From assembly GCA_016124845.1 (NCBI GenBank), contig WGMW01000033.1, positions 62,001 to 126,000 of the forward strand: DNA of 64,000 bases, given 5' to 3'. Source of the stretch: Flavobacteriales bacterium (GTDB lineage: Bacteria > Bacteroidota > Bacteroidia > UBA10329). The notes beneath the pieces are model-generated. The model saw only the letters and a list, made by a program, of their open reading frames with translations. It made no database searches and was not told the DNA's origin. Shown here piece after piece: positions 1 through 64,000 of this stretch; positions within the stretch are counted from its first letter, which is position 1; each line of letters opens with the position of its first letter. The position numbers were made by a program, and so were the translations under genes.

Positions 1-1
1 A

Positions 2-526
2 AGCTCCAACAGCACACTCATCATTTTCATCTTCGCGTTGGTGTTGGTCTATCTCACGTTGGCCGCGCAGTTCGAGAGTTTCCGTGATCCGCTCATCATC
101 ATGTTCACCGTGCCGTTGGCACTGACGGGCGCGGTGGCCACGCTCTACATTTTCGGCCAAACGTTGAACATTTTCAGTCAGATCGGGATGGTGGTGCTTA
201 TCGGTATCGTTACCAAGAACGGAATTCTTATCGTGGAATTCGCCAATCAGAAACGCGATGCAGGCATGCCGCTGCAACAGGCGGCTTTCGAAGCAGCATC
301 GCAGCGTTTCCGCCCCATTCTAATGACAAGCCTTTCCACCGTGCTCGGTGCGCTGCCCATTGCGTTGGCCTTGGGCGATTCATCCACCAGCCGCGTACCG
401 ATGGGATTGGCCATTATCGGAGGATTGATCTTCTCCCTTTTGTTGACACTTTACATCATTCCAGCCCTGTATTCATACATGGCAACCAAAGAGAACATTT
501 TAGTAGATGAAGCAGATTTTCAGTAA
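2..526 (+). CDS. RND-family efflux pump permease, C-terminal end (partial)
   Basis: This is the last ~174 residues of an AcrB/HAE1-type inner-membrane proton-driven exporter. The frame is open from base 2, so the gene starts outside the window. The segment 'GIVTKNGILIVEFANQ' matches the conserved cytoplasmic loop and helix of RND pumps (KNAILIVEFA-like). It is followed by 'RFRPILMTSL' and a final hydrophobic helix, 'GLAIIGGLIFSLLLTL', which is the usual end of the family. The stop codon lies 20 nt inside the next gene (ATG at 507), a TolC-like channel, so the two are translationally coupled parts of one tripartite pump. The membrane-fusion subunit is probably upstream of the window. Substrate cannot be inferred. 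Confidence 0.93.
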   Translation, partial: SSNSTLIIFIFALVLVYLTLAAQFESFRDPLIIMFTVPLALTGAVATLYIFGQTLNIFSQIGMVVLIGIVTKNGILIVEFANQKRDAGMPLQQAAFEAASQRFRPILMTSLSTVLGALPIALALGDSSTSRVPMGLAIIGGLIFSLLLTLYIIPALYSYMATKENILVDEADFQ

Positions 527-1913
527 AATCCTTCCTTCGTCATTACGAGGGAGGAACGACCGAAGTAATCTTTTCGGTAGAGATTGCTTCGTTGCTCTCG
601 CAATGACGCGTGGTGTAGTTGCTGCGGGAGTCATTTGCGCGTTCAGTTTGAATGCATCGGCACAGACGCTGAAGGAATTCATCAGTACCGCGCTTGAGAA
701 GAACTACCAGATACGCATCTTGAGGAACGAGGAGCAGATCGCTTCCAACAGCAACACGTTGGGGAATGCAGGTTTTCTGCCATCGTTGGGCATTGATGGA
801 ACGGGCTCCTATTCGTTGAACAACATCCGCCAAGGATATTCGGACGGCTCAAGTAGGACGGGTAACAACGCTTCAAACTTCAGCGCGAGTGCACAGGCGC
901 TTGTCGATTGGACACTCTTTGACGGATTCTATGTTCGCGCCAAGCGCAAACAACTTGGCGTTTTGGAGCAGATGGGTAGAACGAACGCCAAGTTTTACAT
1001 CGAGCAGACGGTGGCAGACATTGCCACGTCTTACAACCAGTTGATCTACGAGCAGCAGTTGCTGAGCAATTATCAGAAATCGATGCAGATCTCGGCCTAC
1101 CGTCTCAGCATTGAGAAGAAGCGGAAGGAAGTGGGTTCAGGAAAAGGCATCGATTATGCGCAGGCGTTGGTCGATTACCAGACAGACAGCATGCGGTATC
1201 TCGCGCAGCAGAATGCCATTCAGACCTTGAAAATTGAACTCAACCGCATTTTGAACAACGGGTTGGAGGATGAATTGAATGTGACGGATGAGGAATTCAA
1301 GATATATCCGCTTGCGGAGAAGGACAGTTTGCTTGCAAGCATCAAAGCTTCAAACCAACAGTTGGAGCAGCAACGGCTGGCAGAGTTGATCGCGGAATCC
1401 GACCTGCGCATGGCCAAGGCCGACCGTTATCCGACCATCAACCTGTTTGCGGGTTACAAATTCACCGATACATATTCTGCGGTCGGTTTCTTCAAAACCA
1501 ATTTGAATTACGGTCCGACCATGGGAGCAAGCATCAGCTTTAACCTTTATAATGGTGGCAAGACCAATGTGGCCATCAAAAATTCGCGCGCTTACGCGGA
1601 GAATGCCACGCTTTCCAAAGAGCAGGTCAACCATAATCTCGATGCCGATGTGCTGAAATTCTACGGACAGTACGTTTCTGTTCTGGAGCGCGTGCAATTG
1701 GCAAAAAGCAATGTGGCCGAAAGCAGAAAGGTGTATGACATTGCAGAACAACAGCTGCGTCAAGGAACCATCAACGGCTACGACTTCCGCCTTACGCAAC
1801 TCACCCTGCTCGAGAGCCAACTGAGCCTGATGCAACTGCAGTACACGCTCAAAACCATTGAGATAAATCTGATCAGAGTGGCAGGAAAGGCGGTGGAAAT
1901 GTATCTACAGTAG
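507..1913 (+). CDS. TolC-family outer membrane efflux protein
   Basis: This 468-residue protein would be the outer-membrane exit duct of the RND pump encoded just upstream. The body from about residue 50 shows the OEP pattern: long coiled-coil helices ('SYNQLIYEQQLLSNYQKS', 'VAESRKVYDIAEQQLRQG'), beta-strand segments such as 'GASISFNLYNGG', and a two-fold internal repeat. The signal-peptide end appears to be 'GVICAFSLNASAQ' with cleavage after AQA-like residues. The N-terminus is odd: residues ~11-34 are encoded by a 70-bp palindromic repeat (539-608), so the signal peptide is longer and more charged than normal. An alternative ATG exists at 603 (in 'VALAMTRGVV', M33), which would give a cleaner signal peptide and skip most of the repeat; the true start is therefore uncertain. 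Confidence 0.9.
   Translation: MKQIFSKILPSSLRGRNDRSNLFGRDCFVALAMTRGVVAAGVICAFSLNASAQTLKEFISTALEKNYQIRILRNEEQIASNSNTLGNAGFLPSLGIDGTGSYSLNNIRQGYSDGSSRTGNNASNFSASAQALVDWTLFDGFYVRAKRKQLGVLEQMGRTNAKFYIEQTVADIATSYNQLIYEQQLLSNYQKSMQISAYRLSIEKKRKEVGSGKGIDYAQALVDYQTDSMRYLAQQNAIQTLKIELNRILNNGLEDELNVTDEEFKIYPLAEKDSLLASIKASNQQLEQQRLAELIAESDLRMAKADRYPTINLFAGYKFTDTYSAVGFFKTNLNYGPTMGASISFNLYNGGKTNVAIKNSRAYAENATLSKEQVNHNLDADVLKFYGQYVSVLERVQLAKSNVAESRKVYDIAEQQLRQGTINGYDFRLTQLTLLESQLSLMQLQYTLKTIEINLIRVAGKAVEMYLQ
539..608. repeat. Palindromic (REP/MITE-like) repeat inside a signal-peptide coding region
   Basis: The left arm (cgtcattacgag...cgaagtaatct, 539-571) and right arm (agattgcttcg...ctcgcaatgacg, 581-608) are imperfect inverted copies around a ~9-nt loop. 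The consensus 'gtcattgcgag...cgaagcaatct' resembles a dispersed palindromic element I recall from many Bacteroidota genomes (recalled, not searched). Here it lies wholly inside the 5' coding part of the TolC-like gene and keeps the frame open. Confidence 0.75.
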
Positions 1914-2001
1914 TGTTGTTGGATTTTTTCGAGTTCACCTTCATGCATTTACATGTAAGACTGGAAACCTCGCGTAATTTCCGTCTACTCATGCACGGAG
2001 C

Positions 2002-2343
2002 CTATTTGATACACTCAAGATGGTCTTGGTAAACAGCCACGAGGCTGTGTTCATTGGAAAGGCGAATCACTTCTGACCAGCGTTCAGAGATAAAACTGTA
2101 GAACGCTTTCATTGGCATATTCCCAACTTTCAGGTGAATTACCTTCGGAGGTGATCCATGGAGTAGAATCCTGCTGGAAAAGTCACTATCCTTTGTAATG
2201 ATTGTCAGGCCATGGGTTCTTGCATATTCCCAAATGGCCTCATCTGCCGCGGTCGGGTCTATGTCAGACTGATGAACATGATCATCAGAATGCCAGACTG
2301 AAAACTTTCTGGGAAGGTTGACATCCACCAGAAATTTTGGCAT
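2002..2343 (-). CDS. DUF5615 PIN-like protein, putative toxin nuclease
   Basis: A 113-residue protein with the acidic signature of the DUF5615/Mut7-C-like PIN fold: 'FLVDVNLP' near the N-terminus, 'DEAIWEYARTHGLTIITKDSDF' style second acidic block around residues 36-57, and a basic/hydrophobic C-terminus. Proteins of this family are normally encoded directly after a DUF433 partner, as here, and are thought to be the RNase-like toxin of the pair (family knowledge; activity not shown). The chosen ATG at 2343 overlaps the TGA of the upstream DUF433 gene by one base (TGATG), so the two are co-translated. A GTG three bases earlier (2346) is an alternative start. Confidence 0.82.
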   Translation of the reverse strand: MPKFLVDVNLPRKFSVWHSDDHVHQSDIDPTAADEAIWEYARTHGLTIITKDSDFSSRILLHGSPPKVIHLKVGNMPMKAFYSFISERWSEVIRLSNEHSLVAVYQDHLECIK

Positions 2344-2582
2344 CACGCAGCAAAGTTGCGAAGGGAAAACCCATTACCTGAAAGCTGTATGGCATAAGCA
2401 CGGCAGGCGTCAAGATCGGCTTTTTCCAAAACAGGGTACTGGTCTAAAATATCTTCGTCTGGAGTTCCTGCCATCATGAACTCCAAGATGGTCTGTACGG
2501 TAATTCGCATACCTCGAATCACAGGCCTTCCATTACAGATCCTATCGTCAACCGTAATGCGTTTCAATGGTTCTTGACTCAT
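2343..2582 (-). CDS. DUF433 helix-turn-helix protein, putative antitoxin
   Basis: This 79-residue protein contains the DUF433 core 'RITVDDRICNGRPVIRGMRITV' (residues ~7-28, with GxPxIxGTRI-type motif) followed by 'ILEFMMAGTPDEDILDQYP' and 'ALDACRAYA'-like helices, the usual small HTH domain. The ATG at 2582 is preferred because conservation begins there; an upstream in-frame ATG (2654) would add 24 unrelated residues. It precedes and overlaps the DUF5615 gene, a standard antitoxin-toxin order. The pair is divergent from the cobalamin riboswitch operon. Confidence 0.82.
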   Translation of the reverse strand: MSQEPLKRITVDDRICNGRPVIRGMRITVQTILEFMMAGTPDEDILDQYPVLEKADLDACRAYAIQLSGNGFSLRNFAA

Positions 2583-2671
2583 GAACTGGACTTTTTTCAA
2601 AGTTACATGGTTTCTTTCAATTGAAATCGTATTCGCCAATACGCCAATGGCCAAATTCCTTACATTCGCCC

Positions 2672-2858
2672 CGCTTTAGGTTCTCAAGCATCTTACGGAT
2701 GTGCGAGATGAAAAGGGAATTCGGTGTAAGTCCGAGACTGTTCCCGCAGCTGTAAGCTCGAAAGAAGACCTGTTATTCTCGGTCACTTTCTCCGCCTGAG
2801 GCGGAGGAGGGAAGGCCAACAGGTTCGAGCAAGTCAGAAGACCTGCCTTCAGCATCAC
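2672..2858 (+). promoter_or_regulatory. Cobalamin (B12) riboswitch
   Basis: Conserved adenosylcobalamin-riboswitch blocks are present in order: 'aaaagggaattcggtg' (2711-2726), 'taagtccgagactg' and 'ttcccgcagctgtaag' (to 2756), a long variable hairpin arm, and the 3' block 'agtcagaagacctgcc' (2833-2848). A stem-rich stretch follows before the start codon at 2905. Placement ahead of a TonB-dependent receptor and a BtuG-like lipoprotein fits B12 repression of uptake genes. Arms were paired by eye, not folded by software. Confidence 0.93.
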
Positions 2859-2904
2859 GTTCTCATTGCCTTCGGGAGAAAGGTCGGGAGCAGAGGAATG
2901 AAAG

Positions 2905-4797
2905 ATGAAGAACATAGGCGTTTGCCTGTTTTTATGTGTGATGCATACCGTCTGCTGGGCGCAGGTCGGTGACAGTATCGTTCATCCTGTGGTAACGGTC
3001 ACCGAACAGCGGATTGCCGAGGCCATCGGCTCGTCCGTTACCGAAACAGATACGCTGCTTTATGCTTTGCAGCGCTCTCGCGGATTGACGCAGGTGCTGG
3101 AAACCGAGAGTTATATATCCACGCGGGCGTACAGTCCAGGTGGTGTGGCCAACTTCTCGGTGCGTGGGACCGGTTCGCAGCATACGCAGGTAGTGTGGGA
3201 AGGTATTGCCATCAACGATCCCATGTTGGGGCAGACCGATCTTTCGAGCATTTCCCTGAGCGGTATTTCCAATGTGCGGGTGCTGTATGGTTCCGCTGGC
3301 CTCACCAATAATTCGGGTGGTATTGGCGGAACCATCGAACTCATCCCGCAGAAAGAACGCATCACGGATGGCTTCGATGGCAAGCTGAATCTCAATGCGG
3401 GTTCATTCGGTGTGTACGGACTTTCCGTTCAGCTGCGCGATAGATACAGGAAGGTATTCGGTAGCACTTCGGTGGAATACCAGACGGCAAAGAACAATTT
3501 CAAGTACCGTAATCTGGCAAGCATCCAGCAGGAGGATAAACGGTTACAGCATGCCGCGATTCAACGCGTTGGTTTTACCAAAACACTTGGAGTTCAACTC
3601 AATGACCGAAACACGCTAAAGGCCAGTATTTACTATGCTCAGGTTGATCGTGAGTTTCCACCGACCATGCTGATGGTCTCCACCAAGGAAACCCTTTTTG
3701 ACCGAGACGTGTGGGCGGCTCTGAACTGGAAACGCATCGGAAAACGCTCAAAGCTGTCGGTCACCTCGTCCTACATCTACGGTCAGCAGGATTATTTCGA
3801 CAATAACGAATACACCTTCCATCATCTCTATCAGGCCAATAAGAACCTCGTCCGTTACAATTTAAGTCTTGGCCACAACCTTTACGTAGAAGCAGGCGCA
3901 GACATCTTCAATGAGACCGCCCGATCGGACAGTTCGTATCGTTCCAAACCGCATTGGCGTTTTTGGCAAGCGGGTTTCGCTTCGCTGAAGTATGTACCGA
4001 AGAAATGGGTGGCCGCGCAGGCATTGGTACGGGAGGACGTGATCGATGGTGGGTTCAGTCCTGTTCAAGGGTTGCTGGGAGTGGAAGTGAAGCCCTTGAA
4101 GTGGCTTTTCCTGAAAGGGAATGTGTCGCGGAATTTCCGCCCGCCCACACTCAACGACCGTTATTGGGCCCCGGGCGGAAATCCCGCCCTGAAAAGCGAA
4201 ACGGGTTTCAGTTGGGAGGCTGGCGTTGGTTTCAAGGTTGATGAAGGGAAATTCCATTTCAAAACGGAAGGAACCTACTTCCGTTCCAACATCGACAACT
4301 GGATCATCTGGTTGCCTAACGGAAACCTTTGGACACCGCAGAACAAGCGTGCAGTTGCAACCAACGGAGTGGAAGCAAGGGTTGAAGCCTCTGCCAGGAT
4401 GGGGAAAGTGCTTCTCCGATTGAATGGCGCTTACACGTGGGTCTCATCAACGGTGCAAGAAGGTACAGATGCCAACGATGCCTCTGTCGGAAAGCAGTTG
4501 ATCTACGTGCCACAGCATCAGGCCAAGGCCAATTTCTCGGTGCATTTGGGCAAGTTGTATCTGCTGTATGCACACCAGTTCACGGGATTGCGGTACACCA
4601 CTTCCGATAACAAAAGTTCATTGCCAAGCTACCAGATCGGGCAGTTGGCATTGGGCTATGCCTTCACGGTGAGGAAACATACCATCGGTATAAATCTGAC
4701 CCTTGACAATCTCTTCAATACGCAATACCAGACCATTGCTTGGCGACCCATGCCAGGCCGTTCATTCTTACTAAACCTTAACTATCAATTCTTATGA
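2905..4797 (+). CDS. btuB: TonB-dependent receptor, BtuB-like cobalamin transporter
   Basis: A 630-residue outer-membrane receptor. The signal peptide is residues 1-20 ('MKNIGVCLFLCVMHTVCWAQ'). The plug domain runs ~30-150, with 'ETESYISTRAYSPGGVANFSVRG' style plug start, 'VVWEGIAINDPMLGQTDLS' and 'VRVLYGSAG..NNSGGIGGTIEL', as in TonB plugs. A beta-barrel of alternating strands follows and ends in an aromatic C-terminus, 'RSFLLNLNYQFL'. No carboxypeptidase-like domain precedes the plug. The cobalamin riboswitch upstream and the BtuG-like gene overlapping its stop (ATGA at 4794-4797) point to vitamin B12 or related corrinoids as substrate. The inner-membrane BtuCDF genes are not in the window. 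Confidence 0.9.
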   Translation: MKNIGVCLFLCVMHTVCWAQVGDSIVHPVVTVTEQRIAEAIGSSVTETDTLLYALQRSRGLTQVLETESYISTRAYSPGGVANFSVRGTGSQHTQVVWEGIAINDPMLGQTDLSSISLSGISNVRVLYGSAGLTNNSGGIGGTIELIPQKERITDGFDGKLNLNAGSFGVYGLSVQLRDRYRKVFGSTSVEYQTAKNNFKYRNLASIQQEDKRLQHAAIQRVGFTKTLGVQLNDRNTLKASIYYAQVDREFPPTMLMVSTKETLFDRDVWAALNWKRIGKRSKLSVTSSYIYGQQDYFDNNEYTFHHLYQANKNLVRYNLSLGHNLYVEAGADIFNETARSDSSYRSKPHWRFWQAGFASLKYVPKKWVAAQALVREDVIDGGFSPVQGLLGVEVKPLKWLFLKGNVSRNFRPPTLNDRYWAPGGNPALKSETGFSWEAGVGFKVDEGKFHFKTEGTYFRSNIDNWIIWLPNGNLWTPQNKRAVATNGVEARVEASARMGKVLLRLNGAYTWVSSTVQEGTDANDASVGKQLIYVPQHQAKANFSVHLGKLYLLYAHQFTGLRYTTSDNKSSLPSYQIGQLALGYAFTVRKHTIGINLTLDNLFNTQYQTIAWRPMPGRSFLLNLNYQFL

Positions 4798-5807
4798 AAA
4801 AGCTGTTTTTATTACCACTTGCGGTCGCATTCGGCCTTGCTTCCTGTAATCAGGACAACAATGACGACAACAAGAACTTCGACTCCTTCACCAATGGAGT
4901 ATTCGTAGTGCATGAGGGGAACTTCCAAGCAGGAAATGCCTCGCTTTCGTTTTACAATAAATACAAGGGAGAGATGGAGAATGGCGTGTTCACGGCCGTT
5001 AATTCCATTCCGTTAGGAGATGTGGGACAAAGCATGGTCACGTTGGGAGACAAAGGCTATGTGGTTGTCAATAATTCTGGGAAGGTGGAGGTTGTCAACC
5101 TGCAAGACCTTTCATCTGCGGGAACGATAACGGGATTGAGTTCTCCGCGATATATCTGCGTGGTGAGCAATTCCGTAGCATACATTTCGGACCTGTTTTC
5201 TGGTGCGATCACCGTTTTCAATCCAGAGATGTTGGCGAAAACGGGAACCATTGCCCTGCATGGTGAAGTAGAGGAAATGGTAAATACATCGAACGGGGTG
5301 ATGGTAGCGGGGTCTGGTGCCGATCAGGTTTTCAGGATCGATGCGCAGAATACGGTGGTTGACAGCGTGAATGTCGGCATCGGCCCAACCAACCTGGCGG
5401 TAGATGCCAACGGAAAAGTGTGGGTGATGACCAACGGTGGTTGGGGAACCGAAGAGCCGAAACTGGTACGCATCAACCCTGCGGATATGAGTGTGGAACT
5501 TTCACTCAACTTCCCGATAACCGATTTTCCCTCCAGCCTGAAAACAAATGCAGCAGGAGACAAGCTCCTTTGGGTAAATGGCGGTGTTTGCCGCATGGAC
5601 ATATCAGCCACAGCGCTGCCCTCTTCTGTGTTCGTAAATGCTGCGGCTTACAAAGTGGGCGTTGATCCGAGCGATGACAGACTCTACGTATCGGATGCGG
5701 GCGATTTCAACTCCAACGGCCATGTTTATCGTTATCAGGCAGATGGTACACCGATAGATACGTTTGAAGTAGGTGTTATCCCTGGGGAGTTCTGCTTTAC
5801 GGAGTAA
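4794..5807 (+). CDS. BtuG-like surface lipoprotein, beta-propeller (DUF5074/YncE-like)
   Basis: A 337-residue lipoprotein: signal peptide with lipobox 'GLASC' (Cys18), then an acidic Asn/Asp linker ('NQDNNDDNKN') typical of surface-exported Bacteroidota lipoproteins. The rest is repeated ~45-residue blades such as 'GKVEVVNLQDLSSAGTI', 'GAITVFNPEMLAKTGTI' and 'VRINPADMSVELSL', consistent with a seven-bladed propeller. Bacteroides BtuG is a propeller lipoprotein that binds B12 and caps BtuB (established). The ATGA overlap with the receptor gene and the shared riboswitch make the same role likely. Binding residues were not checked. Confidence 0.82.
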   Translation: MKKLFLLPLAVAFGLASCNQDNNDDNKNFDSFTNGVFVVHEGNFQAGNASLSFYNKYKGEMENGVFTAVNSIPLGDVGQSMVTLGDKGYVVVNNSGKVEVVNLQDLSSAGTITGLSSPRYICVVSNSVAYISDLFSGAITVFNPEMLAKTGTIALHGEVEEMVNTSNGVMVAGSGADQVFRIDAQNTVVDSVNVGIGPTNLAVDANGKVWVMTNGGWGTEEPKLVRINPADMSVELSLNFPITDFPSSLKTNAAGDKLLWVNGGVCRMDISATALPSSVFVNAAAYKVGVDPSDDRLYVSDAGDFNSNGHVYRYQADGTPIDTFEVGVIPGEFCFTE

Positions 5808-5833
5808 CACATTGAAGTAGGTGAAACATGGAC

Positions 5834-5858
5834 GAGCCTCTTTACGAGGCTTTCGCCT
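5834..5858 (+). terminator. Weak hairpin after the B12 operon
   Basis: The short stem gcctc/gaggc with a 5-nt loop (gcctctttacgaggc) is followed by 'tttc' about 30 nt after the BtuG-like stop. The T-run is poor, so the terminator assignment is tentative. Confidence 0.4.
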
Positions 5859-6041
5859 AACCATTAGTTGTCAATTCTCACATCCTGAGGATTGCTCAAC
5901 TCATCGGCTTATGGATGCAGTAGGTCTGATCATGTCATTTTTAGGGCAGAAAAATATTATCTTTTGAGCGGCAATTGGAACAGCCGTCAATCTATCGGAT
6001 GGTTTTTCAATGGTCAGTTATAGATTCTTAACCATTCGATC

Positions 6042-7262
6042 ATGGAAAGTCTGAATACCGAAAAGGCTGACATAAGGCCAAACTTCACCGAATCTGATGT
6101 TGAGTTGCTGAAGGTATATTTCGAGTTCAACGAAAAGTACTATTGGCAGATCAATGAAGAACTTACGGCTGCACTTTCGGGGCATCCTTTGTTCGGGCCT
6201 ATACTTAGTGCCATGTCGCCAGAGCAGCAGCAAGAACAGAACAAACGCTCTCTGGAGCTACAACGGGCAGCCATTTATGAGAACAAATGGGAGGCATACA
6301 CCCAGGATCTTATTGCTCAGGGTGTCATGTACGCTCGAATGGATGTGAAATATGCAGATTGGTATGAAGTGGTTCAACTGTACAAAAAGCATCTCACCCC
6401 ATATATCAAGAAGGATTTTGGAAATGACGTTAACAAGGCCATGGATGTGAAAGATGGTCTTGGGAAGCTGATCGACTATGCCATGTATGGTATTGCAGAA
6501 GCCTATTTCAGGGAGAAGAATCGCGTAATAAACGAGATGAACCATGATCTGGAGCAGCGGGTAGAGCAGCGAACGGCAGAACTGGTAGAGATAAATAAGG
6601 AACTTGGTAGTTTCAGCTATACGGTGTCGCACGACCTGCGCGCTCCGTTGCGTGCCATTGATGGCTTTGCCAAGATTCTGGACAAGAAATTTTCCGATCA
6701 ACTGGGTGATGAGGGCAGAAAGTACATCGGCATCGTTAGAGGCAATGTGGCCAAAATGGGCAACCTGATCGATGACCTGTTGGCCTTTTCTCGATTGGGA
6801 AGAATGGAAAGGAATACCAGTACATTCAGTATGAAAGGGCTTTTCCGTGAGGTGTTCGATGATCTGAAACAGGCAGAACAGGGCAGAAACATCGAACTGA
6901 TAACGGATGACATGCCCGATGTGAAGGCCGACAGGGAAATGATGAAACATGTGGCCATCAACCTGCTGGGCAACGCCATTAAGTTCACAGGAGGAAGGGA
7001 ACACGGAAAGATAGAAATGGGAGTGCAGGAAATGAATGGAGAGCAGGTGTTCTTTGTAAAGGATAACGGTGCAGGTTTTGACATGCGCTATGCGGATAAC
7101 CTGTTCGGTATATTTCAACGGTTGCATTCGGATGATGAATTCCCTGGTACGGGCGTTGGTCTTGCTATTGTACAGCGCATTATTCATAAACACCAAGGGC
7201 GTATATGGGCAGAGGCCAGGCCTGATGAGGGAGCCACCTTCTATTTTACATTGAAAGATTGA
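6042..7262 (+). CDS. Sensor histidine kinase with globin-like N-terminal domain
   Basis: A 406-residue soluble kinase with no membrane segment or signal peptide. Residues ~15-160 form an all-helical domain; '[15 protein letters not shown]' (94-108) aligns with the F-helix region of globin-coupled sensors ('xxxHxRIGLxPxWY'), but the heme-binding His position is Tyr97. A short coiled coil (160-190) leads to the H-box 'SHDLRAPL' (phospho-accepting His197), then the ATPase boxes: N '[12 protein letters not shown]', G1 '[10 protein letters not shown]', G2 'GTGVGLAIV'. The kinase half resembles those that pair with Rcp1-type receivers, and such a receiver is the next gene, 16 bp downstream. The globin assignment is my inference from the motif. 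Confidence 0.88.
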
Positions 7263-7278
7263 TCAACTTCTAATATTT

Positions 7279-7737
7279 ATGATGATGAAAGAACATGCAT
7301 TTGTAGAGATACTGTTCGTAGAGGACAATTCGAGTGATGCCGAATTGGCCCTATTGGCCTTGGAAGAAGAAAATCTGGCCAATAACGTTGTGTGGTTGAA
7401 GAACGGGGCCGAGGCCCTTGACTTTATCTTTGCCGAAGGGGCATATAAGGACAGAGATATAGACAACCAGCCTAAACTCATACTGCTGGATCTGAAGATG
7501 CCCAAAGTGGGCGGTATTCAGGTGCTGGAAAAGATACGGGCTGATGAACGGACCAAGAGCATTCCCGTTGCTGTAATGACCTCAAGCAAGGAGGAGCAGG
7601 ATGTGATCGATACCTACAGGTTGGGAGTGAACAGCTATATCGTCAAACCTGTTGATTTTGATAAGTTCACCACAACGGTGAAAGAGATCGGTTTCTATTG
7701 GCTGCTGGTGAACAATCCGCCCATCAGGCATAGATAA
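7279..7737 (+). CDS. Single-domain response regulator (Rcp1/CheY-like)
   Basis: A 152-residue stand-alone receiver. Acidic pocket 'FVEDNSSD' (Glu15, Asp16), phospho-acceptor Asp71 in '[14 protein letters not shown]', Thr/Ser switch in '[12 protein letters not shown]', and Lys in '[12 protein letters not shown]'. The insertion '(L)[18 protein letters not shown]' before the active Asp is typical of Rcp1-type receivers that accept phosphate from phytochrome-like kinases. It sits directly behind the histidine kinase and ahead of the receiver-phosphatase, so it is probably the intermediate or a competing acceptor in that relay. Confidence 0.93.
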
Positions 7738-7803
7738 TTCCTAAGCTACTTCCAGACCTCTAATTAAACCTATCGGATCCGTCCGATACCATTCCATTCA
7801 ACC

Positions 7804-9090
7804 ATGACCGAAATTCTGAACCGATTTCAGGAGCATATCAGTATACTTCATATTGAAGATGATGAAGCGTACGCGCTGCTGGTAGAACTGACCTTAACAG
7901 AGGAGTATAAGAACATGAAACTGGTGCGGGTGCAGGCTGAAAAAGACCTCTGCCACCAATTGGTCACGTTCGATCCGGATATTATTCTTTCCGATTATTC
8001 CATGCCTGGTTTTTCTGGCCGCGAGGCGTTGAAAATATGCCAAGCATTGAAGCCTGATATACCGTTCATATTCATATCGGGTACCATTGGAGAGGAGCGT
8101 GCGGTGGAGGCGCTGAAGAACGGGGCTGCCGATTATGTACTGAAAGACCACATGGGAAGACTGCCGCATGCCGTAGCGCAGGCCATTGCCATGCAGCATG
8201 AGCGCAGAGCCAAAAAGAAAGCGGAGGAAAATCTGCATGCCGCCTTGGAACACATGGAGTTTCTTGTGCAGGAGCGCACCCGCAACCTCGAAACGGCAAA
8301 GAGCGAACTGGAGGAGAAGAACCGCGAGATGACCGACAGCATCAACTACGCCAAGCACATACAGAACGCTTTTACACGTGAGCTGCGTTCGGACGTAATA
8401 GGTGTAAAAGACCTGTTTGTACTGGACATGCCGCGCGATATACTGAGCGGAGATTTCCATTGGGGACATTTTGACGAAACCAACAACTGCTCGTACGTTG
8501 CGCTTGGCGACTGTACAGGCCATGGCGTTCCCGGAGCGTTGATGACCATCTTGGCCGTGCAGCTTCTGGAGCAGCAGCTGATGGAGCAGAAACGGAGGCG
8601 CGATACCAAAAAGGTGATCATGGCCTTGGATGCGGAGATAACGGATTTTCTCGGACAGACCGAAGACTCCTCCATGCTGAATGATGGGATGGAAATGGTG
8701 CTGTTCCGGATCGACCATGATTCTAAGATCATTCATTTCACCAACATCGGTAGGGATGTTTACCATTATAGTAAAGGCGTAATGATGGTAACAAAAGGCT
8801 ATAGATCGATGATCGGAGGTATTATCCGCGTGCAGACACAGCATGCTGAAGTGCACAGCGTACATTATGGACAGGGAGATAGGGTCTATGCCTTCTCAGA
8901 TGGATATGTGGACCAGTTTGGAGGTGAACGGGGAGGCAAGATGCTGCGCAAGCGCAAGGAGGCATTCCTCAATACGATCCAATCAGAACCATTTGCCATG
9001 CATCGCCAGTTACTGCAACGTCACTTCCTTGAATGGAAAGGCTCTAACTTTCAAGTGGATGATATGATCGCTTTGGGTTTGGAACTCTGA
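7804..9090 (+). CDS. Response regulator with C-terminal SpoIIE/PP2C-type phosphatase
   Basis: 428 residues. Receiver domain 1-125: acidic pocket 'IEDDEA' and phospho-acceptor Asp64 in 'DIILSDYSMPG'. A coiled-coil linker of ~70 residues ('EFLVQERTRNLETAKSELEE') follows. The C-terminal Ser/Thr phosphatase domain (~190-428) has the PP2C/SpoIIE metal motifs 'LSGDFHW', 'ALGDCTGHGVPGALMT', 'SDGYVDQFGG' and 'VDDMIALGLE'. Such RsbU-like phosphatases usually dephosphorylate an anti-sigma antagonist; no antagonist or sigma-factor gene is adjacent, so the target is unknown. It is the third gene of the kinase cluster, on the same strand, with a 66-bp gap before it. Confidence 0.92.
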   Translation: MTEILNRFQEHISILHIEDDEAYALLVELTLTEEYKNMKLVRVQAEKDLCHQLVTFDPDIILSDYSMPGFSGREALKICQALKPDIPFIFISGTIGEERAVEALKNGAADYVLKDHMGRLPHAVAQAIAMQHERRAKKKAEENLHAALEHMEFLVQERTRNLETAKSELEEKNREMTDSINYAKHIQNAFTRELRSDVIGVKDLFVLDMPRDILSGDFHWGHFDETNNCSYVALGDCTGHGVPGALMTILAVQLLEQQLMEQKRRRDTKKVIMALDAEITDFLGQTEDSSMLNDGMEMVLFRIDHDSKIIHFTNIGRDVYHYSKGVMMVTKGYRSMIGGIIRVQTQHAEVHSVHYGQGDRVYAFSDGYVDQFGGERGGKMLRKRKEAFLNTIQSEPFAMHRQLLQRHFLEWKGSNFQVDDMIALGLEL

Positions 9091-9120
9091 CCTACCTCTC
9101 ATATTCACATATCCTCAAAA

Positions 9121-9390
9121 CTGCAGTTTTCGGCCATTGCGGGGACCCGCACCCCACCCGAACTGCAGTTTTCGGCCATTGCGGGGACCCGCACCCCACC
9201 CAAACTACAGTTTTTGGCCATTGCGGGGACCCGCACCCCACCCAAACTACAGTTTTTGGCCATTGCGGGGACCCGCACCCCGCCCAAACTGCAGTTTTTG
9301 GCCATTGCGGGGACCCGCACCCCACCCGAACTGCAGTTGTTGACCATTGCGGGGGCCCGCACCCCGCCCGAACTACAGTTTTTGGGCGTT
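9121..9390. repeat. 42-bp tandem repeat (minisatellite), six units plus a partial seventh
   Basis: Units begin with ctgcag or ctacag at 9121, 9163, 9205, 9247, 9289, 9331 and 9373, exactly 42 bp apart. Each contains a GC-rich hairpin-like core (gcggggacccgcacccc) and, at the unit junctions, a near-palindrome around ctgcag (ccgaactgcagttttcgg or ccaaactgcagtttttgg). It fills most of the 390-bp gap 9091-9479. Because 42 is a multiple of 3, frames stay open on both strands, but no codon-like bias or start signal supports a gene there. Confidence 0.95.
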
Positions 9391-9479
9391 CCAACAAAAA
9401 GCGGCAGGGTGTTGCGGTTAACGAAAAGATAGTATACATTCATTCTATCATTTTTTTCAATAAACCTAAACCTACCATC

Positions 9480-10454
9480 ATGGCAACTTATGAATCCCCC
9501 CGATCGCATGCAGAACGTCTCATTTTCCTATCACGCTCGGCCATTACAGGCCAGCAGGATATTGATGCAGGTCGCAATTACGTCACCCAGGCCACTATCG
9601 ACCAGGTGAATGCCACACTTACACCATATCGCGCGGCCGTCAACGCCATAGCGGTTGCATCGGCAGGGCGCAGCCATGAGGTACACGCCCGCGATGAGGT
9701 CATTGCCCCGGTGATCACCTACACCCGCGACCTTTGGGAAGTGCTCAAGCGCAGAGTGCATCGGCTGGGCCAACCGGCATCTGTGCTGGCATTCTATGGG
9801 CTTACATTGGAAGGCATTGTACCCAGACCCACTACGACCGACCAGTGGTTGGAAGCGGCCAGTAGCTGTGTAGAAGGCGATGCGGCCGCTGTGACAGCGG
9901 GCTACCCGGCCATGGCCAATCCGAGCGCGGCCGAACTGGCCGCAGTAATGGCCACCGCTGTTCCGGAGGTGAGCGATGCGGTGGCAGCCGACCGTGCACT
10001 GGACGAAGCGCTGGCCCTGGCCGCCAGTTTCATTCCAGCAGCCGATGAGGTGATAGATGACGTGATGCAGGAACTCCGTTTCAATACCCGTAAGATGGAT
10101 TTTCCCGGTCAGCGCAGAATACAACGCAGCTATGGGGCGCATTTCCGCACCGCCCCGGGCGAACCATCGGATGGCGCCCACACACAGGAACTCGGTCGTG
10201 GGGATGGCATCATCACCATGTTCAACGGTGTGCTGGAGTTCGCACCCATCGAACCGGGAAGCATCAATGCCACGGACGGTATTGAGATCTTTACCGATAC
10301 TCCCAATACCGATGGATCGGGTACGCTCTCAGGTTCTAATGGAGGTACGGGAACGGTCCAATATGCTAACGGTGTCATCTCCATCAACTTTATGATGGCC
10401 CCTACGTTGGACCAGCCCATCACGGTCAATTACGTGGAGCAGCTTGATGCATGA
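9480..10454 (+). CDS. Uncharacterised helical protein with phage-structural-like C-terminal domain
   Basis: I do not recognise the family. Residues 1-215 are predicted mostly helical and Ala-rich ('MANPSAAELAAVMATAVPEV', 'DRALDEALALAASFIP'), with no signal peptide. Residues ~255-324 form a separate beta-rich unit: 'ATDGIEIFTDTPNTDGSG', 'GGTGTVQYANGVISINF', 'PITVNYVEQ'. The pattern 'GTG-x-YxxGxIS(I/V)xF' resembles small domains seen in phage tail or capsid-associated proteins (recalled, unverified). A rich start context and a strong terminator just downstream suggest a single-gene transcript. It directly follows the 42-bp repeat array. Ala/Gly-rich usage and GC are higher than in its neighbours, which hints at separate origin. 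Confidence 0.8.
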   Translation: MATYESPRSHAERLIFLSRSAITGQQDIDAGRNYVTQATIDQVNATLTPYRAAVNAIAVASAGRSHEVHARDEVIAPVITYTRDLWEVLKRRVHRLGQPASVLAFYGLTLEGIVPRPTTTDQWLEAASSCVEGDAAAVTAGYPAMANPSAAELAAVMATAVPEVSDAVAADRALDEALALAASFIPAADEVIDDVMQELRFNTRKMDFPGQRRIQRSYGAHFRTAPGEPSDGAHTQELGRGDGIITMFNGVLEFAPIEPGSINATDGIEIFTDTPNTDGSGTLSGSNGGTGTVQYANGVISINFMMAPTLDQPITVNYVEQLDA

Positions 10455-10492
10455 GGCATCATCTAACAGCAACGCCTCATCCCTGATATTGG

Positions 10493-10526
10493 AAAGGCCG
10501 CCTCGCAAGGGCGGCCTTTTTTTTCA
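10493..10526 (+). terminator. Strong rho-independent terminator
   Basis: The stem aaggccgcc / gggcggcctt, with a short loop, is followed by eight T residues, 39 nt after the stop of the preceding gene. A second, weaker inverted repeat (atgaggc...gcctcat, 10450-10480) lies between the stop and this hairpin. Confidence 0.9.
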
Positions 10527-10587
10527 TGGAAGGTGTATCATTGAATAATATGTTCTAAATTCACTTCCCAGTTCCAATTCCTGGTTT

Positions 10588-10632
10588 CGCCCCCATCGCA
10601 TGACGCTTCGGCTGATTCGGTGGGGGTTTTTC
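10588..10632 (+). terminator. Possible second terminator
   Basis: ccccca (10590-10595) can pair with tggggg (10621-10626) before a T-run (ttttt). The stem is short and the loop long (25 nt), so it may be a backup terminator or chance. Confidence 0.45.
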
Positions 10633-10685
10633 ATTCGGAAAGGTTTTATCTAAGTATAATGGGCAACCGATGGCAGAACGCCTGT

Positions 10686-11201
10686 TCATGGATTGAGAAC
10701 CTCGCAGGTGTTTTCCAGTTGACCCTTCTCGATCAACTGGTTCAATTGGTTTTCAATGTCGGTGAACGCACTTCTCAGTCCGCAATCGCAGATCTCGGTC
10801 AATGGCTCACGGTCAATGATCATCTCATTCAGCTCCGCCAATGAAGGAGGTTCTTCCAGTTTGGCATATTCGCTGTAGGTCAACTTTAAGAAACCCACGT
10901 ACTGGTTGATACCACGATTGTCCAGCAGGTAGCCGTTCTTCAGCGGTGTTGGCAATTTCAATTTTCCATCAACCGAAAGGTCGGATGGATGCGGATACGA
11001 AACGATGTCTCTTCCATCGGCCGTCAAGAGTATAGGCACGTTCTCACGTAGGTCTGTTTTTGTCTTATAGACCATCACATGCGGGCCAGGCTCAAAAACC
11101 GGGACCACATCTGGTATGGAAGAAGCGTCTGCCTTTTCAGCTTTCTTGCTGGTGGTGCAGCCCACCACCAGCATGGTCATTAGAAATAACGACCACTTCA
11201 T
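10686..11201 (-). CDS. Hypothetical lipoprotein coupled to the C10 protease gene
   Basis: A 171-residue protein with a lipoprotein signal 'MKWSLFLMTMLVVGC' (lipid Cys15) and a 'TTSKKAEKAD' linker. The remainder is mixed alpha/beta with 'ICDCGLRSAFTDIENQLNQL' near the C-terminus. I do not recognise a domain. Its ATG overlaps the stop of the upstream C10 cysteine protease gene by 4 bp, so it is co-translated. By analogy with C10 proteases whose neighbours encode inhibitors, an inhibitor or anchoring partner is possible, but no sequence motif proves it. Confidence 0.82.
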   Translation of the reverse strand: MKWSLFLMTMLVVGCTTSKKAEKADASSIPDVVPVFEPGPHVMVYKTKTDLRENVPILLTADGRDIVSYPHPSDLSVDGKLKLPTPLKNGYLLDNRGINQYVGFLKLTYSEYAKLEEPPSLAELNEMIIDREPLTEICDCGLRSAFTDIENQLNQLIEKGQLENTCEVLNP

Positions 11202-13789
11202 TTGCCCACAACTATTCTACGGATGGCAATTCCCTTGTCCGTGGTCAATCTCAGCATATACATACCATCAGCAACTGCATCCAATGGCATTCGGATCAGT
11301 TTTTCGCTGATGTTCGTGTTCATGGACTGCACGGTCTTTCCATCCACCGACATCAGCTCAATGGCTTCCAGGTTCCCTTCCGAATTCGAGAGGTCGATGG
11401 TCACCAGATCCACCGCAGGGTTCGGATAAACACGGATGTCCTTCAATGCTTCAGGTTCTTCAATTCCCACATGCGCAGTTCTACTGATGTTGATGTCCAA
11501 CAGATAGGTGCCCGTTTCGCCCGCGAAGTAGGGCGCCACATGGAAATAGACCATGCCGCCATTGTTCACCGAAATGTTGCCCGGCATCACATCATCGTAG
11601 GTGTCAGACCAGTTGCTGCCATCCGTAGAGTAGGAGAAGAGTGCATCTACCGAATAGGTGTTGCCGTTTCCACTGTTGTACGAATCGTGCAAACGGGCAG
11701 AGACCGTGTAATCATAGCCAGAGGAAAGATTGATGCCGTAGAAATCGTTGTCCTCGCCCGTGTGCAGGTTGGAACCGACCGTGTTGCTGTTGGCATTGTT
11801 GCCAGAGAAACTGGTAGAAAGGGTGTAACTCTGGTTGAAGGTGTTGTTCACTTCGTATTGATCGGGAGTGAGTGAAGGTGCCTGTACCGTCAGATAGATC
11901 GGATTTTGATAATTGGTCGATCCGGTAAGTTCCCATGTGCTGCTTCCACTTGATTGATGCTGAACCGCGAGCAAGTAGGTTCCCGGTGCGGCCGAAATGG
12001 TGTTCGAGAACGTCAGATAAGGCGACAGATACGTATATCCTGGCGGAAGCCCATTGGATTCGGTAATGGTGGCAATGGATTGCACGTACGAGCCATCGAG
12101 GTTGTACAGATCCACAGAATACGTGCCGAGGAAATTGGAATTTCCGTTGTTCAGAATGTTCAGGTTCACCGAAACGTTCTGCCCTTGCGTTACGGTCGTT
12201 CCCGGACTTACATTCATGCTCGAATTCAGTTCGATGCTGTTCGGGTTGATGACATCGATCTGCGCCACATTGGTGTAGCTGCCATTGTCGGCCGCAGCTA
12301 TCCAGTTGCCGCCAGATGCCTTGTAAAAGATGCCCACATAATATGTTCCTGGCAGCATGCTGAACAGTCCGTTGGTGGAGAACACGAGGTTATTGTTGTA
12401 AACGTATCCCGCCTGTAGCGAATATCCGGTCAGCGTTTGAACGAAATCGATGAAGTTTCCCTGCGAATCGAAAACGGCCGCACCGTAATCTCCACTGAAA
12501 TCGTTCTGTCCTTGGTTAACGATATTGCTTGATACGCTGAACGATTGACCATAGTAGATGGTTGATGCAGATGGCGTAACGTAGTTGTAAAGCGCGAGGT
12601 CGTACGTGTCGTTTCCGCCACCACCGCCTCCGCCACCTCCGGGAGGTTTGATGCCGATGAGCACCTGATGGCCGCTGTTGTAGCCGCCAGAGCCACCGCC
12701 AGTTCCAGTTCCACTTGGGTTGAGGGCGTTGATGGAGAAGTAGCCGTCATACGCGCCTGCCCAACCCCAATTGAAGTGGAAAAAGCCGCTGTTGTCATAG
12801 CCATCACACACAAAGCAATGGCCACCTCCCGATCCGAAACCAGCGTAGATGATGGGCCGACTGGCATCCAATTCCGCTTTCAGCAGATTGCTCCATTGGG
12901 TGTCGTTGTAGTTGTCGCGTTCCTCACCATGCAGCGATGGGTCGTAGCCGAAATACGTTTTCAACGCATATTCAGAACAATGCTGAACTGGGCTTTGGGC
13001 CGAAATGACATACGCATTGCTCACCTGCGGACTGTAATCCATGTCAACACTTACACCGCAATGGTACATCAGCGTGGCCACCGCATTATTGGAGCTGTTC
13101 ACCGTATTCGGCATCGAACTCCATTGGTAGGTCGTATTGCCAAAACTGGCCGATAATGTTCCGTACGTGCTATGATTGTAGGAGTGGAATCCGGAACCAT
13201 TGGCCGGATAATCCCAGTATTTCATTACCTGTGCCATGGCCGTGGCCACACAACCGGTGACCGAACCTCCAGGACACAGCGCATTATAGTATGGTGATTG
13301 ATTCCAGCGCGTGTCTACCAGCGGGCTTACTGCGGCAGCACGTGAGCCAGAAGCTACTGAACCGTGCAGATACATTTCCCATTGTTCGGCCGATTCCTGC
13401 GGTTGGGCAACGTCATCAGCAATCATCTGGCGAAGCTGGGTCTTGTAGCCTTCCAGCCACTTGCGCGTGTTGGTAGGAATCTCATTCGCATCGAACATGC
13501 CTTGGTCGGAATAAGCGAGGATGGGCAGCGAGCGGTCATCGCCCGACACGATCACAAAGCCTTCCTCATCCTGAAAGACATAGAAATACGTAATATCTGC
13601 TGCTGATGCGCCTGTTGCATCTGCGCTGTAAACGAGTTGAAGGTCATTGGCACTTCGGTCGCTTCCCGTTACCAACGTGGAAAGAAAGCTTCCCCCAACG
13701 GTTCGCGCGGTCTGTTCATCAACATGCGCAGCAAAGAGCCAAAGCGCAAAGAAATTCAGGATTGTGGAAAGTAGAAGTATACGTTTCAT
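11198..13789 (-). CDS. Secreted C10-family (streptopain-like) cysteine peptidase with T9SS tail
   Basis: 863 residues. Signal peptide 1-21; Spi-type propeptide ~22-150 ('YVFQDEEGFVIVSGDDRSLPILAYSD'-like region). The C10 catalytic domain ~155-390 has nucleophile Cys180 in 'GCVATAMAQ', His324 in 'GGGHCFVCDGY' and 'FHFNWGWAGAYDGYF'. A nine-Gly linker after 'GIKPP' leads to Ig-like CARDB-type repeats (~400-770) and a C-terminal type A T9SS sorting domain ('VYPNPAVDLVTIDL...MYMLRLTTDKG', last ~75 residues). It is exported, activated by propeptide removal, and anchored or released by T9SS. A lipoprotein gene overlaps its stop. Confidence 0.93.
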   Translation of the reverse strand: MKRILLLSTILNFFALWLFAAHVDEQTARTVGGSFLSTLVTGSDRSANDLQLVYSADATGASAADITYFYVFQDEEGFVIVSGDDRSLPILAYSDQGMFDANEIPTNTRKWLEGYKTQLRQMIADDVAQPQESAEQWEMYLHGSVASGSRAAAVSPLVDTRWNQSPYYNALCPGGSVTGCVATAMAQVMKYWDYPANGSGFHSYNHSTYGTLSASFGNTTYQWSSMPNTVNSSNNAVATLMYHCGVSVDMDYSPQVSNAYVISAQSPVQHCSEYALKTYFGYDPSLHGEERDNYNDTQWSNLLKAELDASRPIIYAGFGSGGGHCFVCDGYDNSGFFHFNWGWAGAYDGYFSINALNPSGTGTGGGSGGYNSGHQVLIGIKPPGGGGGGGGGNDTYDLALYNYVTPSASTIYYGQSFSVSSNIVNQGQNDFSGDYGAAVFDSQGNFIDFVQTLTGYSLQAGYVYNNNLVFSTNGLFSMLPGTYYVGIFYKASGGNWIAAADNGSYTNVAQIDVINPNSIELNSSMNVSPGTTVTQGQNVSVNLNILNNGNSNFLGTYSVDLYNLDGSYVQSIATITESNGLPPGYTYLSPYLTFSNTISAAPGTYLLAVQHQSSGSSTWELTGSTNYQNPIYLTVQAPSLTPDQYEVNNTFNQSYTLSTSFSGNNANSNTVGSNLHTGEDNDFYGINLSSGYDYTVSARLHDSYNSGNGNTYSVDALFSYSTDGSNWSDTYDDVMPGNISVNNGGMVYFHVAPYFAGETGTYLLDINISRTAHVGIEEPEALKDIRVYPNPAVDLVTIDLSNSEGNLEAIELMSVDGKTVQSMNTNISEKLIRMPLDAVADGMYMLRLTTDKGIAIRRIVVGK

Positions 13790-13880
13790 ATCGGGTTGGA
13801 TCAGAGGTTCAACAAGTTGCTTTGAGTTCTAAATTAAAAAGAAAATCAGAACAATTGTTAACCTCAGTATGACCATTTCC

Positions 13881-14546
13881 TTACCGATTTTCTTCTCGGT
13901 ACCGCTGTTCCAATCCTTCCGGATCTTTCAGACAAAGGCGTATCCATTCGTCATAAAGTGCTTCGCTTTCTTCTGGTGGGAGTTGCCATTTTACGTTCTC
14001 TCTGCGGATTCTATCCGCCAAATGCTGTAAACAGATGGCGGCTGATACGGATATGTTCAGGCTTTCCGTAAAGCCGTACATCGGAATGTACATGTGGTAG
14101 TCTGCCAGTTCGAAGGCGTTGGAGGAAAGCCCCAGCTTCTCCGTTCCGAACATCAGGGCCAAAGGTTCATCCACCGGAAGGTCTTGCAGGGAAATGCTCT
14201 CAGCACTTGGGCTGGTGGCCACGATCTTGTAACCCTGTTGTTTCAGTTGGTTGATGCAGAACGTTGTATTGTCATGGTCTTCGCGGTATTGATGAATGTG
14301 CAGCCATTTTGCTGCGCCTTTCACCACTTTCGGGTTCACCCTATAGAAATTGGTGTTCTCGATAATATGCACATCCTGAAGCCCGAAACAATCAGCACTT
14401 CGCAGCACCGCGCTCGCATTGTGCGGTTCGTAGATGTCTTCCAGCACAACCGTCAGATAGCGCGTGCGCTCAGGCAATCGCGAAGCAATGATCTGTTGCT
14501 TGTTTTCCGTAATGAACGAAAGCAGGTATTTCTGAAGTTCTGTCAA
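13881..14546 (-). CDS. trmH: TrmH/SpoU-family RNA 2'-O-methyltransferase
   Basis: A 221-residue SPOUT (knotted) methyltransferase. The three family motifs are present: 'NASAVLRSADCFG' (motif 1, with Asn and Arg), 'LALMFGTEKLGLS' (motif 2) and 'YIPMYGFTESLNISVSAAI' (motif 3, which forms the SAM-binding knot). The C-terminal extension 'ESEALYDEWIRLCLKDPEG' resembles TrmH, which methylates G18 of tRNA, more than the rRNA enzyme RlmB. The gene ends 14 bp before the downstream-coded arginase gene's 3' end on the same strand. The exact RNA substrate is inferred. Confidence 0.87.
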   Translation of the reverse strand: MTELQKYLLSFITENKQQIIASRLPERTRYLTVVLEDIYEPHNASAVLRSADCFGLQDVHIIENTNFYRVNPKVVKGAAKWLHIHQYREDHDNTTFCINQLKQQGYKIVATSPSAESISLQDLPVDEPLALMFGTEKLGLSSNAFELADYHMYIPMYGFTESLNISVSAAICLQHLADRIRRENVKWQLPPEESEALYDEWIRLCLKDPEGLEQRYREENR

Positions 14547-14559
14547 TCAGGCAAACCGA

Positions 14560-15618
14560 TCATTCGGGCATTTTTCCGTTGGAAGCGCCCATCAGGTTGC
14601 ACAGATGAAGCAGCATGCGCGCCCCAACGTTAATGTCCCATTCGTTCTCAGAAATTCCCACTTCCACCAGATCGAAACCGATAATGGTACGACCTGAGCG
14701 CACAACCGCCTTTATCAGATAAACGGCCTGCTCAAAGCTCAAACCTCCAGGCACTGGAGTTCCTGTGGCAGGGCAGAGGGAAGGGTTCAGTCCATCAATA
14801 TCGAAACTGATGTAAACCTTCTGCGGCAGTTCGTTGATGATGGCATTACACGTTTCCTTCCAGCTTTCTCCCTCAAACGCCTTGGTCTTCAGTTGCTCAT
14901 CAAAAAAGGCCACGATCCGTTCATTCGAACCGAAGATCACGTCCATTTCCTCTTCGCAGATGTCGCGCACACCGACCGAAACCAATCTGGTCACACTTTC
15001 AAGCTTCAGCGCATTGGTCATAATGCTTGCATGTGAGTAAGTGAAGCCCTCATACGCATCGCGCAGATCGGCATGCGCATCAATTTGCAGAATTCCGAAC
15101 GAATCATGCTTGTCGCCCAAGGCGCGCATCAATCCAAGCGGTGTGCTGTGGTCGCCACCGAGCACACCGACAAGTTTTCCTTCGTTCAGCTGGCTCAGCG
15201 CCCGCTGATAGACATACTCCATCAACTCGCCACATTGCTCATTGATGCCATCGAGCAGCGAACGGACCGCAGAACTCTCTTCGGATGTTCCTTGCTCCAG
15301 CATCTCGATCACCTCTTGCGCCTGCTTGCGGTAGTGTCGGTTCAGGTCCACCCATTCCATCGGGTATTCGCTCATCGCGATGCCCATTTTCCACGCGTCC
15401 TTGTAGCCTGGGTAGTAAAGATCCACCTGCTTGGATGCGAACATGATGGCCTCTGGTGCCTGACATGTGCCATCACCAAAAGAGACCGTTACATCCCAAG
15501 GCACGGGCATTACCACCACTTCGGCATCTTCCACTTCGAATGGAAGTCCGAAAAGACCCGCATCGGCCAAACCAGGGCCGTTCGGGTCGAAGGAATCAAT
15601 CTTCTTTTGCTTGCTCAT
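14560..15618 (-). CDS. Arginase/agmatinase/formiminoglutamase-family hydrolase
   Basis: A 352-residue ureohydrolase with the binuclear manganese motifs: 'GVLGGDHSTPLG' (first His), 'IDAHADLRDAYEG' (DAHxD) and 'ISFDIDGLNPSLCPATGTPVPGG' (DxD). It would hydrolyse a guanidino or formimino substrate such as arginine, agmatine or formiminoglutamate; motifs alone do not separate these. The N-terminus carries ~60 extra residues ahead of the core compared with short arginases, common in Bacteroidota members. It lies upstream of trmH on the minus strand, in a run of housekeeping genes. Confidence 0.88.
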   Translation of the reverse strand: MSKQKKIDSFDPNGPGLADAGLFGLPFEVEDAEVVVMPVPWDVTVSFGDGTCQAPEAIMFASKQVDLYYPGYKDAWKMGIAMSEYPMEWVDLNRHYRKQAQEVIEMLEQGTSEESSAVRSLLDGINEQCGELMEYVYQRALSQLNEGKLVGVLGGDHSTPLGLMRALGDKHDSFGILQIDAHADLRDAYEGFTYSHASIMTNALKLESVTRLVSVGVRDICEEEMDVIFGSNERIVAFFDEQLKTKAFEGESWKETCNAIINELPQKVYISFDIDGLNPSLCPATGTPVPGGLSFEQAVYLIKAVVRSGRTIIGFDLVEVGISENEWDINVGARMLLHLCNLMGASNGKMPE

Positions 15619-15638
15619 TTGTTGTCTAAGGTAAGGTC

Positions 15639-15669
15639 AAAATAAGAAAGGCCCCACGAATGGAGCCTT
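15639..15669 (-). terminator. Terminator of the HU gene
   Basis: Read on the minus strand, the stem aaggctcc / ggggcctt with loop attcgt is followed by tcttattt, about 25 nt past the HU stop codon at 15692. Confidence 0.8.
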
Positions 15670-15691
15670 CCTCTATCATTGGACATTCGGT

Positions 15692-15964
15692 TTATTTCAC
15701 GGCATCAGAAAGTTCGTTTCCTGGATTGAAACGTACCACCTTTTTTGCAGGTATTTTGATGGCTGTACCAGTTCTTGGATTACGTCCTGTTCTTGCAGCA
15801 CGCTTAGATACGGAGAACGATCCGAAGCCGATCAAGGCTACGCGTTCACCTTTTTTCAATGCTCCAGTTGCCGCATTCACAAACGCGTCAAGAGCGCGCT
15901 TTGCATCTGCTTTGGAAAGACCAGCCTCTGCGGCCACTTGCTCAATCAATTCTGCCTTGTTCAT
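15692..15964 (-). CDS. HU-family DNA-binding protein
   Basis: A 90-residue histone-like protein that bends and compacts DNA as a dimer. The N-terminal helices '[31 protein letters not shown]' region and the signature '[21 protein letters not shown]' with the DNA-contacting arm '[14 protein letters not shown]' match HU throughout, with normal length. The ATG at 15964 is chosen because conservation starts there and a good promoter (16004-16034) lies 40 nt upstream; an earlier in-frame ATG would start upstream of the promoter -7 box. Monocistronic, with its own promoter and terminator. Confidence 0.96.
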
Positions 15965-16003
15965 GGTATGACAATTAGTGTTTTTAACCTTCGTTTGATA
16001 GTC

Positions 16004-16034
16004 CAAATATAGGCGGACTGTCAAGCGTGTCAAA
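16004..16034 (-). promoter_or_regulatory. Bacteroidota-type promoter of the HU gene
   Basis: On the minus strand: TTTG (16031-16034), exactly 19 nt, then TATATTTG (16004-16011), a perfect match to the TTTG-N19-TAnnTTTG consensus of the Bacteroidota housekeeping sigma factor. The start codon is 40 nt downstream. Confidence 0.88.
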
Positions 16035-16132
16035 CGTACGAATCAAGATCGTGTCGTTTTGTTGATAAAAGCCATCCTTTGTTGATAACTGCGGCTGTAA
16101 TGCCCGTGAACAGCGGGTTTCAGCGCATGGGC

Positions 16133-17080
16133 TTATTTGCAGACATAACCCGTAGGATCGAATCCGCGAAGAAAATCACCAGCATTCATTCGTTTTTTTC
16201 CAGCCATTTGAAGTTCCAAAATTTCCAGCCAACCATCTGCGCAGGAAATGAAAAGATGGTCATTTTCAACGGAGATGATTCCCGTTTTCCCGTGTTCGTT
16301 TTTTCCCGTTTTTCTTGCCCGAAAAATCTTCAGCCCGACCTCTTCGTCATCCTTTGTCAAAGAGGTGAAAGCCGTTGGATACGGAGACAGCCCACGGATC
16401 AGGTTGTAAACCTCCTTTGAAGGTCGGTTCCAATCGATCTTACAGGTTTCCTTGAAGATCTTCGGGGCTTCTTTCAGTTCTCCTTTTATCCTGTTCTGAG
16501 GAATGGAAGGTGCCGTTCCATTTTCAATCGCGGCCAGTGTTTTTACAACCAGATCGGCACCGACACGCATCAGTTTATCATGCAGTTGGCCAGCCGTTTC
16601 ATCATCAGCGATCGGTACTTTTTCCTGAAAGATGATGTTTCCTGTATCTATTTGATGCTGAAGGAAAAACGTGGTGACGCCCGATTCCTTCTCTCCATTG
16701 ATCACCGCCCAGTTGATGGGTGCAGCACCTCGATATTGGGGCAGGGGTGAAGCATGCAGATTGAATGTTCCCTTTGGAGGCATGTTCCACACTACTTCGG
16801 GCAGCATGCGGAAGGCGACCACCACTTGGAGCGTGGTATCCAAAGACCTTAGTTCATTCAGGAATTCTTCTGATTTGAGATTGGTTGGTTGAAGTACTTT
16901 CAGTCCATTTTCAACCGCAAATTGCTTGACGGCCGATGGTTGCAGCTTCATCCCGCGTCCTGCGGGTCGGTCTGGCGCGGTGATCACACCCACCACATTT
17001 GCACCCGCATCCAACATCGCTTTCAGCGTAGCAACGGCAAAATCGGGCGTGCCCATAAAAACAATTCGTTCCTTACTCAT
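16133..17080 (-). CDS. fmt: Methionyl-tRNA formyltransferase
   Basis: This 315-residue enzyme transfers a formyl group from 10-formyl-THF to initiator Met-tRNA. The N-terminal formyltransferase domain shows 'IVFMGTPDFAVATL', 'VITAPDRPAGRG', the catalytic segment 'NLHASPLPQYRGAAPINWAV' (Asn-His, plus later Asp in 'IDTGNI'), and the C-terminal OB domain starts at ~205 ('CKIDWNRPSKEVYNLIRGLSPYPTAF'). Length is typical. It would act on the initiator tRNA encoded at 60683-60755. The upstream stretch to the MATE gene contains a degraded palindromic repeat. Confidence 0.96.
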   Translation of the reverse strand: MSKERIVFMGTPDFAVATLKAMLDAGANVVGVITAPDRPAGRGMKLQPSAVKQFAVENGLKVLQPTNLKSEEFLNELRSLDTTLQVVVAFRMLPEVVWNMPPKGTFNLHASPLPQYRGAAPINWAVINGEKESGVTTFFLQHQIDTGNIIFQEKVPIADDETAGQLHDKLMRVGADLVVKTLAAIENGTAPSIPQNRIKGELKEAPKIFKETCKIDWNRPSKEVYNLIRGLSPYPTAFTSLTKDDEEVGLKIFRARKTGKNEHGKTGIISVENDHLFISCADGWLEILELQMAGKKRMNAGDFLRGFDPTGYVCK

Positions 17081-17129
17081 ATTCCGACCATCTCAAATTG
17101 GATTGATATTTAAAGACATCTGAAAGCGA

Positions 17130-17195
17130 CAGACTCACAGATTTCGCACAAAAGTAGAATCATACAAATCAGAGAAAATCTGTGAATCTGTGGCC
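17130..17195. repeat. Dispersed palindromic repeat, copy A
   Basis: The right arm aatctgtgaatctgtggcc (17177-17195) and a degenerate left arm (actcacagattt, 17133-17144) match the 'ggccacagattcac...gtgaatctgtggcc' family also seen at 19751-19836 and, decayed, at 52221-52289. All copies lie between genes. Confidence 0.75.
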
Positions 17196-17211
17196 GTAGC
17201 ATGTCGTTTTC

Positions 17212-18549
17212 TCACTCATGAACTTTCGTGTTTTTCCACTTTCCGCTCCAAAGATAGATGCCCGAAAACAGCGAAATGAATATGAAATAGACAAACTCTG
17301 AGGTCCAAACGACCTTTAGTGATTGGTGATAGACACTTACCACCAAGTACAGGAAGGTGAGATAAATGGCCAAGGTGGTCACTTCGATAAGAAGCGTGAT
17401 CTGGGTGTTTCCCGTGCCTGAAACCACGGAAATAAGGACAACTGCCACGGCAAACACCATAATGGCCATGCTGATGATCGGAATGATCGACATGGATTCA
17501 TCTACCAACGATACATCGTTCGTGAAAATGGATAGTGTGAAACGTGGGAAGATTCCATTCAGCAAAACCATCAGAATGGTTGAGGCCAAGCTTACGATTA
17601 CCAGACGTTTGATGAGCTTGCCCATCAGTTCCGTTCCACCTTGTCCGATGAGCGTGCTGGCAAACGTCTGTGTCCCTTGCGCAATGCCTATCAACGGTAC
17701 CATGAGGATGGAATAGGCGCTACGTACCACGTTTGAAATGGCCAGCGGTCGTTCGCCCATTCCTTCGATCATTAGGAAAAATGTTAGCCACCCAGAAAGC
17801 GAAACCATGTGTTGCACCATCACGGGAAATGCCACTTTCAGCATGTTGGTTACCACCGGTAATTGCGGACGTTTGAACTGAAATGCAGCAAACTGCTGTC
17901 CGAATTTTCTATATCGAACCCAAAGCATCAGGTAGATCAGGCCAGAGGTTTCGGAAAGCACCGAAGCCCACGCAGCACCTTCGATCTCCATTCTCGGAAA
18001 ACCGAAATTCCCGAAAACAAAAAGGTAATTGAACAAGAAGTTGAGTGCGGCCATGATGCCAGCCGAGTAGGAGATAGGCCGTGTTGTACTCACACCTGTT
18101 AGAAAGGAGCGGTAGGCAATGGTCAGAAAACTCGGAACGAAACTGATGATGCGGATATTCAGATACACCAGCGTGCTTTCAAGGATGGCATCGGATGAAA
18201 TGATGGCGCTGAGAATGATCGGTGCAACGATGAAATGCAACGCGATCAAGGCAATTGCCAAGACCAACATGAGGTAAAGCAGATGGTCAAAAGCCCGACC
18301 GACACGCGGCATGTTTCCTTCACCGTGATAACGTGCCATGATGATCTGCGCACCGATTCCCAACCCGACCGCGGCCATCAGAAAAATGAGGAAGTAGATG
18401 CCTCCGAGACCCGTGGCACCGATCGCCACATCGCTGATGCGCCCCATAAAAGCCGTGTCGGTCATATTGATGACCGAAGTGGCAAAGAAGCTCAGAATGA
18501 GCGGGTAGGAGATCCGCCAGATGTTGCGGTATGAAATGGTTTCATGCAT
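17212..18549 (-). CDS. MATE-family multidrug/drug-sodium antiporter
   Basis: A 445-residue membrane protein with about 12 hydrophobic helices in two homologous halves. MATE features visible: 'SYPLILSFFATSVINMTDTAFMGRISDVAIGATGLGG' at the start, 'GLGIGAQIIMARYHGEG', and in the second half 'AFPVMVQHMVSLSGWLTFFLMI' and 'GIAQGTQTFASTLIGQG'. It exports cationic compounds in exchange for H+ or Na+ (family role). Its ATG overlaps the stop of the upstream RNA methylase gene by one base (18549), so they form one transcript. Confidence 0.92.
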   Translation of the reverse strand: MHETISYRNIWRISYPLILSFFATSVINMTDTAFMGRISDVAIGATGLGGIYFLIFLMAAVGLGIGAQIIMARYHGEGNMPRVGRAFDHLLYLMLVLAIALIALHFIVAPIILSAIISSDAILESTLVYLNIRIISFVPSFLTIAYRSFLTGVSTTRPISYSAGIMAALNFLFNYLFVFGNFGFPRMEIEGAAWASVLSETSGLIYLMLWVRYRKFGQQFAAFQFKRPQLPVVTNMLKVAFPVMVQHMVSLSGWLTFFLMIEGMGERPLAISNVVRSAYSILMVPLIGIAQGTQTFASTLIGQGGTELMGKLIKRLVIVSLASTILMVLLNGIFPRFTLSIFTNDVSLVDESMSIIPIISMAIMVFAVAVVLISVVSGTGNTQITLLIEVTTLAIYLTFLYLVVSVYHQSLKVVWTSEFVYFIFISLFSGIYLWSGKWKNTKVHE

Positions 18550-19694
18550 TACGAAACGTAAAGCATCAATCCTTTCAAATATTCTCCTTCGGGATGAAAA
18601 ATGTTGACAGGATGATCGGGTGCGTGACCCAATCGTTTTAGCACGCGGACGTTTCTGCCAGCATTGATGGCGGCAGCCAGAACGGCACTTTCAAACATCT
18701 GTGGGTTTACCACCTGCGAGCACGAGAAGGTGAAAAGTAAACTGTTCGGGGCCATTCGTTTCAAAGCCGTTTCGTTCAAACGTTTATAGCCTTGTACGGC
18801 CCTATGACGCGCTTTGATGGATTTGGCAAACGCTGGCGGATCCAGGATCACCATATCAAAGCCATCTGTTCGCTCCAAATACTTAAAAGCGTCCTCGCAG
18901 ATGGCTTCGTGGTTCTTTTCAAAACCGTTGATTCGAGCATTCTCTGCCGCCATTTCAACCGCAGGTTGCGATATATCCACCGAGGTCACCTTTTTGGCAC
19001 CGTTTGCCAAGGCGTAAACCGAGAAACCACCTGTGTAGCAGAAGGTGTTCAGCACGTCTCGGCCTTTGGCGAATTGCCCAACCAATGAGCGATTATCTCG
19101 CTGATCCAGGAAAAAGCCCGTTTTCTGTCCATCAACCCAATTCACTTTGAACTGCAGATCGTTCTCAATCGAAATTCCCTCATCCATTTTTCCTTTCAAG
19201 AATTCGCCCGATTTCCGCGGAACATTGCGATGGTAGATGGTTTTCAGCTTCAAACCTTTCAGCGAGTTTAACGCCTCAGCAATTTCCTTCACCGAATTGG
19301 CCATGCCATCGGTGTGGCTCTGAACCACTGCACAATCATTGTAGATATCGATCACGCAGCCAGGCAGTCCATCGCCCTCGGCATGAATCAATCGGAAGCA
19401 ATTATTGTGTTTGCCGATCAGTCCCAGATTTTGACGCACATCAAAAGCTTCTTGCAGTCGTTTGTTCCAGAATTCTTGGTCGATGCGCTCTTTTTCGAAC
19501 GTCAGCATCCGAACCGCAATGGAACCATCATGATAGTGTCCGATGCCAATGAAGTTGCCATTGAAACTTTGGACACCGACCAATTCACCATTCTCAACTG
19601 GAGAGGACGTTTTGGCAATGGCACCCGAAAACACCCATCGATGCCTGCGCAGCAACGAGCTTTCCTTTCCTTTTTTAATGGTGACGGTCTTCAT
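18549..19694 (-). CDS. RlmI-like class I SAM-dependent rRNA methyltransferase
   Basis: 381 residues from ATG 19694 (an upstream ATG at 19745 would add 17 residues that do not resemble the family). An N-terminal PUA domain (~1-75, 'KKGKESSLLRRHRWVFSGAI', 'NGNFIGIGHYH') precedes the Rossmann methylase core: motif I 'VLNTFCYTGGFSVYALANGA' region, 'VTSVDIS', and the catalytic-loop 'MVILDPPAFAKS', then 'FSCSQVVNP'. This layout matches RlmI, which makes m5C1962 in 23S rRNA. The specific position is inferred. It precedes and overlaps the MATE gene. Confidence 0.9.
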   Translation of the reverse strand: MKTVTIKKGKESSLLRRHRWVFSGAIAKTSSPVENGELVGVQSFNGNFIGIGHYHDGSIAVRMLTFEKERIDQEFWNKRLQEAFDVRQNLGLIGKHNNCFRLIHAEGDGLPGCVIDIYNDCAVVQSHTDGMANSVKEIAEALNSLKGLKLKTIYHRNVPRKSGEFLKGKMDEGISIENDLQFKVNWVDGQKTGFFLDQRDNRSLVGQFAKGRDVLNTFCYTGGFSVYALANGAKKVTSVDISQPAVEMAAENARINGFEKNHEAICEDAFKYLERTDGFDMVILDPPAFAKSIKARHRAVQGYKRLNETALKRMAPNSLLFTFSCSQVVNPQMFESAVLAAAINAGRNVRVLKRLGHAPDHPVNIFHPEGEYLKGLMLYVS

Positions 19695-19750
19695 GCGGGC
19701 GGCAAAGGTATTCGATGATGGATGAATTGATTTTGAAGAAGACATTTATT

Positions 19751-19836
19751 GGCCACAGATTCACGGATTCTCACAGATCACACCGTTCAATTGATTCTAA
19801 TCTGAGAACATCAGTGTAAATCTGTGAATCAGTGGC
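19751..19836. repeat. Dispersed palindromic repeat, copy B (best preserved)
   Basis: Left arm ggccacagattcacggattc (from 19751) and right arm aatctgtgaatcagtggc (19819-19836) pair as an inverted repeat ~85 bp long. It sits between the 3-methyladenine glycosylase stop and the methylase start. See copies at 17130 and 52221. Confidence 0.8.
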
Positions 19837-19860
19837 TATGAGATTTCATCTCGACCATAG

Positions 19861-20457
19861 TTAAGATAGTGTTTCTGGATTCTTCCAACGAAACCGATAG
19901 GGAAGTAGCGCATCTTCTTCTGCGTAGTCAATTCCAATCCGTGGACCAATTTCAATCTCGGTCGGATTCACTGCAATCGAATGGTCTTCGATCCAAACTG
20001 TATCTCCCAAAAGATCAAGATTGTTGTGTTGGCGGAATTCAATTCCCAATGCTTTGGTCAGTTTGCCCGGACCATCAGCAATTCGATGCAATGGTTCTTT
20101 GGTTTTCCTTCGGGAAACAATGGTTTCTATGCCTTCTAACGGATGAATTCCACGAACCAGAACCGCATGCGGAATGTCCTTCTTATTCGTCACCACATTG
20201 AATAGTGAATGCACGCCATAGCACAGATACACGTACGAGATTCCAGGTTTTCCGAACATGATCTCAGTGCGGTCGGTTCGTTTTCCGCCATGGGCGTGTG
20301 AAGCTTTGTCGACCGTTCCTGCATACGCTTCTGTTTCTGTGATAATCCCTTTGGTGATGATGCCATCGACATTCGTGCAAAGCACTTTTCCGATTAGTTC
20401 CTGCGCAATTAGAACCACATCGTCACGGTCATAAAAATCAACTTGCAACTTCTTCAC
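19861..20457 (-). CDS. 3-methyladenine DNA glycosylase (AAG/MPG type)
   Basis: A 198-residue base-excision-repair glycosylase that removes alkylated purines. Family motifs: 'AQELIGKVLCT', 'ITETEAYAGTVDKASHAHGGKRTDRTEIMFG' (Glu of 'TETEAY' is the catalytic base), 'GISYVYLCYGVHSLFNVVT' (base-stacking Tyr), and 'ADGPGKLTKALGI'. Length is normal. The start overlaps the recQ stop by 4 bp, so it is co-transcribed with recQ and possibly with the hipBST module upstream. Confidence 0.93.
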   Translation of the reverse strand: MKKLQVDFYDRDDVVLIAQELIGKVLCTNVDGIITKGIITETEAYAGTVDKASHAHGGKRTDRTEIMFGKPGISYVYLCYGVHSLFNVVTNKKDIPHAVLVRGIHPLEGIETIVSRRKTKEPLHRIADGPGKLTKALGIEFRQHNNLDLLGDTVWIEDHSIAVNPTEIEIGPRIGIDYAEEDALLPYRFRWKNPETLS

Positions 20458-22343
20458 GGCAGTCCGACCTTTCCGTTCATGTGATAGATCAGTTCGTTAT
20501 TGTCAAGCATTAATTGAACTGCTTTAAGTATCTCTTTTTCAGGACGTTCAACCTTTTCGAAAAGTTCATCAATACTTGTTTCCGAACCGATGTTAGACTT
20601 CACGAGGTCGATGTCTTTCTCATCCAGCGAAAGCTTAGAAAGTCCTCGACACACATCACATTTTCCGCAGTGTTTGCTTTCCATCTCTCCGAAATATTTG
20701 AGCAGCATCTGACTTCGGCAGACCTTATCACTTTCCACAAAATGAATAGCTGCATTGATGCGGTCCTTGATAAGTTGAATGCGCAATTCGTAAACCTCTT
20801 TCGAAAGGTAAATGTCCTGTTTGCGAACGCGGCCACCCACAAATGTGAGCTTCGGTAGTCCGGTTGAGGGTCTGTAGTCGATAACCTTCAAACCATGCAG
20901 TTTTTGCAGAATAGCGGTTGCCTGTTCCAACGAATAACCAGAACGTTTGGCGATGAGTTGTTCGTTTATTGGAACGAATTCTTCGAACAGTCTTCCATAG
21001 GAACGTAGCAACACCTTGGTCAATCGGTTCACCTTCGGATTGCGCATTTCTAAATCGTATAGCGTATCGTGATTGACGAGAATCTGTAGTGACGAACGCG
21101 GGTCCGAATTGGACGAAACCTGCAAAACATCTGCCTTTTCCAAGAACGAAATGGATTTCATTACCTCATTGGGTTTCCATTTGTAGCGGTCGCAGAAAGC
21201 GGCAAGGTCAAAGTCGAACCAAACGTCTTCACCGCTTCCTTCTGCCAGTTGGAAATAACTGCCCAATGCATAATACATTTCCTTGATGCGTTCGCGGGTT
21301 GGGAATTCGTTCTCCAAGCGCTTCTTCAGTTCGGTGATGTCTTTCTCTCCAACAAGTGCCACCGCATAGCTCTCTTTGCCATCGCGCCCTGCGCGGCCAG
21401 CTTCTTGAAAGTATGCCTCCAAACTGTCTGGGAAACCGAGATGAATGACCAAACGTACATCGGGTTTGTCGATACCCATTCCGAAGGCATTCGTAGAAAC
21501 GATAATTCGCGTCTTATCATTGATCCAATCATTCTGGCGTGTCTGTCGTTCCTCAAATGAAAGTCCTGCATGGTAGAACGAAGCCGAAAGCTTTTGTGAT
21601 TGCAGAAACTGCGCAACTTCCTTGGTTCGTCTCCGATTTCGAACATAGATGATGGCACTTCCAGATGTTTTCTCCAACACGCGCAGCATGCGTCCTTTCA
21701 GGTCATCTTCTCGCAGCACCATGTAAGAAAGGTTTTCGCGAGCGAACGATTTTCTAATGACGTTCTTCTTTTTGAACGCCAGTTTTTCCTGAATGTCTTC
21801 CACAACTTTCGGTGTGGCGGTGGCGGTCAGAGCAAGCACAGGAACTTTCGGTAGTAGTTCTCTTATTTCCGCTATCTGTAAATAGGGCGGGCGAAAGTCA
21901 TAACCCCATTGCGAGATGCAATGTGCCTCATCCACCGCAATCAGATTCACGTTCATTTTCTGAAGCCGCACTTGCACAATTTCTGTCCGCAAGCGCTCAG
22001 GACTCATGTACAGAAACTTCACATCTCCATACACGCAATTGTCCAGAATGGTGTCTATCTGCGAGAAGTGCAGCCCCGAATGCAGCGCCACCGCATTGAT
22101 ACCTTTCTTCTTCAGGTTTTCCACCTGATCTTTCATCAACGCAATGAGTGGCGAAATGACGATACAAATGCCATCCATGCACAGCACTGGAACTTGAAAA
22201 CAGATGGATTTTCCACCTCCAGTAGGCAGCAAGGCCAACACGTCTCTGCCATCCAAAGCCTCTTGAATGATCTCGCGCTGCTGCGCACGAAATGCATCAA
22301 AACCCCAGTATTGTTTGAGTATGGATTCTGGCGTAACGCTCAT
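20454..22343 (-). CDS. recQ: ATP-dependent DNA helicase RecQ-like
   Basis: A 629-residue SF2 helicase: Walker A 'LLPTGGGKSICFQVP', DEAH box in 'AVDEAHCISQWGYDFRPPY', 'ALTATATP', motif V/VI 'TNAFGMGIDKPDVR' and 'EAGRAGRDGKES'. A zinc-binding cluster ('CRSQMLLKYFG...HCGKCDVC') lies far downstream at ~530-560, and only ~75 residues follow it, so there is no HRDC domain. It unwinds DNA in repair and recombination. The first 22 codons are duplicated as a relic at 23969-24046 on the far side of the hipBST genes. The start now lies 27 bp after the hipT stop. Confidence 0.93.
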   Translation of the reverse strand: MSVTPESILKQYWGFDAFRAQQREIIQEALDGRDVLALLPTGGGKSICFQVPVLCMDGICIVISPLIALMKDQVENLKKKGINAVALHSGLHFSQIDTILDNCVYGDVKFLYMSPERLRTEIVQVRLQKMNVNLIAVDEAHCISQWGYDFRPPYLQIAEIRELLPKVPVLALTATATPKVVEDIQEKLAFKKKNVIRKSFARENLSYMVLREDDLKGRMLRVLEKTSGSAIIYVRNRRRTKEVAQFLQSQKLSASFYHAGLSFEERQTRQNDWINDKTRIIVSTNAFGMGIDKPDVRLVIHLGFPDSLEAYFQEAGRAGRDGKESYAVALVGEKDITELKKRLENEFPTRERIKEMYYALGSYFQLAEGSGEDVWFDFDLAAFCDRYKWKPNEVMKSISFLEKADVLQVSSNSDPRSSLQILVNHDTLYDLEMRNPKVNRLTKVLLRSYGRLFEEFVPINEQLIAKRSGYSLEQATAILQKLHGLKVIDYRPSTGLPKLTFVGGRVRKQDIYLSKEVYELRIQLIKDRINAAIHFVESDKVCRSQMLLKYFGEMESKHCGKCDVCRGLSKLSLDEKDIDLVKSNIGSETSIDELFEKVERPEKEILKAVQLMLDNNELIYHMNGKVGLP

Positions 22344-22359
22344 CTACGCCAAAGATAGA
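22277..22359. repeat. Direct repeat left copy (recQ start)
   Basis: These 83 bp cover the first 22 codons of recQ plus 16 bp upstream. They match 23980-24062 at 79 of 83 positions, in the same orientation, and flank the hipBST genes. See the finding on the recQ insertion. Confidence 0.93.
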
Positions 22360-22370
22360 TGGTTGTGGAG

Positions 22371-23315
22371 CTATGAGAGATGCAATTGGGAATATCGCTG
22401 ATCAAGCAGTTGGCCGTAAGCCGACTTCATTTCGTCCGAAAGAAACGAGTCATTGAGAAGTTTGACGGCTTTCGGTCGGTTGCGCTTCATGCGATTGAAT
22501 GCACTTTCCATCTGTTTGTCCGTAAGTCCAAGCCCATTGCCGAATCGGTTAAAATGTTCTCGTTGGAGTTTTCTTTTCTTTCCCGCCAGCGTCAACGCCA
22601 ATTCTTCTTGGTCGTCTGGAAGAATGACGGCAACGTTCAGCAGATCATAGGCAGGAGCAAGCATCCAGCCCGATGCACTTTCTATCATCGAAAAGTTCTT
22701 TAGGTGCATGTCATTGTTCCCTGTCAAGAAGGAAAACAGGGTCAGTTCGAAGAAAAGGATCTTGTCAAGAAGGGTATTGCTCGAATAACTGTCGAGTGCC
22801 TTGCCGACCTTTTCCATGGAACTTCTGTACTTGTCAAAGGCTTCGGTGACCTGAAACATATCGAGCATGTGAATCTTCTCTCCGCTGTCAGTTCTGTCAA
22901 TGCGTTTAGTGATGTATGACAGTTCGCCAGAGGCCAGCCGAATGAGGGAAGAGGGAACCACGCGAATACCGAAAGCCTCAGCAATGCGCATGGTGACGTG
23001 TTCGTTCTCAGGCATTTGAGGAAATCGGTCGGATGGTGGTTTGAAGATGTATTGGCCGCCAAGCGCACCGACAACGGTCAGTCGTGCATCCGCTTTTTTT
23101 CTGGCGGTTGTTACCAACGACATGGACAATTTGGGCTGCACACCAGGAACGGTTACGCTGCGTTCAACCACCTGCTTGGCCAGCTCATCCATCTGATTCA
23201 ATGAATATTCGATGGTCGGTGGTTGGCGTGTGCCGAAAAACTCTACGGAGCATTTCTCGTGGAAGTCGGCATCACCATCCAACGGCTGATAACAGTAAAG
23301 GCATTTACGCGACAT
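22371..23315 (-). CDS. hipT: HipT-like Ser/Thr kinase toxin (HipA C-terminal core)
   Basis: 314 residues from ATG 23315. A small Cys-His segment ('CLYCYQPL...FHEKC', Cys5/Cys8/Cys22) heads the protein, as in many Bacteroidota HipA-like proteins. The kinase core has a putative autophosphorylation motif Ser64-Met-Ser66 in 'VQPKLSMSL', Lys92 in 'YIFKP', catalytic Asp202/Asn207 in 'GNNDMHLKN', and metal Asp224 in 'APAYDLLN'. It lacks the HipA N-subdomain, which is encoded by the separate upstream gene, the layout of tripartite HipBST. Known HipT phosphorylates a tRNA synthetase; the target here is unknown. Confidence 0.88.
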   Translation of the reverse strand: MSRKCLYCYQPLDGDADFHEKCSVEFFGTRQPPTIEYSLNQMDELAKQVVERSVTVPGVQPKLSMSLVTTARKKADARLTVVGALGGQYIFKPPSDRFPQMPENEHVTMRIAEAFGIRVVPSSLIRLASGELSYITKRIDRTDSGEKIHMLDMFQVTEAFDKYRSSMEKVGKALDSYSSNTLLDKILFFELTLFSFLTGNNDMHLKNFSMIESASGWMLAPAYDLLNVAVILPDDQEELALTLAGKKRKLQREHFNRFGNGLGLTDKQMESAFNRMKRNRPKAVKLLNDSFLSDEMKSAYGQLLDQRYSQLHLS

Positions 23316-23640
23316 CTTCCGTAGGAATTGGTTCGACACTTACCGCACCGATGCAGTTCTGGCAGCAGGCCAGTAGAAGTCCCATACGGTCGTTGCGGTT
23401 GATCTTCCAGTTCTTAGACGCAATATCGAGCAGCCAGCCTTCGGGTATCAGGCCTTCGAAAAACGGGAACAGCCGATTGTCTTGATAAGGACTGTCGGTA
23501 ACAGGCATGGTGAAGGTGATCGGTCGGTTCGGATGTTTTTTCACATACGAAGCATCGTACCGAAAGACAAATTCACCATCGTTGGTTTCGGTGATCGTTC
23601 CTGCCAAGCTGTTCTTGTAAAACACCTTTCCGCTTCTCAT
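23305..23640 (-). CDS. hipS: HipS-like antitoxin (detached HipA N-subdomain)
   Basis: A 111-residue protein matching only the N-subdomain of HipA ('GKVFYKNSLAGTITETNDGEFVFRYDASY', 'PITFTMPVT', 'LFPFFEGLIPEGWLLD'). In E. coli HipBST, HipS, not HipB, neutralises HipT by inserting a Trp into its active site; Trp69 in 'PEGWLL' is the natural candidate here (inference from family). The start overlaps the hipB stop by 4 bp; its end overlaps the hipT start by 11 bp, so all three are co-translated. Confidence 0.88.
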   Translation of the reverse strand: MRSGKVFYKNSLAGTITETNDGEFVFRYDASYVKKHPNRPITFTMPVTDSPYQDNRLFPFFEGLIPEGWLLDIASKNWKINRNDRMGLLLACCQNCIGAVSVEPIPTEDVA

Positions 23641-23846
23641 CTGCTCAGGTCTTTGCTGTTCACAGGAGCAAGTTCATGCCCGAACATGCGTAAGACAAGG
23701 TTCACCTTTTTCATATTCAGGTTGGTTTTTCCCTGTTCTATTTTGCGAACCACCGTAAGTGCCACACCAGCGCGTTCTGCAAACTCTTCCTGTGTGAGGT
23801 TCACCTCCTTTCTCCGCGCTTTAACAAACTCAGCCAATCCTTTCAT
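23637..23846 (-). CDS. hipB: HipB-like XRE-family transcriptional regulator
   Basis: A 69-residue helix-turn-helix protein: 'GLAEFVKARRKEVNLTQEEFAERAGVALTVVRKIEQGKTNLNMKKV'. The HTH recognition region is 'ALTVVRKIEQGKTN'. It is the first gene of the hipBST operon and probably represses it by binding palindromes at 23845-23946. The ATG overlaps the first of these palindromes, so bound HipB would cover the start codon and the promoter. Confidence 0.92.
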   Translation of the reverse strand: MKGLAEFVKARRKEVNLTQEEFAERAGVALTVVRKIEQGKTNLNMKKVNLVLRMFGHELAPVNSKDLSR

Positions 23847-23946
23847 TATATGCTGATTGATATAATTTAATGTAAAAATAAAGAATTATATGTTATGAGA
23901 TATAATTTGCATTACCAAATCTTATTTATATGTAAATAGATATAGA
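23845..23946 (-). promoter_or_regulatory. Three phased hip-type operators and hipB promoter
   Basis: ATTATAT-N8-ATATAAT occurs at 23845-23866 and at 23885-23906. A degenerate copy (TTTATAT-N8-ATATAGA) is at 23925-23946. The starts are exactly 40 bp apart. The classical E. coli hip operator is also an inverted repeat with an 8-nt spacer (TATCC-N8-GGATA). A promoter fits between them on the minus strand: TTTG (23916-23919), 20 nt, TAACATAT (23888-23895), so the -7 box lies inside the second operator. Confidence 0.83.
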
Positions 23947-23968
23947 AACAGTAGTCTGAACAGGCTGT

Positions 23969-24046
23969 TCAGGTCTGCGGCTGCTGCGCACGAAATCCAT
24001 CAAAACCCCAGTATTGTTTGAGTATGGATTCTGGCGTGGCACTCAT
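23969..24046 (-). pseudogene. recQ 5'-end relic
   Basis: An ATG at 24046 opens 25 codons beginning 'MSATPESILKQYWGFDGFRAQQ', identical to the intact RecQ N-terminus in 20 of 22 residues, then runs into PQT and a stop (TGA at 23969-23971). It sits 20 bp after the stop of the ABM-like gene, exactly where recQ would have begun before hipBST was inserted. Confidence 0.92.
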
Positions 24047-24062
24047 CTACGCCAAAGATAGA
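23980..24062. repeat. Direct repeat right copy (recQ start relic)
   Basis: 79 of 83 bases match 22277-22359. The mismatches are one in 'gaaat(g/c)cat' and three in the 'gcgt..c.ct' codons. A perfect 13-bp palindrome, gaacaggctgttc (23958-23970), borders it on the hip side. Confidence 0.93.
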
Positions 24063-24065
24063 GTG

Positions 24066-24356
24066 TTAATGCCCGCTATCTACGGTCGACCAAGCATGCG
24101 CTGGAACCGAGAAAAGTGTTTTGGTCACTTTCCACGTGTTGCGGAAAAGGTCAGATTCGCGGTAGGCTTCCAAGGCATCTTCGGTTTCCCACTTGCTGAT
24201 GGTGAAGAACACGTACGGACGGTACTTGTCGCGCACAAGTTCAAGGCTACGGCAGCCATCGAATGCACGGATCTTGGGGCCGCTCACCTCAAAGGTTTTC
24301 AAAAATTCATCTACCAAATGCTCTTGGAAAGTAAGCTGTACAATGCGCGTTATCAT
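24066..24356 (-). CDS. Antibiotic-biosynthesis-monooxygenase-like (ABM/dimeric ferredoxin fold) protein
   Basis: A 96-residue small protein: 'MITRIVQLTFQEHLVDEFLKTF', 'IRAFDGCRSLELVRDKYRPYVFFTISKWETEDALEAYRES' and 'LFRNTW' match the ABM fold with its conserved 'FxxxxxWxxxxAhxxHxxS' pattern. These proteins dimerise; the substrate is unknown. The start overlaps the stop of the SAM hydrolase gene by 4 bp. Before the hip insertion, recQ probably followed it directly. Confidence 0.85.
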   Translation of the reverse strand: MITRIVQLTFQEHLVDEFLKTFEVSGPKIRAFDGCRSLELVRDKYRPYVFFTISKWETEDALEAYRESDLFRNTWKVTKTLFSVPAHAWSTVDSGH

Positions 24357-25135
24357 CTGAACTCAATACTTATGACGTCCTCATGCTTTACGCCCAAAAG
24401 TTGTGCTGCACTCGAACGGTTAATGGCTATCTCCAGTAATCCTGTAGCTCCAAATAAAGCCATTTTTTCCCCATTTGGCACATCCGAATACGATTCGAAG
24501 ATGCGATTGATGACATGTTGTTCTTTGCGAAAGCGGATTTCGAACGGACGTCCCTGACCAACGGTCTGAAAAAGACCACGGTCTATGTTGGTGATGATGT
24601 TGCCGTACACATCGATATGAATGGCCAGTCCGCGAATGGTCGAACCATCGATGGTTGGAACGAATTGCGTCCGCTCGTTCAGTATCTGTGCTGGTCTGCC
24701 AAGAATTTCCATGATTCCGCCTTTGGCGAGATGACAGGCAGCAACGGAGAAAATATCCCGTGTAGGGAAGATGACCGATGTGGCTGTTTGCGTGATCATG
24801 CTCAGGTCGAAGATCTTGGTGGGTTCGCGATCGAAGATGAGCGGAAACATGCCGTTGTCTGCACCGATGAAGTACTGTCCTTTGAATTCAACCACCAAGT
24901 GGTTGATGCGCTCATTGCGGTTCGGACTCACACCAATAAGATGCACCGTTCCTTTCGGAAAATCGGGATACGAGTTACGAACAACCATGGCCGCTTCAGG
25001 GATGTAGAATGACTTCACCTCATGCGATAGATCTACGATCTTGGCCTCGGGAAATTGCTTGTAAATAGCGCCTTTCAGAACACCAACATAATGGTCGCGA
25101 TGACCCATGTCTGTCGTTAATGTGATTATCGACAT
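24353..25135 (-). CDS. SAM hydroxide adenosyltransferase (DUF62 family)
   Basis: 260 residues from ATG 25135 (an upstream ATG at 25204 would add 23 unconserved residues). 'IITLTTDMGHRDHYVGVLKGAI' starts the fluorinase/chlorinase-like fold; 'IVDLSHEV', 'GTVHLIGVSPNR', 'YFIGADNGMFPLIF' and 'HIDVYGNIITNID' follow. DUF62 enzymes hydrolyse S-adenosylmethionine to adenosine and methionine using activated water. It precedes the ABM-like gene and is divergent from phoH. Confidence 0.88.
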   Translation of the reverse strand: MSIITLTTDMGHRDHYVGVLKGAIYKQFPEAKIVDLSHEVKSFYIPEAAMVVRNSYPDFPKGTVHLIGVSPNRNERINHLVVEFKGQYFIGADNGMFPLIFDREPTKIFDLSMITQTATSVIFPTRDIFSVAACHLAKGGIMEILGRPAQILNERTQFVPTIDGSTIRGLAIHIDVYGNIITNIDRGLFQTVGQGRPFEIRFRKEQHVINRIFESYSDVPNGEKMALFGATGLLEIAINRSSAAQLLGVKHEDVISIEFR

Positions 25136-25188
25136 CTGTTGGTTAAATGGAGGTTTTTTCGGTGAGTGCTGAGGGCAATTTACGTTAC

Positions 25189-25219
25189 TTTGTAACCGTT
25201 CCAAAGCTACATAATAAGC
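25189..25219 (+). promoter_or_regulatory. Putative promoter of phoH
   Basis: TTTG (25189-25192), exactly 19 nt, then TAATAAGC (25212-25219), a partial match to TAnnTTTG. It lies 41 nt before the TTG start of phoH and inside the divergent gap. Confidence 0.55.
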
Positions 25220-25259
25220 GCACGCACCAAAAGTTGAACCCCGTTAATTTGAAGGCTTC

Positions 25260-26198
25260 TTGAGCGAAAAAACTTTCAGCATTGAACCGATTCCACCGTT
25301 GGAATTCTACGGGGTGAACGAACGGAAACTCAAGACCATTGCCAAGTACTTTCCAAACCTGAAATTGATCGGTCGCGGTCAGGATCTGAAACTGATCGGA
25401 GATGATGATTCCATTGAGGAATTCGAAGCGCGTTTCAAGCAGTTTCAAGGCCATTACAAGAAGTACGGAAGTTTGCAGATGGCAGAGATCGAACGCTTGC
25501 TTCTAAGCGATTCGGGAAATGAGAAAGACCTTGATGATTCGGTGCTTGTTCATGGTCCGAACGGTAATTTGGTCAAGGCCAGAACGCACAATCAGAAAAA
25601 GATCGTGGAAGCCGTTGAGGACCATGACATGGTTTTCGTCATTGGCCCCGCTGGTTCTGGGAAAACCTATACTGCGGTTGCGCTGGCCGTCCGAGCATTG
25701 AAACGCAAGGAAGTGAAGCGCATCATCCTTACGCGTCCCGCTGTGGAAGCTGGCGAAAGCATCGGTTTCCTACCAGGAGACATGAAGGAGAAACTCGACC
25801 CATATTTGCAGCCGTTGTATGACGCATTGATGGACATGCTTCCTCCGTTGAAGCTCACGCAGTACATGGAAACAGGTGTGATTCAGATCGCACCGCTGGG
25901 TTTTATGCGCGGTCGCACGCTCGATCATGCATTCGTGATTTTGGATGAGGCGCAGAACGCCACTGATGCACAAACGCGGATGTTCCTTACACGAATGGGC
26001 AATTCGGCCAAGTTCATTATTACGGGAGATGTGACGCAGGTCGACCTTCCGAAGAAAGTACAGAGCGGACTTCGCAACGCATGGAATCTTTTGCGTGGAA
26101 CCAAAGGAATTGCATTTATCGAATTGGGCGGGGCGGACATCATTCGCCACCCCATCGTGAAAAGAATTGTAGACATTTACGCTAAAGCAGACAAATAA
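25260..26198 (+). CDS. phoH: PhoH-family ATPase
   Basis: A 312-residue P-loop protein: N-terminal KH-like region (~15-110), then the PhoH ATPase domain with Walker A '[17 protein letters not shown]', '[19 protein letters not shown]', Walker B '[15 protein letters not shown]', and 'GDVTQVDLP'. PhoH proteins are RNA-binding ATPases, often linked to RNA processing. The start codon is TTG (25260), since the in-frame sequence upstream is not conserved. Its last codon adjoins the purC ATG (26198), so the genes are coupled. Confidence 0.93.
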
Positions 26199-27169
26199 TG
26201 AGTGAGGCATTGAAACTTCCGACCACGCTTACCAGTTCGGATTTCCAGTTTCCGGGACAGACGAACGTTTACAAGGGAAAGGTCCGTGATGTGTATACCA
26301 TCGGCACCGATCTGTTGGTGATGGTGGCCAGCGACCGTATTTCTGCTTTCGACCACATTCTGCCCAAGGGAATTCCGTTCAAAGGACAGGTACTTACGCA
26401 GATCGCTGCCAAGTTTCTCCGCGCTACGGAAGACATCGTTCCCAATTGGTTGGTTGCATTGCCAGATCCTGTGGTTTCTGCAGGTCATGCGTGCCAACCG
26501 TATCGTGTGGAGATGGTGATCCGTGGTTACCTTGCTGGTCACGCTTGGCGCGAGTACAAAGCAGGAAAGCGCATCATCTGTGGTGTGCCGATGCCAGACG
26601 GAATGAAGGAGAACGACCGCTTTCCAGAACCGATCATTACGCCAGCAACCAAGGCCGAAGAAGGCCACGATGAGGACATTTCGAGAGAAGACATTCTCGC
26701 CAAAGGAATTGTCCCACAGGCCGATTATGAGCAAATGGAAGCTTACACCCGAAAACTGTTTCAGAGAGGTTCTGAAATGGCTGAAAAACAAGGGCTTATC
26801 TTGGTTGATACGAAGTATGAGTTCGGAAATAGAAACGGGGAGGTTTACTTGATCGATGAAATCCATACACCAGATAGCAGCCGCTATTTCTATGCCGATG
26901 GATATGAGGAGCGACAGGCCAAGGGCGAACCGCAGAAACAGCTTTCCAAAGAGTTTGTACGCGAGTGGTTGATGGAGAACGGTTTCCAAGGCAAAGACGG
27001 ACAGCAAATGCCGTTTATGCCAGATGAGTTCGTGCAAACGGTTTCTTCGCGATACATCGAATTATACGAGATGATCGTTGGCGAGAAGTTCGTTCCTATT
27101 GCGTCTGCGAATATCACCGAACGCATCGATCAGAATGTGAAAGCCTTCCTAAAGGATTACAAAGGATGA
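26198..27169 (+). CDS. purC: Phosphoribosylaminoimidazole-succinocarboxamide synthase
   Basis: A 323-residue SAICAR synthetase of de novo purine synthesis (CAIR + Asp + ATP). Motifs: '[12 protein letters not shown]' (nucleotide-binding start), '[21 protein letters not shown]', 'VVRGYLAG'-like '[14 protein letters not shown]', '[11 protein letters not shown]' and '[14 protein letters not shown]' (metal and product binding). This is the longer Bacteroidota/yeast-type PurC. The start abuts phoH and the stop overlaps the DUF721 gene (ATGA), so all are one operon. Confidence 0.96.
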
Positions 27170-27462
27170 GCAAACGGCTTTCCAATCAGCAGCCTCTTAA
27201 GGAGGTGATCGAAGATTGGCTCGACAATCATCCCATGGCCAATAAGGCCAAGGAAACGCGCATCGTTCATCTTTGGGGGCAATTGCTCGGACCAGCGGTG
27301 AAGAATCGCACCACTTCCATTTATTACAAAGCAGGGAAGTTGACCGTAAAATTGGATAGTTCGGTGCTGCGCAATGAGCTTTCGTTCGCAAAAGAGAGCA
27401 TCATCCAGAACATGAATAAGGAATTAGGTGAAGAGACCGTACAGGAAATTATACTGAAGTGA
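27166..27462 (+). CDS. DUF721 domain protein (DciA-like)
   Basis: A 98-residue protein: '[71 protein letters not shown]'. This matches DUF721, of which DciA loads the replicative helicase in many bacteria. Whether this copy does so is unknown. The ATG overlaps the purC stop by 4 bp. Confidence 0.88.
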
Positions 27463-27463
27463 T

Positions 27464-28771
27464 ATGAGAAATGTGCTTGTGATACTGTTGATGTTGCCGC
27501 TTCTGTCCATCGGGCAGGAGAATACGAAGGAACTTTGGCCGAACGGCAATGTGAAGGAGGAAGGCAAGATGACGGACAGTTTGAAGCAGGGAATGTGGAA
27601 GAGCTACTACGAGGATGGTAATCTCTTCTGCGAAGGCAAATACAAGGACAACGTCAAGACAGGTCGTTGGAAATGCTACTACCGCGATGGTCAGCTATTA
27701 AGTGATCAGGAGACCGAAAATGGAAAGAACATCAGTTTTTATCCTGACGGAAAAGTGGAGTTTGAAGGTACTTTGAAAAACGGTGAGAAGAACGGTGAAT
27801 GGGATTTCTACTACAAAACAGGACAGAAGAAGCGTGTTGCAAATTATAAGGACGGGCAGCAGCAGGGCAAAGAAGAGCAATGGCATTTGAACGGCCAGCT
27901 GAGCATGACGGGAACGTTCAAGGATGGAAAAAAGGAAGGCAAGTTCACTTGGTTCTACCAGAACGGGAACACGGAAATGACAGGAGCTTTTGTGGCCGAC
28001 AAGCGCGAAGGTGAGTGGAAATTCTTCTACGAGAATGGAACGCTTGGCAGCAAAGGACTTTTCGCCAACGATAAACTGACGGGAGAATGGGTTTACAACT
28101 ACGAACTGGAGGGCACGAAGTGGAAGACGGGTTCGTTTCTGAACGGACTGAAATCTGGTGCTTGGTTGCGCTACTACGAAACGGGGGAGCCGTTCAGCAC
28201 AGGTGCCTTCGAAAACGATAAGGAAACAGGCATTTGGACCTCTTGGTACAAGAACGGACAGGTAAAGGAAACAGGCGAGTTTGTGAATGGTGAAATGAAC
28301 GGCAAATGGCTCGGTTATTTCGAAGGTGGCGAACCGAAGTTCGATGTCAATTACAAGAACGGAAAACGCGATGGAAAGGCGTTGCTCTGGTACCCGAACG
28401 GCAATAAGCAGTACGATAAATCATACAAGGACGGATTGGAAGACGGTCACAGCATCGAATGGCACGAATCAGGTGCGTTGCGTGCAGAGGGCGATTACAA
28501 GATGGGAGAGAAGGATGGCCTCTGGAAATTGTTCTATTCCAACGGATTCAAATTCCAGGAACTGTCTTACGCGAACGGAAAACTACAGGGGCTCTGCCAA
28601 GCTTGGTATGAACATGGGGCCAAGTGGTTCAACATCAATTACAACGAAGGTCGTTTGGATGGTACCAACACTTACTGGGACATGGATGGAAATATCACCT
28701 ATCGTGCAAAATATTCCAACGGAAAGTTGGTAAAAGTGATGCAGAAAGCTGGGGAATTGGATAAGTTTTAG
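27464..28771 (+). CDS. Secreted YwqK/MORN-like repeat protein
   Basis: 435 residues. Signal peptide 'MRNVLVILLMLPLLSIGQ' (1-18), then about 16-17 copies of a ~23-residue motif of the type 'G.W..YY.NG.....G.Y.DG...G.W' (for example 'GMWKSYYEDGNLFCEGKYKD', 'GEWDFYYKTGQ'). YwqK-type repeats are often labelled antitoxins by database rules, but nothing here supports an antitoxin role; a surface or periplasmic scaffolding role is equally possible. It starts one base after the DUF721 stop. Confidence 0.88.
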   Translation: MRNVLVILLMLPLLSIGQENTKELWPNGNVKEEGKMTDSLKQGMWKSYYEDGNLFCEGKYKDNVKTGRWKCYYRDGQLLSDQETENGKNISFYPDGKVEFEGTLKNGEKNGEWDFYYKTGQKKRVANYKDGQQQGKEEQWHLNGQLSMTGTFKDGKKEGKFTWFYQNGNTEMTGAFVADKREGEWKFFYENGTLGSKGLFANDKLTGEWVYNYELEGTKWKTGSFLNGLKSGAWLRYYETGEPFSTGAFENDKETGIWTSWYKNGQVKETGEFVNGEMNGKWLGYFEGGEPKFDVNYKNGKRDGKALLWYPNGNKQYDKSYKDGLEDGHSIEWHESGALRAEGDYKMGEKDGLWKLFYSNGFKFQELSYANGKLQGLCQAWYEHGAKWFNINYNEGRLDGTNTYWDMDGNITYRAKYSNGKLVKVMQKAGELDKF

Positions 28772-28773
28772 TC

Positions 28774-29121
28774 TTGGCTGATAAGGTTGAAATCTTCAAT
28801 GGTCCAGATGGTGGCACGCATGTGAATGTCACCTTCAAAGATGACACGGTCTGGTTGTCTCAGTTGCAAATGGTGGATTTGTTTGAAAAGGATAAGTCTG
28901 TCATTTCCAGACATTTGAACAATATTTTCAAGGACGGTGAATTGGTCAGGAATGAAGTTGTTGCAAAAAATGCAACAACTGCGTCAGACGGTAAGACCTA
29001 TAGGGTCGAATACTATAATCTTGATGCCATCATTTCGGTAGGATATAGGGTCGATTCAGTCAAAGGCACGCAAGTATTGGGTATTTCAAAAAAGGAAATA
29101 ACGTTTTACAAATCCTACTAA
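28774..29121 (+). pseudogene. RhuM-family protein, 3'-truncated and frameshifted
   Basis: Encodes the N-terminal ~96 residues of a RhuM-type protein ('DDTVWLSQLQMVDLFEKDKSVISRHLNNIFKDGEL', 'DGKTYRVEYYNLDAIISVGYRVDSVKGTQ'), starting at TTG 28774, three bases after the YwqK-repeat stop. After 'GTQ' the frame ends within 15 unrelated residues; reading in another frame gives 'YWVFQKRK' and a stop, which resembles the family's next segment, so a frameshift plus loss of the ~200-residue C-terminal half is likely. Family function is uncertain. The remaining 110 bp before the next gene hold no recognisable gene. Confidence 0.8.
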
Positions 29122-29231
29122 GTCAAATGCTTGTGACGGTCACGGTCGGTGTAGTTTCGGCTTTACGCTGTCTAAACATGTAGAAAGTAACGTAGTTTCA
29201 ACGGATTATCCTTGGAAGAAACCAGAAGCCG

Positions 29232-32200
29232 TTACCGATGCACCGTTACGATGCCTTTGTACTGGTGGTCGTGGCCTTCCCAATCAATAATGTAGAAGCG
29301 ATAAATGTAGGTGTCTTCCTGTACCTGCTTGCCCTTGTAAGTGCCGTCCCAATGGTAATCATCGGTTTGTGAGTAGAAGATCTGCTCACCCCAACGGTCG
29401 TAGATCCACATCTCGTACGATACATAGAACTGTCCTTGGCCATAGAAGTCATCATTGATGTTGTCGTTGTCTGGCGTGAATGAATTGGGGATGTAGAACG
29501 TGTAGAACGGTTCCACCTTCACTTTGTAATCGATGGTGTCCAAACAACCGTATTGCGTCTCTACCATCAGCACGATCGGATATGTGCCTGTATCTCCATA
29601 AGTGTAGATCGGGTTCTGATCGGTGGAAGTGGAGCCATCGCCAAAACTCCAATCCCAAAGTGTGACGTTCTCCGAAGATTGGTCGGTGAAAATGAACTCA
29701 GGTTTGATGATGTTCTTCACCTGCTCATCCACCGAGAAAAGGGCATCGGGTTTGGGATAGACCGTGATGTAGTTCGGACGGTAAATGTCTGAGACACAGC
29801 CTTTGGCTGAGGTGACCGTGAGTGAAATGTCAAACTGTGCAATATCCAGCGGATCAATTTCAGGATTGTACATCATATACGGGTTTGGACCGTTTGCGAT
29901 GGATGAGTCGCTGCCCAACGTCCATTCCCAACTGGCAAGCGAGTAAGGCGCTGGAATGCTTGAGCCATCGTAAAACTGAACCTGTAGCGGTTGACAGCCT
30001 TCCTGTGGAGAAGCGCTGAAATCGACATTCGGCAGCGGGTAGATCTCCACCACTTTGGTTTGGTCACCCATGCAACCATGGTTGGTTTCCACGGTGAGAT
30101 TGACATTGTAGAGATTTGGATCTTGATACACGTAAAATCCATTCTGGGTGTAGAGAAAGTTCGAATCGTCCAAGTCCCATGTCCATGTGTCGATCACATC
30201 ATCCGTAATGGGGGTGATCGTGGATTCATCCGTGAAAAAGATGGTGTCTTCCAAACAGGTGGCCAAGCCATCAGGGAAGTCGGCCACAGGCAACGGATGC
30301 ACAACCGCATCTCCCAACGATACGGAATTCTTGCAACCAGGATCGTTTGTGATCTGTAGCGTTGCACCATAAGTTCCCGGAGCTCCAAAATCCATCAACG
30401 GATTTTGAATTGAACTCGTCTGATTGCTTGGGTCATTGAACGTCCATTGCCATGTGACGATATTATAAGCTCCATTCGGATCTGATAGATCCGTGAGCTG
30501 AATCTCCAGCGGATAACATACGCTGTCAAAGGTGAAATCAGCGATCGGAACTGGATAGATCTCGATGACATCTTCCAACGTGTCGGAACATCCGTAACCA
30601 GAAGCAACGATAAGCGAAACAGGGTAAAGATCATCTGCTGGATAACTCTGGAATGGCGGAATCTGTTGTGTTGAAGTTTGGTTGTTCCCGAAGTCCCATT
30701 GCCAAGAATTGATGCTTCCAGACGCAATGGTGGAAAGGTCGTTGAACTGCACGGAGTCGTCCTCACAGATATTGGTGAAGCTGAAATCGGCAGTCGGAAC
30801 ATCATAAACGTTTGTCACCACTTGAACCGTGTCATCGCAACCTTGCTGCGTAGTTACGATCAATTCGATCGTGTAAGCCCCAGCAGCACCATACAGATAC
30901 TGGCTCGGGACCGAACTTTGAACACCTGAATTGTCGCCTGGGTCATATTCGTACGTGTCAATGGTACCGGGCGCGATCACGTAACTGTTGTCCGTTATGG
31001 ACACTTGGTCGTAAGCACACACATCCGTTACGGTCAGATCGGCAACCGGATTCGGATAACTTACAAGTTGAAACGTGGTGTCGGCCACACAACTATGATC
31101 ACTGGTTGCTATGAAGTTGACGGTGTAGGTATTCGGTGCCGTGTAAACATGAACAGGTGCCGCCAACGTTGATGTCGTATTATCGCCAAAGTCCCAATCA
31201 TATTGGTCGATGGTTCCGCTCGAAATGCTGGAATTGTTCACGAACTGCACATCATCCAGCGTACATTCTGCCTGTACGGAAACATCCACCACCGGTGTTG
31301 GATATACATCGATGACAGCGGTGGTCGTGTCCGAGCAACCGTCACCACTTGTGGTGATCAACTCCACATTGTAGGTGCTGTCGATCGTGTAGTAGTTTGA
31401 TGGACTTGCCTGTGTGGAAGTGTTACTGTCCCCGAAATCCCACTCATATTGTGTGATGGTTGCGGGCGCATTGATCTGTGACTGATCGGTGAAAACGGTC
31501 GGGTCGCCCAAACATCCGGGAACCGAGGAAAAATCGGCTTGCGGTTTGGCATAAACGGTCACGTCCATTTGGTGCGTTTCCACACAGCTGATATCTGTCG
31601 TAACCGTAAGTTCAACTGTGTAAGTGCCATCTATTTGATAGGTGTGCGTGGGGCTTGGTTGAGTCGAGGTGTTGTTGTCTCCAAAATCCCATTCATAGTT
31701 GGTGATGCTTCCGCTTGCTACCGAAGACTGATCTGTGAAAACCACATCAGCGGGGAAACAGACATTGGCGGTGGTGAAATCTGCGGTAGGAAGGTCGGGC
31801 TGGACCACTTCAATATCCTTGGCTTCGCATTGGCTTCCTATTGTGTAAACAGCCGTGTAGTTTCCCAGGCCGGGAGCACCTGCCGGAACATTGTAATTCG
31901 GAGCGGTTTCACCAAGCAGCGCGATTCCTTCCTTGTACCATTGCCATGTTCCACCCACGCTGTCGGATGTCGCCTGAAGCACAATATTATCCTCGCAGTA
32001 CAATCCAACCTGATTCACGGCCAAAACCTCCCACAGGTCGGTTGAGTTCAAACTCAGGTCATCCAAGTAATAGTATGTTCTCGCGCCACCGCTACCGCAC
32101 GCGCCTCCTATCACTATGGCGTTGATATCGATTGAAGGTGTGAAGTTGAATGATTCCTGGACCCAACCGCTACCACCCCCAACAGAAATGGATCCCAGTG

Positions 32201-32810
32201 TAACGAAACCGCCCTGACCCATTGGACAATCATTTCCACTGAACGGAATATCACCACAATTGGGCGTTCCATAAAAGGTAAGATCGATCAGTGGGCTGTT
32301 GTTTGTCTGCCCGAACCAGAAATCGAGTTGGTAGTTGTCGCCAGCCGTCATGGTAGAGGTAAGGCAGGCACCCACGTACTCTTGCCAACCGCTCATGTTA
32401 ATAAACCCAACAAAACCTGTCCCATCAGGTGGTGGAAGCACGGTTCCACCATCGTAGCTGCTTCCGGCCGCTCCGCAGGTGTTCCAGTAATCCGAAGTTG
32501 GTGTGGATGCTTGAATCCAAGTGTCCGCACAGTTCAATTGTGAGTAGCTGTTGGGACAGCAGCTTCGGTCTTCAAACGAACTGTTAGGGATGAGAGAGGA
32601 GACATTTGAGGTTCCTCCGAAACCTTCACAGACACATTCATCGTCATTCAGATCGATCAGTCCGTCACCATCATCATCAACACCGTTATTGCATATTTCC
32701 TGAGCAAAGACCGAAGATGTAACGGAAAGAATTCCAACAAGAAGAAACGCTTTCAGAATTGAATACAGCCGCTTGCTGCAACCATGCGATATGGGGTTAT
32801 GGCTTTGCAC
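29232..32810 (-). CDS. Large secreted PKD-repeat protein with type B T9SS (gliding-motility) tail, copy 1
   Basis: 1192 residues. A signal peptide ends around 'SVFAQ' (~37). An acidic segment, 'DDDGDGLIDLNDDE', looks like a calcium-binding motif. A jelly-roll-like N-terminal domain follows (~70-250), then an Ig-like segment and nine PKD domains (each ~80 residues, 'WDFGDxNTST...P.H.Y...G.Y.V.L'). The C-terminal gliding-motility/T9SS type B domain ends 'FYIPNSFTPDNDNINDDFYG...YDRWGEQIF..DYHWDGTYKGK'. Such proteins are exported across the outer membrane and stay surface-linked, often as adhesins. It is a tandem paralog of the next gene. Confidence 0.92.
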   Translation of the reverse strand: MQSHNPISHGCSKRLYSILKAFLLVGILSVTSSVFAQEICNNGVDDDGDGLIDLNDDECVCEGFGGTSNVSSLIPNSSFEDRSCCPNSYSQLNCADTWIQASTPTSDYWNTCGAAGSSYDGGTVLPPPDGTGFVGFINMSGWQEYVGACLTSTMTAGDNYQLDFWFGQTNNSPLIDLTFYGTPNCGDIPFSGNDCPMGQGGFVTLGSISVGGGSGWVQESFNFTPSIDINAIVIGGACGSGGARTYYYLDDLSLNSTDLWEVLAVNQVGLYCEDNIVLQATSDSVGGTWQWYKEGIALLGETAPNYNVPAGAPGLGNYTAVYTIGSQCEAKDIEVVQPDLPTADFTTANVCFPADVVFTDQSSVASGSITNYEWDFGDNNTSTQPSPTHTYQIDGTYTVELTVTTDISCVETHQMDVTVYAKPQADFSSVPGCLGDPTVFTDQSQINAPATITQYEWDFGDSNTSTQASPSNYYTIDSTYNVELITTSGDGCSDTTTAVIDVYPTPVVDVSVQAECTLDDVQFVNNSSISSGTIDQYDWDFGDNTTSTLAAPVHVYTAPNTYTVNFIATSDHSCVADTTFQLVSYPNPVADLTVTDVCAYDQVSITDNSYVIAPGTIDTYEYDPGDNSGVQSSVPSQYLYGAAGAYTIELIVTTQQGCDDTVQVVTNVYDVPTADFSFTNICEDDSVQFNDLSTIASGSINSWQWDFGNNQTSTQQIPPFQSYPADDLYPVSLIVASGYGCSDTLEDVIEIYPVPIADFTFDSVCYPLEIQLTDLSDPNGAYNIVTWQWTFNDPSNQTSSIQNPLMDFGAPGTYGATLQITNDPGCKNSVSLGDAVVHPLPVADFPDGLATCLEDTIFFTDESTITPITDDVIDTWTWDLDDSNFLYTQNGFYVYQDPNLYNVNLTVETNHGCMGDQTKVVEIYPLPNVDFSASPQEGCQPLQVQFYDGSSIPAPYSLASWEWTLGSDSSIANGPNPYMMYNPEIDPLDIAQFDISLTVTSAKGCVSDIYRPNYITVYPKPDALFSVDEQVKNIIKPEFIFTDQSSENVTLWDWSFGDGSTSTDQNPIYTYGDTGTYPIVLMVETQYGCLDTIDYKVKVEPFYTFYIPNSFTPDNDNINDDFYGQGQFYVSYEMWIYDRWGEQIFYSQTDDYHWDGTYKGKQVQEDTYIYRFYIIDWEGHDHQYKGIVTVHR

Positions 32811-32910
32811 AGAATTGCCTCTCCGAAGTTAAACTAATGATTCGAATATACTCAGATCTGACTTCGCTTAGGTTGACGCGATCCTGTGCTTGAAGTTGTC
32901 TGGGAACAAG

Positions 32911-35900
32911 TTAACGATGAAGTGTAACGGCACCCACGTATTGGTGGTCGTCTCCTTGCCAGTCGATAATGTAGAATCGGTACGGATATGTTCCCTGCTG
33001 AACCTGCTGACCTTTATAAGTTCCATCCCAATGATATTCGGGATCATTCGATTCGAATATCAACTCACCCCACCGGTCGTAGATGTACATGGAGTACGAA
33101 TCGAATCCTTCGCCTGTACCGAAGAAATCATCGTTGATGCCATCCGCATCAGGCGTAAATGAATTCGGAATGTAGAAGGTGAATATTGGCTCAACCTTTA
33201 CTTCCAGACCAATCGTGTCCTGACAACCGAACTGGGTTTCTACGATGAGTCCGATTCCGTAGGTGCCGACCGCTTGATAATAATGGGTCGGGTTCTGCTC
33301 ATTGCTGTACGTTCCATCGCCAAAGCTCCAGTCCCAATTGGTCACATTTTCTGTAGAAAGATCGGTCAGCTCAAATTTCGGGTTGACTATGTTCGTCTTT
33401 TCAGGATTGACCGAGAAATCGGCAACCGGTTTCGGATAGACGGTAACGTAAGCTGGTTTGGCAAGTTCGGTAACGCAACCATTGGTGCTGGTCACGATAA
33501 GGTCAATATCGTACTGCGCAATATCCATCGGTTCAAGTTCCGGGTCATAAACAATGGAAGGAGATGGAACATCCGCAGTCAGCGAATCTGCTCCAAGCGT
33601 CCATTCCCAAGTGGAAAGCACATAAGGACTTGGAATGGAGGATTGATCGATGAACTGAACCCGAAGTGGTGCGCAACCTTGAGGTGGGTCGGCAATAAAG
33701 CTCACATCAGGTAGCGGATAGATCTCAACCACATTCATTTGGTCATCCTGACAACCGTGGTTCGTGGTCACGGTCAGCACCACATCATAAAGATCATGCG
33801 AAGCATAAACATGGAATGGCTCCATATCGGTGGAGCTGTATCCATCGGCAAAGTTCCAGTTCCAATGCATGATCGTATCATCGGTTATGGGTTCAATAGT
33901 GGATTCTTGCGTGAAGAAAATGGTGTCTTCCAAACAGGTGGCCAATCCTTCGGGGAATACGGCCACGGGCAGTGGATGAACCACGGCATCGCCTCCAGAA
34001 ATGGAGTTCTTACAGCCAGGTGCATTGCTTATCAAGAGGTCGGCAGAGAAGGTTCCCGGCATTCCAAAATCCATGCTTGGCGATTGCTGCGAACTTGTCT
34101 GTCCATCGCTGAAGTTCCATTGCCAATTGGTGATGTTGTAGGAACCGTTCGGGTCGGAAAGGTCCGTGAACTGAATCTCCAATGGAAAACACACACTATC
34201 GAACGCAAAAGCAGCAATTGGAACAGGATAGACCTCAATGGTCTGTTCCAATGTGTCTGAACATCCGAAACCAGAAGACACGACAAGTGAGACAGGGTAG
34301 AAGTTATCTGCCGGATAGCTCTGATAAGGAGCAATTTGTAATGTGGATGTATTCCCATTTCCGAAATCCCATTCCCAGCCAGAAATGTTGCCCGAAGGAA
34401 TGGTGGATGCATCCGTAAACTGAACGGAGTCATCCTCACAGATATTGGTGAACGTGAAATCGGCAACTGGAAGCTCATACACCTGAACGTTATGCTCAAT
34501 CGTATCCTTGCAACCATCGGCCGTGGTAGCGATCAGTTCAACCAAATACTGCCCTGAGTTGGAGTAAGTGTAAACGGGAGATTGAACCGTTGATGTACCG
34601 TTATTATCTCCGAAATCCCAGTCCCAACCAGTAAGGTTTGAACCAGTGATGGTGGTTTGATCCACAAAGATGTTCTCATCATTCAGACACGCATCTATCG
34701 GGTTGAATTCTGTTTCTGGCTTCGGATAAACAGTCACATCTGTAGCTACTGAATCCTCACAGCCCAAAGCAGTTGTAACGACCAATGAGGAAGTGTAGGT
34801 TCCTCCCGTGGCAAACAGGTTTGTCGGATTTTGAATGGTTGAAGTATTGCCATCTCCGAAATACCATTGCCAACCTGTAATGCTTCCAGATGTGACCGAA
34901 GAGGCATCGGTGTAATCCATGTCAATGAGTGCACAGACCGTTGTATTGGTAAAGTCGGCCACGGGAAGTGGATGCACGGTGACCGTCTGCGTTTTGGTGT
35001 CTGAGCAGTTGTGGTCTGTGGTTGCGGTCAATGTCACTTGGAAAGTACCATCTGAAGCGTAAAGGTTGGTCGGATTCTGAACGGTTGACGTATTTCCATC
35101 CCCAAAATCCCAATCCCATGCAGCGACAGAACCAGTAAGAACTGTTGTTTCATCTGTAAACTGGAAATCGGTGTTCAAGCAAGCATCCGCAAAGCTGAAA
35201 TCTGCTTCGGGCAACGGATACATGCCAACTTGTTGCGTGATAGAACCCGTGCATCCATCTGCGGTGGTTAGGGTGAGTTGTACATCATAAACTCCCAAAG
35301 TGCTGTAAGCGTTGGTCGGGTTTTGAACCGAGGAGGTGTTTCCATCCCCGAAATCCCACGAGTAATTGGTAATCGTTCCAACTGTGAGGGTGGAGACATC
35401 CCAAAAATCCGTTATGTCGCCTTCGCAAGCCTCGTTGAATGTAAAGTCAGCTGTTGGGTTTTCATAAACGGGTACATCTTGGCTTGAAGTGACTGAACAG
35501 CCATCAGAAGAAGTGATCTCTAAACTTACCGTGTACGTTCCAGAGGTGTTGTACGTGTGTGTCGGATTCTGCTGCGTGGACGTGTTACCATCTCCGAAAT
35601 CCCAGTTCCAAACGTTAATAGTACTGTTACCGAACGGTGCAGATTGATCTGTGAACGGAATGGCCGTTCCATCGCACTGACTTATAAATGTAAAATCGGA
35701 CGAAGGGGAATTGATGACCAGATCCACGTCTGTATAAACGCAGGTTTCCTGCTGTTGCTGATCGGTGTAATAGGCCGTGGCCGTAATGGTCTGGTTTCCG
35801 GGACCGTTGAAGGTGATGGGGGCAGACCAATCCAATCCGTTCATGGTTGCAGGTAGGGGAGAACCTTGGAAATTCCCCGTCAGGATCACCGAGTCGATCA

Positions 35901-36570
35901 CCGCATCGTTCACATTTCCAGCAAGGGTAAACCCGCAGGTCTCTGCATCGCCATCCACATGCGAGGTGATGAAAACATTCGGGTTGTTTGCCTGAATCGG
36001 TGTGATGTTGTCCAGAAGGATATAACCCATCGGCCCGCAGTTGCAGATAAAGTAAATATGCGTCCAGTTTTGGCTTGGTGTGAAGGAGACCGTGTACGTT
36101 TGCCAGTTGTAATGCGTAACGAGCGGGGAACTCCAGAGCAACTCTGTCTTAGTGCAGATGGCACTTGCACCCCAAACTTCCATGTGGCAGAATGAGTTGG
36201 GGTTGATGCCTCCACCGGAAGCAGGCGTTGCAGCAAGGTCTATTGTGAAGGTGTATTGAACACCAGCTTGCATACTTCCGCTTAGCTGTTGGGAGGCACC
36301 TTCCTGCCAGTTCGAGCCACCGTAAACAAATCCAACATAACTGTTGCCCTCAGACGGTGGCAAGGTTACGCCCCACGACCCAGGTTGTGTGTCAGGAGTA
36401 ATTCCACAGGTGCTCCACGGGGCAGGTGTAATATGAGGCGAAGTCGGTCCTTCAAACCCGGGGTTGATCACTTCAAGAGGCACCAATTGCTGACATTGAG
36501 AATAAACGCTACCTGAGAACACCAACATGGTGAGCATGGCGATCAGGGGTATTGGCCAGCGTTTCATCAT
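32911..36570 (-). CDS. Large secreted PKD-repeat protein with type B T9SS tail, copy 2
   Basis: 1219 residues. Signal peptide 'MMKRWPIPLIAMLTMLVFSG...SVYSQ', then a jelly-roll-like carbohydrate-binding domain (~30-210, 'NPGFEGPTSP...WSTCG'), a short Ig-like stretch, ten PKD repeats, and the gliding-motility C-terminal domain ('FYIPNSFTPDADGINDDFFG..YDRWGELIFES'). The last five PKD repeats align one-to-one with those of copy 1 with long identical blocks. It sits 100 bp upstream of copy 1 on the same strand; they are probably one transcript. Confidence 0.92.
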   Translation of the reverse strand: MMKRWPIPLIAMLTMLVFSGSVYSQCQQLVPLEVINPGFEGPTSPHITPAPWSTCGITPDTQPGSWGVTLPPSEGNSYVGFVYGGSNWQEGASQQLSGSMQAGVQYTFTIDLAATPASGGGINPNSFCHMEVWGASAICTKTELLWSSPLVTHYNWQTYTVSFTPSQNWTHIYFICNCGPMGYILLDNITPIQANNPNVFITSHVDGDAETCGFTLAGNVNDAVIDSVILTGNFQGSPLPATMNGLDWSAPITFNGPGNQTITATAYYTDQQQQETCVYTDVDLVINSPSSDFTFISQCDGTAIPFTDQSAPFGNSTINVWNWDFGDGNTSTQQNPTHTYNTSGTYTVSLEITSSDGCSVTSSQDVPVYENPTADFTFNEACEGDITDFWDVSTLTVGTITNYSWDFGDGNTSSVQNPTNAYSTLGVYDVQLTLTTADGCTGSITQQVGMYPLPEADFSFADACLNTDFQFTDETTVLTGSVAAWDWDFGDGNTSTVQNPTNLYASDGTFQVTLTATTDHNCSDTKTQTVTVHPLPVADFTNTTVCALIDMDYTDASSVTSGSITGWQWYFGDGNTSTIQNPTNLFATGGTYTSSLVVTTALGCEDSVATDVTVYPKPETEFNPIDACLNDENIFVDQTTITGSNLTGWDWDFGDNNGTSTVQSPVYTYSNSGQYLVELIATTADGCKDTIEHNVQVYELPVADFTFTNICEDDSVQFTDASTIPSGNISGWEWDFGNGNTSTLQIAPYQSYPADNFYPVSLVVSSGFGCSDTLEQTIEVYPVPIAAFAFDSVCFPLEIQFTDLSDPNGSYNITNWQWNFSDGQTSSQQSPSMDFGMPGTFSADLLISNAPGCKNSISGGDAVVHPLPVAVFPEGLATCLEDTIFFTQESTIEPITDDTIMHWNWNFADGYSSTDMEPFHVYASHDLYDVVLTVTTNHGCQDDQMNVVEIYPLPDVSFIADPPQGCAPLRVQFIDQSSIPSPYVLSTWEWTLGADSLTADVPSPSIVYDPELEPMDIAQYDIDLIVTSTNGCVTELAKPAYVTVYPKPVADFSVNPEKTNIVNPKFELTDLSTENVTNWDWSFGDGTYSNEQNPTHYYQAVGTYGIGLIVETQFGCQDTIGLEVKVEPIFTFYIPNSFTPDADGINDDFFGTGEGFDSYSMYIYDRWGELIFESNDPEYHWDGTYKGQQVQQGTYPYRFYIIDWQGDDHQYVGAVTLHR

Positions 36571-36705
36571 CTCTGCAACATCATTCAGAAGAATGATCTG
36601 TTCGAATTTAGTTATTCTGTCAAATGCGGTTGGTTGATCGGGTCAATCTATGCATTTGACGGCTAACCTATCGTACGGTTGTCAGGAAATGAGCGGGGAA
36701 GTTTT

Positions 36706-37545
36706 TCACAACTCCTCCAATTTGAAAGTCCTGTCAGAACGCACGCCTTTATCTGTATGCACCACGCTGCTGCATTCATTTACCGAGTCGTGTTCGAACA
36801 TGAGAAGGTAGTTGTTGTCGGCTGCTTCGTTCAGGAATTTCTCCTTTTCATCCAACGTGATGAGTGGGCGCGTATCATACCCCATCACAAACGGAATAGG
36901 AAAATGACCTACTGATGGAAGAAGATCGGCCATGAAGACCAAGGTCTGTCCTTTGTATTGGATCTTCGGGATCATCTGTGCATCGGTGTGACCATTGGCA
37001 AACAGAATATCGATTCCCGGAATCCATTCGCCTTCGTTCTCAATAAATTTCAATTGCCCACTTTCCTGTATCGGTAGAATATTCTCTTTGAGGAAGCTGG
37101 CACGTTCGCGTCTGTTCGGCTCGGTGGCCCATTTCCAATGGCGTGCGTTGCTCCAGTATGTGGCATTTTTGAAATTCATCTCAAACCCTGTTCGGTCGCG
37201 GTTCCAATTCACGCTTCCGCCACAATGGTCAAAATGGAGATGTGTCAAGAACACATCCGTTATGTCATCTTTCCCGAAACCGTGCTTGGCAAGGCTCTTT
37301 TCCAGCGTAGCATTGCCATGCAGATAATAGTGCCGCAGAAACTTGTCATCTTGCTTATTGCCAATGCCGTTATCAATCAGGATCAGCCTGTTCCCGTCTT
37401 CTATCAGCAGACAGCGCATGGCCCACGTACACATGTTATTCTCATCGGCAGGGTTGGTCCGCTGCCAGATCGATTTCGGCACAACCCCAAACATGGCACC
37501 ACCATCCAATTTGAAAAATCCAGTTTCTATGCTGTAGAGTTTCAT
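36706..37545 (-). CDS. MBL-fold metallo-hydrolase
   Basis: A 279-residue metallo-beta-lactamase-fold enzyme with the dinuclear zinc motif 'HLHFDHCGG' (HxHxDH), a downstream His in 'NGHTDAQM' and Asp in 'VFMADLLPSVGH'. The N-terminus 'IETGFFKLDGGAMFG' and 'LLIEDGNRLILIDNGIG' resemble lactonase/quorum-quencher-like members. The natural substrate is unknown. It stands alone between the PKD genes and the divergent ligase gene. Confidence 0.88.
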   Translation of the reverse strand: MKLYSIETGFFKLDGGAMFGVVPKSIWQRTNPADENNMCTWAMRCLLIEDGNRLILIDNGIGNKQDDKFLRHYYLHGNATLEKSLAKHGFGKDDITDVFLTHLHFDHCGGSVNWNRDRTGFEMNFKNATYWSNARHWKWATEPNRRERASFLKENILPIQESGQLKFIENEGEWIPGIDILFANGHTDAQMIPKIQYKGQTLVFMADLLPSVGHFPIPFVMGYDTRPLITLDEKEKFLNEAADNNYLLMFEHDSVNECSSVVHTDKGVRSDRTFKLEEL

Positions 37546-37713
37546 TATTTCTGATTTGCCTGCAAGATAGCAGATAGTCTACAGTCTATAGACTACGGTT
37601 GTCCTACTGTCGACTGTGGTCAGTCGCCATCGTCCGCCTCAAAATTTAACATTGCCACATGGTGGGGCTGTCTTATTTTGCGGTCGTTAACATTTGCTTA
37701 ACGATTCGTTTAC

Positions 37714-39075
37714 GTGAAGGTCCATTTCATAGCAATCGGGGGAAGTGCCATGCACAATCTGGCCTTGGCTTTGCACCACAAAGGGTATGAAGTTACGGGG
37801 TCTGATGATGAAGTTTTCGAGCCTTCCAAGAGCCGTTTGCAAAAGTACGGTCTGCTGCCTGAGAAAATGGGCTGGAATCCTGATCATATCACAAATGATC
37901 TTGACGCAGTGATTCTGGGAATGCATGCACGGAGCGACAATCCCGAGTTGCTGAAAGCGCAGGAGTTGGGATTGAAGATTTATTCCTATCCGGAGTACAT
38001 CTACGAACAGACCAAGGACAAGACACGCGTGGTGATTGGTGGAAGTCATGGCAAAACGACCATCACAGCCATGATTCTACATGTGCTGAACAGATGTGGT
38101 GTGGATGCCGATTACATGGTCGGTGCGCAACTGGCCGGATTCGATACCATGGTGAAGCTGACCGAGAAAGCGCCTGTGGTGATTCTTGAAGGTGACGAAT
38201 ATTTGAGCAGTCCCATCGACCGCAGGCCGAAATTCCATCTGTATAAACCAAACATCGCGCTGATAAGCGGTATTGCTTGGGATCATGTGAATGTGTTTCC
38301 GACATTCGACAACTACGTGGAGCAGTTTTCCATGTTCGTGGATCTGATCGAGAAAGGAGGGAAGCTCATTTACTGTATTGATGATGCGGAAGTGAAGAAA
38401 GTGGCGGAAGATGCGGAGAATGATATTTCGCTGTTGCCGTACTCCGTTCCGCCTCATGTGATCGAAGATGGCATCACCTATCTACTCACAGACCAAGGAA
38501 AGATTCCGTTGCAGGTGTTCGGTGAACACAACTTGGTAAATATGAACGGGGCGCGCTTGGTGTGTGCCAGTTTGGGCGTTACGGATAAGGATTTTTACCA
38601 CGCCATTCAAGACTTTAAAGGTGCCAGCAAGCGATTGGAGCTGTTGGCATCATCCAAGAAAACCGTTGTTTACAAGGATTTCGCGCATTCGCCATCCAAG
38701 GTAAAAGCCACGGTTGCTGCTGTTAAGAAGCAGTTTGACGACCGTCAGCTTGTAGCTGTTTTGGAACTTCATACGTTCAGTTCGCTCAACCTCAAGTTTT
38801 TGGAGGAATACCGCAAAAGCATGAAGTTGGCGGACGCGGCCATCGTGTATTTCAATCCTAAAACGTTGAAACACAAGAAGCTGCCTGAACTGACCAAAAA
38901 GGAAGTGAAAAAGGCGTTCGGGAAGAAAGATCTCATCGTTATCACCGATTCATCAGAATTAAAGGAGTTCCTCCATAAGATGAGCTGGAAGAAGAAGAAT
39001 CTGCTACTGATGAGTTCTGGGAACTTCGATGGGATGGATCTTCAAAAACTTTCCAAAGACGTTGTGAAAAATTAG
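37714..39075 (+). CDS. mpl: Mpl-like murein-peptide / UDP-MurNAc ligase
   Basis: A 453-residue Mur-ligase-family protein. N-terminal Rossmann domain ('FIAIGGSAMHNLALALHHKGYEVTGSD'), ATP-binding P-loop 'GGSHGKTTITAMI', central motif 'LEGDEYLSS', 'DHVNVFPTF', and C-terminal ligase domain 'KDFAHSPSKVKATVAAVK' with 'ELHTFSSLN'. The N-terminal dinucleotide motif, with GSAMHNLA, is closer to Mpl (recycles cell-wall tripeptide onto UDP-MurNAc) than to MurC. The start is GTG at 37714. The substrate is inferred from similarity. Confidence 0.88.
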   Translation: MKVHFIAIGGSAMHNLALALHHKGYEVTGSDDEVFEPSKSRLQKYGLLPEKMGWNPDHITNDLDAVILGMHARSDNPELLKAQELGLKIYSYPEYIYEQTKDKTRVVIGGSHGKTTITAMILHVLNRCGVDADYMVGAQLAGFDTMVKLTEKAPVVILEGDEYLSSPIDRRPKFHLYKPNIALISGIAWDHVNVFPTFDNYVEQFSMFVDLIEKGGKLIYCIDDAEVKKVAEDAENDISLLPYSVPPHVIEDGITYLLTDQGKIPLQVFGEHNLVNMNGARLVCASLGVTDKDFYHAIQDFKGASKRLELLASSKKTVVYKDFAHSPSKVKATVAAVKKQFDDRQLVAVLELHTFSSLNLKFLEEYRKSMKLADAAIVYFNPKTLKHKKLPELTKKEVKKAFGKKDLIVITDSSELKEFLHKMSWKKKNLLLMSSGNFDGMDLQKLSKDVVKN

Positions 39076-39110
39076 AAACAGTTTGTTAATTTCATGCAAA
39101 TTCAATCTGC

Positions 39111-40706
39111 ATGAAAAGATTCTACTCCTTCGTCTTCCTTTTCTTCTTTACGGTTTCGGTCAGTTTTGCTCAGTATTACACACTGAATGTTGGCACGCAT
39201 GAAACTCGACCGTGTGAAACGGACTCCACCACAAGCATTGACGCGTATTCTAATGTTCGCATGTATTCAACGTTAGATGATACTTGGAACGGTGCATTGG
39301 ACAGTTCTCTTTGCTATTCATTGGTTCAGAACGGTAATTCTTGGAGGTTCCCACTATCTACGGTTCCAAATGACCGTTCGGTCTTTTTCGAGTTTGAAAT
39401 TGATTCTGCATTGCCTTTGGACACATCAACGGTGTACCTGATGTGGTCGTTGCTCTACTATGGTTGTTCTTCCAGCGGATGTGAGAAAGTTCATATGAAA
39501 ATGCAAATGCCAGATTCATCTGGAACGGACACGGTTTACAGCATGGTCGATCTGGTGTTCGAGACAGGAGGTGAACCGATTATTTGTTTTCCTACACAGA
39601 AAATCATTGGGCAAGAAGTAATTCAAGTTGTCTACGAGTTTCACTCCTATGGAGCAACAAATGACACGTATTTTCAGAACCCAAACTTAGAACCTCATTA
39701 TGATGGCACCCAAATTATTCCTCAAGTGACCTATCCTCAAGTTGATTGGGGACCTTATCTTGTTCGTTACTGGAATGATGTCTATCCCACACCAGATTCT
39801 ATTAGTTATACGGATGTGATGCCTTATGGAAGTCCGACCGATTCCACATTGATCGAGTTCTACATTCCAGAGTATGCTTCGCTTCATTTTCAAGATTTCA
39901 CGGCTTTGCGTGGCGCATTGGTCGATAGTTCTAACTCCGTTAGACATGGCCTCGATGTCATTTTGAATGGCAACATGTGCATTACATGGTTCGAAGTTTT
40001 TTGGGAAGGAGGAACACATTTGGTTGCTGACGGTGGAACCATCGGATTTCATGGTTCAAAAGGCTGTAATCTTTTTGGCCGTGGAGGTGGATTGAAAGTG
40101 AAAAGTGGTACCGAATTTCACTACGGACATAACGGCATCGGTATGATGGCCCTGAAAACAGACGCTCAGATTGAAATCGAACCGGGAGGTCATTTGGTCA
40201 TCAATGGTCCTGTGTTCATGTACGAGTATGGCACAGATACGGAACCGAACCAACTCTACATGGAACTTCCGGTAGGTGCCAAACTAACGTTCGGTGAAGG
40301 GAGCAGTCTTTCCAATCAATACAGCAAAGATGGAACGATGAAACTCAACATTTACATGCGGGGCGGAGAATTGGACCTGTCAGGTCTGACGGATGAGGAA
40401 CAGCAACTTATCAATCTGATCTACGATAAGCCAAGTCCACGTGCATGGGAGAATCTGACGGTCTATCCGAACCCGACCGTTAACTCAACAACCTTGCTTT
40501 GGGTTGCAAAAGACGCAGGAGAAGCGATTCAGTACGAACTGTTCGATATGACCGGAAAACGAGTTGAAAACGGAAGCTATTTCACCACAAATCCTGGGCA
40601 CAATCGGTTTGAGCTGGATTTGGAATCCTTGAAAGCAGGAACCTATACAATTCGATTGACATCTGGCGATGAGGTGCTCTCCCGCACAAAAATTATGAAG
40701 CAGTAG
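39111..40706 (+). CDS. Secreted protein with type A T9SS sorting domain
   Basis: 531 residues. Signal peptide 'MKRFYSFVFLFFFTVSVSFAQ' (1-21). The middle shows beta-rich blocks and a right-handed-repeat-like portion ('LKVKSGTEFHYGHNGIGMMALKTDAQIEIEPGG'), suggesting a parallel-beta or adhesin fold. No enzyme motif was seen. The C-terminal ~85 residues are a T9SS type A domain ('VYPNPTVNSTTLLWV...FELDLESLKAGTYTIRL'). It is 36 bp after the Mpl-like gene and convergent with the next. Confidence 0.86.
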   Translation: MKRFYSFVFLFFFTVSVSFAQYYTLNVGTHETRPCETDSTTSIDAYSNVRMYSTLDDTWNGALDSSLCYSLVQNGNSWRFPLSTVPNDRSVFFEFEIDSALPLDTSTVYLMWSLLYYGCSSSGCEKVHMKMQMPDSSGTDTVYSMVDLVFETGGEPIICFPTQKIIGQEVIQVVYEFHSYGATNDTYFQNPNLEPHYDGTQIIPQVTYPQVDWGPYLVRYWNDVYPTPDSISYTDVMPYGSPTDSTLIEFYIPEYASLHFQDFTALRGALVDSSNSVRHGLDVILNGNMCITWFEVFWEGGTHLVADGGTIGFHGSKGCNLFGRGGGLKVKSGTEFHYGHNGIGMMALKTDAQIEIEPGGHLVINGPVFMYEYGTDTEPNQLYMELPVGAKLTFGEGSSLSNQYSKDGTMKLNIYMRGGELDLSGLTDEEQQLINLIYDKPSPRAWENLTVYPNPTVNSTTLLWVAKDAGEAIQYELFDMTGKRVENGSYFTTNPGHNRFELDLESLKAGTYTIRLTSGDEVLSRTKIMKQ

Positions 40707-41207
40707 TTATTTCCGAATCAGCATCGCGGCCAGCAGCGAACTGATGAATCCAACTACCATGTTGCTCATGAGTAAAATGAGAATAAGCATGGAAGGCGAA
40801 AGTACTTGCTTAGCACCTTCCAATCGCTTTGCAGATTCTGCCTGGGTAATGCTTCCATCGGCAACGGCTGCATCCAGCAACTGCTTCATGTCCATAATTC
40901 GTTGACCGATCAGCGGATCTCCGAACATTTTGAAAAGGATGTAGGTGACTAAAGCAACGGTCAGCGTAAATAGCGCAACGGGTTTCATTCCCGAACGGAT
41001 GCGTTCGCCAAATCCAAATGAGACGGATGAACCACGCACTTTGATGGCCTCGTGAACGGGCACGATCGTGAGAACCAACATCAGATTGGCGAACATGGTA
41101 CGCGAAATAACGAAGATCAATTCATCGCCCGTGGCGAATAAATAGACATTGATGGCAATGGCCAAAAAGAGGCCGATCAGCGTGACAATGAAAGGATTTT
41201 TGACCAA
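40707..41207 (-). CDS. DUF4199-like integral membrane protein
   Basis: A 166-residue protein with four hydrophobic helices ('PFIVTLIGLFLAIAINVYLF', 'ISRTMFANLMLVLTIVPVHEAI', 'PVALFTLTVALVTYILF', 'SMLILILLMSNMVVGFISSL') and a soluble loop before the last. The arrangement fits DUF4199, a family of unknown function common in Bacteroidota. It lies 3 bp after the DUF6580-like gene upstream and is likely co-transcribed. Confidence 0.8.
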   Translation of the reverse strand: MVKNPFIVTLIGLFLAIAINVYLFATGDELIFVISRTMFANLMLVLTIVPVHEAIKVRGSSVSFGFGERIRSGMKPVALFTLTVALVTYILFKMFGDPLIGQRIMDMKQLLDAAVADGSITQAESAKRLEGAKQVLSPSMLILILLMSNMVVGFISSLLAAMLIRK

Positions 41208-41210
41208 TGC

Positions 41211-41726
41211 TTAGGCTTTCACCAATGTAGGAAAACGGAATTCGGCCAACTTGTAGCTTCCGAAGAAAACCACGGTGAAAAGCATGTCGCCCACAAACGT
41301 TCCGCGGAAGAATGGAAGTCCAGCAGCGTAGCTGTTCAGCAAACCCGAAAGGTCTTTTGTGTATTCAGGCATGGTCAGCCAGCAGGCCGCGTTCGTTATC
41401 AGAAAGAAAACAACCGACCCGAACATCGCTCCGCTCAAAGCAGAAAGCATGGTAGGGTTTTTACGGATTGCTTGGCCAATAAGCACAACAGCGAAGAAAC
41501 CGAGATAAACCGCCCACATGGTGTCGTGGAAACCGACAAAAACATCCGAGACAAGCATTATGGCCAACGGCAATACAAATCCAAGGATACGGTTGCTGAA
41601 CATGGCTCCGCCAAAAAGTGCTATGGCCGCCACAGGCGAAAAGTTGTACGGCAGAACTCCTGCAATGCGCAAGCCCGCTGCCAGAACGATCAGCACAAAA
41701 ATGAAGAGGTTACGTGAATTGATCAT
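41211..41726 (-). CDS. DUF6580-like membrane protein (possible ECF S-component-like)
   Basis: A 171-residue protein with five to six hydrophobic segments ('VLIVLAAGLRIAGVLPYNFSPVAAIALFGGAMF', 'VLPLAIMLVSDVFVGFHDTMWAVYLGF', 'GSVVFFLITNAACWL', 'FVGDMLFTVVFFGSYKLAEF'). It matches my recollection of DUF6580, distantly like the S-components of vitamin transporters. No EcfT/A genes are adjacent, so transport is speculative. It is coupled with the DUF4199-like gene. Confidence 0.8.
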   Translation of the reverse strand: MINSRNLFIFVLIVLAAGLRIAGVLPYNFSPVAAIALFGGAMFSNRILGFVLPLAIMLVSDVFVGFHDTMWAVYLGFFAVVLIGQAIRKNPTMLSALSGAMFGSVVFFLITNAACWLTMPEYTKDLSGLLNSYAAGLPFFRGTFVGDMLFTVVFFGSYKLAEFRFPTLVKA

Positions 41727-41755
41727 CAGTTTCAGTTTGAAGCAAAGTTAACTTC

Positions 41756-43189
41756 TTACGAAGATCTTTTCTTATGATGTCGGATGAAGTTTTCAAGGTC
41801 TTCGGCTCCCAAACGCTTGGCAATGATCTTCTTGTCCTTGTCCAAAAGATAAATAACTGGAGTAGAGTAGATGTCGTAGAGGTATTTGTAAGCCGTTTTC
41901 TGTTCTGGATCTTCCACATTTATCCAATCCAAATGATGCTCGTTGATGTACTTGATCCACTCATCGCGCTCCTCAGCATTCGTGTTCACACCATAGATCT
42001 CGAAATTCAGTTCCTTTTTAAACTTATCGTAGAATTCCTTGACTTTTGGCGTGGTTTTTTTGCAATGACCACAGGTTGGATCCCAGAAATAGATGATGGT
42101 ATAATCATTTGGGATGGCGTGCAGCACCTGAAATTTTCCAGCCGTGTCATTCATGATGAGGTTCGGTGCTGTGTTTCCGATAAGCGAGTAACTCAACTTC
42201 TTTGCGCGGTCGCAGATCTTTGAGATGGTGGTCGAATCTGCCCAGAACGCCTGACCCGTGCAGTAGTAAGACTGCGCCATGTGCACAAACACCGCATCCA
42301 TGCCCATTTGCTTGGATGTTTCGAAATGGCTGGTTATCCAGAAAACGGTGTATTTGAAAAGCTCTGGGCTTTTACGTGTTTTCTCTACCAATTTGCTCGC
42401 CTCCACATTTATCGAATCGGGAATCTGATAAATGGTCTTGGTCATAAAACGCTCCAACTTATTGTGAAACACGGGCGTCCGCAGAATGCGGTCATCGGAA
42501 AAGTCGATCAGATCCCAATAGTGATCTTTGAACCAACGCCAAGCGAACGTACTGTCCGTTTTTCCATTCTCATCAACGGGAGCTTCTGGTATTTCAGGGT
42601 CTTTGGAACCAAGGAAAACAACTGCCAACAGCGATTTCGGATGGTCTTCAATGAACTTGTTCTTGTACAGCTTCACGTCTTCATCTATCGCGGCCATTTC
42701 ATCCTGTAGTTTCTTAAACTCAGGAAGCTCTTTATACCCAAGGCTGTCGGCTTTTTTCAGCTCTTCCATTTTGGAAGTAAGCGGCTCACTCTTCTTTTTC
42801 TGATCATTGAGGAAGCGGAGGTAGTTGTAGAAAAGTGTGTTCTCATCGCTCCCGGTCACCTTCATGCTCTTGATCGGAGTCTCATACTTAGAGTTCATTT
42901 TGAAGTGTTGGTCGGCATCAACCATCACCTCAAAATACTTGTTGTCTGGCGGCATTACCGCAATGTAAATTCCTTCTGGAAGTGCTTCTTCTCCCTTGAA
43001 AACGAAACGCCCCTTCTCGTCAACACGCGTACTGTCTTTAATGTATTGCTTGTTGCCATAATAGTAGGCCAGAATGGCTTTTCCTGGCTTGCAACCTTCA
43101 ATGTTCAGATCGATCTCGTAACCATCTTTTTGGCCGAAAACGTTTCCCACAACTCCCAGAAACAAAGCAATAATGAATGTTTTCCTCAT
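41756..43189 (-). CDS. Periplasmic thioredoxin-fold (TlpA-like) protein
   Basis: 477 residues. Signal peptide 'MRKTFIIALFLGVVGNVFGQ' (1-20). The N-terminal part resembles DUF4369-like beta domains ('GKAILAYYYGNKQYIKDSTRVDEKGRFVFKG'); a helical DUF5106-like middle follows. The C-terminal ~145 residues form a thioredoxin fold with redox motif 'WDPTCGHCKK' (CxxC) and 'STPVIYLLDKDKKI' (cis-Pro). It likely reduces or oxidises disulfides in the periplasm. The redox partner is unknown. Confidence 0.88.
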   Translation of the reverse strand: MRKTFIIALFLGVVGNVFGQKDGYEIDLNIEGCKPGKAILAYYYGNKQYIKDSTRVDEKGRFVFKGEEALPEGIYIAVMPPDNKYFEVMVDADQHFKMNSKYETPIKSMKVTGSDENTLFYNYLRFLNDQKKKSEPLTSKMEELKKADSLGYKELPEFKKLQDEMAAIDEDVKLYKNKFIEDHPKSLLAVVFLGSKDPEIPEAPVDENGKTDSTFAWRWFKDHYWDLIDFSDDRILRTPVFHNKLERFMTKTIYQIPDSINVEASKLVEKTRKSPELFKYTVFWITSHFETSKQMGMDAVFVHMAQSYYCTGQAFWADSTTISKICDRAKKLSYSLIGNTAPNLIMNDTAGKFQVLHAIPNDYTIIYFWDPTCGHCKKTTPKVKEFYDKFKKELNFEIYGVNTNAEERDEWIKYINEHHLDWINVEDPEQKTAYKYLYDIYSTPVIYLLDKDKKIIAKRLGAEDLENFIRHHKKRSS

Positions 43190-43336
43190 ACTGAATTCGG
43201 TTTGGTCTATTTTAAAAGGCGCTCGAAATTAGCAATTCAGGTGCTTATTTATTTTCTTGAGCGGCCAAGTGCAAGGATAACGCAAAGCACATTCCGAGTT
43301 GCCGTTCGGGGCGTGCGTTATGAATTTTTTAACAAA

Positions 43337-43777
43337 ATGGTCGATTACCAACTTCTGAACACCACCGATTTTGCCACCACTTTGGAAAAAGAGGCCATTG
43401 CCAATTTCCTGATGCGGAACTTGGAGGATTATCTTGACACACGGGATAATGTTTCGCGGGCCATTGAGTACGCTTTGAGCAAATTTCCGCACCAAGGTGG
43501 TTTTGTGCTCATTGCAAGGCACAATGATGAAATTGTTGGTATTACGGTTGTGAACCGTACCAATTTTGAAGGCTATTTTGCTGAGAATATTCTGGTGTAT
43601 CTGGCGGTGGATGAGACCTTTAGAAGGCAAGGTGTGGCCAGCGAACTGTTGAGCAGGATCAAGGTTTACTCGAAAGGAAGTGTGTTGGTGAGGCTTCGCC
43701 AGAACGATACGATGAAAGAACTGTTTCTGAAGTCAGGTTTTGAGCAGGATTCGCTCGAATTCATTCTCAATCGCTGA
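43337..43777 (+). CDS. GNAT-family acetyltransferase
   Basis: 146 residues from ATG 43337. The frame is open upstream to 42905, but that part is antisense to the thioredoxin-like gene and shows no conservation. GNAT motifs: 'GFVLIARHNDEIVGITVV' (beta strands), 'ILVYLAVDETFRRQGVASELLSRI' (acetyl-CoA loop R/Q-x-x-G-x-A), and 'FLKSGFEQDSLEFIL'. The substrate is unknown. It converges with the thioesterase gene. Confidence 0.85.
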   Translation: MVDYQLLNTTDFATTLEKEAIANFLMRNLEDYLDTRDNVSRAIEYALSKFPHQGGFVLIARHNDEIVGITVVNRTNFEGYFAENILVYLAVDETFRRQGVASELLSRIKVYSKGSVLVRLRQNDTMKELFLKSGFEQDSLEFILNR

Positions 43778-44188
43778 TCAGGATTCCTTGTTCTTTTCCT
43801 GCTCCTCGGCAAAGCGTCTTCTTACTTCACCAGCTATCGGAATCTTATCTCCGTTCTCATCAATGCGCACAAAAACGATCTGTGTTCTACATACGATGTC
43901 TTCTTCGGTGGTGTAAACGTTATATCTGCGAGCTTCAACTTTCAATGAAATTGAGGTCGTTCCCATCGAAACCGCTTCTCCATAAATGTTGATGGTGTGT
44001 CCAACCTTCACAGGCCGCTCGAAGAGGATCTCGGTCATTTTTCGTGTGACCATATTTGGAGTTTTACAGATGCGATTGCTCATGGCAACAGCCGCCTCAT
44101 CGATCCACGAAAGCATTAATCCCCCAAAAAGATTTCCGTGCACGCCAATATCCTTGGTCATGCACACTTTGGTCATCAGTAATTCCAT
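43778..44188 (-). CDS. Acyl-CoA thioesterase (hotdog fold, YciA-like)
   Basis: A 136-residue single hotdog domain. Characteristic segment 'NLFGGLMLSWIDEAAVAMS' (the conserved Asp in the helix start is catalytic in the family), 'VTRKMTEILFERPVKVGHTINIYGEA', and 'TSISLKVEARRYN'. It hydrolyses acyl-CoA; chain length cannot be told. Its gene lies downstream of a small-protein cluster on the same strand. Confidence 0.88.
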   Translation of the reverse strand: MELLMTKVCMTKDIGVHGNLFGGLMLSWIDEAAVAMSNRICKTPNMVTRKMTEILFERPVKVGHTINIYGEAVSMGTTSISLKVEARRYNVYTTEEDIVCRTQIVFVRIDENGDKIPIAGEVRRRFAEEQEKNKES

Positions 44189-44224
44189 TCTTAGTTGAGC
44201 CGTTTTTGAAGCTGCAAAGGTAGG

Positions 44225-44782
44225 TCAAAGCTTTCGGCCTTTGGCCACATGCACGTCTCGTTCAACCCTGTTCAATGTTGCTTTATCAATCATCAAACGG
44301 CTGTTCTGCCCGCGAACGATCGTATACATCTTTCCTTGATAGTCGAGCGAACCGACACGGTTTCCGCGACCTGTGCTTTTCCATTCTTTCGCCCCGATCT
44401 TAAAGTAGCTGCCAGCAACCACAATATCATTCTGTCGCTCCACCAGAAAAGGAATGGACCTTCCATCACCAGTATCAAAACTGATGCGAAGGGTTTTCTC
44501 ATCTTTCATTTCGCAGACGCCAGGCGTGTTTGCTGGAATGATGATCTCCTCGATGTTCTTTCCGTTCTCAATTCGCACTTTTCCTTCAGCCACTTTTACT
44601 TCCTCTTTGCTCAGGTAACGGGCCAAAACGATCTCTTCCGAATTGTAGAATTGAACCTTTGAAATATCCACGCCTGCCTTCTCGATCTGTTGGCGCGTGG
44701 CAACTGTGAGATACATCCGATTGAGGGAACATGATGAGAGCAGCGTAGTGACCGCAATGAGTAAAATGGTTGACTTTTTCAT
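44225..44782 (-). CDS. Hypothetical lipoprotein
   Basis: 185 residues from ATG 44782, with lipoprotein signal 'MKKSTILLIAVTTLLSSC' (lipid Cys18). An upstream ATG at 44824 would add 14 residues and break the signal peptide. The mature part is beta-rich with 'IIIPANTPGVCEMKDEKTLRISFDTGDG' and 'AKEWKSTGRGNRVGSLDYQGKMY'. I recognise no family. It follows the DUF6265-like gene on the same strand and is probably periplasmic or outer-membrane anchored. Confidence 0.82.
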   Translation of the reverse strand: MKKSTILLIAVTTLLSSCSLNRMYLTVATRQQIEKAGVDISKVQFYNSEEIVLARYLSKEEVKVAEGKVRIENGKNIEEIIIPANTPGVCEMKDEKTLRISFDTGDGRSIPFLVERQNDIVVAGSYFKIGAKEWKSTGRGNRVGSLDYQGKMYTIVRGQNSRLMIDKATLNRVERDVHVAKGRKL

Positions 44783-44832
44783 GATACAGAGATTGATGTC
44801 TGAGTTTCTCAACAACTGTACCAAGGAAAGAA

Positions 44833-45264
44833 CTATTGCTTGATGAATTCCAGAATCTCTTGATTGTCAGCCCCTTCCAGAATGATCTCTAAGACCGAAT
44901 CTTTCCGTGTGTAAATGATGGTTGATGGGAAGTCATTCTCTGGGTCGCAGAATGTTGCCGTGTAAACCGATGCAGAAGTCATCCTAAAAAAAGCCGTTTT
45001 GTTTGGAAGAACGGCTACGTACTCTGTTTTATTCGGTGATGTGTTAATGCTCAAGAACTCCATGAACATCAACTCTTCATTCTTGAACATTTGTGCTTCA
45101 CCGATCAACGAACTATCACTTTTCAGTTTCCATGTTTCGATGGTTTTGGTCTGTCCGTCCAACCGTTTCCATGAACCTATCAACCATGAGAATTCTACCG
45201 ATTGTCCTGAGCACGAAAGTGTCGAAACGAGTACCAATGAAGCCGCAAATAGAATTCGCAGCAT
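44833..45264 (-). CDS. DUF6265-like secreted protein
   Basis: A 143-residue protein with a signal peptide ending 'SCSGQ' and the family-like core 'FSWLIGSWKRLDGQTKTIETWKLKSDSSLIGEAQMFKNEEL'. It looks like a small lipocalin-like beta barrel. Function is unknown. Its ATG overlaps the TGA of the upstream gene by one base (45264). Confidence 0.8.
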   Translation of the reverse strand: MLRILFAASLVLVSTLSCSGQSVEFSWLIGSWKRLDGQTKTIETWKLKSDSSLIGEAQMFKNEELMFMEFLSINTSPNKTEYVAVLPNKTAFFRMTSASVYTATFCDPENDFPSTIIYTRKDSVLEIILEGADNQEILEFIKQ

Positions 45265-45719
45265 CAGGTGATCTTGAGAACGATCAGGAATGAGATGAAC
45301 ACCAAAAGCAGAAACAATAACCCGAATTTGTTCTTCTCGAAAAAAGATTCTTCTCCAAGCTGAAATGGAGTAGGAGAAGAACCATCTTTACCAGGCTTTG
45401 CCACGTAGGGCTTCTTGTTCCGCGCTTTTTCTACGCGCTTCTGTTCAACTTCCAGACCTTTCAGGTAATTGGAGTATGTGCCGAACGTGCGGATAAAATC
45501 CTGTCCAGTATTTGTTAGAGAGTAGCATGGATAGCCTTGCGAATCCGTGTCTTTTTCATCTACCAAACTCTTGGAGCGCAGAATGGAATCGATCTCATTG
45601 ATGAGGTCATCATCAAAATCGATCTTGTGCCTGTTGAGCACACGCCTGATGCTGAGTGATGGCTGCATGGTGGTAACCAGTTCATCCAGCATCAGATCGA
45701 CCAGTTTTGACAATTTCAT
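45264..45719 (-). CDS. Hypothetical protein with C-terminal membrane anchor
   Basis: 151 residues. The N-terminal ~90 residues read as a helical, winged-helix-like domain ('SKLVDLMLDELVTTMQPSLSIRRVLN', 'DDDLINEIDSILRSKSLV', 'CYSLTNTGQDFIRTFG'). A basic linker is followed by one transmembrane helix ('FGLLFLLLVFISFLIVLKI'). I do not recognise the family. It heads a three-gene operon-like run with the two genes below it. Confidence 0.78.
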   Translation of the reverse strand: MKLSKLVDLMLDELVTTMQPSLSIRRVLNRHKIDFDDDLINEIDSILRSKSLVDEKDTDSQGYPCYSLTNTGQDFIRTFGTYSNYLKGLEVEQKRVEKARNKKPYVAKPGKDGSSPTPFQLGEESFFEKNKFGLLFLLLVFISFLIVLKIT

Positions 45720-45776
45720 ACAGCTAATTTATAGCCAATTATGAATTTATCTCAATATAAACGGTAAAACAATGTA

Positions 45777-47576
45777 TCAATTAATAAACTCTGGCTCAAG
45801 TTCCAAGGTCAAACGCTTGTCACTCAGCAAACGCTTCGTAAGACCAATGGACTTCGGAACCTCGTACTCAAAGAAGTACTCGAAGGCGGCCCATTTGCCT
45901 TTATAGAACTTCAATTCTTCACCAGAAGGTCCTTCAGCAAGTTTAGCATCTACCACTAACGCTTGCTTTAGCCATTGCCATCCAACGGCAAGAATACCTG
46001 CGTTCTCCAAAAAGAGTGTGGCATCGGCCAAGAACACTTCTGGTTTTTCGCTCTGCGCCAATCCCATCAACTTCATGGTCACTTCCTGAAACTTGGTGGC
46101 AGTGGCTCCCAATTTCTCAGCGTAAGCTTTGGTGTTCTCATTGGCAAGCCCCGCTTTGATGGTCGATTGCAGTTCGGCCCCGAACGCCATGACGGCCGCT
46201 CCCATTTTCATGGTCACTTTTCTGCCGAGAAGGTCCATGGCCTGAATACCTGTTGTTCCTTCGTAGATCGGGTTGATTCGCGTATCGCGATAGTATTGCT
46301 GCAAAGGGAAGTCGCTACAGAAACCAGCACCGCCAAGCACTTGCATTCCCTGACTCGTGCTCTGTACACTCATTTCTGATGGATACGCCTTGGCCATTGG
46401 TGTAAGAAGATCCAGCAGCATCTGATACTTCACTTTTTCATCGCCTTCAGAAACTTTGACCATGTCGGCATAGAACGCGCATTGCGTTACCAGCGAAAGA
46501 CCTCCTTCCATCACCGATTTTTGGAAAAGCAACATTCGCTTCACATCAGCATAATTGATGATGAGTTCCATGGGAGAGGTAAGATCTGTATTGGAAAGGG
46601 ATCGTCCCTGCGGACGCTCGTTCGCGTATTCCAAAGAGGCGTAGTAGGCGGCAGATGAAAGTCCACAGGACATCACCCCAACGCTGATACGCGCCCCGTT
46701 CATCATTTGGAACATGTAACGCAGGCCGTTGTGCGGTTCACCGACCAGCCAGCCGTGGCAATCATTGTTGTCGCCCATTACCAAGTGCATTACTGGGCAG
46801 CCCTTCATTCCCATTTTTCCTTCAAAACCAGCGGTTACCACATCGTTCGGAACCAATTGGCCGTTTTCTGGGCGAAATTTCGGAACCACAAAAAGCGAGA
46901 TGCCTTTACTTCCCGCAGGACCACCTTCAATCTTGGCCAACATCAGGTGAACTATGTTTTCAACTCCATCGTGGTCTCCAGCGGAAATGAAAATTTTCTG
47001 CCCCTTGATCCTATATGAGCCGTCACCTGTCTCTGTCGCAGATGTTCTAATGTCGCCCAACGAACTTCCCGCATGAGGCTCGGTGAGAGCCATGGTTCCC
47101 TGCCATTGGCCAGCGAACATTTTGGTCATGTATGTTTCCTGCAATTCCTTGCTGCCAAAAGATGAAATCAACTCTGCCGAACCCATGGTTAGTCCAAAAT
47201 AAGAGGCCGCAGCCGTATTGGCCGAATGGAAAATGAAGTTGGCAGCATTGTAAACGGTTGCAGGCATTTGCTGTCCACCATGTTCAAAACCTTCTTGGGC
47301 AACGATCCAGCCGCTTTCGCCCGTTTCCTTCATAATATCTTTCACGCCAGGATGAACATGCACAACACCATCACCCATTACAGGCGGCTTTTTGTCCATC
47401 TCCTCATAAATGGGAAAGAACAGATTGTCTGCGATCTGCTTTGCCGAATCGAGCATCATGTCGAAACCATCTTTGGTGTGTTCCGCATAGCGTTCGTACT
47501 TGGTCAGTTGTTCTGCATTAAAAACTTCGTGAAGTAGGAAGCGCAGATTGCGCATGCTCATGTATTCTTTCGCCAT
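45777..47576 (-). CDS. Acyl-CoA dehydrogenase
   Basis: A 599-residue flavoprotein of the long form with an N-terminal extension ('MAKEYMSMRNLRFLLHEVFNAEQL') and a C-terminal ACDH domain. Motifs: 'WQGTMALTEPHAGSSLGDIRTSA', 'IFISAGDHD', 'GCPVMHLVMGDN' and the catalytic base region 'PIYEGTTGIQAMDLLGRK'. It removes hydrogens from acyl-CoA in beta-oxidation; chain preference is unknown. A consensus promoter precedes it (47602-47631). Confidence 0.92.
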   Translation of the reverse strand: MAKEYMSMRNLRFLLHEVFNAEQLTKYERYAEHTKDGFDMMLDSAKQIADNLFFPIYEEMDKKPPVMGDGVVHVHPGVKDIMKETGESGWIVAQEGFEHGGQQMPATVYNAANFIFHSANTAAASYFGLTMGSAELISSFGSKELQETYMTKMFAGQWQGTMALTEPHAGSSLGDIRTSATETGDGSYRIKGQKIFISAGDHDGVENIVHLMLAKIEGGPAGSKGISLFVVPKFRPENGQLVPNDVVTAGFEGKMGMKGCPVMHLVMGDNNDCHGWLVGEPHNGLRYMFQMMNGARISVGVMSCGLSSAAYYASLEYANERPQGRSLSNTDLTSPMELIINYADVKRMLLFQKSVMEGGLSLVTQCAFYADMVKVSEGDEKVKYQMLLDLLTPMAKAYPSEMSVQSTSQGMQVLGGAGFCSDFPLQQYYRDTRINPIYEGTTGIQAMDLLGRKVTMKMGAAVMAFGAELQSTIKAGLANENTKAYAEKLGATATKFQEVTMKLMGLAQSEKPEVFLADATLFLENAGILAVGWQWLKQALVVDAKLAEGPSGEELKFYKGKWAAFEYFFEYEVPKSIGLTKRLLSDKRLTLELEPEFIN

Positions 47577-47601
47577 TTTTCTAAGTGTTTTACGGAGTCG
47601 A

Positions 47602-47631
47602 CAAAACTATCAGAATTCAACGATTGGCAAA
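47602..47631 (-). promoter_or_regulatory. Promoter of the acyl-CoA dehydrogenase gene
   Basis: On the minus strand: TTTG (47628-47631), 18 nt, TAGTTTTG (47602-47609), a full TAnnTTTG match. The start codon is 26 nt downstream of the -7 box. Confidence 0.7.
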
Positions 47632-47732
47632 CGTCAGTCCCAACACACATTTGTTGATCTTTGCCCGATATGGTCTTGATGCATTAATTCGAAAAACCGT
47701 AGCTTACGGCTGAAACACTTTTACTGTCCACA

Positions 47733-48305
47733 TTGTCAACGAAAACCATTACTCGGCTAATTGTGCTGCTGGCCATAACGCTGGTGCTGATGTACTTGGG
47801 AAGGCATTCGGAGATTAGTCAATTCTTTGGGCTGGAATATCTTACCCGTACCATTCAGAACACGGGAATGTTCGGGTTGGTCATGTTTACCATTGTATAC
47901 ATCATTGGTACATTGATGAACATACCTGGAATGATCTTCCTGTTCATTCTGTTCTTGGTTTATGATGATGCCTTGGGTCTGGCGGTCGGATATTTATCGA
48001 CCCTGCTTTCAATGATCGCGCATTTCAAATTTACGCGAGCTGTTGCAGGAACTCCATTTGCGGAAATAAAGCAACCATTCATCCGGAAACAGCTGGATCA
48101 GCTTGAGGCTCGGCCGCTTCGTACGACCATCATTCTTAGGTTACTCCTTTTCATTTCACCGCCTGTGAACTACGCATTGGCACTTTCGTCCATCCGGTTC
48201 AAGCACTTTCTGATCGGGTCAATGGTTGCCATGCCGTTCAATCTCTTGGCGAATTTCTTCCTCACCATCTACGCAAAAGATTGGATGATGAAATGCTTTG
48301 GGTGA
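47733..48305 (+). CDS. TVP38/TMEM64 (VTT)-type membrane protein
   Basis: A 190-residue protein with a leading helix ('LIVLLAITLVLMYLG') and a VTT-like core: 'FGLVMFTIVYIIGTLMNIPGMIFLFILFLVYDDALGLAVGYLSTLLSMIAHF', then 'LRTTIILRLLLFISPPVNYALALS' and 'FLIGSMVAMPFNLLANFFLTIY'. The family is thought to act in membrane-lipid scrambling or selenite-type transport; the role here is unknown. It starts at TTG 47733, the first start in frame near a good site. Confidence 0.8.
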   Translation: MSTKTITRLIVLLAITLVLMYLGRHSEISQFFGLEYLTRTIQNTGMFGLVMFTIVYIIGTLMNIPGMIFLFILFLVYDDALGLAVGYLSTLLSMIAHFKFTRAVAGTPFAEIKQPFIRKQLDQLEARPLRTTIILRLLLFISPPVNYALALSSIRFKHFLIGSMVAMPFNLLANFFLTIYAKDWMMKCFG

Positions 48306-48325
48306 ACACATGGAGATTTGGGCGA

Positions 48326-48787
48326 CTAAACATCCCAATCCCAAAATCGCCACCAGCCTGTTTTGTCGTCAATGGTCACTTGGATGTTCGGGTTCTTTTC
48401 CTTCAACAGCCGAACGAATTCGTTCTCGTTGGCAGGGGAGATGAGCCACCAATCATCATTTTGTGATTCAATAGACAATCGTTTAAGTGATCCTGCGGGG
48501 CCTGAAAGTGGATTATATGTCCGTTTGACCAAGGTAATTTGGTCAATCCTAAGCGATGCGGTCACAAATGGTCCAACCGTAAGTTTGAGTTCGTCTCCCT
48601 CTATCTTATAGCCGATTAGTATCAGAATCAATATAAACGATGTTAAAACTCCAAGTGGAATAAACAGATTGGGAATTTCTATACCTGAAAAGTCACCGGA
48701 CAAAAGATTAGGAATGAATGGTAAGAGTATTATTCCTAAAACGAATAGCATAAGCGCTATACTTATTCTGGTTCGGAACCGATGCAT
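48326..48787 (-). CDS. Membrane protein with PH-like C-terminal domain
   Basis: A 153-residue protein with two N-terminal transmembrane helices ('RISIALMLFVLGIILLPFI', 'FIPLGVLTSFILILILIGY') and a C-terminal beta domain ('LKLTVGPFVTASLRIDQITLVKRTYNP', 'WWLISPANENEFVRLLKEKNP') that looks like a bacterial PH domain. Function is unknown. It lies 3 bp from the GH31 gene upstream and is probably co-transcribed with it. Confidence 0.78.
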   Translation of the reverse strand: MHRFRTRISIALMLFVLGIILLPFIPNLLSGDFSGIEIPNLFIPLGVLTSFILILILIGYKIEGDELKLTVGPFVTASLRIDQITLVKRTYNPLSGPAGSLKRLSIESQNDDWWLISPANENEFVRLLKEKNPNIQVTIDDKTGWWRFWDWDV

Positions 48788-48790
48788 CTC

Positions 48791-50404
48791 TTATTCTTTG
48801 ATGACCCTACGTACAGCCGTGCGGCCATCTTGCGTGATGCGACAGAGGTAGATCCCTTGAGCAAGGTCATCTAAAGAAATGGAAGTGACCGTCTGCTTGG
48901 CATTTGCCTGAAGCACCACCTTTCCTGAAACATCCATTAGCTGTACGATGGCCGATCTGCTGGCATCTTCCAAGCGGATGTTCAGTTCATCTTTGGTCGG
49001 GTTCGGGTAGATGGAGACCTGAATCTCGGTGAGTTCATTGACCGATAGCGCATTTCCGCGAGTGAAGACAGGATATTCGGTGTAAGGAACATTGAGCGTT
49101 TCGGTAGTACCTCCCGTGTACACCTGATTGTTGTCGTAGAGGTAGATCCACTCATATCCTGGCGGGAAATTGACCGTGATGCTGGTGCCTGCTTCCAAGA
49201 ACGGAGCTACGAAAATGTCGGTACCGAGCATGTAGCTGTAATCGGTCTTATTGAAGAACTGCATCAGCGATTGCTGATTGGACTCAAAATCAACGCTCTG
49301 CTGCATAAGGTAAGGAAGCATGTTGTAGCGTTTCTGCACCAGATCCTGATAAATCTCCAATGTTTCCTGATCGAACATCCACGGACGATGCTCGCCTCCG
49401 CCACCGTTTTCCATCAGCCCGCTGAAAGTTCCCAACTGCGCCCAGCGGATGAACAGTTCCTTCGATCGCCCCATGGGTTGATAGTTATCATCCTCGCGGT
49501 AGCCACCAATATCCGATCCGAAGGAGAGGTAGCCCTTTTCGTAAGAATGGTACATGTTATTCAGCGCCCAGGTAAGACCTTCGAACGTGGCATCCTGATC
49601 ACCGACCCACGCTGCATAACCTGTTGTCACAGGGGAGAAGGACACCTGATCGCCACCGATGTCTGCCGTTCCATAATTGTCGATGGGGCGAGCCATGATG
49701 AGGCGGTCGTTGCCCAAAACTTCACGGGTATAATCGAAATGAAGTTGATAGTAAGCATGGGAGTAATCCAACCGCGAAACGAAGTTGTTAGCACCGGGCG
49801 ACCAAGGCGTTTGGATAGCGGAGAAGTCTGTCCCATCGGTTTTCCAGCCGTCAATGCCCATATCGAGCATCTGATCCATCAACCCTTTCCACCAAGCAAC
49901 AGCATCGGGATTGAACCAATCGATGAGGCTGCCATCGCCTTTCCACCAATTGACAACCGTTGGATTGGCATCGAACGGAAGCTGCTTCATGTAATAGTCG
50001 TGGTCTTTTCCGTAATCGTATAGCGGCTGTACATCCGTGTTGACAATGCCCGTTATCCACATCACCACTTTCACATCGCGGGCGTGTAGCGAGTCGATCA
50101 TGGCCTGTGCGTTCTCAAAAAGGGCGGTGTCCCACTCAAAGGTGTTGTAGCCTGTTTCCCAAGGAGAATCGATGATAATGGCATTCACAGGGATGCCACG
50201 GGAAATGTAGTCGTCCACGATCTGTAGCGCGCTGTGCTGCGTGCTTTCATCTTCCCAAATCCAATGTGAAAAAGCCCACGCAGGCCAATTCAGACCAAAA
50301 GTGTCTTCCAAGGAATTTGATGGGATGGGGGCGTTCCAATCTATCTGCTGAGCATTTGCAGAAATAATGGTGGAAGCGAGTAGAAGGAGTATAAATGTTC
50401 GCAT
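48791..50404 (-). CDS. Secreted glycoside hydrolase family 31-like enzyme with T9SS tail
   Basis: 537 residues. Signal peptide 'MRTFILLLLASTIISANAQ'. A GH31-type TIM barrel: 'VNAIIIDSPWETGYNTFEWD', 'VKVVMWITGIVN', 'GIDGWKTDGTDF' (Asp in 'KTDG' is the likely nucleophile), 'GDQDATFEGLTWAL' and 'LSFGSDIGGY'. It then has beta-domain strands and a C-terminal type A T9SS domain ('VSIYPNPTKDELNIRL..GIYLCRI'). It should cleave alpha-glycosidic bonds outside the cell; the exact sugar (glucoside, xyloside, sulfoquinovoside) is not clear. The N-terminal GH31 beta-sandwich is missing or very short. Confidence 0.85.
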   Translation of the reverse strand: MRTFILLLLASTIISANAQQIDWNAPIPSNSLEDTFGLNWPAWAFSHWIWEDESTQHSALQIVDDYISRGIPVNAIIIDSPWETGYNTFEWDTALFENAQAMIDSLHARDVKVVMWITGIVNTDVQPLYDYGKDHDYYMKQLPFDANPTVVNWWKGDGSLIDWFNPDAVAWWKGLMDQMLDMGIDGWKTDGTDFSAIQTPWSPGANNFVSRLDYSHAYYQLHFDYTREVLGNDRLIMARPIDNYGTADIGGDQVSFSPVTTGYAAWVGDQDATFEGLTWALNNMYHSYEKGYLSFGSDIGGYREDDNYQPMGRSKELFIRWAQLGTFSGLMENGGGGEHRPWMFDQETLEIYQDLVQKRYNMLPYLMQQSVDFESNQQSLMQFFNKTDYSYMLGTDIFVAPFLEAGTSITVNFPPGYEWIYLYDNNQVYTGGTTETLNVPYTEYPVFTRGNALSVNELTEIQVSIYPNPTKDELNIRLEDASRSAIVQLMDVSGKVVLQANAKQTVTSISLDDLAQGIYLCRITQDGRTAVRRVIKE

Positions 50405-50452
50405 GCTGTAGAGGTTAGCTGCAAACGAATTTAACGGATTCCTTGGCTTCGG

Positions 50453-51247
50453 CTATTTTTCGTACGGAATGGTGTTCAGAATATGCTCCAAGGAGCGGAT
50501 GCGTGCCTCGGTTTTCACGTTGGCATCAATGATGGTCCAAGGGCAAAGCGTGGTGTTGGTCCTATCGAACATCACCTGTTTGTATTTGGTGTATTCATCC
50601 CAAAGTTCCTGTGCACGTTCATCCACCGGGCTCATTTTCCACTTTTTCAATGGATCTTTTTTGATGTCGGCAAACCTGCGGACCTGTTCCTCTTTACTTA
50701 TTGAAAAGTACATTTTGATGAGATACGTGTCGCCCTGAACGAGCATCTTCTCAAACTCATTCACGTTCTCCATAAAAATGTTGTACTGCTCTTCGGTGCA
50801 GAAGCCGTTAACAGGTTCCACAACCGCACGGTTGTACCAGCTACGGTCAAAGAAAACGATCTCTCCAGGGATGGGAAGTCTGCGCACATAACGCTGAAAA
50901 TACCATTGTCCGGCCTCTTCTGCTGTTGGTTTTGGAAGAGCCACTACGCGGTATGCACGTGGATTGATGTGGGCGGTGGTCCTTCGGATGGCGCCACCCT
51001 TTCCGGCAGCATCACGACCTTCATACACAACCACCACCTTTTTGTTGTTCTCCATCACCCATGTTTGCAGCTTGATCATCTCTGCCTGCAATTCCTTGAG
51101 GCGATGATCGTAGCGGGCGTATTCCAACGATTTACCAAGGTTTACCTTAGAGGAACGGATCAATTGCCGAAGCCCTGCTTTGGAGTTCAGCATTTGCACA
51201 TCCTCTTCCGTGAGGTCGATCTTCGGTGTGTTTGAAGTATCAGACAT
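50453..51247 (-). CDS. ppk2: Polyphosphate kinase 2 (PPK2), second copy
   Basis: 264 residues from ATG 51247 (upstream ATGs lie inside the preceding gene). PPK2 motifs: Walker A 'VVYEGRDAAGKGGAIRR', Walker B region 'GEIVFFDRSWYNRAVVEPVNGF', the lid 'FSISKEEQVRRFADIKKDPLKKWKMSPVDERAQELWD', and 'WTIIDANVKTEARI'. It moves phosphate between polyphosphate and nucleotides. The start overlaps the end of the first PPK2 gene by 8 bp, so both are co-translated. Confidence 0.93.
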   Translation of the reverse strand: MSDTSNTPKIDLTEEDVQMLNSKAGLRQLIRSSKVNLGKSLEYARYDHRLKELQAEMIKLQTWVMENNKKVVVVYEGRDAAGKGGAIRRTTAHINPRAYRVVALPKPTAEEAGQWYFQRYVRRLPIPGEIVFFDRSWYNRAVVEPVNGFCTEEQYNIFMENVNEFEKMLVQGDTYLIKMYFSISKEEQVRRFADIKKDPLKKWKMSPVDERAQELWDEYTKYKQVMFDRTNTTLCPWTIIDANVKTEARIRSLEHILNTIPYEK

Positions 51248-52094
51248 CGAGTTGTTGGATGTGTCGGTAATACCGCATGATGACGTTCGGGTCGGGTAGG
51301 AGCACGGTCTCAGCATGCTCCTTTCCATCATAATCGAACCGTGAAAGAATGTAGCGCATGCTCTCAAGACGGGCGGTGCGCTTGCTGTTGGTCTTTACAA
51401 TGATCCACGGACTGAAGCTGTTGTGGGTTTTAGCGAACATCTGCTCCTTATAGTAGGTGTATTCGTCCCAGTATTCCTGTCCTTTCATGTCCACCGGACT
51501 GAACTTCCATTGCTTCAGCGGGTTTTTCATCCGCGATTCGAAACGTTTCTGCTGCTCATCTTTTGTAATGGAGAACCAGAATTTGATGATGATGACGCCA
51601 TCTTCATACAGCATGTGTTCGAACTCGGGCACCTGCACCATGAAACGTTCGTACTGGGCGCGGTTGCAGAAACCCATCACAGGTTCCACCACGGCACGGT
51701 TGTACCAGCTGCGGTCAAAGAAGACGATCTCGCCTGGTTCGGGCAACTGGCTGATGTAGCGTCTGAAGAACCACTGTCCCTTTTCGATCTCGGTAGGTTT
51801 GTTCAAAGCTACAATGCGGCTCGAACGCGGATTGAGGTGCTCGGTAAAACGCTTGATGGTGCCCCCTTTCCCAGAAGCATCACGTCCTTCAAGCAGAATG
51901 GCCACACGTAGTTTACGCTTGAAAATCCAACGCTGCAGACTTACGAGTTGTGCTTGCAGTTTGGCCAGTTCAATTTCATATTCGCGGTTGGCAATATGAT
52001 TACGGATCTTGATGCCTTTGTCTTTCGCCAACTGGATCACCTCCTTGCGGGTGGTGAAATTCTCAAGCTCCTCTTTGGTGAACTGCGTGTCCAT
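51240..52094 (-). CDS. ppk2: Polyphosphate kinase 2 (PPK2), first copy
   Basis: 284 residues from ATG 52094 (ATG 52103 is 3 codons earlier). Walker A 'AILLEGRDASGKGGTIKR', 'GEIVFFDRSWYNRAVVEPVMGF', lid 'FSITKDEQQKRFESRMKNPLKQWKFSPVDMKGQEYWD', and 'WIIVKTNSKRTARL'. It is clearly paralogous to the next gene (same motifs in the same spacing), with a C-terminal extension ('GKEHAETVLLPDPNVIMRYY') the second copy lacks. Different copies may favour AMP or ADP as phosphate acceptor (inference). Confidence 0.93.
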   Translation of the reverse strand: MDTQFTKEELENFTTRKEVIQLAKDKGIKIRNHIANREYEIELAKLQAQLVSLQRWIFKRKLRVAILLEGRDASGKGGTIKRFTEHLNPRSSRIVALNKPTEIEKGQWFFRRYISQLPEPGEIVFFDRSWYNRAVVEPVMGFCNRAQYERFMVQVPEFEHMLYEDGVIIIKFWFSITKDEQQKRFESRMKNPLKQWKFSPVDMKGQEYWDEYTYYKEQMFAKTHNSFSPWIIVKTNSKRTARLESMRYILSRFDYDGKEHAETVLLPDPNVIMRYYRHIQQLDV

Positions 52095-52220
52095 ATTTCG
52101 CAAATCTAACGAAATTGATAGGCGGGAATGTTAAGGATCGTTAGCGCAATTCAGATAGGCCATTCTGACATAAAACCATCCTTTTGGTTTGTGGGCTTAA
52201 ATCTCGAAAGGACATTCTTT

Positions 52221-52289
52221 GGCCACAGAAACACAGATTCTCATAGATTTCACAGAGTCGTTGTGAAAACCTCTCTGTTTTCTGCGTTC
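52221..52289. repeat. Dispersed palindromic repeat, copy C (decayed)
   Basis: The left arm 'ggccacagaaacacagattc' and following 'tcatagatttcacagag' match copies A and B; the right arm has diverged. It lies in the 260-bp gap between the PPK2 pair and the next gene, and no ORF or promoter is evident there. Confidence 0.6.
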
Positions 52290-52357
52290 CTTCCAAATGT
52301 TCGGGACAAGTTGTGGCTAATTCATCTTGCCTGCATAACAGATAATCTCATCTGAGA

Positions 52358-54418
52358 TCAACTCTTCTTACGAAGAACGATCTGCCCGTTCTGAACGTCT
52401 TGGATGGCCTGCTGCATGCGAATGACATCGGCAATGTTCTCGGCAGGGATTTTCTCAGCTGTAATCGAGTGTATTGCCGTAATGGAAAGTTGCTGCGGGT
52501 TTTCCATGGTTGCCTTGAAGGTGAACGTTCCGTAAGAGTTCGTCAGTTCAAAAGTTGGCGTTTCCACCAGTTCATAATCACCATCGAGCTGAACCACATG
52601 GTCGATCCTGTCAGTTCCTTCAAAATCTGTGTAGAAAGATAGATGTCTTGGCGTTTCGATGGTCTGCTGCTCGATCACGAAGGGAAAAAGGTCGGTCAGA
52701 CTGATGGTCAGTTCGTTTCCGTCTTTGGCAGCGATCACTGCATTCATCTCCGTTTTGCAACGGAAATTGAATGGCGGTACCGTTTGTTCCTCCTCAATGG
52801 AAACGGTCGGTTTTCCTGCAATACTTGGAAGATCCAAGAGGGTCTGACAATACATCGGGTTTACGGTCTGGTCGCAATCTTCGTGGCGGTAAGCATGGCG
52901 GCCCAACGTGCTGAACTGTCCTGAGAGCGCAACATCCGAACGCAGACTTCCTGCGCCTTTCTCATCCAGTTTGATGTAGGTCTTCAGTTCACGATGATTC
53001 TCAGTTGCTGGTTGATGCGGCAACCTTACAAGGTCCAATTCTGAATTCAACCGCTTGTACCAGATCGGAAACAGCTCATTTCCTGTAAGACTTATGGCAA
53101 CCGCGTTGTCGTAGTAAAACGGCAGCTCATCAAGGTAATATCCTGCGTTGGAGCGCTTGGGAAGCAGCAGCGCGGCCGTTGAATCGAGGCCGATGGCGAA
53201 GAGGTAATCGTTGTCCGCCATGGGTTCGTAATAGTATTTGCCAACCTGTCCTGCACGCACATCACACGGATAAAGCGTGTTGTAGCGCAATCCCAATCCA
53301 ACAAATATGTAGCGATAGGCATCATAGCGGGCCACATTTCTGATCTTGTGTTCCAAAAGATGTGCGCCAATGCGCACTTTCCGATTATCATAATTAGCAA
53401 GGAAGTCGCGGTCGTCCAAAAAGGCAAAGTCCTTCACAATATCATTGTTGATCTTCCGAAAGGCCAGACTGCTGGAATCGTTGGCATATCTTTCCAGAAA
53501 GTGCCGCACGTTATTGGTCGTGACATCGTTGGTGCCAACGCTGAACCTTCGGTAAATATTCACGGTGTTGCTCTCTCTCATCCGTCCCAAAGCCAAATGA
53601 AATGGCATGAATTCGCCCATGTTCGCGTTATATGGCAGGTACAGCCAAGAATAGGGCTGGGGAAGAACGGTCAAGTAAGGGAGTTCGGTGTAAGGTCTGG
53701 CTCCAGGTTCTTCGGTGCATCCTTCAAGGTCTTTCAACGAAACCGAAATAATTGTTTCACCGTCCTCTTGATTGGTCTTGGTGTACGTGGCTCCATTCTC
53801 CCCTTTTATCATGAATGGAAGATTCTTGGAGATCTTCATTTCAAACGAATACTTCTTCTTCGGATATTTTCCATTGAAGAACACGCGATACCCCAGAAAA
53901 CGCTGCCAGTTGCAGTTGTACGGGGCGCGTACCACATATTTGAATACAAGTTCATCTCCCACTTTCAGCTCTTTCAGGTGGTATGTGACAAGATCGGTAT
54001 AGTGAAAATTGTAGTGGAGTACGCGATAGATCTCTTCGGAAGTGGCATCGGGATCATATCCCTTTTTGCCATTTATCCAGTAAGAGAATTCGGATATGTA
54101 GGCACAGAAAAGATTGGGTTGCAGATTATTAATGGCAGCCGATTGCACAGGTGTGTGCGAGTCGTGAAGTTCTGGTACGTGCAGGTTCTGATAATATTGA
54201 AGTCCCTCTTCGTCCAAGATCTTCACCTTCACCGTTTTGGTAAGATAGATCTGGATGAAGTTGAATTTCGTTCCTGCAAGTTCAATGTGGTCTTCTTCTG
54301 CAAGAACGATGCAATGGGCCGCGGTCTGGGTCGAATCGGGTGACGTTCTGGCAATGGTAGGAAAAGCGTGTAGAAGGGCCAGAAGGCAGATGGCCGCGAA
54401 ATGCTGACGGTGTTTCAT
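52358..54418 (-). CDS. Secreted DUF3857-like protein with degenerate transglutaminase-type core
   Basis: 686 residues. Signal peptide 'MKHRQHFAAICLLALLHAFPTIA'. Early segments 'YLTKTVKVKILDEEGLQYYQNLHVP' and 'LKELKVGDELVFKYVVRAPYN' fit DUF3857, usually paired with a transglutaminase-like domain. The expected catalytic block 'GDCKDK' was not seen; the middle instead reads 'IFVGLGLRYNTLYPCDVRAGQV'. The C-terminal part is another beta domain. I treat it as a non-catalytic or highly diverged relative. Role unknown. Confidence 0.78.
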   Translation of the reverse strand: MKHRQHFAAICLLALLHAFPTIARTSPDSTQTAAHCIVLAEEDHIELAGTKFNFIQIYLTKTVKVKILDEEGLQYYQNLHVPELHDSHTPVQSAAINNLQPNLFCAYISEFSYWINGKKGYDPDATSEEIYRVLHYNFHYTDLVTYHLKELKVGDELVFKYVVRAPYNCNWQRFLGYRVFFNGKYPKKKYSFEMKISKNLPFMIKGENGATYTKTNQEDGETIISVSLKDLEGCTEEPGARPYTELPYLTVLPQPYSWLYLPYNANMGEFMPFHLALGRMRESNTVNIYRRFSVGTNDVTTNNVRHFLERYANDSSSLAFRKINNDIVKDFAFLDDRDFLANYDNRKVRIGAHLLEHKIRNVARYDAYRYIFVGLGLRYNTLYPCDVRAGQVGKYYYEPMADNDYLFAIGLDSTAALLLPKRSNAGYYLDELPFYYDNAVAISLTGNELFPIWYKRLNSELDLVRLPHQPATENHRELKTYIKLDEKGAGSLRSDVALSGQFSTLGRHAYRHEDCDQTVNPMYCQTLLDLPSIAGKPTVSIEEEQTVPPFNFRCKTEMNAVIAAKDGNELTISLTDLFPFVIEQQTIETPRHLSFYTDFEGTDRIDHVVQLDGDYELVETPTFELTNSYGTFTFKATMENPQQLSITAIHSITAEKIPAENIADVIRMQQAIQDVQNGQIVLRKKS

Positions 54419-54480
54419 AACGGCAAGATTTGTCGCAATGTAACAACAATCGATTTCCGAAAGTGTAATCCGTAAACTAT

Positions 54481-54981
54481 TCAGGCAGAAGGAAGTAATT
54501 CCATGATGAATGGAATCCTGAACCCATAGTGGATGAACAGACTTACCGCCACGCCAAGCAGCGCGCCAACAAGCACCTCGGTGGGCGTATGCCCGAGGAA
54601 TTCCTTCAGTTTCACCTTTCCAGTCTCGCTGTCGGGGGCAAGAAGCTGTTTGATCATTCGGTTGAGTACCATGGCCTGTTTGCTGGCGTTTCTGCGCAAT
54701 CCCGCAGCATCAAACATCACCACGGTGGCAAAGCAGACGGCAATGGCGTAGGAGGTAGAATTGAAACCGTCAATGAGTCCAACGGATGTGGCCATGGAAA
54801 CCACCGTGGAGCTATGGCTTGAGGGCATTCCGCCCGTGGCGAAAAGAATGGTCCATTTAAAGGACCGCTTTTTCACAGCCACCGTCAGTATCTTGAAGAA
54901 CTGCGCAATGAGGTTGGAGGCCACGAACGCCACAATTACTTCCCAACCCGTTCCGTGTATATGTTCAAGGAAGATGTTCAT
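54481..54981 (-). CDS. Divergent PAP2-family membrane protein
   Basis: A 166-residue protein with helices 'VIVAFVASNLIAQFFKILTVAV', 'AIAVCFATVVMFDAAGL' and 'GALLGVAVSLFIHYGF', and the diagnostic PAP2-like motif 'GGMPSSHSSTVVSMATSVG' plus 'LGHTPTEVLVGALLG'. The DUF212-type members are thought to be acid-phosphatase/haloperoxidase relatives acting on lipid phosphates. Its start overlaps the rsgA stop by 4 bp. Confidence 0.9.
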   Translation of the reverse strand: MNIFLEHIHGTGWEVIVAFVASNLIAQFFKILTVAVKKRSFKWTILFATGGMPSSHSSTVVSMATSVGLIDGFNSTSYAIAVCFATVVMFDAAGLRRNASKQAMVLNRMIKQLLAPDSETGKVKLKEFLGHTPTEVLVGALLGVAVSLFIHYGFRIPFIMELLPSA

Positions 54982-55904
54982 CCGATGCTCTCGATGATGC
55001 TAATATAACTCGAATAGCGGGTTGTCGGAATCTCACCCGACTCTACATCGTTCCGTACAGCGCAGCCAGGCTCATTCAAATGCAGACAGTTGTTGAATTT
55101 GCAATGCTCAGAACTTCGGAATATTTCGGGGAAGAAGTGCGATATCTCGTACTTGTCCATGTCGATCATCCCGAATTCCTTAATGCCTGGCGTATCGATG
55201 ATGTAGCCTGACCCTTCCAGTGGAAACATCTCCGCAAAAGTGGTGGTGTGCGTGCCTTTGCTGTGCACCTCCGATATTTCGGCCGTTCTCAGGTTCAGTT
55301 CGGGAACAAGGCTGTTGATGAGCGTGCTTTTCCCAACGCCCGAGTGTCCAGAGACCAGCGTCACTTTGCCATTCATCCACGTTTTCAGCTCATTCATTCC
55401 AAAACCATCCAAAGCAGATGCAACGAATACGCGATAACCGACCTTTTGGTATGTGGCCACATATTCTTGTTGAAGTGCCTTGGTCTTTTTGTCGGTGTTC
55501 AGGTCGCATTTGTTGATGAGCACAGCCGCAGGAATATTGTATGCCTCGGCCGTACACAGAAATCGGTCGATGAAACCGTAGGATGTACGCGGCAGATGCA
55601 CCGTGGCAATGATCAGCGCCTGATCAACGTTCGAAGCAATGATATGCGCTTCCTTGCTGAGATTTACCGACTTGCGGATGATGTAATTCTTCCGCTCCTC
55701 GATGCGTTGGATGACGCCTTTGCCCGTTTCTGGTTCAATCTCAAACTCAACCTTATCGCCTACAGAAATGGGGCTGGTGGTGCGCAAACCTTTGAGCCGA
55801 TATTGGCCACGCAAACGGCAGTCCAGCACGGTTCCATGTTCGTCCATCACCGAACTCCAACTGCCCGTACTTCGAATTACTGTGCCTTTTCTCAGGTCTG
55901 CCAT
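54978..55904 (-). CDS. rsgA: Ribosome small-subunit biogenesis GTPase RsgA
   Basis: 308 residues from ATG 55904 (an earlier ATG at 55949 is not supported). N-terminal OB fold ('LRKGTVIRSTGSWSSVMDEHG'), then a circularly permuted GTPase: G4 'VLINKCDLN' before G1 'GHSGVGKSTLINSLVP' and G3 'DTPGIKEFG'. A C-terminal zinc domain shows 'EHCKFNNCLHLNEPGCAV'. It matures the 30S subunit. It is divergent from the gldA-like gene with a ~60-bp gap. Confidence 0.95.
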   Translation of the reverse strand: MADLRKGTVIRSTGSWSSVMDEHGTVLDCRLRGQYRLKGLRTTSPISVGDKVEFEIEPETGKGVIQRIEERKNYIIRKSVNLSKEAHIIASNVDQALIIATVHLPRTSYGFIDRFLCTAEAYNIPAAVLINKCDLNTDKKTKALQQEYVATYQKVGYRVFVASALDGFGMNELKTWMNGKVTLVSGHSGVGKSTLINSLVPELNLRTAEISEVHSKGTHTTTFAEMFPLEGSGYIIDTPGIKEFGMIDMDKYEISHFFPEIFRSSEHCKFNNCLHLNEPGCAVRNDVESGEIPTTRYSSYISIIESIG

Positions 55905-55964
55905 CTTGCCAAAGATAGTTTCATCACGGAGGCCAATTGTTAACTTCACCGCAAATTGTTTGAG

Positions 55965-56870
55965 ATGTCGATTGTTGTTGAGAATGTGACGAAACTTTAC
56001 GGAGAGCAGAAAGCCCTCGATGATGTTTCGTTTGAAGTGAAAAAAGGGGAGGTGCTCGGTTTTCTGGGCCCGAACGGGGCAGGAAAATCGACCATGATGA
56101 AGATCATCTCATGTTTCATTCCGCCAACATCAGGAACAGTTAAGGTAGGAGGTTTCGATATTGAACAGGATTCGATGAACGTGCGGTCCTTGGTCGGCTA
56201 TCTGCCAGAAAGTAATCCGCTTTACTACGACATGTACGTGAAGGAGTATTTGGAGCTGGTCTGTGGTTTCTACGGCATCAAGCAGGGCAGAAAGGAGCGC
56301 GTTGGTGAAATGATCGAGGTGACGGGACTTGGAAGAGAGCAGCACAAGCAGATCGGTCAGCTTTCCAAGGGCTACAAGCAGCGGGTAGGTATTGCGCAGG
56401 CACTGATCCATGACCCGCAAATTCTTATTCTCGATGAACCGACATCCGGGTTGGATCCCAATCAGTTAGTGGATATCCGTGAACTCATCAAAAAACTTGG
56501 AAGAGAGAAAACGGTGATGTTCTCATCGCATATCATGCAGGAGGTGGAGGCCGTTTCCGACCGTATCATCATTATCGATAAGGGAAAATTGGTCACCGAC
56601 CGAAAGGTAAAAGAGGTTGGAAACAAAGGTGCGTTCCAGTCCGTGATTGTAGAATTTGATGTTGAAGTTGAAAAAGCACTCATCCAAAGCGTTGCAGGCG
56701 TTCAGACCATCGAGATCATCTCAGACAAGACGTATCGAATTGTTGCTCAGGCGGATGGCGATCTGCGCAAAGTGATCTCGGAGTGGGCGCGTCAGCAGGA
56801 TCTGTTGGTTCTTACCCTGAAAGTGGAAGATCAGAACTTGGAAGAGATATTCCGCCAGCACACAAAATAA
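55965..56870 (+). CDS. gldA: Gliding-motility ABC transporter ATP-binding subunit GldA
   Basis: 301 residues from ATG 55965 (a TTG at 55956 is three codons earlier). Walker A 'GFLGPNGAGKSTMMKII', signature 'LSKGYKQRVGIAQAL', Walker B 'ILILDEPTSGLDP', switch His 'FSSHIMQE'. The C-terminal ~80 residues ('FDVEVEKALIQSVAGVQTIEII') match the GldA-specific tail. GldA works with GldF and GldG (not in the window) in Bacteroidota gliding. A specific gliding role is inferred from family similarity. Confidence 0.88.
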   Translation: MSIVVENVTKLYGEQKALDDVSFEVKKGEVLGFLGPNGAGKSTMMKIISCFIPPTSGTVKVGGFDIEQDSMNVRSLVGYLPESNPLYYDMYVKEYLELVCGFYGIKQGRKERVGEMIEVTGLGREQHKQIGQLSKGYKQRVGIAQALIHDPQILILDEPTSGLDPNQLVDIRELIKKLGREKTVMFSSHIMQEVEAVSDRIIIIDKGKLVTDRKVKEVGNKGAFQSVIVEFDVEVEKALIQSVAGVQTIEIISDKTYRIVAQADGDLRKVISEWARQQDLLVLTLKVEDQNLEEIFRQHTK

Positions 56871-56975
56871 TTTCTTGCATTTGCCACTTACGGCATTGGC
56901 CTGTTTCTAAAAGTGATAAATTGCGCCTCCAATTTTTATCATTAATACGCTGTTAAAGTAAAACGTTAATCAAAT

Positions 56976-58337
56976 ATGGCATATTTATTCACATCAGAAT
57001 CAGTTTCAGAAGGGCATCCGGATAAGGTTGCCGATCAGATCTCTGACGCAATGCTTGATGAATTCCTCAAGCACGATCCTAACTCAAAGGTGGCCTGCGA
57101 AACGTTCTGTACCACTGGATTGGTGGTTGTAGGTGGCGAGATCTCGTCACAGGGAGAAGGAAAAGTGAAAGTGGACGAGATCGTCCGCAGAACGGTGAAG
57201 AACATCGGCTACACCAAGGCTTCGTACAAGTTCGATTCGGAAAGCTGTGGGGTCATTTCCGCCATGCACGAGCAATCTGGAGATATTCGTCAGGGAGTGG
57301 AAGAAGGCGCTGGTCTTTACAAGGAGCAGGGAGCCGGTGATCAGGGAATGATGTTCGGCTACGCAACCAATGAATCGGACAATTACCTGCCCATTTCGTT
57401 GGATCTTTCACACCTGATCCTTCGCGAAATGGCGGAGATCAGAAAGGAAGGAAAGGTCATGAAGTACTTGGGGCCTGACAGCAAGTCGCAGGTTACCATT
57501 GAGTACAACGATCGCGGTAAGGCACATTCTGTTCATACAATTGTTGTTTCAACGCAGCACGATGATTTTGATGAGGAAGAAAGAATGCTTGCACAGATAA
57601 AGCATGATGTGCGCGAGATCGTGTTGAGGAGGGTAATGAAAAAACTGCCGGTAAGAATCCGAAGAATGTTCGGTAGAGGTTGGCAGAACAGAATCACACT
57701 TCACGTAAACCCAACAGGAAAATTCGTGATCGGAGGTCCTCACGGAGACGTTGGTCTGACAGGAAGAAAGATCATTGTCGATACCTACGGAGGTCGCGGA
57801 GCCCACGGTGGTGGTGCCTTCTCGGGCAAAGATTCATCAAAAGTAGACAGAAGTGCTGCCTATGCCGCGCGCCATATCGCCAAGAACTTGGTGGCAGCAG
57901 GTGTTTGCGATCAGGCGCTGGTGCAGGTTGCTTACGCCATCGGTGTGGCTCAACCGGTAAGTCTTTACGTTAATACGTACAAGACCTCCAAAGTTTGGTT
58001 GGGAGGAAAGAAACTTTCTGATGGCGAGATCTCTAAGATGGTTGCCGAGTTGTTCGATATGCGTCCAGCGGCCATTGTTTCGCGTTTCGGTCTGAGAAAT
58101 CCAGTATTCTCTGAAACGGCTGCCTATGGTCATTTTGGCCGCGAAAGCGAGGTCAAGGAAGTTGAAGTTTACTACAACGGACCTGGCGTGGTTGAGCGCA
58201 AGGGTCGATTCTTCAAGAAGGTGGAAACATTTGCTTGGGAAAAACTGGACCGTGTGAATGAACTGGTGAAGGTGTTTGAATTGGATCAGGTTCCAGAAAT
58301 TCCAGATTTCATGAACATGACAGTAGACGAAGATTGA
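56976..58337 (+). CDS. metK: S-adenosylmethionine synthetase
   Basis: 453 residues. 'FTSESVSEGHPDKVADQISDAMLD' at the start, then 'GAGDQGMMFGYATNE' (GAGDQG) and 'GGAFSGKDSSKVDRSAAYAAR' (GGGAFSGKD). It makes SAM from methionine and ATP, the substrate for the methylases and the SAM hydrolase in this window. It is somewhat longer than E. coli MetK (384), with extra loops ('KHDVREIVLRRVMKKLPVRIRR' region). No SAM riboswitch was recognised upstream. Confidence 0.96.
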   Translation: MAYLFTSESVSEGHPDKVADQISDAMLDEFLKHDPNSKVACETFCTTGLVVVGGEISSQGEGKVKVDEIVRRTVKNIGYTKASYKFDSESCGVISAMHEQSGDIRQGVEEGAGLYKEQGAGDQGMMFGYATNESDNYLPISLDLSHLILREMAEIRKEGKVMKYLGPDSKSQVTIEYNDRGKAHSVHTIVVSTQHDDFDEEERMLAQIKHDVREIVLRRVMKKLPVRIRRMFGRGWQNRITLHVNPTGKFVIGGPHGDVGLTGRKIIVDTYGGRGAHGGGAFSGKDSSKVDRSAAYAARHIAKNLVAAGVCDQALVQVAYAIGVAQPVSLYVNTYKTSKVWLGGKKLSDGEISKMVAELFDMRPAAIVSRFGLRNPVFSETAAYGHFGRESEVKEVEVYYNGPGVVERKGRFFKKVETFAWEKLDRVNELVKVFELDQVPEIPDFMNMTVDED

Positions 58338-58356
58338 ATGGATTTGGATTGAAAGA

Positions 58357-58388
58357 AAAGGGCCGACAATTGTCGGCCCTTTCTTTTT
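58357..58388. terminator. Bidirectional terminator between metK and der
   Basis: The near-perfect palindrome aaagggccgaca-at-tgtcggcccttt (58357-58382) is followed by tctttttcc on the plus strand and by tttcttt on the minus strand, so it can end both convergent genes. Confidence 0.9.
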
Positions 58389-58391
58389 CCA

Positions 58392-59696
58392 TTACTTTTT
58401 TCGGAAGTAGATCTCTATCGGAACCCCGGTGAACCCAAAGTTCTCACGGACCTTATTCTCCAAGAACCTCCGATAATCTTCCCGTACGTGTTTCGGATGG
58501 TTGCAGAAGAACGCAAACGAAGGAAAGTAAGTAGGCAGCTGCGTTACATACTTGATCTTGATGTAATAGTGCTTCATCGTTGGCGGAGGAGTTGTTTGAA
58601 TGATCGGAAGCATCACCTCGTTCAACTTGCGCGTATTGATCCGCTTCGAACGGTTGTTGTAAACATCCACAGCAATCTCAAGTGCCTTATGGATGCGCTG
58701 CTTGGTCAATGCGCTCACAAACAGAATAGGAACATCCGTAAACGGAGCGATCTTGGATTGGATCTGTTCCGTGTATCGTTTGGTAGACATGGTATCTTTC
58801 TCCATCAGGTCCCACTTGTTCACAAGGATCACAATTCCCTTGTGGTTTTTCTTGGCCAATGAGAAAATGGAAAGGTCCTGATGTTCGAAGCCTTGCGTAG
58901 CATCGATCATCAGAATACAGACATCACAACTTTCAATGGCTTTGATGGAGCGGAGCACCGAGTAGAACTCTACATCCTCATGCACCGACTTTTTCTTTCG
59001 GATGCCTGCCGTATCGACCAATGTGAATTCAAAACCGAAACCTTTGTAGTGGCTGTCGATCGAATCGCGCGTAGTGCCTGCAATGTCGGTTACAATATTC
59101 CTTTCCTCACCCAAAAGGGCATTCGTCAGGCTCGATTTTCCCACATTCGGACGACCCACAATTGCAAAGCGCGGGAAGTTTGATTCTGGTAGTACGTCAT
59201 CTTTGTCGAGATGCGATACGATATCGTCCAAAAGTTCGCCCGTTCCACTTCCGTTGATTCCCGAAATGCAATGGTATTCGCCAAGGCCCAACGCATAGAA
59301 TTCCGTTGCATCAGCGATCCGCTCGTTATTGTCAACCTTGTTCACAACCAGAAGAATCGGCTTTTCGGCCTTACGAAGCACGCTTGCAACCACTTCATCC
59401 GGCCCCATGATGCCCGCTGACACATCAACTACGAAAAGAAGAACGCTTGCCTCTTCAATAGCGATTTCCACCTGCTTGCGGATCTCCCCTTCAAAAACAT
59501 CTTCAGAACCTTGAATGTATCCTCCCGAATCGATGACGGTGAATTCAACTCCATTCCAATTCGACTTGCCGTAGGTTCTGTCGCGCGTTACGCCACTTTG
59601 CTCGTCCACAATGGCCTGTCGCTCACCGATCAACCTGTTGAACAGGGTCGATTTGCCCACGTTTGGCCTTCCAACTATCGCTACAATATTGCTCAT
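58392..59696 (-). CDS. der: Ribosome biogenesis GTPase Der
   Basis: 434 residues with two tandem GTPase domains: G1 '[16 protein letters not shown]' and second G1 '[16 protein letters not shown]', each with DxxG ('DSGGYIQ', 'DTAGIRKK') and NKxD ('VNKVDNN', 'VNKWDLM'). A C-terminal KH-like domain follows ('[24 protein letters not shown]'). It assembles the 50S subunit. It is 6 bp downstream of era on the same strand. Confidence 0.96.
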
Positions 59697-59702
59697 GTCT
59701 TT

Positions 59703-60575
59703 TTATAGATAACCGAATTCCTTCAGGTCTCGGTCGTTACTGCGCCAATCCTTTCTAACCTTCACGGTCAGATCCAAAAACACCTTCTTCTGAATAAAGT
59801 TCTCGATGTCCCGTCTGGCTTCCGTGCCCATCCGTTTAATGGATCTGCCACCTTGGCCTATGATGATGATCTTCTGCGATTCCCGTTCTACAAAGATCGT
59901 GGCCTTGATCCGGTCCATGTCCTTTTGTTCCTTGTAATCCTCGATCACCACCTCAACCGAATAAGGAATCTCCTTTTTGTAATGCTTGAGGATCTTTTCC
60001 CGAATGATCTCCGAAACAAAGAAGCGGACGTTTCGGTCCGTCAGCTCTTCCTTGTCATAATAGGGTGGATGATCGGGAAGGTGCGTTTTCATCAGTTCCA
60101 ACAACTCCTTCGTATTAAAACCATGCAGGGCTGAAACAGGTAGGATTTCAGCTTTCGGAAGTTTCCCATTCCATGCTTGAATACGTTCAGCCACCTTTTC
60201 CTGATCGTTCAGATCGATCTTGTTGATGACAATAATGACCGGACACTTCACTTTGGCAACCTGCTCAATGAGCACTTCATTGAACGGTTCTTCCACTTCA
60301 ACCAAGTAGAGGAGGAGGTCGGCATCCTTGATGGCAGAGTCCACAAACGCCATCATATTCTCCTGCAGTTTGTAAGCTGGGTCAAGAATGCCTGGTGTAT
60401 CGGAGAATACGATCTGATGGTCATCATCATTCCAAATTCCGAGAATCCGATGTCGTGTTGTCTGGGCCTTTGGGTTGGTGATGGAGAGCTTTTCTCCGAT
60501 CAACGCGTTCATCAGCGTGGATTTTCCCACATTCGGCTTACCGATGATTGTAACAAAACCGGCCTTGTGTGACAT
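59703..60575 (-). CDS. era: GTPase Era
   Basis: 290 residues from ATG 60575. The GTPase domain has G1 '[16 protein letters not shown]', DxxG 'DTPGILDP' and NKxD 'INKIDLND'; the C-terminal KH domain is 'FVERESQKIIIIGQGGRSIKRMGTEAR'. It binds 16S rRNA and checks 30S maturation. It forms an operon with der, and its promoter overlaps that of the divergent tRNA-fMet gene. Confidence 0.96.
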   Translation of the reverse strand: MSHKAGFVTIIGKPNVGKSTLMNALIGEKLSITNPKAQTTRHRILGIWNDDDHQIVFSDTPGILDPAYKLQENMMAFVDSAIKDADLLLYLVEVEEPFNEVLIEQVAKVKCPVIIVINKIDLNDQEKVAERIQAWNGKLPKAEILPVSALHGFNTKELLELMKTHLPDHPPYYDKEELTDRNVRFFVSEIIREKILKHYKKEIPYSVEVVIEDYKEQKDMDRIKATIFVERESQKIIIIGQGGRSIKRMGTEARRDIENFIQKKVFLDLTVKVRKDWRSNDRDLKEFGYL

Positions 60576-60593
60576 GGGAAAAGGGTGTGAAAA

Positions 60594-60643
60594 TTTGGTG
60601 TGCAAAGAAACAAATTATATATTTGCCGCCCGTTTGAGACAAA
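60594..60643. promoter_or_regulatory. Overlapping divergent promoters for tRNA-fMet (+) and era-der (-)
   Basis: Plus strand: TTTG 60594-60597, 20 nt, TATATTTG 60618-60625 (full TAnnTTTG), 58 bp before the tRNA. Minus strand: TTTG (60640-60643), 20 nt, TATAATTTG (60611-60619). The two -7 boxes overlap at 60618-60619, so the promoters are mutually exclusive. Confidence 0.78.
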
Positions 60644-60682
60644 CAGGCCGTGCCAAGGCACATTCAGCCGTTTAAGATACAT

Positions 60683-60755
<73 letters not shown>

Positions 60756-60761
60756 CTAAGG

Positions 60762-60796
60762 CCCGAGGTCAGAAATGACTTCGGGTCTTTTTATTT
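60762..60796 (+). terminator. Terminator of the tRNA-fMet gene
   Basis: The stem cccgaggtca / tgacttcggg with loop gaaa (10 bp, one G-T) is followed by tctttttattt, just past the tRNA. Confidence 0.92.
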
Positions 60797-61378
60797 GGGC
60801 TGTTTCCAAGCAACGTTATACGCCAGACCGATACGGATCATACCAGTAGAACGAATTTCCATTTCGGTAGGTGTTTCCTTGTACTCACTCCAATCGAGCA
60901 CCACGCCCACGTTGAAATCTGAGAACATGTAAAATCGGTTTCCCATCTGGCAGTCGAAACCCATTCCTACCATATTCTCAAGCAGGTAAACATTGGTCGG
61001 TAAAAGATGCCGGTCGGAAACCTCATCGTATATCTTCGGGTATTTCTTGCCTCTATTGTGGACGTCAAACAGGTTGGTGTACCCGAAATAGAGATTGAAC
61101 ATGTTTTTACGCTTGTTCGGGTAGAACTTATAACCCAAATATGTTCCAAGAATTCCAGGACCATCCTTCCAGATATCGTACATGGTAATGTTCAGTCCAG
61201 CATCTATTTTATGGCCGCCACGGTAATATGAAAAGGATGGTACAAAGCCGAGACCTGAAGAGGATGCTAAAAAACCGCCTTCCACAGAAAAGTAGTTGGT
61301 GTATTGTCCGTATGATTCCTGACCATTGGATAGGTAAGGAAGTAGAAAAAGAAACAATATCAGCCAAGTTGATCTCAT
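60791..61378 (-). CDS. Small beta-barrel-like outer-membrane protein
   Basis: A 195-residue protein with signal peptide 'MRSTWLILFLFLLPYLSNGQ'. The mature part alternates hydrophobic and polar residues with many aromatic strand ends ('FGYTNLFDVHNRG', 'RFYMFSDFNVGVVLDW', 'MIRIGLAYNVAW'), which suggests an 8-10-stranded outer-membrane barrel. I do not recognise a family. Its 3' end overlaps the tRNA terminator. Confidence 0.78.
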   Translation of the reverse strand: MRSTWLILFLFLLPYLSNGQESYGQYTNYFSVEGGFLASSSGLGFVPSFSYYRGGHKIDAGLNITMYDIWKDGPGILGTYLGYKFYPNKRKNMFNLYFGYTNLFDVHNRGKKYPKIYDEVSDRHLLPTNVYLLENMVGMGFDCQMGNRFYMFSDFNVGVVLDWSEYKETPTEMEIRSTGMIRIGLAYNVAWKQPK

Positions 61379-61534
61379 GCCTTCTCGTCATATAACTCTC
61401 GACCCATCATTTGGTTGCCGAGAATTCTGAATTATTGAAACAACTCACTCGATGATCTTGCGTCAACGTGTTGAAAACTTCATTGCGATCATACAATGGT
61501 GTTCTGTTCCAATTCGCGTAATTCATGCCTTCAA

Positions 61535-64000
61535 ATGACAACCCTACAATCTGATTCCCGGCTAAAAGATCGCTTGTTCAGGTCATTCTTGTTCTTGGCT
61601 TTATCCGTGGGGATAATTCAAACCTCGTTTGCTCAGTCTCCAACCTGCGACATAGCTGCCATTAATGCAGCTTTTACGGGTGCAGGTTACGTGCCATTGG
61701 CAGTGCAGAACCAGCCATGCAGTATGTATTTCGTCAATCCCACCAGCCAGTCTGCAGCACAGGCGCAGTCAGCAGCAGCCACATTGGGAGCGAATCTGGT
61801 GTTTATGAATGATGCGGCTGAGAATTCGAATGTGTCGGCTGCCCTGAATGCCAGCCCATACTCTGGTCAGACCATCTGGATTGGTGTTCAACGAACGGGC
61901 ACCGGGGCCAGTACATTCTATGCCAGCGATGGTACCACAGGACCGTTTACCCCAAGCAACGGAAACCCCAATATTTATCAGAATTGGGCAAGTGGTGAGC
62001 CAAACAACAATGGTTACGGAGACACCGACTGGCTCGGTAACTGCGATTGGGACTGTCAGAATGGGGAACAGTGTGTCCAGATTTATCCAGACGGCCAATG
62101 GAATGACCTTGGCTGCAATGAGAGCAGCATCTCGGTCATTGAGGTCAACTTATGCCCAGAGATAACAATAGATGTATCTGCCAACAACTTTTGCGTTGGA
62201 AACTCATCTACACTTACGGCAAGCACGCTTCTTGGCTCGCAGCCGTATCAGTATATGTGGTCAACCAATCAGGCAACTGCGGCCATTACGGTCTCTCCAA
62301 CCACCACCACCACATATACCGTTGGAGTTGCAGACAGATATCAATGCTCAGCCGCAGATTCTGTAGAGATAACGGTGCTACAAGGACCCGATGCCACATT
62401 TACCATGGATGCTTCCGCCTGTATCGGTGAGCCGGTAACGATCACTTACTCAGGTAACGCATCTGCAGGTGCAACATACACTTGGGATTTTGGAACGGGC
62501 GTGATTGTAAGTGGAAGCGGACAGGGGCCTTATCAGGTTGCTTGGCCAGCTTCTGGAAGCCAAACGGTCACATTGGCGGTTACAGAAAATGGCTGTACAT
62601 CTCCAACGGAATCTCAATCAATTACCATTTCACCTTTGCCTACGGCAGATTTCACGTTTACAACCGTCTGCGAGGGAAGTGCCACCGATATGACCAATAC
62701 ATCCACCGGAAACGGTGCGGTTATACTTGGTAGTGCCTGGGTGGTGGAAGGCGATACCATCATTTCAACCGACCTTAGCTACACATTCCCGGCTGCAGGT
62801 ACCTATCCGGTCACGCTGGGTGTTCTCACCTTGGACAGTTGTTACGCTACCGTTACTCAGCAGGTCACGGTCAATCCTGGCCCAACCGCCACTCTGACCA
62901 TTACCGATGCCACTTGCTTTGGAGATTGCGATGGCGAGGCAGAAGCAGTTATTCAGGGAGGAGCAGCACCGGTAACGGTTCTTTGGAGCAATGGAGCAAA
63001 TGGAACGATCATACAAGGTCAATGTGCCGGGCCGGTAAATGGAACCGTTTCGGATGCCAACGGATGCTCGTTTGACGTACAGGGAACAATCGGTGAGCCG
63101 GATGAACTGGTGGTTGCGGTGAATGTGACAGAGACCACCTGCCCAGGATTGAGTACCGGAACCGCTTCGGAGGTCATCTCAGGGGGTACCGCTCCTTACA
63201 CATTGGATTGGGGTGGAGCAGACCCGAACGCGCTGGCAGCTGGAAGCTATACGCTTAGCGTAACCGATGCAAACGGCTGTATGGCCAGCGAACAATTTGA
63301 CATTGTGGATGGTGCTGGATTGATTTTGACCTTTACGGTTACCGACAACATTTGCTTCGGTGGTTCTGATGGTCAGGTGGTATTGACAGCCTCCAATGGC
63401 GTAGCACCTTATGATATTGTTTGGACGGATGCATTCTTCAATCCATTGCAGTCGGATCTTCAAACTCAGGGAACTTCTACCTTGAGCGGTCTAAGTGCGG
63501 GGACATATAATGTGGGAGTTCAAGATGCTACCGGATGTCAGAATGCTGCCAGTGTCTCGGTAACACAGCCAGCTCAGGATCTGGTGATGACGTTAACGCC
63601 AACCGACCTGACCTGCTATGAAAGTGGCGATGGTCAGATCGTGGCAAGTCAAGGAGGGCTTTCCCCGTTTCAGTTTGCACTTTCTGATGTGAATGGCAAT
63701 CCGCTGGAAGCAGCTTCCGACCCAACCTCATACACGTTTCAAGGATTGGATGTCGGTATCTACTTTGTAGATATTACGGATGCAAACGGATGTAGTACAA
63801 CAGACGCGGTAGAACTTACCCAGCCAGATGAGCTGACAGCCGAATCGACCGTGTCGCCCATTTCATGCTACTTGGGTTCTGATGGAGCCGTAAGCATTAC
63901 GGCCATTAACGGTGGAACAACTCCATATCAGCCTGTATCGTGGGATGATCCAAATTCGCAGACCGGAAGCACGGCTACGGGTCTGAGCCAAGGAACCTAC
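61535..64000 (+). CDS. Large secreted C-type lectin / PKD / SprB-repeat protein (partial)
   Basis: An open frame from ATG 61535 to the window end (822 codons); the 3' end is outside. Signal peptide 'SFLFLALSVGIIQTSFAQ' (~18-34). A C-type-lectin-like domain (~35-205) shows 'QNWASGEPNNNGYGDTDW', 'EQCVQIYPDGQWND' and closing Cys. Ig/PKD-like domains follow (~210-450). From ~450 on there are at least five SprB-type repeats of the form 'TCFGDCDGEAEAVIQGG.APVTVLWSNG' (also 'ICFGGSDGQ', 'TCYESGDGQ', 'SCYLGSDGA'). SprB is the gliding adhesin of Flavobacterium; this looks like a related surface adhesin exported by T9SS. Confidence 0.9.
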   Translation, partial: MTTLQSDSRLKDRLFRSFLFLALSVGIIQTSFAQSPTCDIAAINAAFTGAGYVPLAVQNQPCSMYFVNPTSQSAAQAQSAAATLGANLVFMNDAAENSNVSAALNASPYSGQTIWIGVQRTGTGASTFYASDGTTGPFTPSNGNPNIYQNWASGEPNNNGYGDTDWLGNCDWDCQNGEQCVQIYPDGQWNDLGCNESSISVIEVNLCPEITIDVSANNFCVGNSSTLTASTLLGSQPYQYMWSTNQATAAITVSPTTTTTYTVGVADRYQCSAADSVEITVLQGPDATFTMDASACIGEPVTITYSGNASAGATYTWDFGTGVIVSGSGQGPYQVAWPASGSQTVTLAVTENGCTSPTESQSITISPLPTADFTFTTVCEGSATDMTNTSTGNGAVILGSAWVVEGDTIISTDLSYTFPAAGTYPVTLGVLTLDSCYATVTQQVTVNPGPTATLTITDATCFGDCDGEAEAVIQGGAAPVTVLWSNGANGTIIQGQCAGPVNGTVSDANGCSFDVQGTIGEPDELVVAVNVTETTCPGLSTGTASEVISGGTAPYTLDWGGADPNALAAGSYTLSVTDANGCMASEQFDIVDGAGLILTFTVTDNICFGGSDGQVVLTASNGVAPYDIVWTDAFFNPLQSDLQTQGTSTLSGLSAGTYNVGVQDATGCQNAASVSVTQPAQDLVMTLTPTDLTCYESGDGQIVASQGGLSPFQFALSDVNGNPLEAASDPTSYTFQGLDVGIYFVDITDANGCSTTDAVELTQPDELTAESTVSPISCYLGSDGAVSITAINGGTTPYQPVSWDDPNSQTGSTATGLSQGTY

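Follow-up and report, generated by a model that had tools for sequence, protein, structure and literature searches.

By what route chromosomal toxin-antitoxin modules spread in the absence of a carrying mobile element is not settled, and the question is posed in concrete form by the start of a recQ gene in a Flavobacteriales bacterium (GCA_016124845.1), where three hip genes lie between two copies of the same recQ sequence. A first-pass annotation of this DNA proposed that the hipBST module had arrived with its own copy of the recQ start, taken from a related strain, and had rebuilt recQ in the manner of an integrating element. We discuss below the structure of the locus, its counterparts in relatives and at other toxin-antitoxin loci, and the routes by which the module may have entered. 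Coordinates are positions in the window, meaning the whole 64,000-nucleotide stretch analysed (WGMW01000033.1, 62,001-126,000).

A hipBST unit between two recQ starts

The direct repeat that marks the locus agrees with its first description: copies at 22277-22359 and 23980-24062 (both minus strand) run in the same direction, 1703 bp apart from start to start, and are identical at 79 of 83 positions (E-value 4e-31 on comparing the window with itself); they are the only two long matches in a search of the organism's own genome, the other five covering 14-24 bases. The near copy comprises 16 bp of upstream sequence and the first 22 codons of an intact recQ (20454-22343, minus strand; ATG at 22343), presumably the rebuilt target gene, whose 629-residue product matches Pfam DEAD, Helicase_C and RecQ_Zn_bind and scores above the cut-off of the NCBIfam recQ_fam model and below that of the NCBIfam recQ equivalog model. 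The far copy is an open reading frame of 25 codons from ATG to a TGA stop, beginning 19 bp past an ABM-like gene (24066-24356, minus strand; Pfam ABM) that adjoins recQ in five relatives and is probably its native upstream neighbour. This reading frame, together with the empty junctions described below, upholds the earlier view of the far copy as a relic of the recQ start left at its native position 3' of the ABM gene. Downstream of recQ lies a 3-methyladenine DNA glycosylase gene (19861-20457, minus strand; Pfam Pur_DNA_glyco), and the two genes now stand directly behind the toxin-antitoxin operon.

The 1620 bp between the copies (22360-23979) are filled, as annotated, by three unbroken reading frames with domain matches, all on the minus strand; only hipB, hipS and hipT were identified there from open reading frames and Pfam, and no integrase gene. 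hipB (23637-23846, 69 residues) encodes an HTH regulator (Pfam HTH_3) that falls just below the NCBIfam couple_hipB cut-off (69.9 versus 71.65 bits), and hipS (23305-23640, 111 residues) a predicted antitoxin matching Pfam Couple_hipA and HipS(Lp) of PDB 7vkb_B. hipT (22371-23339), whose stop lies the expected 27 bp ahead of the recQ ATG, encodes a predicted kinase toxin of 322 residues (Pfam HipA_C), with HipT of Legionella as its best PDB matches (7vkb and 8ezr, E 6e-47) and a TGNNDMHLKN motif kept in a ten-protein alignment save for N/A at one place. Couple_hipA matched HipS only and HipA_C HipT only, the HipA N-subdomain thus being encoded apart from HipT, as HipS; with the order hipB-hipS-hipT and with HipT and HipS as closest solved relatives, the unit has the make-up of a hipBST system. 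In such systems HipT is toxic through phosphorylation of TrpS and is neutralised by HipS. Two 24-bp repeats of 79% identity at the start of hipB (23845-23868 and 23885-23908) may serve as operators, and a terminator-like 17-bp palindrome (23956-23972, minus strand) marks the outer edge of the insert, palindromes of this kind being no more numerous in the region than in shuffled sequence. Neither excision nor mobility of the unit was observed.

The empty site and the origin of hipBST

The recQ locus offers a clear empty site in relatives. An ABM-recQ junction was found in five of eight genus-mates, whose RecQ proteins are 72-81% identical to that of the host genome, and in all five it is uninterrupted, with one copy of the repeat sequence, no hipBST, and no relic visible in the aligned junctions. 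The first-pass annotation had named an uninterrupted junction in some close relatives as part of what would support its reading, and these junctions give strong support to an insertion of hipBST at the start of recQ. The nearest relative of HipT among 59 genomes searched belongs to another family (75% identity, G019), and the eight genus-mates yield a single match, in G008, of 65% and located elsewhere. Carriage by a plasmid or phage was considered and rejected, with matches in 8 of 72,556 plasmid records, all below 60% identity, and six loci on viral contigs among 26 candidate stretches; matches so few and distant indicate that neither collection holds many close relatives.

Long repeats around other toxin-antitoxin modules

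In a sample drawn from the class Bacteroidia and relatives, recurrent long direct repeats tightly enclose about one in nine hipBST loci (15/136) and one in seven loci of ParE/RelE toxins (12/80, scored without locating the antitoxin gene), some of the repeats being dispersed sequences. Of 158 hipBST loci gathered, 155 were kept after removal of three duplicates; 130 have 700 bp on both sides and 136 have 520 bp, with the same 15 enclosed under either requirement, and three more (L078, L083 and L089) carry repeats on flanks too short for the counts, L078 still entering the codon test below. Enclosure was seen at none of 48 YCII loci, at one of 77 housekeeping loci (Fisher p 0.006; contig-cut loci left out, recQ of the host genome included) and in 13 of 3502 pseudo-modules, these 13 coming from seven loci and the pseudo-module rate being higher in ParE/RelE loci (17/1049) than around hipBST. 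Raising the limit from 400 to 800 bp gave 16/129 for hipBST, 16/78 for ParE/RelE, 0/47 for YCII and 1/81 for housekeeping genes, the last figure placing the gene 1500 bases in from either end of the locus, an assumption that fails where the contig stops short.

Within 1.6 kb, 25 repeat pairs span hipBST, and 17 of them, at 15 loci, stop 106-383 bp ahead of hipB and 8-101 bp beyond hipT. The enclosing repeats are 42-240 bp long, differ from locus to locus and fall on unrelated targets, with ends of recQ, rlmH, a CoA-transferase and a cyclase gene among those duplicated. The two-copy filter applies within 1.5 kb, and L085 and L102, which pass it as two-copy, have further copies farther out, as L103, L148 and L247 have partial ones; the L219 repeat is dispersed in its own genus, and L427 and L438 of the ParE/RelE set resemble local repeats more than clean duplications. 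The expectation that hipBST units elsewhere might carry a recQ 5' fragment at one edge failed at all 154 other loci, with one weak 32-base match at L195 (E 0.02), and a fixed recQ fragment as the constant edge of hipBST elements was rejected.

A donor's gene end or a duplicate of the recipient's own

We lean towards regarding this locus as a toxin-antitoxin form of insertion with long target duplication, in which a horizontally acquired hipBST module came with a donor's recQ end, was anchored by homology, and has been kept since its excision is harmful. The self-contained operon would have entered the ABM-recQ junction on DNA that held hipBST beside the recQ 5' end of a related donor, leaving the 83-bp repeat. 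At one edge, homologous recombination inside the recQ end would have rebuilt recQ; at the other, illegitimate joining may have closed the insert, unless a circular molecule entered by a single crossover; and the recipient's own recQ start would have stayed behind as the relic. The repeat structure, unstable in itself, would persist because a cell in which the copies recombined would lose the antitoxin genes and be harmed by residual HipT.

The pooled coding cases bear on the donor. In ten pairs with a real-looking reading frame, all matched by Pfam (the last only after the test), 57 of 97 differences lie at third positions and 53 of 97 are synonymous, exceeding a null of neutral relic plus constrained gene, a model made for this analysis (p=0.001 and 6e-5, respectively). 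With all 16 reading-frame pairs the third-position excess over drift is lost (70/145, p=0.12) and the synonymous excess stays (p=0.006); the six added pairs are L435, L432, L462, L200, L427 and L460, a Pfam scan of the six having covered only L460, which has no match. Since the copies in the ten cases differ mostly at synonymous sites, their sequences suggest that the incoming module brought the gene end of a related donor. This sustains that part of the original proposal in the pool; the four differences at recQ itself favour neither origin, and the polarity there fits only weakly: measured against the nearest relative, derived bases stand at three 5' sites in the near copy and at one 3' site in the far copy, a pattern less clear against two of the five relatives (L040 and L041). 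At other loci empty-site polarity was useful, and imperfect, for L200 and L243 only; the outer flank of L078 matched neither relative, L073 has no close relative, and the dispersed repeat of L219 yielded nothing usable.

There is a modest chance that the locus is instead a true long target duplication: the module would have gone into a break whose two ends lay some 83 bp from each other, and both copies would descend from the recipient's own sequence and have diverged since. The recQ copies differ from one another at four sites and from the nearest relative at six and eight, numbers that fit simple duplication and drift equally well; the sites at which both copies together depart from a relative number 5-19 across the five, and their four differences from one another, two of them synonymous, show no clear codon bias. 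Long duplications of variable length, about 100 bp, are moreover described for restriction-modification genes in the part of PMC3874152 consulted. Against this stand the pooled synonymous excess, which goes beyond the neutral-relic model, the 13 synonymous differences out of 15 at L078, and the different terminator-like stems that the copies of L148 carry, by eye, at matching positions.

We find it quite improbable that a recombinase supplied in trans, of the tyrosine or another type, integrated a minimal integrase-free element site-specifically, with the repeats as its attL and attR. Some targets do resemble integration sites, such as the rlmH 3' end at L243 and, by eye, a tRNA 3' half at L148, in which ARAGORN found no tRNA; gene ends stay whole thanks to the copy, and the recQ polarity fits one crossover within the repeat. 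Yet the insert has no integrase gene, the repeats of 42-240 bp lie on unrelated targets, inspection of locus boundaries by eye revealed no common end motif, and folding of the recQ copies barely exceeds that of shuffled sequence (z -0.57 and -1.74). An integron gene cassette was rejected on structure only, these same values giving no attC-like hairpin; of 12 stretches folded, L247 being left out, L148 with its terminator-like hairpin (z -4.85) and L089 (z -2.38) surpassed shuffles, and the nine others ranged from -1.79 to +1.43. The likeness to integrating elements first drawn for this locus is not borne out in detail, with neither an integrase of its own nor a constant attachment fragment and with repeats that vary by locus. 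That hipBST was ancestral at recQ in the genus and excised elsewhere is hardly credible, for although repeat recombination would yield exactly the empty junction of the relatives, it would require losses in five of them without a relic in the aligned junctions, while the copies in the host genome are still 95% identical.

Relation to known systems

On the favoured reading, of a homology-anchored entry with a donor's recQ end, gene-end repeats can record both donor and recipient sequence, and the entry route is therefore testable by strain comparison, while bench work could test whether addiction and the stability of the repeats are linked. A broader proposal, which we think rather unlikely, is that small toxin-antitoxin operons move from strain to strain guided by homology and without an integrase. 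The flanking gene-end repeats would recombine and free a circle of the module plus one gene end, which would re-enter the corresponding gene end of a related strain by means of RecA alone. Addiction would make such a cycle workable, because post-segregational killing would stabilise otherwise unstable repeats.

The module resembles the hipBST toxin-antitoxin systems known in E. coli O127 and Legionella in B-S-T gene order, domain content and kinase motif; the passages available from the reports on these (PMC6581861, PMC8262856, PMC10627512) make no mention of an insertion footprint, and the terms "direct repeat" and "horizontal" are absent from PMC8262856. Nor was a description of a long-repeat footprint for toxin-antitoxin genes apparent in the portions of open-licence literature searched. 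Homology-facilitated illegitimate recombination is described, in the part of PMC3240628 consulted, for competent bacteria given linear DNA and for conjugation in E. coli, unlike the route proposed here, which is inferred from sequence alone.

Integrative elements at tRNA genes or rlmH restore the end of their target gene. The recQ locus is like them in that a copy restores the gene end, and unlike them in having neither an integrase in the insert nor a constant site. A close parallel is found in restriction-modification genes, for which insertion with long target duplication has been described (Nobusato et al., 2000, Gene 259:99; Furuta et al., 2010), work known to us through passages in PMC3874152, PMC1643837, PMC3031569 and PMC3154945. 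The cargo here is a toxin-antitoxin rather than a restriction-modification system, and the pooled coding copies look like donor and recipient sequence rather than a fresh duplicate, whereas the flanking of the insert on either side by a long direct repeat of the target (83 bp, 79 identical), a single-copy empty site in five relatives, and a compact addiction-type unit between long direct repeats of around 100 bp and variable length are features that the two share.

The hipBST operon between an ABM-like gene and recQ

The start of the intact recQ gene (22277-22359, the near copy) recurs as a direct repeat at 23980-24062 (the far copy), the two 83-bp sequences being identical at 79 positions, and the far copy opens with an ATG, stops after 25 codons and lies 19 bp past the ABM-like gene, the place where recQ begins in relatives. 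The 1620 bp between the copies hold hipB, hipS and hipT, all as unbroken reading frames, an arrangement in which the first-pass annotation, with its 25-codon recQ relic and three intervening hip genes, is borne out. HipT carries a HipA_C and HipS a Couple_hipA domain (Pfam), HipB is a helix-turn-helix protein, and the closest solved structures are those of Legionella HipT and HipS. The motif TGNNDMHLKN is kept across a ten-protein alignment, one position varying between N and A, and the start of hipB carries two operator-like repeats. Neither an integrase nor a transposase was recognized within the 1620-bp insert, and no third long copy of the 83-bp repeat was seen in a search of the genome itself. 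Two further direct repeat pairs in the window (29231-30809/32910-34482 and 50532-51023/51400-51891), about 67% identical, are perhaps paralogous genes.

Seven of the eight genus-mates searched have a RecQ match, and in all five where the junction was found (G002, G003, G004, G005, G007) the check proposed at first pass held: the ABM gene is followed after a short gap by recQ, uninterrupted, with a single copy of the sequence and without hipBST. The stretches fetched from the other two, G006 and G008, lack an ABM gene beside recQ and are uninformative on the junction. Among the eight, HipT is matched in G008 only, at 65% identity and in a different place, while the nearest HipT relative in the 59 genomes searched (75%) comes from another family. 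These comparisons identify an insertion, the simplest reading being that an operon of outside origin entered the ABM-recQ junction within the window's lineage. The neighbourhood downstream of recQ is variable in the genus, two loci (L040, L041) being without a glycosylase match and a third (L039) having about 3.7 kb between the glycosylase and methyltransferase genes. Matches to hipT with one or two stop codons falling within the match were reported on five contigs of other genomes (G054:C5, G250:C42, G273:C12, G219:C7, G017:C3); they are either decayed copies or matches that merely include the terminal stop.

Direct repeats around hipBST operons and ParE/RelE toxins

The survey comprised 155 distinct hipBST loci, 130 of them with 700 bp of flank on either side, and a module was counted as enclosed when a direct repeat flanked it with both copies within 400 bp. 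Repeats of 47 to 239 bp enclose hipBST in 15 of the 130 loci, as against 13 of 3502 pseudo-modules (control positions elsewhere in the same loci), the 13 coming from 7 loci. With a somewhat shorter flank requirement, enclosure was found for 15/136 hipBST operons, 12/80 ParE/RelE toxins and 0/48 YCII control genes, and for 1/77 housekeeping genes (recQ, trmD, rlmH; loci cut by contig ends excluded); one-sided Fisher tests of hipBST gave p = 0.009 versus YCII and 0.006 versus housekeeping genes. The ParE/RelE result is less secure than that for hipBST because the repeat background in those loci is higher (17/1049 pseudo-modules). Among 25 repeat pairs spanning hipBST within 1.6 kb, 17, belonging to 15 loci, end 106-383 bp before hipB and 8-101 bp after hipT. 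The recQ fragment was absent from all 154 further hipBST loci, so that a permanent recQ edge on the unit, for which the first-pass annotation had suggested looking, is unsupported.

The enclosing repeats are not all clean target duplications. Additional copies lie near those of L085, L089, L102, L117 and L246, and partial copies near those of L103, L148 and L247. The 88-bp repeat around hipBST in L219 (2585-2671, 4751-4837) is dispersed in its genus, with 20 matches, one mostly outside the repeat, in 10 of 36 genomes. Same-strand pairs of it, spaced by 1.2-1.7 kb, also flank other genes (G105:C8, G167:C59; L333, L337, L324, L339), among them a DUF4143 ATPase gene and HxlR-like and YCII-like genes, the latter two named by eye from translations. 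In L148 (5205-8806), repeat copies enclose hipBST stacked with a second, separate gene of the HipA_C domain, with a third partial copy beyond, and the repeat resembles, by eye, a tRNA 3' half plus terminator; in L246, hipBST occupies one interval of a 6-kb stretch (2930-8994) along which a 185-bp repeat occurs five times, in full or in part.

At other loci, as at recQ, the duplicated sequence takes in a gene end: the 3' end of genes for a CoA-transferase (L078), RlmH (L243), a class V aminotransferase (L344), two sorting-domain proteins (L073, L431), an alpha/beta hydrolase (L434), a tyrosine recombinase (L445) and an ABC transporter (L452), and, in L360, the start of a gene for a cyclase. The repeats of L078 and L434 terminate 12 to 15 bases before their genes do. 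Downstream of rlmH, the aligned DNA seems unconserved even among close relatives (L243 4948-5004; L284-L289), as though the 3' end of rlmH served as a hotspot for insertions here as well.

Origin of the second copy

Were the second copy a fresh duplicate, the relic would be expected to gather changes across all codon positions. In ten coding cases, picked after looking at the data and pooled, third positions account for 57 of the 97 differences and synonymous changes for 53 of the 97 (synonymous fraction 0.40 to 0.69, bootstrap over loci), against about 0.43 and 0.35, by our estimate, under a null in which the relic evolves neutrally and the gene under constraint. Because of this excess (p = 0.001 and 6e-5; 0.02 and 0.007 when L078 is removed), the pooled cases, chosen post hoc, favour a donor copy. 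Locus by locus, a synonymous excess appears in L078, L360, L434, L243 and L445, and p 0.05 is not reached in L073, L344, L431, L452 or the window's own locus; once six more reading frames that lack Pfam support are included, the pooled evidence is weaker, with p = 0.12 for third positions and 0.006 for synonymous sites. The donor recQ start put forward at first pass thus draws support from the pooled cases, but at recQ itself only two of four differences are synonymous, and four sites are too few to settle the matter. Polarized against the nearest relative, the near copy has three derived 5' sites and the far copy a single derived 3' site, the pattern expected from one crossover within the repeat, though with just four sites and less clearly against two of five relatives; the order of sites in L200 and L243 fits such a pattern only in part.

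Proposed route of entry and relation to known systems

The most likely course, judging from sequence, is that hipBST came in attached to a related recQ start. Recombination by homology within this incoming start would have rebuilt recQ, and the other edge would have been joined without homology, leaving the recipient's recQ start as the relic; entry of a circle via one crossover would give the same outcome. The repeat would normally permit deletion of the unit, against which addiction to the antitoxin may select. One-sided homologous/illegitimate events are known as homology-facilitated illegitimate recombination (PMC3240628). For restriction-modification genes, insertion accompanied by long target duplications, variable in length and on the order of 100 bp, is described (PMC3874152, PMC1643837), and the window's hipBST resembles them in having long repeats of that order. 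In the open-licence literature searched, no description of an equivalent footprint for toxin-antitoxin modules was apparent.

What the first reader, a model, noticed from the sequence alone, without database searches (positions are those of the whole stretch)
23845..23946. Three hip-type operators spaced exactly 40 bp apart
ATTATAT-N8-ATATAAT occurs twice and a degenerate third copy follows; starts are at 23845, 23885 and 23925. Forty bp is close to four helix turns, so three HipB dimers would sit on one DNA face. The N8 spacer matches the classical hip operator while the half-site sequence is different. The first operator covers the hipB start codon and the second overlaps the promoter -7 box.
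Basis: seen in the sequence. Interest (0 to 1): 0.68.

Follow-up and report, generated by a model that had tools for sequence, protein, structure and literature searches.

The report
HipBST operator array at 40-bp pitch
In front of a bacterial toxin-antitoxin operon lie three copies of a DNA-binding site exactly 40 base pairs apart; nearly every related operon examined across the Bacteroidota keeps that spacing, even where the site sequence has changed, which suggests that the repressor complexes on neighbouring sites have to fit together.

Summary
ATTATAT-N8-ATATAAT lies at 23845-23866 and 23885-23906, and a third site with a perfect TATAT-N8-ATATA core at 23925-23946, spaced 40/40 bp. The operon downstream is a tripartite hipB-hipS-hipT (HipBST) module whose nearest solved relatives are the Legionella HipBST proteins. 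In 84 orthologous loci plus the window, 162 of 167 adjacent operator spacings are 39-41 bp (145 exactly 40). The pitch holds where the array moves relative to the start codon, where a fourth site is added, and in more distant HipBs that read other half-sites (TACCC-N4-GGGTA; TATAC-N7-GTATA). A remoter group has 61-62 bp. Half-site sequence follows the HipB recognition helix, so HipB is the probable reader. Best explanation: HipB autorepression through a fixed-pitch three-operator array, probably with contacts between neighbouring complexes; no binding was tested. Multi-operator HipB autoregulation is known (E. coli hipBA, Legionella hipBST), so this is a new variant of a known kind. The module is an insertion between an ABM-domain gene and recQ.

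The parts
23845..23866 (-). operator O1, ATTATAT-N8-ATATAAT; overlaps the hipB start codon (23846-23844)
   Evidence: core columns near-invariant in 56 aligned loci
23885..23906 (-). operator O2, ATTATAT-N8-ATATAAT; covers the -33 region of the predicted promoter
23925..23946 (-). operator O3, core TATAT-N8-ATATA perfect, outer bases off consensus; upstream of the promoter
23873..23880 (-). predicted sigma-ABfr -7 box (TATTTTTA here; TATATTTG consensus in relatives); transcription start expected near 23869
   Evidence: column frequencies; TAnnTTTG consensus from PMC7366714
23637..23846 (-). hipB, 69-aa Cro-type HTH repressor; recognition helix GVALTVVRK
   Evidence: HTH_3, couple_hipB slightly below cut-off, fold best match HipB(Lp) 8ezt Z 10.3
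23305..23640 (-). hipS, HipA N-subdomain-1-like antitoxin
   Evidence: Couple_hipA/TIGR03071; HipS(Lp) E 6e-15
22371..23339 (-). hipT, HipA_C kinase without N-subdomain 1; probable true start ATG at 23315
   Evidence: HipA_C; HipT(Lp) E 6e-47; kinase motifs and Met9 conserved in 81 sequences
22277..22359 (.). recQ 5'-end copy belonging to intact recQ, one arm of an 83-bp direct repeat flanking the hip cassette
23980..24062 (.). recQ 5'-end remnant, other arm of the direct repeat (79/83 identical)

Best explanation
The three sites are the operators of an autoregulated HipBST toxin-antitoxin operon. HipB dimers bind each TATAT-N8-ATATA site through the recognition helix (inferred). O1 covers the expected transcription start to the start codon and O2 covers the -33 region, so binding to either would shut out RNA polymerase; O3 lies upstream of the promoter and is unlikely to act that way alone. 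The near-invariant 40-bp pitch, kept between O2 and O3 and kept when the array moves relative to the start codon, most likely exists because HipB-HipS-HipT complexes on neighbouring operators contact each other, giving cooperative repression that depends on the HipB:HipS:HipT ratio. Shown here: the operon, the sites, their conservation, the pitch, the correspondence of half-site with recognition helix. Inferred: HipB binding, repression (about 0.9 likely), cooperative contacts (about 0.6 likely).
For: Exact sites and 40/40 spacing. Conservation in 85 loci: 252 sites, spacing 39 (4), 40 (145), 41 (13) of 167; null 0.035% for one pair, none for two. Columns inside operators reach up to 2 bits, spacers mostly 0.1-0.7. 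Array shifted by about 19 bp from the start codon in L068-L070, L073, L083, L133, L139 with 40-41 bp kept; fourth site 40-41 bp further in L111, L119, L123, L143, L144. HipBs 40-56% identical read TATACCC-N4-GGGTATA at 40-42 bp (77 of 78 spacings, 38 loci), so the pitch survives replacement of the AT-rich half-sites. Recognition helix tracks operator: ALTVxRK with TATAT, GLRFxRE with TACCC, GIHFIRD with TATAC-N7-GTATA (L018, L026), NTLYK with TCACA...TGTGA; the TATAC pair is nested inside the TACCC group. Only two exact sites in the genome. Fold of HipB matches HipB of Legionella, Shewanella, E. coli. Published: HipB(Lp) binds three evenly spaced operators and forms HipB-HipT-DNA complexes (PMC10653801); HipB alone represses the E. 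coli hipBST promoter (PMC10627512).
Against: No binding, footprint or expression data exist for this system. The loci include close relatives, so 85 is not 85 independent observations, and the four operator classes are mostly clades, so only about three recognition-helix changes are independent. 40 bp is 3.81 turns at 10.5 bp/turn, about 70 degrees off a common face unless the DNA is bent or overwound. HipB(Lp) operators are described as possibly filled one at a time (PMC10653801), so contacts between neighbouring complexes are not assured. The sites are not perfectly symmetric (inner right C in 237 of 252, inner left G in only 91).
Confidence: 0.88

Rival explanations
1. The sites are HipB operators, but they are bound independently; the 40-bp pitch only reflects an ancestral tandem duplication of a 40-bp unit or promoter geometry, with no contact between neighbouring complexes.
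For: HipB(Lp) operators showed gel-shift patterns read as possible intermediate occupancy (PMC10653801). O1-O2 straddle the promoter, which would fix one distance.
Against: The spacer sequences are nearly unconserved while the length is held to within 1 bp over the phylum and over a change of operator class; neutral indels would have blurred it. O2-O3 lies upstream of the promoter and is just as fixed. The -7 box to O1 centre distance is 21 bp in the TATAT class and 11 bp in most TACCC loci with a recognisable box, so pitch does not follow promoter geometry.
Confidence: 0.25
2. Phased AT-rich blocks act as a DNA curvature or UP-like element rather than as specific protein sites.
For: Window sites are purely A/T in their half-sites, and 40 bp is near four turns.
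Against: Sites are near-palindromic with a nearly invariant C at one inner position, and orthologous arrays at the same pitch use GC-containing half-sites TACCC/GGGTA.
Confidence: 0.03
3. Another host factor, not HipB, reads the sites.
For: HipB binding has not been measured here.
Against: Half-site sequence changes together with the HipB recognition helix, the exact sites occur only at hipB in the genome, and HipB operators are established in other systems.
Confidence: 0.04
4. The inverted repeat acts in RNA (leader hairpin over the start codon).
For: O1 covers the start codon.
Against: O2 and O3 lie upstream of the predicted transcription start and are equally conserved.
Confidence: 0.02

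Closest known systems
HipBST of Legionella pneumophila (HipB/S/T(Lp); PMC10653801, PMC9325769)
   Same: Gene order hipB-hipS-hipT; nearest solved Hip relatives of all three proteins; three evenly spaced operators with an 18-nt core; asymmetric inverted repeats.
   Different: Inter-operator gaps of 53 bp there against 22 bp here (18-nt core to core); O1 there is 24 nt upstream of the start codon, here it overlaps it; operator sequence described as unlike hipBA operators, and I did not compare it base by base.
E. coli K-12 hipBA operators TATCC-N8-GGATA (L146)
   Same: Several copies upstream of hipB, N8 spacer, 18-bp core, outer TAT shared; middle spacing 39 bp.
   Different: Outer spacings 28 bp, so the pitch is uneven; inner two bases CC instead of AT; HipA not split.
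HipBST of E. coli O127:H6 (PMC10627512, PMC6581861)
   Same: Same three-gene layout; HipB alone represses.
   Different: HipT only E 3e-18 against 6e-47 for HipT(Lp); its operators were not compared here.

Membership tests
HipBST tripartite toxin-antitoxin module | Gene order hipB-hipS-hipT in one operon | tested here: met
   23846-22371 on the minus strand, overlapping genes, families
HipBST tripartite toxin-antitoxin module | HipS equals HipA N-subdomain 1 as a separate protein | tested here: met
   Couple_hipA 1e-26, HipS(Lp) 6e-15
HipBST tripartite toxin-antitoxin module | HipT kinase core without N-subdomain 1, catalytic motifs kept | tested here: met
   HipA_C over 63-288; K100, GNNDMHLKNF, PAYDLLN invariant or nearly so
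HipBST tripartite toxin-antitoxin module | Autophosphorylatable Ser beside the Gly-rich loop | tested here: inconclusive
   Equivalent position is Thr63 here; Ala in 47, Ser in 21, Thr in 13 of 81 sequences
HipBST tripartite toxin-antitoxin module | HipS neutralises HipT; HipT phosphorylates a target | not testable with these tools
   needs expression assays
HipB autoregulatory operators | Near-palindromic 18-bp sites in several copies upstream of hipB | tested here: met
HipB autoregulatory operators | Bound by HipB | not testable with these tools
   only indirect: recognition helix follows operator class
Classical E. coli hip operator | Sequence TATCC-N8-GGATA | tested here: not met
   TATAT-N8-ATATA: same spacer and outer TAT, different inner bases

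The most novel reading that the evidence does not exclude
The pitch of a hip operator array is set by a protein-protein interface between neighbouring HipBST complexes, so that the operon is repressed by a ladder-like assembly with a fixed step of about four (or, in another branch, about six) helical turns, conserved while DNA recognition was rewired several times.
Probability: 0.45. Interest if true: 0.68.

Novelty: new variant of a known kind. Interest (0 to 1): 0.5.

Why it matters
Operators of Bacteroidota HipBST systems appear undescribed in the papers I could search. The arrays give a ready comparative data set: several recognition-helix/half-site pairs for working out HipB specificity, and a spacing held over a phylum that predicts contact between repressor complexes and bears on how the toxin:antitoxin ratio feeds back on transcription. 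Both are directly testable with small constructs.

Tried and rejected
DNA curvature element: rejected because the pitch persists with GC-containing half-sites. RNA hairpin: rejected because two of three sites lie upstream of the predicted transcript. Regulation of other genes by the same sites: only two one-mismatch places elsewhere in the genome, not followed further. Sigma-70 promoter scan: no hit on the minus strand, as expected for Bacteroidota. An unbiased palindrome-pair finder worked for most distant loci but missed some and picked up AT-rich noise in others, so class-specific patterns were used for counts. Loci L196, L198, L200 with remote HipBs show no clear array. The Shewanella HipAB-DNA paper is not held.

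Full report
What is there. A separate repeat finder returns the same three copies, spaced 40 and 40. In the whole 4.36-Mb genome these are the only two exact matches; two further places match with one mismatch.

What it belongs to. On the minus strand follow a 69-aa HTH protein (hipB), a 111-aa HipA N-terminal-domain protein (hipS) and a HipA_C kinase (hipT), with overlapping ends. This is a tripartite HipBST module. HipT matches HipT of Legionella pneumophila at E 6e-47, E. coli O127 HipT at 3e-18 and E. coli HipA at about 1e-5; HipS matches HipS(Lp) best. A model of HipB (mean pLDDT 92) has HipB(Lp) as its best solved match (Z 10.3, 67 residues, 3.3 A), followed by Shewanella HipB. Middling Z values are common for this small HTH fold, so the rank rather than the value is informative.

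Conservation. The hipT protein retrieved 80 loci from named genomes; with eight from whole-genome searches and the window, 85 distinct upstream regions could be read. At a threshold of 9 of 10 core bases they hold 252 sites; 71 loci have three and 6 have four. Of 167 adjacent spacings, 145 are exactly 40 bp, 13 are 41 and 4 are 39. In shuffled upstream regions with the same dinucleotides a 39-41 bp pair occurs in 0.035% and two pairs in none; in real loci in 84 of 85 and 75 of 85. In 56 loci aligned without gaps, operator columns reach up to 2 bits while the spacers between operators mostly lie at 0.1-0.7 bits, apart from the -7 box and the bases next to the operators. Some of these loci are close relatives, so the effective number is smaller.

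Anatomy of the promoter. The same columns show a TATATTTG box at 34 to 27 bases before the start codon. This is the Bacteroidota -7 consensus TAnnTTTG (PMC7366714). In the window it reads TATTTTTA at 23880-23873. Transcription should start near 23869; O1 then covers the start of the transcript and the start codon, O2 covers the -33 region, and O3 is wholly upstream (inference from the consensus, no start was mapped). The operators are not perfect palindromes: the inner right position is C in 237 of 252 sites, whereas its mirror is G in only 91; the copies tend to point the same way.

The pitch is independent of sequence and of position. In seven loci the array is about 19 bp further from the start codon, with 40-41 bp kept; five loci add a fourth site at another 40-41 bp. 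HipBs only 40-56% identical to this one use TATACCC-N4-GGGTATA: 77 of 78 spacings in 38 loci are 40-42 bp. Two HipBs nested among them in the tree use TATAC-N7-GTATA at 39-40 bp. A remoter group (NTLYK helix) uses TCACA...TGTGA at 61-62 bp, 20 of 20 spacings; in genomes G013, G026 and G075 the 370-400 bases between its hipB and the kinase leave room for a hipS (the hipS itself was not checked). E. coli K-12 hipBA has 28, 39, 28. The distance from -7 box to O1 centre is 21 bp in the TATAT class and 11 bp in 10 of the 12 TACCC loci with a recognisable box, a shift of about one helical turn, so the pitch does not follow from promoter geometry. 40, 40.6 and 61.2 bp are near whole turns at about 10.0-10.2 bp per turn but 0.13-0.19 of a turn short at 10.5; a common face is plausible, not shown.

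Who reads it. The recognition helix follows the half-site: ALTVxRK with TATAT, GLRFxRE with TACCC, GIHFIRD with TATAC, NTLYK with TCACA. Because classes are largely clades this amounts to about three changes, but with the published binding of HipB to multi-operator arrays in E. coli and Legionella (PMC10653801, PMC10627512) HipB is by far the likeliest reader.

Mechanism. Best supported is autorepression by HipB, strengthened or tuned by HipS/HipT through complexes on adjacent operators. That O3, which is unlikely to block polymerase alone, is held at the same pitch as O1 and O2 is the main argument for contact between neighbouring complexes. This last step is inferred.

Origin. In five genomes of the same genus (L148-L152) the gene corresponding to window 24353-25204, the ABM-like gene (24066-24356) and recQ are contiguous, with about 25 bp between the last two; in the window the hip module sits in that junction, flanked by an 83-bp direct repeat of the recQ 5' end (79/83 identical). 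The array therefore arrived with the module. (The names ABM-like and SAM-hydroxide-type for the two neighbours are from my reading of the translations, not from a family search.)

Novelty. Several HipB operators per promoter, and three evenly spaced ones in HipBST, are known. The TATAT half-site, the 40-bp pitch conserved over a phylum and across changed specificities, and the start-codon overlap were not found in the papers searched; that library is open-licence only, so a prior description elsewhere cannot be excluded.

Noticed in passing
22277-22359 and 23980-24062: 83-bp direct repeat of the recQ 5' end (79/83 identical) flanks the hip module; five same-genus genomes have the uninterrupted junction, so the module is an insertion accompanied by a duplication of its target.
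   Followed up: partly
23956-23972: Perfect inverted repeat CTGAACAG-C-CTGTTCAG at the upstream edge of the inserted module, between the recQ remnant and O3; terminator-like by scan.
   Followed up: no
hipT residue 63 (window 23151-23153): The position equivalent to the autophosphorylated Ser150 of HipA is Ala in 47 of 81 sequences, so most members of this Bacteroidota branch cannot be controlled by phosphorylation at that residue.
   Followed up: partly
hipT residues 13-30 (window 23250-23303): CxxC...FHxxC motif, its first two cysteines present in 80 of 81 sequences, at the N-terminus of HipT: a possible small zinc-binding cap.
   Followed up: no
23315: Met9 of the hipT ORF is conserved in relatives, so the real hipT start is probably ATG at 23315, not GTG at 23339.
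   Followed up: no
L205 75-1633 (same genome, another contig): A separate hipBA-like pair (95-aa HTH protein and 424-aa HipA-like kinase) with a different recognition helix.
   Followed up: no
L201, upstream of its HTH gene: Two copies of AGCGCAAAATATTGCGC at 71 bp in front of a remote HipB-like gene, a further spacing class.
   Followed up: no
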